Below are positions 1-23,218 of a DNA stretch of 23,218 nucleotides, one piece after another. The position numbers and the translations under genes were made by a program. The notes under the pieces are model-generated. The model was not told the origin of the DNA and did not search any database. It worked only from the letters and a program-made list of their open reading frames with translations. Source of the stretch: a virus; IMG/VR virus record IMGVR_UViG_3300030102_000566, positions 7,038-30,255 of that record. One strand, written 5' to 3'. The stretch's first letter is position 1; every line of letters starts with the position of its first letter.

Positions 1-757
1 GATTTTTATATGGAAATTTAAGAAGACCTTTACCAATTTTAAAAGCACCCTTATCAACACCTCCACCACCTGGAAGCGTATCTTTAATACCACCACCTAA
101 ATTTACTTCATCGTCTTTTTTAGTTTTTGTAGTAGTTGTTTTCTTATTAGGTTTAGTACCAAATCCAGTTTTTGCGTCTTCCTTAAATTTTTTACTTTTC
201 TTTTTCTTTTGTAAGTTTTTAAGATAATTACCAAACTTATCATAGAGTGGTTTACCAAACTTTTTAATTCTATCAAAATATGTAGCTGCATTACCTAATC
301 CTACAAGACCTTGAAATAAATACCCATGCGACCCATCTTCATATATAGGACCCATTTTACCAAATTTATTTTTTGTATATCCTATAATTCCACCTTCTTT
401 TAACTGCATAGGTTGAGTAGGTAATACTCCTACACCCCTTGAAGCTAACATTTCTGGTGTCATTTGTCTTTTCAAAGCCATTTGTCTTGCTTGCATTTCT
501 CTTGGGTCTACTCGTCTTGGGTCCATAGCTCCAATTCCCATTTGCATTGGTTTTGGTTTTGCTTCTGCTACAATCTGGTCTTTGACACTATCTTTTTCTT
601 CTTCATTTGCTTCAAACCTTGCTTTCATTTCTTTACGTCTATTTAATTCACCCAACGCAAGGTAAATAGGAACATCACCTGTAGGATTCTTAACATAATT
701 AACCAACATTTCTTGTGGTAATCCTTTGAGCCTATCTTGTACTTGTATAATATTCAT
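1..757 (-). CDS. Large internal virion (ejection) protein, N-terminal part, cut by window edge
   Basis: An open frame begins at the ATG at 755-757 and stays open for 252 codons to the window edge, so the protein is incomplete at its C terminus. It opens MNIIQVQDRLKGLP, an N terminus I recall from large proteins at the end of the structural module in uncultured marine phages. Residues 40-100 are charged and Met/Gln-rich. An MQLKEGG motif sits at about 117-123, and 180-215 are very rich in Lys and Thr. It follows two other candidate internal proteins, which matches the place of the T7 gp14-gp16 group. The Shine-Dalgarno is weak (AGG about 11 bases upstream). A role in ejection through the envelope is inferred; no catalytic domain is visible in the part present. 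Confidence 0.72.
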   Translation of the reverse strand, partial: MNIIQVQDRLKGLPQEMLVNYVKNPTGDVPIYLALGELNRRKEMKARFEANEEEKDSVKDQIVAEAKPKPMQMGIGAMDPRRVDPREMQARQMALKRQMTPEMLASRGVGVLPTQPMQLKEGGIIGYTKNKFGKMGPIYEDGSHGYLFQGLVGLGNAATYFDRIKKFGKPLYDKFGNYLKNLQKKKKSKKFKEDAKTGFGTKPNKKTTTTKTKKDDEVNLGGGIKDTLPGGGGVDKGAFKIGKGLLKFPYKN

Positions 758-764
758 AATATTT

Positions 765-2042
765 TTAACCTATCATCCTAGATAAACCAAGACCTGCAAT
801 ACCAAGCCCACCAATTTGACTAGCCAAACTAGGAGCTGGAGCGTATTGTACTTCAGTTGAGCCTAATGCACCTGCAGTACCACGAAGTATGTTTGATTGA
901 TACTCCAATAACTTTCTTTCGTAATCTTGTTCCTCTTTAAACTGTTGATATGCTAAGTTTGCCATCTCTTGGTCTAACGCTTGTTGTTGACCCGCAGTAG
1001 CTGCTTGAGCTTTTAGTCTTTCTAAGTTAGCCATCTGCTCATTTCTACCTAATTGTCCTTGAGCTGAACCTGCTTGTATACCAGCACCTAATCCACCAAG
1101 ACCTAAATCAGCTTGTAACTTAGCACCAAACTGACCACCTGCTTGCTCCATTTGCCTTCTTTGCATTTCAGCTTGTAGATTCTGTCCTGCAACTTGTATA
1201 TTAGCAGCTCTATCTTTTTCAAACTGTTCCTGAGCATTTCTAAATGCAGCTTCATTACCTTTAGCTCTTAAATCAGCTATTAGTGCATTAGTACGAGCAT
1301 CACCTTCTGCAGTCATTAATGCTTCACGACCACCACCAAATGTGCCTCGCCCTATTGAACCTAAAGCAAATTTATTCTTATCTATATCTCCTTGTCTTCT
1401 AGCCTCTGCTATAGCTTGTTCAGTCACTGCAGAAGTGTATGGATTTGTTTCAGGACCACCATAAGTAAATGATGGTACGTTGGTAGGAGTTTCCATTTTT
1501 AAACTTTCTACTCCACCAGGATTAAAACCTAATGCTCCTGTTATACCTTGTGCTCCTGCTGCTGTGGCTATCGTACCAGCATCACCTAGTGTTTGTGTGG
1601 CTGTACCGAATTGACTAGGAGTTTGTAACCCCATGACACCTTGTTGTATTGCTTGTTGTTGTGGACTAAATCCTACAACTCTTGTGCCTGTGTAAGGCGT
1701 AAATGGTTGCACACCCGTAACATTTCCTGCACTGTCTGTAGTATAAGTTTGTTGAGCTGTTTGTTTCATCAACTCTTCGTAGAAAGGTTGAGCATACTCA
1801 GGTAAGTTGGTTGTAGTTGATTTAGTAGTTTGACTTCCTCCGCCACTACCACCACCGTATTCTGGTAATCCTGTAGCAGGATTAATTGTACCTGAACCAC
1901 CTACTGACTTTAGTAAGTCTGCTTCGTAGTCATTGATGTGAGCTAGACGTGTATCACCCATACGACCCTGTTCTGCAAGGTCATTATATAGGTGTTTAAT
2001 CAACCATACTTTTAATTTATTTGGTACTAATTTTAACAACAT
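765..2042 (-). CDS. Internal virion / ejection protein
   Basis: This 425-residue protein starts with a basic amphipathic stretch (MLLKLVPNKLKVWLIKHLYN) followed by a Gly/Ser linker (about 62-70). A long Ala/Gln/Glu-rich helical region runs from about 205 to 390, with many QA, AEM and NLQAEM-type heptad-like steps, and the C terminus is Gly/Leu-rich and hydrophobic. The helical, Gln/Ala-rich make-up fits proteins stored inside the capsid and ejected to form a channel, as T7 gp14-gp15 do. The N-terminal region and the SVGGSGTINPATGLPEY segment resemble a family I remember from uncultured marine phages. It sits between a GNAT-like gene and the large partial protein. The family match is from memory; the ejection role is inferred from position and composition. 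Confidence 0.7.
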   Translation of the reverse strand: MLLKLVPNKLKVWLIKHLYNDLAEQGRMGDTRLAHINDYEADLLKSVGGSGTINPATGLPEYGGGSGGGSQTTKSTTTNLPEYAQPFYEELMKQTAQQTYTTDSAGNVTGVQPFTPYTGTRVVGFSPQQQAIQQGVMGLQTPSQFGTATQTLGDAGTIATAAGAQGITGALGFNPGGVESLKMETPTNVPSFTYGGPETNPYTSAVTEQAIAEARRQGDIDKNKFALGSIGRGTFGGGREALMTAEGDARTNALIADLRAKGNEAAFRNAQEQFEKDRAANIQVAGQNLQAEMQRRQMEQAGGQFGAKLQADLGLGGLGAGIQAGSAQGQLGRNEQMANLERLKAQAATAGQQQALDQEMANLAYQQFKEEQDYERKLLEYQSNILRGTAGALGSTEVQYAPAPSLASQIGGLGIAGLGLSRMIG

Positions 2043-2045
2043 CCA

Positions 2046-2468
2046 CTACTCCACTGGTAATTCATAGAATACAAACCGTTTTTTATAGCCATATTCTTTC
2101 CACATTTTTTCCCAACCTGGTCTACCGTGTGACTCTATTCTAATACATCCATTATCTCTTGCAAACTTTTGTATTTTTGGTAAGCCATCAGGCACCCAGC
2201 TTTTAAAATCTTGTCCTCCTGTAAAATGCATAACTAACATTTTTGCTTGAGGGTATTCTACTATCTCTGTTACTAAAAAACCCACAATCTTTTTAGTTTC
2301 GGTATCAAAAGATACCCATAACTGTTGGTCTTTTAATAACACATCTCTCAATATATCATGTTCAGTAAATCTGCCGTATGTATATTTAGCACAGTTTTTT
2401 ACATACTCTTCTATATTTTCCCAAACATCTGCGATGTGTTCTTTTGGAACAATCGTTGCTTTCTTCAA
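2046..2468 (-). CDS. GNAT-like acetyltransferase-fold protein (T7 gp13-like position)
   Basis: This 140-residue protein has a GNAT-like layout: an N-terminal helix with WENIEEYV, a central strand WVSFDTETKKIVGFLVTEI that looks like GNAT beta2-beta4, and a C-terminal half with HFTGGQ, a helix and EKMWKEYGYKKRFVFYEL, the usual last strands. Similar short proteins precede the internal virion proteins in T7-like phages (T7 gp13), where they are virion-associated and enzymatic activity is uncertain. The start is TTG: its last two bases overlap the TGA stop of the upstream gene as TTGA, and no in-frame ATG lies near. AGGAG is about 12 bases upstream, inside the preceding coding sequence. A real acetyltransferase with a separate substrate is the alternative. 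Confidence 0.68.
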   Translation of the reverse strand: MKKATIVPKEHIADVWENIEEYVKNCAKYTYGRFTEHDILRDVLLKDQQLWVSFDTETKKIVGFLVTEIVEYPQAKMLVMHFTGGQDFKSWVPDGLPKIQKFARDNGCIRIESHGRPGWEKMWKEYGYKKRFVFYELPVE

Positions 2469-3412
2469 GCTGGCATCATCTCCTCTGCATTTATTTGTGG
2501 TGCTTGCTTTTCTCTACCTGTTCTAGCTTGTCTTATCTTATCCATCATAGCATAAAGTTTTTTAGCACCTGCATCTGAAGAACCATTACCTATATGACTC
2601 ACTACATCTGCAGGAATTACAAATTCATTTTCTGACAATGCTGCTGGTTGTTCACCATCAATACTACTTGGTATATCATCAGACATACCATCTCCCATAC
2701 CTGTTTCTAAATATCCACCTTCTTGCATACCTAAAATAGTATCTAACATTTTGATACCTTTTTCTGAATCCATTTCCTCTTCTTCTGCTTCACGTAGTTG
2801 ACGTTCCATCATAAACTGCCTAAATGCTTCCATATCTTCAGGAGACATATCAGCAGCATCTTTTCTAAGTTCAAAAGGTAAATAACCACCCTCATTAAGC
2901 TGCATAAAAGGTTGATTTAATCTAAGTTTTGAATCACGTGCAAGAGCATTTCGTATACCTGTAGGCATATCTAAATTCAATCTTCGCTTAGGGTCATATT
3001 TAGACATAGGGTCATCATCAGGATTTGCATTATATTCTGGTATCATAGCTCTTCCTATTGCAGGTAATCCAATGGCTCCTAATTTACCAACACCTTTAAG
3101 TGTACTACCACCACCTAAATTACTTACTGTGTCTGTAAGACTACTAATTCCTCCAGTGATTGCTTCTGTTGGAACTCTAGAACCACCCATCAAAGCATTA
3201 TTAGCTAATTTTGTTTTATTAGCAGCAGCACCTATATCTGCACCGCCCATACCACCTAAGCCACCCATGGCAGCACCTGTCAAAACATCTTCACCACTTG
3301 CTTTTGCAATAAGAGCACCTGTTGCAGAACCCGCTAATACAGCAGGTAATCCTACTGGGAACATAGCTCCTACAGCTATTGGTGCAATACCTTTTATTAA
3401 ATCACCTATCAT
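2465..3412 (-). CDS. Virion-associated protein, probable internal/ejection protein
   Basis: The 315-residue protein begins with a Gly/Ala-rich hydrophobic region (about 1-60, with GLGGMGGADIGAAA) that could insert in membranes or pack as glycine-zipper helices. A charged middle follows, with a helical acidic stretch at about 188-215 (REAEEEEM). Two EGGYL motifs lie at about 174 and 231. The C terminus carries a block I recognise from marine phage proteins: LSENEFVIPADVVSHIGNGS (259-278), then DAGAKKLYAMMDKIR and an Ala/Met-rich tail. Its place between the tail nozzle genes and the GNAT-like and internal proteins suggests a virion component. There is no good Shine-Dalgarno close to the ATG, only AAAGG some 17 bases upstream. 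The exact role is unknown. Confidence 0.66.
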   Translation of the reverse strand: MIGDLIKGIAPIAVGAMFPVGLPAVLAGSATGALIAKASGEDVLTGAAMGGLGGMGGADIGAAANKTKLANNALMGGSRVPTEAITGGISSLTDTVSNLGGGSTLKGVGKLGAIGLPAIGRAMIPEYNANPDDDPMSKYDPKRRLNLDMPTGIRNALARDSKLRLNQPFMQLNEGGYLPFELRKDAADMSPEDMEAFRQFMMERQLREAEEEEMDSEKGIKMLDTILGMQEGGYLETGMGDGMSDDIPSSIDGEQPAALSENEFVIPADVVSHIGNGSSDAGAKKLYAMMDKIRQARTGREKQAPQINAEEMMPA

Positions 3413-3438
3413 GAATATATTATAAACCTTTTATACGC

Positions 3439-3777
3439 TTAATCAACGGCTTCTGCCCCTGATATGTTAATTGTTAGTCCTGTTGCACTACCTTTAAATT
3501 GTAGAGTTTCTGACTCATTCATAATCTGAGTTCCTTTCCATTGGTAAGTAGTATTTGCAGCTATACTATGTGCATTAAATAATGCATTAGCTGTTCCTGC
3601 AGTACCTTGGTCAGGCACTAAACTTAAAAATAAAGTAACTGCACTACCTGTAGTGTTACACACGGTTATATCTTTTACATAAGCACGAGTATTACTTGGG
3701 CATGTATAAATAGCCAAAAAGCTAGTAGTGCTTGCTGCTTGAGCTAATCTAGTTGGTGTAATCCTTTGAAACGCCAT
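3439..3777 (-). CDS. Small beta-rich virion protein, unknown role
   Basis: At 112 residues this protein opens MAFQRITPTRLAQAAS and is mostly short beta strands: FLAIYTCPSN, AYVKDITVCNTT, VTLFLSLVP and LQFKGSATGLTINISG. It has no signal peptide and no membrane segment. The start is coupled to the upstream gene by a TAATG overlap, with AGGAGA just before it. Homologues that I remember sit in the same place, after the tail nozzle gene, in many uncultured marine phages. The all-beta prediction and the position suggest a small tail or capsid surface component. I cannot name a defined family. Confidence 0.62.
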   Translation of the reverse strand: MAFQRITPTRLAQAASTTSFLAIYTCPSNTRAYVKDITVCNTTGSAVTLFLSLVPDQGTAGTANALFNAHSIAANTTYQWKGTQIMNESETLQFKGSATGLTINISGAEAVD

Positions 3778-3965
3778 TAGTTATCTCCTAGCCAATTCAA
3801 TGTATTTAACGCATCTACACTTTCTTTTACTTGATTATTATTACCATCTATTGAGTTAAAGTACAAACGCAACTGATTTACTAACTGTAGTTCTTGCCCT
3901 GCATCATATTCTGCTGGTGGGTTAGCTAAGTTAGGTCCTTTGGTTGATGGTATGTTTGATGCCAT
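3777..3965 (-). CDS. Short conserved phage protein next to tail nozzle
   Basis: This 62-residue protein starts MASNIPSTKGPNLANPP and continues with an amphipathic helix around QELQLVNQLRLYFNSID. It ends with NTLNWLGDN. AGGAGAGG lies before the ATG, and its start overlaps the stop of the nozzle gene as TAATG, so translation is probably coupled. A short protein with an NQLRLYFN helix follows the gp10-like gene in many marine phage genomes that I recall. Function unknown; a small structural or assembly role is plausible because it is always made next to a tail component. Confidence 0.6.
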   Translation of the reverse strand: MASNIPSTKGPNLANPPAEYDAGQELQLVNQLRLYFNSIDGNNNQVKESVDALNTLNWLGDN

Positions 3966-6127
3966 TAGCCTCTCCTACCGTCTGGTCTAAAGTCTACTCG
4001 TGTAGTACCAAGTTGCCATTGTACACCTACATCTTCACTAGCTATTTTAAAGTTCATTTGTCTACCTCTAGCTCTAACAAATACTTGATTAGTGTATTGG
4101 TCAATGCTAGCAGTAGTTACCACATCTCTTGATAGAGTATTGCCTGTAGCATCAGAAGTACTATTAGCAGCTCCTGGAAAGTTCCTAACGCCTACTGTTA
4201 CTTGTACTTCTGGAGTTAAAGCAGTTCCTTGTGCAGTCGCAGTATCAGAGTTGGTAAAGTTTACATCAGGTATAACTCTCTTAGTTAATACAAATTGTTC
4301 ACCATCTTCTATACCCATATCTCCTGATTCAATAAAAGATTCTATGGCAGTTGGAGTTGCACCAGGAGTTTCTACATTGTCTTTACCATCTTCATGTTTA
4401 TATACATAGCCATTGAAAGTAGCTAATGGAAATTTAATAGTTCCAGGATTAGCCCATGAAGTTCTTGTTAAATTACCAAAATACCAAATTTTTTCTTCAT
4501 AATTAAATATAACATATCTATCTACACTGTTAGAACCACTTGAACAATAGAACCATATAATCTCGTTAAACTCACTATTAAGTCCTGCAAAATTTAAAAA
4601 ACCATTTTCTTTATTCATATCTTCAAATACATACTGTTTTAAAGTACATGGTAATGTATTAACTCTACCATCATAGGCGAAGAATTTATCTGCTCCCATC
4701 CAATAAACAACATTGTTAGCCTCAGCCACTACTTTAGGGCCAATAATGTTGATACTGTCACTAATCTCTTGTAAAGCAAATACTTCTTCTGTACCTAAAA
4801 ACTGTAGGCTTGATAGTGCTGTATCAGTAAAGATAAGAACCTCTTGTCTAGTTCTAAATCCAGTAATAATTTGAGAACCTTGTTTGACTCTTAAAAACCC
4901 TGCTGAGTTAGTTACTTCAGGTTTCCACTCTGTAGGCTCTGGTCCTACAGTAGCATCTACATTAGCAAATCTAATAAGTAGTGGGTCAAGTGTTCCAGAA
5001 TAATCTACACTTACATAACTACCTGTAGTGGTAGCGTTACTACCTGGGTCATAAGGTAGAGTAATTGTAAAGGTAGTGCTTGATGGCACAGTCAATACTT
5101 GAAACTCTCCTTGATATACTTGAGGTGCTTGACCAGTAAAATCTACCCAATCATATACACTTAGACCATGTCCTGACCCTGTGGTTACTGTTGCAGTTGT
5201 ACCAGACCTAGTAATACTAGATATAGATTGTCCTGCTGTAGTGCTACGACCAAAAGAAGTACAACTAAGAGCTAGTAAATGCCCACTTGCTGCAAACATT
5301 ACTTTACCTACTTGTTCTGGTACTGCTCTAGAACCAACTACAGTATTAAGTTTAACGGCACGATTACTAATATTAGCGTCATAGTCAAAGAAAAATATAT
5401 CTGAGTCTTGTATGTTGTATATAACATCATTATTAAATTGGTCTTGAAATGTTAATCTAGCTGGAATAGCAACAGGAGTGGTTGCACTAGAACCCCATGT
5501 ACCTCTACCCCATGTGCCTGCACTCCAGCCATAACCAAAAGTTATTGTAGAAGCACCGACAGGATGTTGAAAAGCTGCAACTATACTTGTGCCACCACCT
5601 GCAGAAACTGTGGAGGTAGCAGCAGCAGCTACAGTAATCTCAAAGGTATTATTTGTAACATTAGCTATTTTAAATTCTGTGTTTAAGTTAGCAGCTGATA
5701 CTCCACCAACCGCAGCAGAACCACTAAAAGTAACATAGTCACCATCTGAGCCACCATGACCTGTGATTGTCACCACAACCGTAGTTGACTCGTCCGTAGT
5801 TTTAAAACAATTATCTGTTGATGGGGTAGTAGCTGATGTGTAAGTAATTCTCAAAGGGGTTATGTCAGTAAGAGCAGTTCCTTTAAGAATATAATTTTTT
5901 TCATTAGTAGCAATACTAATTATCTCATTATTATCTGTTGTGCCGTACTGTATAATACTGCTAGCATCGCCTACAAAAGGGGTTATATTGATTGGAGTCC
6001 AACCACCTATTTTTTCAGGGTATCCTTGTCTAAATCTTATTTTATCGCAGTTATACCATCCGCCATCAGAAGAGTAGTTACTTCTATCTCTATTTATCCC
6101 TGGCTGAAATACAAGTTTCTTTAACAT
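3965..6127 (-). CDS. Tail nozzle / tubular protein, P22 gp10 (phage stabilisation protein) type
   Basis: This 720-residue protein is probably the tail nozzle below the connector ring of a short-tailed phage. Features of the P22 gp10 group are the N terminus FQPGINRDRSNYSSDGGWYN followed by KIRFRQGYPEKIGGW, and a C terminus with VFVRARGRQMNFKIAS and WQLGTTRVDFRPDGRRG. Between them is propeller-like material such as EVLIFTDTALSSLQFLG and NNVVYWMGADKFFAYDG. Two beta-sandwich-like insertions are visible, at about 115-185 (GGSDGDYVTFSG) and about 300-385 (GSGHGLSVYDWVDFTGQ). Their similar HG..DYV/DWV cores suggest related domains. A WGRGTWG motif is at about 206-212. The ATG follows a GAGAGGG site at the end of the endolysin gene. 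Family assignment is fairly secure; exact assembly position is inferred. Confidence 0.8.
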   Translation of the reverse strand: MLKKLVFQPGINRDRSNYSSDGGWYNCDKIRFRQGYPEKIGGWTPINITPFVGDASSIIQYGTTDNNEIISIATNEKNYILKGTALTDITPLRITYTSATTPSTDNCFKTTDESTTVVVTITGHGGSDGDYVTFSGSAAVGGVSAANLNTEFKIANVTNNTFEITVAAAATSTVSAGGGTSIVAAFQHPVGASTITFGYGWSAGTWGRGTWGSSATTPVAIPARLTFQDQFNNDVIYNIQDSDIFFFDYDANISNRAVKLNTVVGSRAVPEQVGKVMFAASGHLLALSCTSFGRSTTAGQSISSITRSGTTATVTTGSGHGLSVYDWVDFTGQAPQVYQGEFQVLTVPSSTTFTITLPYDPGSNATTTGSYVSVDYSGTLDPLLIRFANVDATVGPEPTEWKPEVTNSAGFLRVKQGSQIITGFRTRQEVLIFTDTALSSLQFLGTEEVFALQEISDSINIIGPKVVAEANNVVYWMGADKFFAYDGRVNTLPCTLKQYVFEDMNKENGFLNFAGLNSEFNEIIWFYCSSGSNSVDRYVIFNYEEKIWYFGNLTRTSWANPGTIKFPLATFNGYVYKHEDGKDNVETPGATPTAIESFIESGDMGIEDGEQFVLTKRVIPDVNFTNSDTATAQGTALTPEVQVTVGVRNFPGAANSTSDATGNTLSRDVVTTASIDQYTNQVFVRARGRQMNFKIASEDVGVQWQLGTTRVDFRPDGRRG

Positions 6128-6128
6128 A

Positions 6129-6503
6129 TTAGCCCTCTCTTTTTAATTCAAAATGAGGTCCATCTTTAAATGATTTCCACGAACCACCCCACACATAAGG
6201 AATGTTAGTAAGTTTTGATGCTTGGCTAAAAGCAACATTAATAGTTTTATAGTCTTCAAACTCCCAAGATACTGCACCATCTTTCCATGCATATACATCT
6301 ACCGCATGTCCTGTAAGATGCCTTGAGTTCATAGTTTGACTTTTACCATCATCAAATAATTCTTTTTGTCTTTCTTTACTACGCAACCCCTCACTAATAC
6401 CAAAGTCAATAGTTGACAGACCTATAGCATTTTTAACCAACTTTTGTAAATCTGGATTTACTTCATCTAGTTTAGCTAATGATTTCTTAGATAACTTAAA
6501 CAT
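6129..6503 (-). CDS. Endolysin, M15 family D-Ala/L-Ala-D-Glu peptidase
   Basis: This 124-residue enzyme should cut the peptide part of peptidoglycan at the end of infection. It carries the zinc site of the M15 (VanY/VanX, Peptidase_M15_4) group: SRHLTGHAVDV gives S60-x-H62-x-x-G65-x-A67-x-D69, and GPHFEL supplies the third ligand His117. The segment GISEGLRSKERQKELF is the usual substrate-side region before the first motif. Length is normal for a single-domain phage endolysin, and no cell-wall-binding domain or signal peptide is seen, so it needs a holin for export. Its ATG overlaps the holin stop as TAATG. Confidence 0.88.
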   Translation of the reverse strand: MFKLSKKSLAKLDEVNPDLQKLVKNAIGLSTIDFGISEGLRSKERQKELFDDGKSQTMNSRHLTGHAVDVYAWKDGAVSWEFEDYKTINVAFSQASKLTNIPYVWGGSWKSFKDGPHFELKREG

Positions 6504-6880
6504 TACTTAGTGAATTTTCCTATTGATTTAAGCCCGAAAGAGGCACCAATACTAGCCATTATAGACCACTGTAACCATTCTGGAAATGTAGCTAAGAATT
6601 GTATACCCTCAGCAACAAAAGGTTGAAAGTAAGGTATGAAGCTAAAAATTATAATAGCTATGAAAGTCAGCGTCCATGCTTCATCCTTCCAGGAATCATC
6701 AGAAGCCTTTGCCATGGCGGTTTCCCACTCAACTTTACCTTCTGCAACTTTCTTTTTTACTGCTGTTTTAGCTTCTATTTCGGCTATTTTTAATTCAGAC
6801 TTTGCGACTGACTCTTTGCCTTTGTGCTCAAAGTATCCTCCAACCGCTTTACTTAAGCCATTTACAATCAATCCAATCAT
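6503..6880 (-). CDS. Holin, GTA-type three-TM family
   Basis: This 125-residue inner-membrane protein is the likely holin that releases the adjacent endolysin. The N terminus has a short hydrophobic segment (MIGLIVNGLSKAVGGYF). A charged Lys/Glu helix spans about 20-60. SWKDEAWTLTF then leads into hydrophobic segments at about 69-84 and 92-120, split by PFVAEGIQF and PEWLQW. This matches the GTA_holin_3TM pattern (SWKDE.W, F.P, PEW, GLK), best known in alphaproteobacterial gene transfer agents and phages. It is coupled by TAATG to the endolysin, the expected lysis pair. It follows a 65-base gap, the longest between genes on this side of the window. Confidence 0.82.
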   Translation of the reverse strand: MIGLIVNGLSKAVGGYFEHKGKESVAKSELKIAEIEAKTAVKKKVAEGKVEWETAMAKASDDSWKDEAWTLTFIAIIIFSFIPYFQPFVAEGIQFLATFPEWLQWSIMASIGASFGLKSIGKFTK

Positions 6881-6891
6881 AGTACACTCCG

Positions 6892-6919
6892 ATATTAATA
6901 ATACCTTATTTTATATCAA
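6892..6919 (-). promoter_or_regulatory. Possible promoter for lysis and late virion genes
   Basis: In the short gap before the holin, the minus strand reads TTGATA (6914-6919), then 16 bases, then TAATAT (6892-6897). TTGATA matches the sigma70 -35 consensus at 5 of 6 bases and TAATAT the -10 box at 4 of 6. The gap is very AT-rich, so chance matches are likely. Its place in front of the holin-endolysin pair makes a separate late promoter reasonable. Confidence 0.25.
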
Positions 6920-6945
6920 CAGTATAGTAAATGCACCTTTTATGA

Positions 6946-7131
6946 TTAAGTTGCTTGTTCTAAAGCGACTAACTGCTCTTGCCAATTCCCATTAGGATTA
7001 GCAACAGGTTTATGAACATCTCTAGCTTCTTCTAAAATTTCAATATATTTTAGTAAGTCTTTTGACTCACAACTATCGTTTGCTTGTAGATATTTTTTTA
7101 CTTTACTAATTATTTTTTTATTTGTTGTCAT
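6946..7131 (-). CDS. Small helical protein, unknown
   Basis: The ATG at 7129-7131 overlaps the TGA of the upstream oxygenase as ATGA, so I chose it over an upstream start that would add eight residues (MDERETIR). The 61-residue product opens MTTNKKIISKVKKYLQANDS. A second helix, KDLLKYIEILEEARD, is followed by a Pro/Asn turn and a last helix, QEQLVALEQAT. It is charged and soluble, with no metal motif or membrane segment. As the last gene of the oxidative island it could be a partner of the enzymes or a simple passenger. I do not recognise a family. Confidence 0.55.
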   Translation of the reverse strand: MTTNKKIISKVKKYLQANDSCESKDLLKYIEILEEARDVHKPVANPNGNWQEQLVALEQAT

Positions 7132-7697
7132 ACGAATTGTCTCCCGTTCATCCATGCAACTACTGCATGTCGTTGTCCCTCATATACAGTTTCACAACCA
7201 TGTAACGTGCTAGAGGGGAATACGATAATATCACCTTTTTTCTGAGGAGGAAAGAACTTCTCTCCACTACCATTAAGTATATAAAATAACCCACCTTTGA
7301 AACCATCATTTATTATAGTAATACATGTTAATTTTCTAACATACTCTTGATTTTGTGCAAAAGAATAATCTACATGCGTTGTATACTTGCCATTACGAGC
7401 ATATATTAAATATTCAGACTGACTACAAAAAGTTATATCATACTTCCAGTTTTGAAAATTAGCATCTAACGCAGCAGCTATTAGATAAGAGGTAACACCT
7501 GTGTAAGGCGGTAAGTCTATCTTCTTTACATCCCGTACTTTTTTATCAACCAGCTCCTTATTTTTACCATCTGTTTTACCACTGGTGGTTTTTGCGTTTT
7601 GGTATTTGTTTACAAAATAATCACATACATCATCAGGTATACCTTGGTCATTCTCATACACCCAACAAGGAACAATTATATTCTTAACCTCCTTCAT
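7128..7697 (-). CDS. 2-oxoglutarate/Fe(II)-dependent oxygenase, prolyl hydroxylase-like (third of three)
   Basis: The 189-residue enzyme shows the full facial triad of the 2OG-Fe(II) oxygenase fold: THVD gives His108 and Asp110, and STLHGCE gives His166. Arg176 in EGQRHAVVAW is placed to bind the 2-oxoglutarate carboxylate. Between them, FKGGLFYI and KKGDIIVFPS match the GG.L and G....FPS strands of prolyl-4-hydroxylase/PKHD-type proteins. Such enzymes hydroxylate amino acids, lipids or small molecules while decarboxylating 2-oxoglutarate; the substrate cannot be read here. The start overlaps the end of the previous oxygenase by 14 bases, with GGGAGG just upstream. Sequence outside the motifs is quite different from the two neighbours, so this is not a recent duplication. 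Confidence 0.85.
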   Translation of the reverse strand: MKEVKNIIVPCWVYENDQGIPDDVCDYFVNKYQNAKTTSGKTDGKNKELVDKKVRDVKKIDLPPYTGVTSYLIAAALDANFQNWKYDITFCSQSEYLIYARNGKYTTHVDYSFAQNQEYVRKLTCITIINDGFKGGLFYILNGSGEKFFPPQKKGDIIVFPSSTLHGCETVYEGQRHAVVAWMNGRQFV

Positions 7698-8334
7698 TTT
7701 TAGCCTCCCAATTAAAAAAGTGTGTTACGCAGTATCTACCATCCCCGAACTTTGCATCACTATCCATTTTCACAGGATATACTTTATGCCCTAAATAACT
7801 AGGAAACATAACCATTCTATTCGGTATGCACTTTATTCGTCTATTAGCCTCAGTAAGACAAAAATCTCCACCTTTGAACTTCTTAGGTTCTTTGTAAAGC
7901 CAGACAAGAAAAGTAAATTGTGTGCTATCTTTGTGCGATTTATACTCCTGCTCATGGTCGTAATAACTAACCATAGTAGAATCAGTATTTGTATTTATGT
8001 AATTGTTATGATGAAGAGGCATAGCTTTCTCTACAATCTTTTTAAATTCCTCAGATTGTTGTTTGTATAGAGCCTGTAGTATATGTGAAAACTTTCTACC
8101 TTTGATTGTGTAGGTATCCCATAGATAAAAACGAAAAGCATTTGACTTTGACTCTCCTTTTAAATCTTTAGCCACAATGGTGTTTTCCGCTTTCTCAATA
8201 GTGGCTACCTCTCTACTAGAATAAAAATCAAGTTCTTTCCATATAAGACCTAACTCCTCTTCTGTGTACCAATTATCAATAATAATATGAGGATATAGGG
8301 GGTCTCTAGCAGTTTTTATTTTCCATTGTTTCAT
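7684..8334 (-). CDS. 2-oxoglutarate/Fe(II)-dependent oxygenase (second of three)
   Basis: A 216-residue protein with the double-stranded beta-helix motifs of prolyl-4-hydroxylase-like 2OG-Fe(II) oxygenases. YKSHKDSTQFTF supplies His134 and Asp136, FKGGDFCL is the conserved GG-D/E-F strand, and PNRMVMFPSYLGHKV supplies distal His183. Arg200 in DGRYCVTHFFN is the likely 2-oxoglutarate anchor. The N-terminal third (PHIIIDNWYTEEELGLIW) is the usual entry helix of this fold. The start forms an ATGA overlap with the previous oxygenase. The N terminus differs from cyanophage-type short forms in having a longer helical insert at about 80-115. The substrate is unknown. Confidence 0.86.
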   Translation of the reverse strand: MKQWKIKTARDPLYPHIIIDNWYTEEELGLIWKELDFYSSREVATIEKAENTIVAKDLKGESKSNAFRFYLWDTYTIKGRKFSHILQALYKQQSEEFKKIVEKAMPLHHNNYINTNTDSTMVSYYDHEQEYKSHKDSTQFTFLVWLYKEPKKFKGGDFCLTEANRRIKCIPNRMVMFPSYLGHKVYPVKMDSDAKFGDGRYCVTHFFNWEAKNEGG

Positions 8335-8840
8335 AAGTAATTAATGTTAAAGTTTACTCTTCTAGGAACGTCAGTACAGTTAGTACTAGCATGTGGCTTA
8401 CTAGAATCAAAAAATAACATCCTATTAGCTATAGATTCTATCTTTGTACCATCTCCTAACACAGTAAAACCATTACAAGTATTTAGGTAAAATATAGCAC
8501 CTTTGTGAGGTTCGTCTTGGTCAACGTGCATTTGATATGTAATTAAGTTCTCAGTCTTTGGAAATAAATTAGCTTTTGCTCTAATTAACTTTTGTATATT
8601 TATCTTGGAAAATATTAATTCTTCTAGTGTATATATAAACTCACTAAGTCGTGCTTCTTCATCATAAAAATTATGCATGAAATAAAACCCGTCAGACTCC
8701 CCTTTTGTATCTCTTGTGCCTACATGACCTGCAAAATACCAAGGAAACCAAATATGACCTGAGTCATATAAAAATATGTCCTCTACTAATTTAAATTCTT
8801 CAGGAGGTAAAAAGTTGTCAACTACTTCGGGCTCTCTCAT
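8331..8840 (-). CDS. 2-oxoglutarate/Fe(II)-dependent oxygenase (first of three)
   Basis: A compact 169-residue oxygenase. YQMHVDQDEPHKGAIFYLN carries His105 and Asp107, NRMLFFDSSKPHAST carries distal His150, and RRVNFNINYL has the C-terminal Arg (160-161) for 2-oxoglutarate. The N terminus (VVDNFLPPEEFKLVEDIFL) is the usual helix before the core. This short form, with H-x-D followed by a short strand and GGT-like turn (VLGDGTKIE), resembles 2OG oxygenases often seen in marine cyanophages. The start codon lies inside the end of the desaturase gene (23-base overlap), so the two are translated together. Substrate not deducible. Confidence 0.84.
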   Translation of the reverse strand: MREPEVVDNFLPPEEFKLVEDIFLYDSGHIWFPWYFAGHVGTRDTKGESDGFYFMHNFYDEEARLSEFIYTLEELIFSKINIQKLIRAKANLFPKTENLITYQMHVDQDEPHKGAIFYLNTCNGFTVLGDGTKIESIANRMLFFDSSKPHASTNCTDVPRRVNFNINYL

Positions 8841-9588
8841 TTAATCTCTCTAGTTTTTTTAGTAAGTTTATTAAAAACTTTATGTGGTCTATTTCATACC
8901 ATTTAACAGCTATTGTCAAGTTGCCTGGGTCAGCGTGATGATTGTTGTGGTATGGATGCATCAAGATAAAAGGAAGATGTATGTTTCTTGAGTTATCATC
9001 AGTTTCAAAGTTTTTATATCCAATTTTGTGCCCAAATACATTAACCCACGATGCTGCATGTAGTGAGTATACTGCAGGTAAAGCGAACAAATATAATGCT
9101 AGTTTAATATTTACTATCATAAATAACACTACTACGCTCCAGTATATAACGTAATAATACTTTTTAATAAATACATGTGCTTTATCTTTGATTAATTTTT
9201 TAATCAAACCTGAACTAATTTGAGAGTTTTTTTCTGTACCAATCCAAAACCAAGTACGCCAGCCATTCTCAGCAGGGTGTGGGTCTCCGTCTACATCTGA
9301 ATACTTGTGATGTGTAGAGTGGTTTGCTGCCCATATCATAGGTGGTCCTTGTAAACCGAAGATAGCACAAGTGTTTAAAAACAACTGTAAAGGTCTAGTT
9401 ATGGTAAAAGCACCATGAGATAAATACCTATGACAATACCCCTCTATACCTAACTTTGCAAAAAATATAATACCAATCAAAGTAAACCATAAATAATTTA
9501 TATCCCATAAATAAAAAAGACCTATAATAGTAAATAGGTGCATGACTGCTTGAGATACTAATAATTTATGGTGGTCTGCTAATTTCAT
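8818..9588 (-). CDS. Membrane fatty acid desaturase (acyl-CoA/acyl-lipid, delta-9 type)
   Basis: This 256-residue integral membrane enzyme has all three histidine boxes of the stearoyl-CoA-desaturase-like family: HRYLSH (53-58), HSTHH (90-94) and HNNHH (214-218). WVNVFGHKIG (181-190) gives the extra Asn/His ligands near the di-iron site. Hydrophobic segments lie at about 9-27, 33-47, 67-83 and 143-178, matching the usual four-TM layout with the boxes facing the cytoplasm. It would place a double bond in a host acyl chain using O2 and reductant. It is slightly shorter than common bacterial members, and no fused cytochrome b5 or ferredoxin is present, so electrons must come from the host. It is linked by ATGA to the cupin-like gene and overlaps the first 2OG oxygenase. 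A metabolic gene inside the tail/lysis region is unusual. Confidence 0.9.
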   Translation of the reverse strand: MKLADHHKLLVSQAVMHLFTIIGLFYLWDINYLWFTLIGIIFFAKLGIEGYCHRYLSHGAFTITRPLQLFLNTCAIFGLQGPPMIWAANHSTHHKYSDVDGDPHPAENGWRTWFWIGTEKNSQISSGLIKKLIKDKAHVFIKKYYYVIYWSVVVLFMIVNIKLALYLFALPAVYSLHAASWVNVFGHKIGYKNFETDDNSRNIHLPFILMHPYHNNHHADPGNLTIAVKWYEIDHIKFLINLLKKLERLNERARSS

Positions 9589-9998
9589 CTATATCCTTTG
9601 ATTAATCTTGTTGCGGGTATAATCCTATCATCAATAATAACGGAAGTACTATTTTTTGTTGGACCCATAAACAATAAAGTGTAAGCAGACTGCTCTGCTT
9701 GTATTTCGTGAAATTTATTGTGAGTTAATAAGTTTACCCACTTATGATGTCTTGTTTCTTTTACCTTTGTATTAGGGTCATAAGTCAATTCTTTATATTG
9801 ACCCCACAGTATAAACGATAAAAAAGTGCCTTCATGGTCGTGCATGACTTGTTGGACTGGTAATATTTTACAAAACAAAATAGAAAAATAAGGACACCAT
9901 ATACCCCAACGTCTAATAGTCATATGTCCTGTTCTAGTTGTAACGTGTGTAGGACCTATTCCTGAATCGTTATAAATCCTTGAGAAGTACTTTATCAT
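9585..9998 (-). CDS. Cupin-like metal-binding protein
   Basis: I take the ATG at 9996-9998 as the start (GGAAG eight bases upstream); a GTG three codons earlier is also open. The 137-residue product has the cupin pattern: VMHDHEGTFLSFILWGQYKE gives H53-x-H55 and Gly66 of motif 1, and THNKFHEIQ gives a later His (93/97) for motif 2. HDHE followed by a strand and WGQY matches a family of small single-domain cupins I recall, in which HDHP-type motifs precede an L-x-G-x-Y strand. Such proteins bind Fe or another divalent metal and may be enzymes or sensors. The 3' end is joined to the desaturase by ATGA. Specific function unknown. Confidence 0.66.
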   Translation of the reverse strand: MIKYFSRIYNDSGIGPTHVTTRTGHMTIRRWGIWCPYFSILFCKILPVQQVMHDHEGTFLSFILWGQYKELTYDPNTKVKETRHHKWVNLLTHNKFHEIQAEQSAYTLLFMGPTKNSTSVIIDDRIIPATRLIKGYR

Positions 9999-10797
9999 AG
10001 CCACCACTTCCGTCTGATTTAGGAACTTTTACATACTCACCAATGTTAGCTTTATTAACACTTTGAGCTATGCGATTACCGTGATTGTCTGTTTTAGGTA
10101 GTACTATTTCTGTATCAGCTAAGTTAGTAATCTCATCAGCAAAATCACAAGTATATTCTACATAAAGACTATTACCCTCTCCATATACTTGATATCTTTC
10201 TAAATGAGTATATAACGATACTGATACTAATTCTTTGTCTTTATTAAATCTAAAACAAAACGAATCATCTGCGTGAGCTACTTTTTTACTTTTTGATATA
10301 GGCATTACAATATCAGATTTCAGTGATTGAGCCCAAGCCCAAATATCGTCATTTGACCCTTGTGCATAAATAGATTGCGTTTGTTGGAGTTCAAAATCTG
10401 AGTTACACATATCAGTAATATATAATACACTTATACCAGAACCTAAACTAACTACAGGTAAAGCTTGACCTGGCTTATAAAAAATTTCTATGGTTTTAGT
10501 TTTAGTATCAAGGTTATAAATATATCTTAAAAAATCTCTATCAATTAAGATACTATTTTGCATTTTACTGCTATCTTTGTAATCAACATCACACGAACAT
10601 TGATGAAAAGTTAAAACATTACCATCTGTATCTACTCCCCACGTTTGAACCTCATATGGAAAAGTTTCAGAGGTAAATACATCTGTTACTTGTTTTTTAA
10701 TTTTTACCACCTCAGCGTCTTCGCTACCCGCAAAGTACACACGGTTAGTAACTTTTTTGTTATCTATGTATGCTCTCATACAAATTGGATTACTCAT
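9970..10797 (-). CDS. Unknown protein at head of oxidative island, coupled to adhesin gene
   Basis: I do not recognise this 275-residue protein. Its ATG overlaps the stop of the glycine-rich adhesin-like gene as TAATG and its 3' end overlaps the cupin-like gene by 29 bases, so it bridges the tail and oxidative modules. It has no signal peptide or membrane segment. It looks mainly beta with alternating charged and aromatic strands (KTIEIFYKPGQALPVVSLG, NSLYVEYTCDF). Cys occur at 6, 67, 69, 131, 182 and 217, with CSC at 67-69. The C terminus, VKVPKSDGSGGYDKVLLKDL, looks like an extended tail. It could be an adhesin-associated cap or chaperone, or a substrate or scaffold for the enzymes. Neither can be decided from sequence. 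Confidence 0.6.
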   Translation of the reverse strand: MSNPICMRAYIDNKKVTNRVYFAGSEDAEVVKIKKQVTDVFTSETFPYEVQTWGVDTDGNVLTFHQCSCDVDYKDSSKMQNSILIDRDFLRYIYNLDTKTKTIEIFYKPGQALPVVSLGSGISVLYITDMCNSDFELQQTQSIYAQGSNDDIWAWAQSLKSDIVMPISKSKKVAHADDSFCFRFNKDKELVSVSLYTHLERYQVYGEGNSLYVEYTCDFADEITNLADTEIVLPKTDNHGNRIAQSVNKANIGEYVKVPKSDGSGGYDKVLLKDL

Positions 10798-11735
10798 TAT
10801 GATACTGCTCCTTGGATATTACCTTGTCCATCTTCATATGTTATTTGATTACCATTTAAGTTTATACCTTTTCCTGCGGCACCACCAGCTCCACCAGAGG
10901 CCTGATTACTGTTTTGCCCAGCTGCACCAGCGTTACCGAAATGTCCACCAGAACCACCACCGTCAGCCGAACTACCACCACTACCATTACCACCAGCACC
11001 AGCACCACTTATGCTACCTGCTTGTCCAGCTTGAGCTGGACCATGTTGAGAAGTAGCAGCTCCAGCAGCACCACCAGCACCGCCTTGTTGACCAGCTCCA
11101 CCGCCACCTCCACCACCACCGTATTGTACTGTGGTTGGAGTTTGACCTTTGCTACCGCCACCAGGCTGTGTGAAGCTACCACCAGCTCCACCGCCACCGC
11201 CACCACCGCCACCACGGATAAATCCTCCGTTGTTTTGGAGTGTGACTGGGTATCCTAAATTAACAGCTGCTTGTCCAGCTGTACCAGCAGAGCCTGCTCC
11301 ACTTGCTGCACCACCAGCTCCACCAGCATTACCTTTACCTACAATCTGGCTATTGTTAATGATTTTAATGGTGTCACCTGAAGTCCACTGATTACCTGTG
11401 TCAATCGCTGAAGCTCCTGTTGAACCAACGATTGCCTGTACGGTTAGAGTTACATCTGAATTACCTGCAGAATATGTGCCACCTCTGTTTGAATAAATGT
11501 TGTAGCTTTGTGTGGTTGAAGAAATAGTTAATGCAATAGCTACTCTATTAGTAGAACCATAAAACTGTGATATGGCTATCGCACCACTACTAGGTATATT
11601 ACCTGAGTCTCCAGTTGTACCAGAAGACACATTACTACCACCAGCATAATATTCAGACATAGATATAGGGTTACTGCCACCAAACTCTGTTTGAATAGCT
11701 GATAATGCTAATGCTCCTGAACTTGGTATTGCCAT
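10797..11735 (-). CDS. Glycine-rich receptor-binding tail adhesin (polyglycine-helix type)
   Basis: This 312-residue protein has an N-terminal phage tail attachment region with two copies of an IPSSGA(L/I)A(L/I)S motif (about 3-12 and 47-56), ending in QFYG. A beta-rich stretch to about 125 comes next, then a very glycine-rich region (about 134-295) with runs such as GGGGGGGGGAGG alternating with Ala/Gln/Ser-rich links. This resembles distal adhesins of the T4-like S16/T2 gp38 group, in which glycine runs form packed polyglycine-II helices and the loops between them read host receptors. It follows the main tail fiber gene directly (TAG then ATG). The receptor cannot be predicted. Another low-complexity tail tip protein is the alternative. 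Confidence 0.68.
   Translation of the reverse strand: MAIPSSGALALSAIQTEFGGSNPISMSEYYAGGSNVSSGTTGDSGNIPSSGAIAISQFYGSTNRVAIALTISSTTQSYNIYSNRGGTYSAGNSDVTLTVQAIVGSTGASAIDTGNQWTSGDTIKIINNSQIVGKGNAGGAGGAASGAGSAGTAGQAAVNLGYPVTLQNNGGFIRGGGGGGGGGAGGSFTQPGGGSKGQTPTTVQYGGGGGGGGAGQQGGAGGAAGAATSQHGPAQAGQAGSISGAGAGGNGSGGSSADGGGSGGHFGNAGAAGQNSNQASGGAGGAAGKGINLNGNQITYEDGQGNIQGAVS
11090..11218. repeat. GC-rich CCA/CCG/CCT triplet tract (glycine codons of adhesin)
   Basis: On the plus strand this stretch is mostly repeated CCA, CCG and CCT triplets, with dense runs at about 11098-11120 and 11185-11215. They are the glycine codons of the adhesin-like gene on the other strand. It is a marked GC-rich island in an AT-rich genome. 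Because the unit is three bases, gain or loss would change glycine run length without breaking the frame. Confidence 0.75.
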
Positions 11736-13043
11736 CTATTTTCCCTTTTTAAGTTCGTCTACTTCTGCTTTTAATTCTTTAACTGCTTCAATAAGAACAC
11801 CAACAAGGTTGCCATAAGCAACTGACATATACTCGCCTTCATCATGTACTACTTCTGGCATTACTTTTTGCATTTCTTGAGCAATTACACCTGTGCCTTG
11901 TCTACCTTCTCTAGTAAAAGTAACACCTCTCATGTTAGTTACTTTATCTAAGGCGTTTGTAATTGTCTCAATATCGTCTTTTAGTCTTTCATCAGAAAAA
12001 GCTGTAACATCATTATTAAAGGTTGCTGCACCTGCTCCCGACATATCTAAGGTTAAAGCAGTTATAGTTGAACCACCATCATTACCTTTAAATATCATGT
12101 CTTTGTCACTAACAGCACTTTGAATTACAAAATCGGACGAGCTATTAGCAAACCTACCTATTTCTGTACCATCATCTTTGATAATGACATCTCCACCATC
12201 AGCATCTAAATTAATATCACCAGCAACATCAAGTGTTAAATCACCACTCGATAAATCTATTTCTGTGCCATCTATTGTGATGTTATCTACTGTTACTCCA
12301 CCATTAGCTGTTACTGAAGTGGCTGTTACAGAATCATTAAAAGTAGCTGCTCCTGCCGCACTCATATCTAATGTTAATGCTGTTATATTAGAACCACCAT
12401 CATTACCTTGAATAATGACATCCTTGTCACTAACTGCTGACCTAAGGGTCAGGTTACTACTATCCATGTTGATTCTGCCTACCTCTGTACCACCATCTTC
12501 AAATGAAATATCACCACCATCGGCATCAAGTTGAATATCTCCAGCTACATCTAATGTTAAAGTACCTGAACTTAAGTCAATTTCTGTACCATCAATAGTA
12601 ATATTATCTATTGTTACCCCACCGTCTGATTGTAAAGAACTTACAGCAGTAACTGCATCAACAACATTAGTGCCGTTGTTGTATACCCACATAGTTTTAC
12701 CTGATGGTACTCCGATTCCTGAACCAGAAGGAGTCTTAACAGTGATAGTATCAGCTGTACCATTATTAACTAAATAATTCTTTTGTATTGCTGGAACAAC
12801 TAAGTTCTGTGCTCCACCTGATGTACCTGTTAAATTAAGTCTTAGATGACGAGCTGATTGTGTAGCATTTGAGTTTGATAAAGTAAGAGTTACTTGTCCG
12901 CTTGAGAAAGCTACATCAACAGTACCTACTATAGCTTCTTCTATTGCTGTTCCTAAATTAGTATTAGTAGTTGTACCCCAACTACCTGATTGCTCACCTG
13001 TATTAATTAATTCAATTTTTAAGTCTGAATATGAACTAGCCAT
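11736..13043 (-). CDS. Tail fiber/spike with C-terminal S74 intramolecular chaperone
   Basis: A 435-residue fiber. Residues 1-35 (SYSDLKIELINTGEQSGSWG, then TTTNTNLGTAIEE) form a conserved phage fiber N terminus. From about 50 to 345 the chain is repetitive beta structure rich in Thr, Asp and Gly. About 349-430 form a Peptidase_S74 domain: FSDERLKDDIETI with Ser350-Asp351, GVIAQEMQKVMPEVV, MSVAYGNLVGVLIEAVKEL, and a final coiled coil. In this family the domain helps three chains fold together, then cuts itself off at the Ser of S-D-x-R-x-K. A segment of about 107 residues is duplicated inside the shaft (see repeat). AGGAG precedes the ATG. Fiber role is secure; receptor is unknown. Confidence 0.85.
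   Translation of the reverse strand: MASSYSDLKIELINTGEQSGSWGTTTNTNLGTAIEEAIVGTVDVAFSSGQVTLTLSNSNATQSARHLRLNLTGTSGGAQNLVVPAIQKNYLVNNGTADTITVKTPSGSGIGVPSGKTMWVYNNGTNVVDAVTAVSSLQSDGGVTIDNITIDGTEIDLSSGTLTLDVAGDIQLDADGGDISFEDGGTEVGRINMDSSNLTLRSAVSDKDVIIQGNDGGSNITALTLDMSAAGAATFNDSVTATSVTANGGVTVDNITIDGTEIDLSSGDLTLDVAGDINLDADGGDVIIKDDGTEIGRFANSSSDFVIQSAVSDKDMIFKGNDGGSTITALTLDMSGAGAATFNNDVTAFSDERLKDDIETITNALDKVTNMRGVTFTREGRQGTGVIAQEMQKVMPEVVHDEGEYMSVAYGNLVGVLIEAVKELKAEVDELKKGK
12003..12623. repeat. Tandem duplication in tail fiber shaft
   Basis: Two adjacent copies of a shaft unit of roughly 100-107 codons (about 12303-12623 and 12003-12302). Both encode GGVT(I/V)DNITIDGTEIDLSSG, then LTLDVAGDI, LDADGGD, SAVSDKD, GNDGGS and ITALTLDMS in the same order. 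The central part between LDADGGD and SAVSDKD is more divergent, and DNA identity is clearly below protein similarity, so the duplication is not recent. It lengthens the beta shaft by one module. Confidence 0.75.
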
Positions 13044-13055
13044 TTTTTTCTCCTA

Positions 13056-13259
13056 TTAGCTTGATTTACCTGCTAATGGAACACTTGTAACGTGAATCTT
13101 AGTATGTCTCTTTTGATTCCACGTGGCACCACAATCTGAGCAAGTCCCTGATTTATATTCCTCTGCATCTACACTCATTCCACAATTAGAACATTCTAGA
13201 TGTACTTCATATTTACATTGTATTATACCATCATCTAATTTTTTTGCTTCAATTATCAT
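13056..13259 (-). CDS. Small zinc-ribbon protein
   Basis: The ATG at 13257-13259 overlaps the stop of the upstream gene as ATGA, so I prefer it to a start 17 codons further up that would lie wholly inside the previous gene. The 67-residue product has two CxxC knuckles, CSNCG and CSDCG, sixteen residues apart, the layout of a zinc ribbon. A basic tail (WNQKRHTKIHVTS) follows. It could bind nucleic acid or act as a small structural zinc protein; its place between two virion-type genes favours the latter. No specific family recognised. Confidence 0.6.
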   Translation of the reverse strand: MIIEAKKLDDGIIQCKYEVHLECSNCGMSVDAEEYKSGTCSDCGATWNQKRHTKIHVTSVPLAGKSS

Positions 13260-13765
13260 GCTGCTATATCTGTCCAATTTGGTGTTTGAGATGTATCTAT
13301 TAAGCCCCATACTAATGTAAATCCGTTTGTTTCACAAGTGCCACTAACACCTGTAAGAGAAACTGTAGCTCCTCCTGTTTGACTTGAACTTCCAAGACCT
13401 GTAGTAGCTACTACTCCTGTTACATCAACAGAATTATTAGTTTGTTGTGTTACAGTGCCTAAAGCACTTGTCCCTGCTAAACCTGTAACTGTAACATTCG
13501 CTTCTGCTGTAACTGATTCTGAACCTAAAGCGGAAGTAGCACCAGGGCCTGTAACTGATACGTTAACTCCTGCACCTTGAGTGACTGATACTGAACCCAC
13601 TGCACTTGTGCCGTGATTTCCTGTAACAGCTATAGAATGGTCTATTGATACAGCAACATTTCCTAAAGCTGTAGTTCCAGTAACATTTAAAGAACCTTCG
13701 TTCCAATTAAGAGCACCCCAAGTGGAACGCCCCCATCCGTCAAAAGGTATTCTTACATCTGCCAT
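13256..13765 (-). CDS. Repeat-containing beta-rich virion protein with WGRSTWG head
   Basis: A 169-residue protein opening MADVRIPFDGWGRSTWGALNW. The rest is four or five short repeats of the type VTG-x-x-(A/G)TSALG-x-V-x-V, each about 22-25 residues (VTGTTALGNVAV, VTGNHGTSAVGSVSV, VTGPGATSALGSESV, VTGLAGTSALGTV, VTGVVATTGLGSS). It ends with a short unique part containing GTCETNGFTLVWG. This is the pattern of a repetitive beta shaft. AGGAAAC precedes the ATG. The WGR-x-TWG motif is shared with the tail nozzle. Probably a tail or fiber-attachment protein; the exact part is unknown. Confidence 0.65.
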   Translation of the reverse strand: MADVRIPFDGWGRSTWGALNWNEGSLNVTGTTALGNVAVSIDHSIAVTGNHGTSAVGSVSVTQGAGVNVSVTGPGATSALGSESVTAEANVTVTGLAGTSALGTVTQQTNNSVDVTGVVATTGLGSSSQTGGATVSLTGVSGTCETNGFTLVWGLIDTSQTPNWTDIAA

Positions 13766-13766
13766 A

Positions 13767-14108
13767 TTAGTTTCCTAATGGGTTGTCATTAATAATATCG
13801 TATACTTTAGATAGTTCTCTTTCCATCCAAGCAGCTAATTCATCTTCCATATCATTCATTTCTGCATCAAGTTTCTCAAAACTTTCCCAAATATCATCAA
13901 TGTTATCACTGTTGAACTGTAGTCGTTCTTCTGCTTGAGTTAATCTGTCATTTAATGTACCCGTGTCACTACTAGCTATTTTACCTTCCATAGCCACTAA
14001 ACGTGTGCTTAGGTCTGACATCCACCATACGAACCCACCTGCGGCTGGCACCACCGATAAGATTATCGTAAGCATCACTGCTGGCGAGAGCACCAATGTC
14101 TTGCTCAT
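13767..14108 (-). CDS. Membrane-anchored coiled-coil protein
   Basis: A 113-residue protein with one N-terminal membrane segment (about 9-30, VMLTIILSVV and GGFVWWM) and a long charged helix from about 32 to 108 with heptad-like pattern (LSTRLVAMEGK, LNDRLTQAEERL, WESFEKLDAEMNDMEDEL). No cleavage site follows the hydrophobic stretch, so it is likely a signal anchor. AGGAG stands eight bases before the ATG. The first 128 bases lie inside the 3' end of the upstream secreted-protein gene in another frame. The shape recalls i-spanin, holin-like or immunity proteins. Its pairing with two exported proteins suggests an envelope role, which is inference. Confidence 0.65.
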   Translation of the reverse strand: MSKTLVLSPAVMLTIILSVVPAAGGFVWWMSDLSTRLVAMEGKIASSDTGTLNDRLTQAEERLQFNSDNIDDIWESFEKLDAEMNDMEDELAAWMERELSKVYDIINDNPLGN

Positions 14109-15471
14109 ATATATTCTCCTGTGTCAATGACACTGTTTCTTGTATTGTAATTGTTTGTGGTATTACTTGCAAATACACCATTGTTGTAATGTTTATCTGT
14201 CCTAATTTATCAGCGTTTGTAGCAGGTTTTTTAACTTTAGCCACAACTTTTGGCTTGTTAGTTTTAGTTGTTTTATTAGGGGTGTTTTTGGCTGTTTGCT
14301 CTTTAACACCATCTTTCTTTTTAGTTTTGCTGTCTTTAGATTTACTTTTTTTGACGACTTTACTTTCGTCACTTTTGACTTCGGCTTCACTGGAGTCTGA
14401 TAACTCGCTGTTTTCATTTCCCTCAACCTCTGATTCTGCCGTTTGTTCTGTTTCATTTTGGCTCTCCTTAATATCTTCTTCCATATTTTGTTCTTTTAAT
14501 TCTTCTGGAGTCTCTAACTCAACTTCAGCGATTTCTTCAACCACAGGCTCGCTAACCTCAATTTCTTGAATCTCCTCAACCACTTCAATCTCAGGAACTT
14601 CTACAGGTATCTCAGGGATATCTACAGAAATCTCTGGCACTTCAATATTCATAGATACCTCAGGAACTTCGGGAGATATCTCACTAACCTCAGGTAAATC
14701 TGGTAAGTCAGGTAATGTAGGTATTTCAATAGCTACAGGTTGTAATATTACATCATTAACAATCTCTGTGTCCAAAGTTAAACCCTCAATAAGAGTTTCT
14801 TCAATAATTACAATAGGCTCAACTACAATAGGTTCAACTACCAAAGGCTCAACTATTGGCTCAACTACAACAGGAGCTACATACTCTTCTATGGTCAAAG
14901 ATAAACTTAGATTATCAATAATAGGACCATACCAATTACTAGAATTACCTGTGTCATTACCTGTAATTGTTAGGTTTAATGAAGTATCGTCTGTATTAAA
15001 ATCACCTGTCACATCTTTAGTAAAAGAGTAACTTTCCCATCCATCTTCGTATGGCACAGCTACGGTTTCTGATAACACCTCTGATGTTGATTCAGTTGAT
15101 AAAGTAATGGTTGACACCACGGTATCATCAGCTCCAGCATTACACCATTGACTGCCACTATTACCGCAACCAATAGAGTCAAAATTCATATTTATTTCTT
15201 TTATTAAATGATTCTCAGATACACCTGACATATCTACATCTTGACTGATATTACCGCCTTGGTATCTAAACCTTACACTCTTAGATGCTGAACCAGAATA
15301 AGTTGCAGGGTCTCTTTTAACCTTATCTTGGTTATTGTCTGAGAGTTCCCAACCACTGGTATCAGTAGTAAAATTTGGGTTATTTAGTAGGTTGTCCGTA
15401 GTAGTTTCTGCCCGAGCTGTTAATATGGACATGAATACTACCACGAGGGCCCACGATATTATTGTTTTCAT
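13981..15471 (-). CDS. Exported protein with CBM-like domain and long Pro/Glu-Lys stalk
   Basis: A 496-residue protein with a signal peptide (1-21, cleavage after ARA). A jelly-roll-like domain (about 26-193) starts with NLLNNPNFTTDTSGWEL, the usual first strand of carbohydrate-binding (CBM4/9-like) or discoidin-like domains. C102 and C110 could form a disulfide. Then come VEP repeats (203-219), VPEI-type repeats (about 250-300), an acidic part (about 310-370) and a Lys-rich part (about 371-417, KPK and KKP). The C terminus is VYLQVIPQTITIQETVSL plus a basic tail. The EP-rich then KP-rich stalk recalls the periplasm-spanning part of TonB. AGGA lies before the ATG. It overlaps both neighbours (92 and 128 bases). 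It might be an envelope-spanning or sugar-binding factor; function unknown. Confidence 0.68.
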   Translation of the reverse strand: MKTIISWALVVVFMSILTARAETTTDNLLNNPNFTTDTSGWELSDNNQDKVKRDPATYSGSASKSVRFRYQGGNISQDVDMSGVSENHLIKEINMNFDSIGCGNSGSQWCNAGADDTVVSTITLSTESTSEVLSETVAVPYEDGWESYSFTKDVTGDFNTDDTSLNLTITGNDTGNSSNWYGPIIDNLSLSLTIEEYVAPVVVEPIVEPLVVEPIVVEPIVIIEETLIEGLTLDTEIVNDVILQPVAIEIPTLPDLPDLPEVSEISPEVPEVSMNIEVPEISVDIPEIPVEVPEIEVVEEIQEIEVSEPVVEEIAEVELETPEELKEQNMEEDIKESQNETEQTAESEVEGNENSELSDSSEAEVKSDESKVVKKSKSKDSKTKKKDGVKEQTAKNTPNKTTKTNKPKVVAKVKKPATNADKLGQINITTMVYLQVIPQTITIQETVSLTQENIYEQDIGALASSDAYDNLIGGASRRWVRMVDVRPKHTFSGYGR

Positions 15472-15886
15472 CTATAATTCCTAGTTCTAAGTATTTAGCT
15501 TTAGCTTCTTTTCCTACTAAACCGTCTATAGGACAAGGGCTTCCTGCAGCAAGCATGGCTGTAAAAACTCTATCGTCTTGACATAAGATACTCGTAGCTG
15601 ACACTTTAAGCCCAAGTTGAGCAAGACTACGAGAAAGTTTTATTCTTTCACAATTTTTGTCAATCACGTGAGTTGCAAAAGAACCAGAGAATAATCCTGT
15701 ACCAATCGCTCCAGTTCGTACCACTATACAAACATCACTACCACTACCGATAGACAGCGATGGTGCTATGGCTGATGGTGGTGGTTGGTCTTTGTAACGT
15801 ATAGTTGTATCTGCAGCAAAACTATCAGTAACGTAGAGTAGCCACCAACTAAAAAGTAATATCGCAAGTGCAGTAGACCACCTCAT
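15380..15886 (-). CDS. Small exported four-cysteine protein
   Basis: A 168-residue protein with a clear signal peptide (1-24: ALAILLFSWWLLYVT then DSFA-A). The mature part has four Cys (53, 79, 102, 118), suited to two disulfides in the periplasm. The core DKNCERIKLSRSLAQLGLKV, then SILCQDDRVFTAM and GSPCPIDG, belongs to a family I remember from uncultured marine phages and pelagiphages with no assigned role. The last 92 bases overlap the signal peptide region of the next gene in another frame. There is no good Shine-Dalgarno at the ATG, so translation may depend on coupling with the gene just upstream. A lysis, exclusion or virion role is open. Confidence 0.65.
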   Translation of the reverse strand: MRWSTALAILLFSWWLLYVTDSFAADTTIRYKDQPPPSAIAPSLSIGSGSDVCIVVRTGAIGTGLFSGSFATHVIDKNCERIKLSRSLAQLGLKVSATSILCQDDRVFTAMLAAGSPCPIDGLVGKEAKAKYLELGIIDENNNIVGPRGSIHVHINSSGRNYYGQPTK

Positions 15887-15893
15887 TTTAACT

Positions 15894-16340
15894 TTAAGCT
15901 ATACGTATGATAGCGTTTGTAGCATCAGCTGCAGGAAATACCACTGTAAAATCACCTGCTGTAGATGTTTTATCTCCACCAAAATCTAATACTGCTACAG
16001 CTTTATCACTTTGTGTATCGTTATATATTAACGCACCACGAGCTGTAATAGTTGATGATGAAAAGGTTAAATCATTAAAATCTAAAAACGCTGTAGTTCC
16101 AGAAGATGTGGGAGCGACAGCGGTAAGTGCTGAGCCTGTCGCTGAATATCCTGTTCCTGAAACTTCGTTTGATGATGTATATGCTGTAGTACCAGCACCT
16201 AAAGAAGCTGATGAAGTATATAATGCTAATTTAAAACTATCAGCGTTCGTATTACCACGAGCCACCGATGTACCAAATGCGTGAATACCGTTCAACAATT
16301 CAACTTTAAATGAAGTACACATTGCTTGAGAAATTGCCAT
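15894..16340 (-). CDS. Conserved small beta-rich virion protein
   Basis: A 148-residue protein starting MAISQAMCTSFKVELLNGIH. Beta-rich segments follow (FKLALYTSSASLG, ITARGALIYNDTQSDKAVA) and the end is GDFTVVFPAADATNAIIRIA. I recall near-identical N- and C-terminal blocks from structural modules of many uncultured marine phages. GGAG precedes the ATG by nine bases. No signal peptide or membrane segment. Its position between the adaptor genes and the fiber genes and its all-beta make-up support a tail or neck surface protein. No experimentally defined homologue comes to mind. Confidence 0.64.
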   Translation of the reverse strand: MAISQAMCTSFKVELLNGIHAFGTSVARGNTNADSFKLALYTSSASLGAGTTAYTSSNEVSGTGYSATGSALTAVAPTSSGTTAFLDFNDLTFSSSTITARGALIYNDTQSDKAVAVLDFGGDKTSTAGDFTVVFPAADATNAIIRIA

Positions 16341-16341
16341 T

Positions 16342-16629
16342 TTATATCTCCAAAAGTGTAGTTAATTCTGAATGCCCTGCTTTACGCAGTTTATTCGCTA
16401 TAGTTGTATGATTAGACTTAATAGCCTGTTTCATATAAAACACTAGAACTTGTCTAATGCTATCTTTGTAAGCTAGAGCTTGTTCTTTTAATAAAGGGTT
16501 AGCTTCATCACCTACATAAATTATTTTAGCAAGACACAACTCTGCTACTTGCTCTGGTGTCATCCCTCCATTTGATGTAGTAATTACATCATAATCAACA
16601 CCTTGTACTAATTCTGCTCTGTTATCCAT
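16342..16629 (-). CDS. Conserved small helical phage protein, unknown
   Basis: A 95-residue protein of mixed structure: MDNRAELVQGVDYDVI, a turn with GGMTPEQVAELCLAKIIYVG, then long helices (LLKEQALAYKDSIRQVLVFYMKQAIKS and IANKLRKAGHSELTTLLEI). Its ATG lies eight bases inside the end of the adaptor gene, so the two are coupled. It is soluble and mildly charged, and I recall similar proteins next to SU10-type adaptors in marine phages. A connector or tail-completion role is plausible by position; the sequence itself does not show it. Confidence 0.6.
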   Translation of the reverse strand: MDNRAELVQGVDYDVITTSNGGMTPEQVAELCLAKIIYVGDEANPLLKEQALAYKDSIRQVLVFYMKQAIKSNHTTIANKLRKAGHSELTTLLEI

Positions 16630-17263
16630 TTATTACAGGTATCCTTTTTTGTCCGCTTCTATAAGCGTCACGTCTATTTTTACCATCTCCTAAGTTTGTC
16701 AATAACTGCATAGACTCATTATACTTGGCTGAATACTGAGTTACAACATCTGGCTCTTCTTTCATAAACGCAGCTGCTTCCAGTAATGCACCATAAAACA
16801 ATGCAGTATCGAAATTGTCGCCCAACCAAGTATTACCAGCAGTAACAATAGTTTCTGGATAATAGTAGTAATGCAACTCAGCACTGTAATTAGCATCTGG
16901 TGTTGGTCCTAGTATCATTGTTGTATCGTCAAATATACCATAATATTCAGGTTTACCAAAGAACCCTGAATCAGTATCAGGAAATGACTCTCTGATAAAA
17001 TTAACATCTTTATTCAAAAGATAAGTATATTCATTATCACTATTTATAACAGCAATACTAAAGGTAGATAACCAATCACTAGGTAAAGCAAAATACTTAT
17101 TACCTGATGACATAGTGCCCTCTACGTTTTTACGTAGGTCAGGTATTTGTACTGTGTTATGTATGCGTTGTTCAGCATTCTTAATAAATGTATTAACATC
17201 AGTCGTACTATAATCATTCTCTGTGTACGATTTAATTGCTGCTACTAACTCGGTATAAGTCAT
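16622..17263 (-). CDS. Head-tail adaptor, SU10-like
   Basis: A 213-residue protein with strong likeness to the phage adaptor family named after SU10, which forms a ring between portal and tail nozzle. Recognisable blocks in order are MTYTELVAAIKSYTEN, FIKNAEQRIHNTVQIPDLRK, GNKYFALPSDWLSTFSIAVI, YTYLLNKDVNFIRESFPD, ILGPTPDANYSAELHYYYYP and TWLGDNFDTALFYGALLEAA. The end is LTNLGDGKNRRDAYRSG. Length is normal. Its start overlaps the stop of a 55-codon gene as TAATG. With the gp10-like nozzle it supports a short-tailed virion. Confidence 0.82.
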   Translation of the reverse strand: MTYTELVAAIKSYTENDYSTTDVNTFIKNAEQRIHNTVQIPDLRKNVEGTMSSGNKYFALPSDWLSTFSIAVINSDNEYTYLLNKDVNFIRESFPDTDSGFFGKPEYYGIFDDTTMILGPTPDANYSAELHYYYYPETIVTAGNTWLGDNFDTALFYGALLEAAAFMKEEPDVVTQYSAKYNESMQLLTNLGDGKNRRDAYRSGQKRIPVING

Positions 17264-17430
17264 TAGGCCATTGGTCCTCTAGCTTTAGTTCCTTTTGTAG
17301 CTGCTCCATTACCACGAGTAACCACACCTTCAGTCTTCACATCCTTCTCAGGATAACCACCTGTATTAGGTGTAGCAACTGTTTCTGGCTGTTTGTATGA
17401 TTGTGGACAACCTTTTCTGTCTTTGTTCAT
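17263..17430 (-). CDS. 55-residue conserved-looking protein
   Basis: A short frame from the ATG at 17428-17430 to a TAA that overlaps the next ATG as TAATG. AGGAG stands six bases before the start. The product begins MNKDRKGCPQSYKQPETVAT, is rich in Gly, Lys, Thr and Pro with little predicted structure, and ends TRGNGAATKGTKARGPMA. I recall a very similar basic KGTKARGPMA ending in small proteins of uncultured marine phages. Good ribosome site, tight fit in the gap and stop/start coupling on the downstream side make it a real gene in my view. It may be another of the small basic virion-associated proteins. Confidence 0.62.
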   Translation of the reverse strand: MNKDRKGCPQSYKQPETVATPNTGGYPEKDVKTEGVVTRGNGAATKGTKARGPMA

Positions 17431-17439
17431 AATTTACTC

Positions 17440-17790
17440 CTAAGTTGTTGTAATAGTAACTGACCCTATTTGGCCATTACTTTCTAAATTATCTACTAAT
17501 CCCTCTAATTGTAAAGGGTTATTGAGTCCTACTGGGTCAAACCCATATTGATAACTCCTTTGCTCTTCTAGGTTTTTATCAGGTCTTGGGTCTTTTACTG
17601 CTTGTGGGTCATCTACAGGATACATACCTTGCATGTTCTGTGGATGGTCTGGTTCCCAACACTCTTTACAAACTTTTATATTAGTTTCTGTAGTTCTTAT
17701 AAATAAGTCTTTTAATTCGTTCAACTTATATTGAAAGCCACATCTGTCGCACTCGGCAATCGTATATTTTGCTGAAGCATACTTACTCAT
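17440..17790 (-). CDS. Zinc-finger phage protein
   Basis: A 116-residue protein with an N-terminal zinc ribbon, CDRCG (14-18) and CKEC (41-44), within YTIAECDRCGFQYKLNELKD and NIKVCKECWEPDHPQNM. A conserved loop follows with MYPVDDPQAVKDPRPDKN. The C terminus is Gly/Asn-rich and ends in a short strand, IGSVTITTT. I recall the CDRCGF...CWEPDHPQ...DPRPD block from marine phage structural modules. It begins just past the stop of the basic protein upstream (TAA then ATG) with AGAGAAAG before it. The zinc site is clear; its role in the virion or in assembly is inferred from position. Confidence 0.68.
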   Translation of the reverse strand: MSKYASAKYTIAECDRCGFQYKLNELKDLFIRTTETNIKVCKECWEPDHPQNMQGMYPVDDPQAVKDPRPDKNLEEQRSYQYGFDPVGLNNPLQLEGLVDNLESNGQIGSVTITTT

Positions 17791-18057
17791 TTACTTTCTC
17801 TTTTTAACAGTTTTTTTCTTAGGTTTAGTATGACCATAACCTTTTTTCTTTAACTCTAAATGTTTAGCCATAGTAGGAGCTTTTACACCCTTACCTGTCT
17901 TTTTGTCATACATCATATGAGCTTTGAAAGCTTTTTTCTTAGTAGCTTTCTTTTTAACTGAGCCACCTTTTTTCATTTTACCTACACCGTCTGCGGCATA
18001 AAAAGGTACTTTTTGACCTTTTGAATTTTTTACCATTTTTAATTTATCTCCTGGCAT
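17791..18057 (-). CDS. Small Lys-rich protein with KKGGSV motif
   Basis: An 88-residue protein with about one third Lys/Arg. It has a MKKGGSVKKKATKKK block (about 28-42) and a more ordered part, AHMMYDKKTGKGVKAPTMAK then HLELKKKGYGH. The MYD-x-KTGK...HL-x-x-KKGYGH pattern recurs in small marine phage proteins that I remember. AGGAG lies before the ATG. The strong positive charge suggests binding to DNA or to acidic virion proteins. One of five such small basic proteins encoded close together. Confidence 0.62.
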   Translation of the reverse strand: MPGDKLKMVKNSKGQKVPFYAADGVGKMKKGGSVKKKATKKKAFKAHMMYDKKTGKGVKAPTMAKHLELKKKGYGHTKPKKKTVKKRK

Positions 18058-18067
18058 ATCTTATCTC

Positions 18068-18748
18068 CTATATATGTTGTCTACGTGGAGCAATTCTAAG
18101 CGTGGCTTTATCTCTATCTTCAGTTGAAGCTAATGCCCACTGCTCTTCATACTCTTGTTTTAAAAACTGAGTTCTATCACCTGCTTCAGGTAGTTTTAAA
18201 CTCAGATAGAAAGCAAGTCCCGCAACTAAACAAGGTAAAAACCTAAATGGTATATCTTGTGTAGTAACTCCTGTGCCTGCATCTTCTATTCTTTTCAATG
18301 CCCAGTATACAAATGTATAGCTATTATCCTCTGGAGTAGGCCATACGTTTATAATTGGTTGTGTTGCCTGTCTGTTTATCCATACCTGAACGGGTCTACC
18401 TGTTGCGTTTTTATTAGGTATTGTTCCATAAGTAGGTGCAGATATCCTATTGATATTAATGTCTTGTTGGTTTGTGCCTGTACCTGTTCTGATAACTTGC
18501 TCAATCAAATCAATCGTGTCAGCAGGTAAATTGTAGGTAATAGTTCCTTCAGTAAGAGATACACTACCTTCCTCAATAGTCCAAAGATTAACACCTCGAT
18601 TAGCCCATTCAACAGTAAGCAAGTTTAGGCTTCTACGAGCTGTACGTAGGTCATATCCTGTACGCATTTCAGAACCACATCTTTCAAATGCTTCTTCTAC
18701 AATGTTGTTTAAATCTAAGTTAAACGCTGTTGTTCCTGATGTTGCCAT
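18068..18748 (-). CDS. Head-tail connector protein (P22 gp4 / tail tubular A-like)
   Basis: A 226-residue protein with blocks common to connector proteins of podovirus-like marine phages: FNLDLNNIVEEAFERCGSE, RTGYDLRTARRSLNLLTVEW, ANRGVNLWTIEEGSVSLTEG, TITYNLPADTIDLIEQVIRTG, RPVQVWINRQATQPIINVWP and TFVYWALKRIEDAG. Helical N-terminal half, then beta strands, then a C-terminal helix (AGLAFYLSLKLPEAGDRTQFL, EYEEQWALA). This is the layout of ring proteins that sit between portal and tail. Start overlaps the previous stop as TAATG. A second adaptor (SU10-like) lies less than 1 kb downstream; the two probably form successive rings. Confidence 0.72.
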   Translation of the reverse strand: MATSGTTAFNLDLNNIVEEAFERCGSEMRTGYDLRTARRSLNLLTVEWANRGVNLWTIEEGSVSLTEGTITYNLPADTIDLIEQVIRTGTGTNQQDININRISAPTYGTIPNKNATGRPVQVWINRQATQPIINVWPTPEDNSYTFVYWALKRIEDAGTGVTTQDIPFRFLPCLVAGLAFYLSLKLPEAGDRTQFLKQEYEEQWALASTEDRDKATLRIAPRRQHI

Positions 18749-19032
18749 TATGTTTTCTTCCTCTTACGTCTAAGTGCTGATACTCTACGTGGCTTACCAG
18801 CTGGTTGCCCAAGTCTTTTCTTTTGAGCAATACGCTTCTTCTTTTGAGCTGCCGTCATTTCTCCTGATGTCTTAGGAGTTTTACTTGACACTCGTTTACT
18901 AGGTCTGCAATAAGGTGTACCACGTTTCTCACCTTTTTTACGACCACAGGCTTTGCCTGTTCTCACGTCTTTCCAGTCTTCCTTAAACCATCTTTTTAAA
19001 GCAAGACCTTTTTTAGTCTTACGGACAGCCAT
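18748..19032 (-). CDS. Small basic protein, DUF5872-like
   Basis: A 94-residue, strongly basic protein. The pattern GLALKRWFKEDWKDVRTGKA, then CGRKKGEKRGTPYCRPSKR and VSSKTPKTSGEMTAAQKKKR, follows the DUF5872-type W-x-DV-x-TGK-x-C-x-R-x-x-GE-x-x-TP-x-C-x-SxKR layout that I recall from marine phages and algal viruses. Two Cys (CGR and CRPS) might bind metal or be paired. The C-terminal 20 residues are almost all Arg/Lys. It is joined to both neighbours by TAATG-type overlaps. The family link is from memory; function is unknown, with DNA contact likely given the charge. Confidence 0.6.
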   Translation of the reverse strand: MAVRKTKKGLALKRWFKEDWKDVRTGKACGRKKGEKRGTPYCRPSKRVSSKTPKTSGEMTAAQKKKRIAQKKRLGQPAGKPRRVSALRRKRKKT

Positions 19033-19229
19033 TATTTTTTCCTCTTCTTGCCACCTTTACCGTAGTTAGCAGCACCAACTTTACGGCATTTGGCTATAGC
19101 ACCTGAAGCATACGCACTAGGAAAAACTCTATATTTAGCTTTTACTTTATGGTAACACGCATCTTTGGTACTACCGCCTTTTTTAAAAGCGATTGGTTTA
19201 ATCTTACCCATACCTCTAGATTTCATCAT
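19032..19229 (-). CDS. Small basic protein with PSAYASGA-x-x-KCRK motif
   Basis: A 65-residue protein: a basic start with KKGGSTKDACYHKVKAKYRV, a core FPSAYASGAIAKCRKVGAAN and a Lys/Arg-rich end. The KVK-x-(K/R)Y-x-VFPSAYASGA-x-x-KCRK-x-GA block is one I remember as conserved from bacteriophages to large algal viruses, without a known role. Two Cys (25 and 48) flank it. Start is ATGATG; AAGGAAG lies upstream. TAATG overlap with the next gene. Probably virion-associated because it sits among structural genes. Confidence 0.62.
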   Translation of the reverse strand: MMKSRGMGKIKPIAFKKGGSTKDACYHKVKAKYRVFPSAYASGAIAKCRKVGAANYGKGGKKRKK

Positions 19230-19231
19230 AA

Positions 19232-19750
19232 TTACTTCTTCCTTGCTGCTCTAGTTTTACCTTTTCTCGCTATACCATCAATCTTACATTTTTTAACAGA
19301 ACCACCGTGTTTGTATGTCTTTTTAGCCATACCACCACCCATCATTTTCTTAACCTTACCACCATAAGCCATTTGACCCATTCTTGAGCCTCTTTTTGGT
19401 AATGCTTTCTTTTTCCTAGGTTGTGGGTTACCAGCGTCTCCTGGCATACCTTTCATCATAGTAGCTCTACTAATTTTAGATTCGCCTTTAGCAAGGGTAC
19501 GAGCTGGTGTCATACCTCTGTTACTAATTTTAAGAGGGCCTGTATTAGTGCTCATTCCAAATTTCTTTTTAAAAGCATTTATATCATTTTTTATGTCTTT
19601 GACTTGTCCTGTAAACATTTTTTTCTTGTTAGAATCGCCACCACCTTTGACTTTATCTAATCTACTTTGAGCTCTACCTAATTTACCTTCAAGTCTTTTC
19701 AACTTGTTTTTATCCCTTAAATTCATTAAATTACTTCCGCCAACTGCCAT
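19232..19750 (-). CDS. Basic protein with coiled-coil N terminus and GGSVKKCK-x-DGIA motif
   Basis: A 172-residue basic protein. The N-terminal half has a helical, possibly coiled-coil stretch (LRDKNKLKRLEGKLGRAQSR, then MFTGQVKDIKNDINAFKKKFG). The second half is low-complexity Gly/Lys/Met with YGGKVKKMMGGGMAKKTYKH and ends GGSVKKCKIDGIARKGKTRA-type. I recall this KCK-x-DGIA-x-(K/R)GKTR ending from many marine phage proteins. AGGAG precedes the ATG. It is the longest member of the basic cluster; a scaffold-like or DNA-condensing role inside the particle is possible. Confidence 0.62.
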   Translation of the reverse strand: MAVGGSNLMNLRDKNKLKRLEGKLGRAQSRLDKVKGGGDSNKKKMFTGQVKDIKNDINAFKKKFGMSTNTGPLKISNRGMTPARTLAKGESKISRATMMKGMPGDAGNPQPRKKKALPKRGSRMGQMAYGGKVKKMMGGGMAKKTYKHGGSVKKCKIDGIARKGKTRAARKK

Positions 19751-19768
19751 TTTCCTTCTCCTATAAAA

Positions 19769-19993
19769 TTATTTAAATAACCAAGTGGCTACAATCCCAG
19801 CAATTACGCCTAAGCCACTAAACATCCACAAAGCAACCTTACGGCCACCACTTAATTCAGATAAAGCCTTTTCTATACGGTCTATCTGAGTATCCATCTT
19901 GTCCACCTTTGAAATGATATGGTCTATATCTTTCTTCATATGGTCTATTTCAACTTGATGAACCGCTACTGTTTCTTGCACCTTATCTTCCAT
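19769..19993 (-). CDS. XhlA-like coiled-coil protein with C-terminal membrane segment
   Basis: A 74-residue protein. Residues 1-48 form a charged heptad helix (VHQVEIDHMKKDIDHIISKV, DKMDTQIDRIEKALSEL), then GGRK and a membrane segment at about 53-73 (VALWMFSGLGVIAGIVATWL). This is the architecture of the haemolysin XhlA / phage holin-associated family. It is well away from the holin-endolysin pair and lies among basic virion-like genes, so it may be a membrane anchor used in assembly rather than a lysis factor. Shine-Dalgarno is weak; its start closely follows the stop of the previous gene (TAAAATG). Confidence 0.68.
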   Translation of the reverse strand: MEDKVQETVAVHQVEIDHMKKDIDHIISKVDKMDTQIDRIEKALSELSGGRKVALWMFSGLGVIAGIVATWLFK

Positions 19994-19994
19994 T

Positions 19995-20291
19995 TTAACA
20001 TTTCCATCTCTTACGAGCTTGACGTAACCTTGAGTTAGGATTCTTCGCTGCTTTAGGAAACTTCTTCATTTGTCCTGCACTACGTGCACAGAATGATTTA
20101 CGTCTCTTAGCAGCTTTAGAACCTTTTTTAACCTTTCCAGTTACTGCTGTTTTTAATTTACTACCAGGGTTGGCTCTACGATAGGCTGCTACACCTTTCT
20201 TAGTCATACCTGCTCCAGCTTTAGTCTTTCTAAAATTACCAGACTTGACTGAAGTCTTGATACCCATACCCTTTCTTTTGGTAGTTGCCAT
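19995..20291 (-). CDS. Small Arg/Lys-rich protein with CARSAGQMKK motif
   Basis: A 98-residue basic protein. Blocks: GMGIKTSVKSGNFRKTKAGA, GMTKKGVAAYRRANPGSKLK, TAVTGKVKKGSKAAKRRKSF, CARSAGQMKKFPKAAKNPNS, and a final RLRQARKRWKC. I recall this series, especially AAKRRKSFCARSAGQMKK...RLRQARKRWKC, as one of the most widespread small proteins in marine phage structural regions. Two Cys (68 and the C-terminal 98). Strong charge fits DNA or capsid inner-surface binding. Named function unknown to me. Confidence 0.66.
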   Translation of the reverse strand: MATTKRKGMGIKTSVKSGNFRKTKAGAGMTKKGVAAYRRANPGSKLKTAVTGKVKKGSKAAKRRKSFCARSAGQMKKFPKAAKNPNSRLRQARKRWKC

Positions 20292-20297
20292 ATTTAC

Positions 20298-20903
20298 CTA
20301 TCCACAAAATAGCACAGTGTTGGTAACATTAGTAATAGTAATCACAGCAAAATCTGAAATACTACTACCGTTTGAAGTTGTTAATATACCCATGCCAGGA
20401 AGGAACATATCTTGTGTTCCAGTTGCACTAGCTGGTGTTGCTATATTTAACAATTCTGTACCTGAACTACTATTTAAGTTCATTTTAACACTGCCTGCCG
20501 AACCACTAGCTAAATAATAAAACCCTTTTAATCGAGTTCTAGGTAAAGCTATTGACCCAGTTGTTCCTATACTTACATTACCCGCTGAAGCACCTGAAGC
20601 TGTAATACTTGTAACTTTAGCAAAAAAATTACTAGAATCAGCTGTGCCAGTATCAGCACCTGTGACGACTTCTGTAGTTGCTTTTCCTGTTAGAGCATCA
20701 GCCACAGTAATACCAACGATAGTGAAAGTATCTCCACTGTCGTCTCCTGCTGAAGTAAATCTAACTTTATAACCAACCCCGTTAGGGCCTGCGTCACTTT
20801 GAAGTAAGGTCAGAGCCCCAGCACCTGATATGGATGCTGCAGCTCTATAGTATGTAGCACTTGTGGAAGGGGTTACTGCCCATATATCTCCATTACTGCT
20901 CAT
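20298..20903 (-). CDS. Beta-rich virion protein, probable capsid decoration or fiber
   Basis: A 201-residue protein low in charge and rich in Ser, Thr, Gly and Ala. It opens MSSNGDIWAVTPSTSATYYR. Predicted strands include LTLLQSDAGPNGVGYKVRFT, DTFTIVGITVADALTGKATT and SVKMNLNSSSGTELLNIATP. It ends FAVITITNVTNTVLFCG. No signal peptide or transmembrane segment. AGGAG precedes the ATG. It is close to the capsid gene, and proteins of this look are common there in marine phages. A capsid surface role is inference. Confidence 0.62.
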   Translation of the reverse strand: MSSNGDIWAVTPSTSATYYRAAASISGAGALTLLQSDAGPNGVGYKVRFTSAGDDSGDTFTIVGITVADALTGKATTEVVTGADTGTADSSNFFAKVTSITASGASAGNVSIGTTGSIALPRTRLKGFYYLASGSAGSVKMNLNSSSGTELLNIATPASATGTQDMFLPGMGILTTSNGSSISDFAVITITNVTNTVLFCG

Positions 20904-20915
20904 ATTATTCTCCTA

Positions 20916-21455
20916 TTAACTAACTGCTGCACTAAAAGGTGTAGCTAAGTTTCCAGTACCACCTGTGATAACTGAAACACTCCATTTAGTTGAACTTATA
21001 GCTGTACATGTGATTGTAGCGTGTGTTACACCACCTGTTGTGCTTCCATTTAATGTAATAGTATCTGATGCAGCTGCTGTTACAAAACCTTCTGTATTGT
21101 CATCTGTATCTGTGTCAACGATTGTTGCTGAACCAGTCATAATGTCATTTGCGTTTGCAACCTGAACTACTAAATCTCCAGTTTTTGTTATTGAGTTTAC
21201 TATTGTGAATGTAGCACCAATGTTATTTAGATTGTCAATATCAGAACTTGGTCCTGAACTTGCTCCGTCTGCTGTTGCATTTAGTGCTGGTAATGTGTAA
21301 GTTACTGCTCCAGCAGCATCGTTGTGTACGATTTTGCCTGCATGTGTAGCGACTGTTAAAGCTACGCTTGAATCAGCGTCTATGACATTACCTGGTCCTG
21401 TGTTAATAAATCCATTTTTGGATACTACTGGACCCGAAAAAGTTGATGTAGCCAT
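20916..21455 (-). CDS. Beta-rich virion protein downstream of capsid terminator
   Basis: A 179-residue protein starting MATSTFSGPVVSKNGFINTG. It is almost all short beta segments rich in Thr, Ser, Ala, Val and Asp (AVTYTLPALNATADG, LVVQVANANDIMTGSATIVD, ATITCTAISSTKWSVSVITG). GGAG lies eight bases before the ATG. It is the first gene after the capsid terminator and may have its own promoter and leader. A capsid decoration or fiber-like protein is the best guess from composition and place; no defined family recognised. Confidence 0.62.
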   Translation of the reverse strand: MATSTFSGPVVSKNGFINTGPGNVIDADSSVALTVATHAGKIVHNDAAGAVTYTLPALNATADGASSGPSSDIDNLNNIGATFTIVNSITKTGDLVVQVANANDIMTGSATIVDTDTDDNTEGFVTAAASDTITLNGSTTGGVTHATITCTAISSTKWSVSVITGGTGNLATPFSAAVS

Positions 21456-21478
21456 TATATATCTCCATACAAAGTTAG

Positions 21479-21525
21479 AACTTATCTATCGTGTATGCGT
21501 CTGTTCGGGGGCAGTTAGATAAGTT
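21479..21525 (-). promoter_or_regulatory. Structured 5' leader with perfect 10-bp inverted repeat
   Basis: AACTTATCTA at 21479-21488 and TAGATAAGTT at 21516-21525 are perfect inverted repeats separated by 27 bases, just upstream of the ribosome site (GGAG, 21463-21466) of the next gene. On the minus strand a competing pairing is possible: CTATCG (21541-21536) with CGATAG (21490-21485), which shares bases with one arm. TCGGG can also pair with CCCGA in the loop. Alternative folds suggest a leader that could affect translation. It could also be an operator. Confidence 0.45.
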
Positions 21526-21545
21526 ACGTTGTTCCCGATAGGTAA

Positions 21546-21551
21546 ATTATA
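21546..21551 (-). promoter_or_regulatory. Possible -10 box (TATAAT) after capsid terminator
   Basis: The minus strand reads TATAAT exactly, about 30 bases past the terminator stem and about 90 bases before the next ATG. No good -35 box is at the usual distance (CTTTTA at 17 bases; the region is the T tract) and there is no extended -10 TG. It might restart transcription after the capsid gene. The match may be chance in AT-rich DNA. Confidence 0.32.
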
Positions 21552-21560
21552 CCTACTTTG

Positions 21561-21611
21561 AAAATAAATAAAAGCAAAAAGAAAACCCAGCGAGAGATTA
21601 GCTGGGTTTTC
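21561..21611 (-). terminator. Rho-independent terminator after major capsid gene
   Basis: GAAAACCCAGC (21581-21591) and GCTGGGTTTTC (21601-21611) form a perfect 11-bp stem around a 9-base loop. On the minus strand the stem is followed by TTTTTGCTTTTATTTATTTT. It starts about 50 bases after the capsid stop codon. Such a strong terminator directly behind the most highly expressed gene would raise capsid mRNA over downstream genes if termination is partial. Confidence 0.9.
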
Positions 21612-21661
21612 AGAGTAAGTGTTCAGAACTATGAAAAACTGAACACTCTCAAGTGTGCCTA

Positions 21662-22567
21662 TTAAGCACCTTGTGAGCCCCACATTCCTAATGGGTCGGA
21701 GAATCCGAATGAATATCTTTCACGGGCTTTGTATCTTACATTACCTGTGTCGAAGTCACCGTCCATAGATGTAGTTAATGGTGTTCTTACAAAGTATTTC
21801 ATACCATTTGGTACATCAGTTGTTAGGAAATAACCATCAGTATCAGTTAAGTAATGATTGATAGTATATCCTTCAGGAATTGCACCGTTGTTTTTCAATG
21901 CGTTAAGGTCATTATCAGCTGTACCTACTCTTTGGTCAGTCTCTAATAATCTTGTTGCAACGAATTGTAACGCTGGTGGGATGATTAGTTTACGTGGCTT
22001 AGCAGCAATCAATAAACCTCTTTCATCAGTCCAAGCAGCTATTTGAATAACCGCATTTTCTAATGATGACTCGTTTAAGTCAGCAGCTGTTGTTTGAGTG
22101 TTGTTGTTTGTGCCACCTGATACTAATGGATGGTCTGTAGCAAATAATGTTTTGCCATCACCACCGTTTGCATCAGAGAAACCATTGTTTAGAATGTTCG
22201 CAGCTTTCACTTGTTTTGTGTTAGCCATTGAACGTGCTAAAGCTTTTGTGTATCTCGCAGATAAAGTATCGTAAAGGTTATCCTCTACAGCTTCTTCTGT
22301 TAGTGAGAAACCTAAAGCTATGGTTTCGTGATTGTATCTAGCTGTGAACGCTTCTTGAGCATTGTCATAAGCGATAGCGGCACCCTCGTCCTTGACAGGG
22401 GCTCCAGCAAAGCCAGATAGTTTTGTTTCTTCTTCGAAACTACGTTCTGATGTTTCAGACTCGTAGATTTCAGCGTGCTCTTCTCCATAACGACTGTATT
22501 CCATTCCGAATAAAGCATTAAGGCCTGGGAGCAACTCTTTTAATAACTGAGCTCTTGAAATTGCCAT
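21662..22567 (-). CDS. Major capsid protein, HK97-fold (Mu gpT-like)
   Basis: A 301-residue protein, the likely shell subunit. It begins MAISRAQLLKELLPGLNALF, then has an acidic region (EEHAEIYESETSERSFEEETK) and an early extended loop. The core is YNHETIALGFSLTEEAVED, LYDTLSARYTKALARSMANT, KQVKAANILNNGFSDANGGD, then FATDHPLVSGGTNNN and AAKPRKLIIPPALQFVATRL. The end, RYKARERYSFGFSDPLGMWG, has the form common in HK97-fold capsid proteins. TLFATDHP and the NHET-(I/L)-ALGFSLTEE block are typical of the Mu-like head subunit group. No protease cleavage motif is obvious. AGGAG precedes the ATG, and a strong terminator follows, as expected for a very highly expressed gene. Confidence 0.87.
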   Translation of the reverse strand: MAISRAQLLKELLPGLNALFGMEYSRYGEEHAEIYESETSERSFEEETKLSGFAGAPVKDEGAAIAYDNAQEAFTARYNHETIALGFSLTEEAVEDNLYDTLSARYTKALARSMANTKQVKAANILNNGFSDANGGDGKTLFATDHPLVSGGTNNNTQTTAADLNESSLENAVIQIAAWTDERGLLIAAKPRKLIIPPALQFVATRLLETDQRVGTADNDLNALKNNGAIPEGYTINHYLTDTDGYFLTTDVPNGMKYFVRTPLTTSMDGDFDTGNVRYKARERYSFGFSDPLGMWGSQGA

Positions 22568-22580
22568 GTTTTATTCTCCT

Positions 22581-23183
22581 TTATATACCTGTTGCGTTAG
22601 TGTAAGAATGTTGAGCAATATTGAACTTCACTAATACATCAGTAAACGCATCGCCTACTTGTGATTTAGGTGAGTCAACAAAATCAACAATTCTGAAAGC
22701 CTGTGTAGTAGTCGCTACTGTTGCATCCAATGCAGTTGTAGAGTTACCTGTCACAGTTGAACCAGTTGATGTAGATTGTACTGCAGCTAATGGAGCGTTT
22801 GCACCAAGACCAGCTTGAGCAATAGATGCATCAGCTTGTACTTGAAATACTACATCAGGGTCATCGACAACATATCCAACAGCATCAGATGCTACTGTGT
22901 TTGCTGGAAAATATTGAGCGAAAACCTTTTGTTTTGAGTTTGGGTCTGTATACGAACATCCAACGAATACTCCTATTGTTCCTGCAGGGAAAACTGAAGA
23001 GTTAGAACCAACAGTGGTTACTATCTCAAGTGTTCCTGCTGTAACGATAGATACAACGCTTCCGTTGAAGATGTTTGTGTCATACCCAGACGCTATTTTA
23101 ATTTGACGAGTAGAACCAGCATAAGGCTGTCCACCAATCAAATTTACGGGTTTTAGACCGTAAGGTGCGGCTGTTGATGCCAT
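22581..23183 (-). CDS. Probable capsid decoration/stabilisation protein
   Basis: A 200-residue protein just upstream of the capsid gene: MASTAAPYGLKPVNLIGGQP at the N terminus, then IKIASGYDTNIFNGSVVSIV, FPAGTIGVFVGCSYTDPNSK, FAQYFPANTVASDAVGYVVD, DPDVVFQVQADAS and FRIVDFVDSPKSQVGDAF. It is low in charge and mostly beta. Gene pairs of this protein and a Mu-like capsid protein are common in marine phages that I recall. AAGGAG lies before the ATG and only 13 bases separate it from the capsid gene, so the two share an mRNA. Decoration or capsid-stabilising role is inferred. Confidence 0.68.
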   Translation of the reverse strand: MASTAAPYGLKPVNLIGGQPYAGSTRQIKIASGYDTNIFNGSVVSIVTAGTLEIVTTVGSNSSVFPAGTIGVFVGCSYTDPNSKQKVFAQYFPANTVASDAVGYVVDDPDVVFQVQADASIAQAGLGANAPLAAVQSTSTGSTVTGNSTTALDATVATTTQAFRIVDFVDSPKSQVGDAFTDVLVKFNIAQHSYTNATGI

Positions 23184-23218
23184 AATAATATCTCCTTAAA
23201 AAATTATCTTTTGCCTTT

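Follow-up and report, generated by a model that had tools for sequence, protein, structure and literature searches.

The lambda Rz/Rz1 spanin pair and the curli (type VIII secretion) modules of marine phages are the described systems closest to the locus reported here. According to one survey (PMC6139136), 91 of 677 phages of Gram-negative hosts had no spanin candidate, and a second study (PMC9599517) presents curli as a multi-gene exported module moving among unrelated marine phages, known in the phage group treated here from 9 of 80 recovered genomes. The window analysed, a stretch of 23,218 b out of a 30,255 b virus record, carries three overlapping genes, A, B and C; our literature search found no published description of the trio. 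As in lambda Rz/Rz1, the frames overlap out of phase by +1 and holin-like and endolysin genes lie near, and C looks like an i-spanin, with its predicted N-terminal transmembrane segment, a coiled-coil-like part that may be periplasmic and a weak match to an Rz-like profile. The window's trio differs, however, in having no outer-membrane lipoprotein partner and in comprising three larger proteins, two with non-lipoprotein signal peptides, and a sugar-binding-type domain. It resembles curli as a multi-gene exported module in unrelated marine phages, but the 40 trio records examined have no CsgG, and A, B and C match no Pfam curli family. A belongs by profile to phrog_20531, whose profile is silent on B, on C and on function. 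The first domain of B (residues 24–200) is modelled with the fold of CBM61, CBM16 and Fbs1 (VIA Z 13.7–14.9), at 12–21% identity, and differs from them in its setting at the head of a phage protein that is exported and has a long linker predicted to be disordered.

Gene organisation of the locus

The original prediction was of three genes overlapping by 92 b and 128 b in different frames, with the start and signal region of each downstream gene placed inside the end of the gene before it. All three reading frames lie on the minus strand at the predicted coordinates, and the overlaps of 92 b (A/B) and 128 b (B/C) are confirmed, each in the +1 frame; they contain the start and signal peptide of B and the start and transmembrane segment of C (Table 1).

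Table 1 Features of the trio and of the lysis genes in the window.
Feature	Position	Strand	Description
Gene A	15380..15886	−	168 aa; ORF; signal peptide, four invariant Cys, beta-hairpin and four helices
Gene B	13981..15471	−	496 aa; ORF and AlphaFold2; signal peptide, head, linker, short helix
Gene C	13767..14108	−	113 aa; ORF; N-terminal transmembrane segment, coiled-coil-like stretch, NPLGN C-terminus
A/B overlap	15380..15471	−	92 b; B shifted +1 relative to A; contains B start and signal peptide
B/C overlap	13981..14108	−	128 b; C shifted +1 relative to B; contains C start and transmembrane segment
Ribosome-binding-type sequence ACAGGAG...	14109..14122	−	Inside B, before C ATG; AGGAG in 37 of 38 copies
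Holin-like gene	6503..6880	−	By context; phrog_2524, unknown function
M15-type endolysin	6129..6503	−	Adjoins holin-like gene; phrog_465 1.1e-57; PF13539 2.5e-11

Virion genes lie on the capsid side of the trio, the capsid protein sharing 66% identity with its counterpart in Pelagibacter phage HTVC023P, and on the other side follow a repeat protein, an S74-type fibre gene and a glycine-rich fibre-like gene, then 2OG-Fe(II) oxygenase-like genes, a desaturase, and the holin-like gene with the M15 endolysin, so that C and the downstream holin-like gene stand 6.9 kb apart with other genes between them. From this position among virion genes, late expression of the set may be expected. The trio's place in the window between virion genes and the S74-type fibre gene would also suit structural proteins of the virion, belonging to its tail or fibres and having a hydrophobic N-terminus that is no export signal, but signal-type N-termini occur in nearly all A and B proteins, the Cys residues of A are invariant, C is predicted to be transmembrane, and lysis or replication genes are the neighbours elsewhere; we hold this reading to be highly improbable.

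The stretches 8818–9588 and 7128–8840 (both minus strand) hold a fatty acid desaturase (PF00487, 4.6e-14) and two 2OG-Fe(II) oxygenase genes, a third oxygenase match beside the desaturase being below cut-off, and desaturase-like genes (cluster 36, labelled by eye) are found near the trio in seven further non-redundant loci. Far from the lysis genes, at 19769–19993 on the minus strand, the window encodes a 74 aa coiled coil with a C-terminal transmembrane segment, XhlA-like at a score below cut-off (26 vs. 34.7 bits); a gene of similar size sits between C and the holin-like gene in relatives.

Conservation of the overlaps

IMG/VR scans gave 115 confirmed stretches for A, of which 80 were kept, and 49 loci for C; the IMG/VR profile scan produced at least 600 matches, with kept contigs of about 4 kb to 331 kb among the matches listed. 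The overlaps were compared in 37 distinct trio sequences from IMG/VR plus the window, four of these 38 (L029, L033, L040 and L104) having A cut by the contig end. The A/B overlap measures 92 b in 21 copies, 95 b in nine, 107 b in four, 101 b in three and 83 b in one, the B/C overlap 128 b in 36 with 134 b and 137 b once each, and the frame is always +1 at both. C starts with ATG in every copy, with AGGAG upstream in 37. The overlaps, which the original prediction proposed to look for in relatives, are present in all 38 distinct copies, window included, and the frame decay that it named as a refutation is seen in none of them. The B frame is open through the B/C overlap in 38 of 38 copies against 12% of recodings that preserve the C protein, the A/B overlap keeps its open frame in 38 of 38 against 11%, and the ATG and open frame of C are retained in 1.5% of recodings that preserve B, the copies being related, so that these counts are not 38 independent trials. 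On these comparisons the conservation of the overlaps exceeds chance.

Substitution patterns differ between the overlapping genes. Third-position change in C is 0.158 within the overlap vs. 0.368 outside it (24 sequences), and dN/dS in the B/C overlap is ~0.16 for C, indicating conservative evolution, and ~4.0 for B, which there mostly takes C's silent changes; pN of B is 0.091 in the overlap vs. 0.130 directly upstream. In the A/B overlap (16 sequences) the tail of A is relaxed (dN/dS ~1.15) and the signal region of B is kept (~0.52). Judged by these rates, the stronger protein-level constraint falls on the start of the downstream gene in both overlaps. Long overlaps are uncommon and the last 40 codons of B mostly follow C's silent changes, as they might if one of the three reading frames were a gene-calling artefact and not a gene; however, open frames and fixed ends persist in the 38 copies, and distant phages have all three as separate genes with little or no overlap, leaving an artefact scarcely credible.

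In distant relatives the gene order is retained and the overlaps are short or absent, or there are gaps. Counted by longest ORF, the B/C overlap is at least 100 b in 25 of 82 loci and <10 b in 48 of 82, long overlaps occurring in the window's clade and in a second group, centred on spring phage MW202481, whose B/C overlap comes to 143 b when longest ORFs are taken. The long overlap does not hold up as a defining feature, being confined on these longest-ORF counts to some clades; since distant relatives have a short overlap or none, it is a clade feature and not the essence of the set.

Conservation and distribution of the gene set

Of 83 non-redundant loci, 80 have a gene with an NPL tail after A. 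In the redundant set, 153 of the 157 A matches with at least 3 kb downstream have an NPL-ending ORF within 4.5 kb, against a background of 189 NPL-ending ORFs among 12,899 in the same loci, a count that includes the C genes. Where at least 4.5 kb lies upstream of A, an NPL-ending ORF is found upstream in none of 69 loci vs. downstream in 54, some loci being short on the downstream side. Whole-record searches placed C in 38 of 40 A-bearing records, and A and B stand upstream of C in all 33 loci with enough room among the 49 in which C was found. By sequence, A, B and C are one conserved exported set in the order A-B-C.

One branch has a shorter B of about 290 aa (L135, L138, L139, L173, L183, L185, L195, L201, L220, L222 and L227) and, on contigs of sufficient length, three more small exported-type genes between B and C, the first of them a spore-coat-U or pilin-like beta protein as judged by eye.

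Searching 50,697 GenBank phages by tblastn with four A queries returned 10, 11, 11 and 11 records, with a union of 11, all aquatic: the Pelagibacter phages HTVC023P, HTVC033P, HTVC115P, HTVC202P and Baldr, the kyanovirid Mosig, the Roseobacter phages CRP-207 and CRP-810, one Mediterranean Autographiviridae member and two spring phages. The GTDB collection contributed 24 loci, 21 of them from records titled metagenome-assembled, two on contigs from a single water bin and one from an isolate described as 'uncultured', and none of the 24 stood out as a clear bacterial chromosome copy. HTVC023P shares its phage group with HTVC027P, which is without A. Judged by the genomes that carry it, the trio is present on several unrelated phage backbones. 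A distant A-like exported protein is encoded by Achromobacter phage phiAxp-2 (L254, 44598–45155), which has a cultivable host; no NPL-tailed ORF was found in the 45 kb searched, and the trio is missing there.

Predicted products of the three genes

A had been described as a four-Cys exported protein and bears this out, with a signal-type N-terminus and four Cys that are invariant in 81 of 81 aligned members, among 12 invariant columns. On a hydrophobicity criterion only, 101 of 105 relatives have a signal-type N-terminus. A matches phrog_20531 (unknown function) at 2.2e-6 over residues 36–121, and this profile matches 17 of 18 A members. AlphaFold2 (mean pLDDT 77.5) predicts a signal helix, a disordered stretch, a beta-hairpin and four helices. 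Foldseek against the PDB gave no match at E ≤ 0.001, VIA against solved structures a best Z of 3.0 among 156 chains, none convincing, the PDB sequence search was empty, NCBIfam held no match, and BFVD returned only uncharacterised phage proteins, nine of them at E ≤ 0.001. In 22 of 105 relatives of A (L042, L045, L049 and L126 among others) the C-terminus looks like a transmembrane segment, which suggests that A may be membrane-anchored in some phages. The gene annotated as OmpA family at 4824–5579 of L238 is gene A.

B was predicted as a large exported stalk, of which the export and the long flexible stretch stand, but it is not a stalk alone, as it also has a sugar-binding-type head. A signal-type hydrophobic N-terminus is present in 85 of 89 relatives (hydrophobicity criterion only). 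AlphaFold2 is confident over residues 24–200, followed by about 260 disordered residues (207–464), an acidic and Pro-containing part and then a Lys-rich one, and by a helix at 465–484. In the predicted structure, residues 24–200 form a sugar-binding-type beta-sandwich by VIA, aligning with the sugar-binding domain of Fbs1 (2e31; Z 14.9, rmsd 3.7, 169 aligned), with CBM61 (2xom; Z 13.8, rmsd 2.8, 137 aligned) and with CBM16 (Z 13.7, rmsd 3.2, 140 aligned). The modelled head thus has a carbohydrate-binding beta-sandwich fold, a shared fold not being proof of sugar binding. One relative's B has a weak PF02018 match (0.0089, below cut-off), and the NCBIfam matches of B and C are all far under cut-off. 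In the window's clade and many pelagiphages the sugar-binding-type domain leads the B protein, and other phage groups have different exported heads, beta-rich or Cys-rich. A loose B-tail motif fits 48 of 89 B proteins vs. 120 of 3,435 ORFs of at least 100 aa; it does not fit the window's clade, and a common B tail is therefore only suggestive.

C agrees with its description as a membrane-anchored coiled coil in its predicted hydrophobic N-terminal segment and coiled-coil-type matches. It ends in NPL in 18 of 18 aligned members, one distant member having NPM instead. The Rz-like profile phrog_739 matches weakly (0.0023; 5 of 18 members), and C is the only one of the trio matched by PADLOC, weakly and in coiled-coil type. 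A 'lysozyme' label is carried by one gene each in the Roseobacter phages CRP-207 and CRP-810 (L235 3292–3873, L238 6210–6632), and both genes have a transmembrane segment and an NPL end. By sequence likeness these labels, on CRP-207 gp73 and CRP-810 gp51, are probably wrong and both genes C-like, and we rejected them as evidence for lysis.

Genes beside the trio

A single-family endolysin search (phrog_465) hit 6 of 40 records, one weakly, and under-detects, so mixed seeds were used; 'holin' seeds are holin-like by context, and among those compared with profiles that of L224 matches a holin family (6e-4) and that of the window a family of unknown function only. Across 55 non-redundant loci with at least 3 kb on both sides, an endolysin was found in 26, in 17 of these no more than 1 kb from the trio (L177 being counted with its trio end assumed), and was not detected with the nine seeds in 29. 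Its distance fraction has a median of 0.11 (26 loci; KS 4.5e-8 vs. uniform), and that of the holin-like gene, present in 16 of the 55, a median of 0.04 (KS 1.3e-4 vs. uniform). Because single linkage collapsed to 3 clusters, greedy clusters were used, and with one value per cluster endolysin proximity gave p of 2.9e-7 (22 clusters), 0.027 (9) and 0.058 (6) and holin-like proximity 2.2e-3 (12 clusters); the endolysin signal weakens as clusters become coarser, so shared ancestry contributes part of it. TerL, capsid and portal controls were uninformative at 1–2 loci each. The medians of polB (3 loci, 0.08) and of the S74 fibre (8 loci, 0.18; cluster test p 0.15, 0.047 and 0.24 at three thresholds) are also low, so other genes can be near the trio as well.

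Besides the window there are 37 near copies, of which 36 have at least 1.5 kb after C; 11 of these have a holin-like gene no more than 1 kb away and seven an endolysin no more than 1.5 kb away. With at least 4 kb after C (26 copies), the counts are 16 within 4 kb and 12 within 4.5 kb, respectively. In some near relatives the holin-like gene lies ~0.2 kb after C, and compact near copies have between the two a gene of 66–76 aa, mostly with a transmembrane-like stretch. In HTVC023P the M15 endolysin directly follows C, and in HTVC027P a homologous endolysin (2e-103) is preceded by other exported or transmembrane genes; by gene content, the slot before the endolysin looks as if it had been exchanged. 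In HTVC027P this slot (L250, 8980–10460) is filled by one gene for a transmembrane coiled coil, one for an exported protein and two small ones, none related to the trio at the sensitivity used. The trio of Mosig has primase and ribonucleotide reductase genes as neighbours, not lysis genes, and this, like the 6.9 kb between C and the holin-like gene in the window, speaks against a link to lysis.

Comparison with spanins and curli

The original prediction set the proteins apart from spanins. The window's A, B and C have no lipobox, and an o-spanin coexists with the trio in 9 of 40 records. For these two reasons we rejected the name of a two-component spanin pair. The signal regions of A and B contain no Cys for an o-spanin lipobox, the first Cys being at residue 53 in A and 103 in B; among relatives, a loose lipobox pattern fits three of 105 A proteins and eight of 89 B proteins, the window's not among them. 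Neither A, B nor C of the window combines an N-terminal lipobox with a C-terminal transmembrane segment, as a unimolecular spanin would. A lipobox scan returned no candidate in the window's record, none in HTVC023P and two weak ones from two relatives. In a freshwater phage (L042) an Rz-like gene and a lipobox gene closely follow the trio, and a model of this o-spanin, run against the 40 trio records, matches nine, in two cases with split and weaker matches, and none of the ten window-clade records of that set. Going by these matches, the cassette is compatible with spanins, and where an o-spanin is present it is not the sole envelope-opening system. In some marine phages, judging from the absence of candidates, it may replace them.

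Since curli genes are found in some phages of this group, we weighed a curli identity for the trio and rejected it, as CsgG (PF03783) occurs in 0 of 40 trio records vs. 4 of 14 control genomes. The trio could still serve surface display, adhesion or aggregation as a counterpart to pelagiphage curli, A and C anchoring a lectin arm that is exposed on infected cells or debris and gathers cells or glycans. The heads of B are lectin-type and otherwise adhesion-type, one branch has extra small exported genes, and curli is known in the phage group (PMC9599517) with CsgG in none of the 40 trio records; however, given 9 of 80 genomes with curli in the same study (PMC9599517), finding none in 40 records does not reach significance, the cassette has no gene that we could recognise as an outer-membrane pore or secretion gene, and the trio clusters with lysis genes. 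We judge display decidedly unlikely.

A candidate lysis-stage cassette

The original interpretation is partly supported, and the envelope role it proposed, with lysis among the possibilities, belongs to the supported part. Among lysis, exclusion and display, the clustering of endolysin and holin-like genes beside the trio makes us favour lysis, a functional reading drawn from position. We tentatively favour A-B-C as an envelope-spanning, lysis-stage cassette, on its predicted topology, gene neighbourhood and conserved tails.

Superinfection exclusion or receptor masking, in which the lectin-type B held by C and A would cover or alter a surface or periplasmic glycan and block adsorption or injection by other phages, would draw on the same exported set and on a sugar-binding-type head that varies between phage groups, and is in keeping with the o-spanins that coexist in 9 of 40 records and with the accessory nature of the set, HTVC027P being without A. 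The clustering with endolysin and holin-like genes and the position among virion genes argue against exclusion, and the weak coiled-coil-type PADLOC match of C is the sole match to a known exclusion or defence protein; we consider it unlikely.

As a lysis-stage cassette, A-B-C would be a mobile envelope module of aquatic phages that acts as an extra lysis component at the end of infection. C would sit in the inner membrane with its coiled coil facing the periplasm, A would be a disulfide-held periplasmic hub accepting C's conserved tail together with B's end, and B would span the periplasm, its head gripping either peptidoglycan or LPS as the host glycan. After cleavage of the wall by the endolysin, such a link across the envelope might tear the outer membrane, or help to fuse or open it. 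The long overlaps would pack the genes and may couple their translation, and the module would not need them. A membrane-bound A, to which the C-terminal segment of 22 among the 105 A proteins points, is not foreseen by the hub model.

Taken further, the cassette might be a third, non-lipoprotein route through the Gram-negative envelope at lysis, built from an inner-membrane coiled coil, its nearly invariant NPL tail docking on a disulfide-locked hub that bears a glycan-gripping arm, a proposal we regard as possible but doubtful; that abundant aquatic phages use this route in place of or beside spanins is part of the same reading and equally open to doubt. The cassette is a concrete candidate for outer-membrane opening, and it occurs in cultured SAR11 and Roseobacter phages. 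Across genomes, pieces of this one conserved module go under the labels hypothetical, lysozyme, tonB, OmpA family and carbohydrate-binding, and, if the lysis-stage reading is true, the trio would be a so far undescribed part of the phage bursting machinery.
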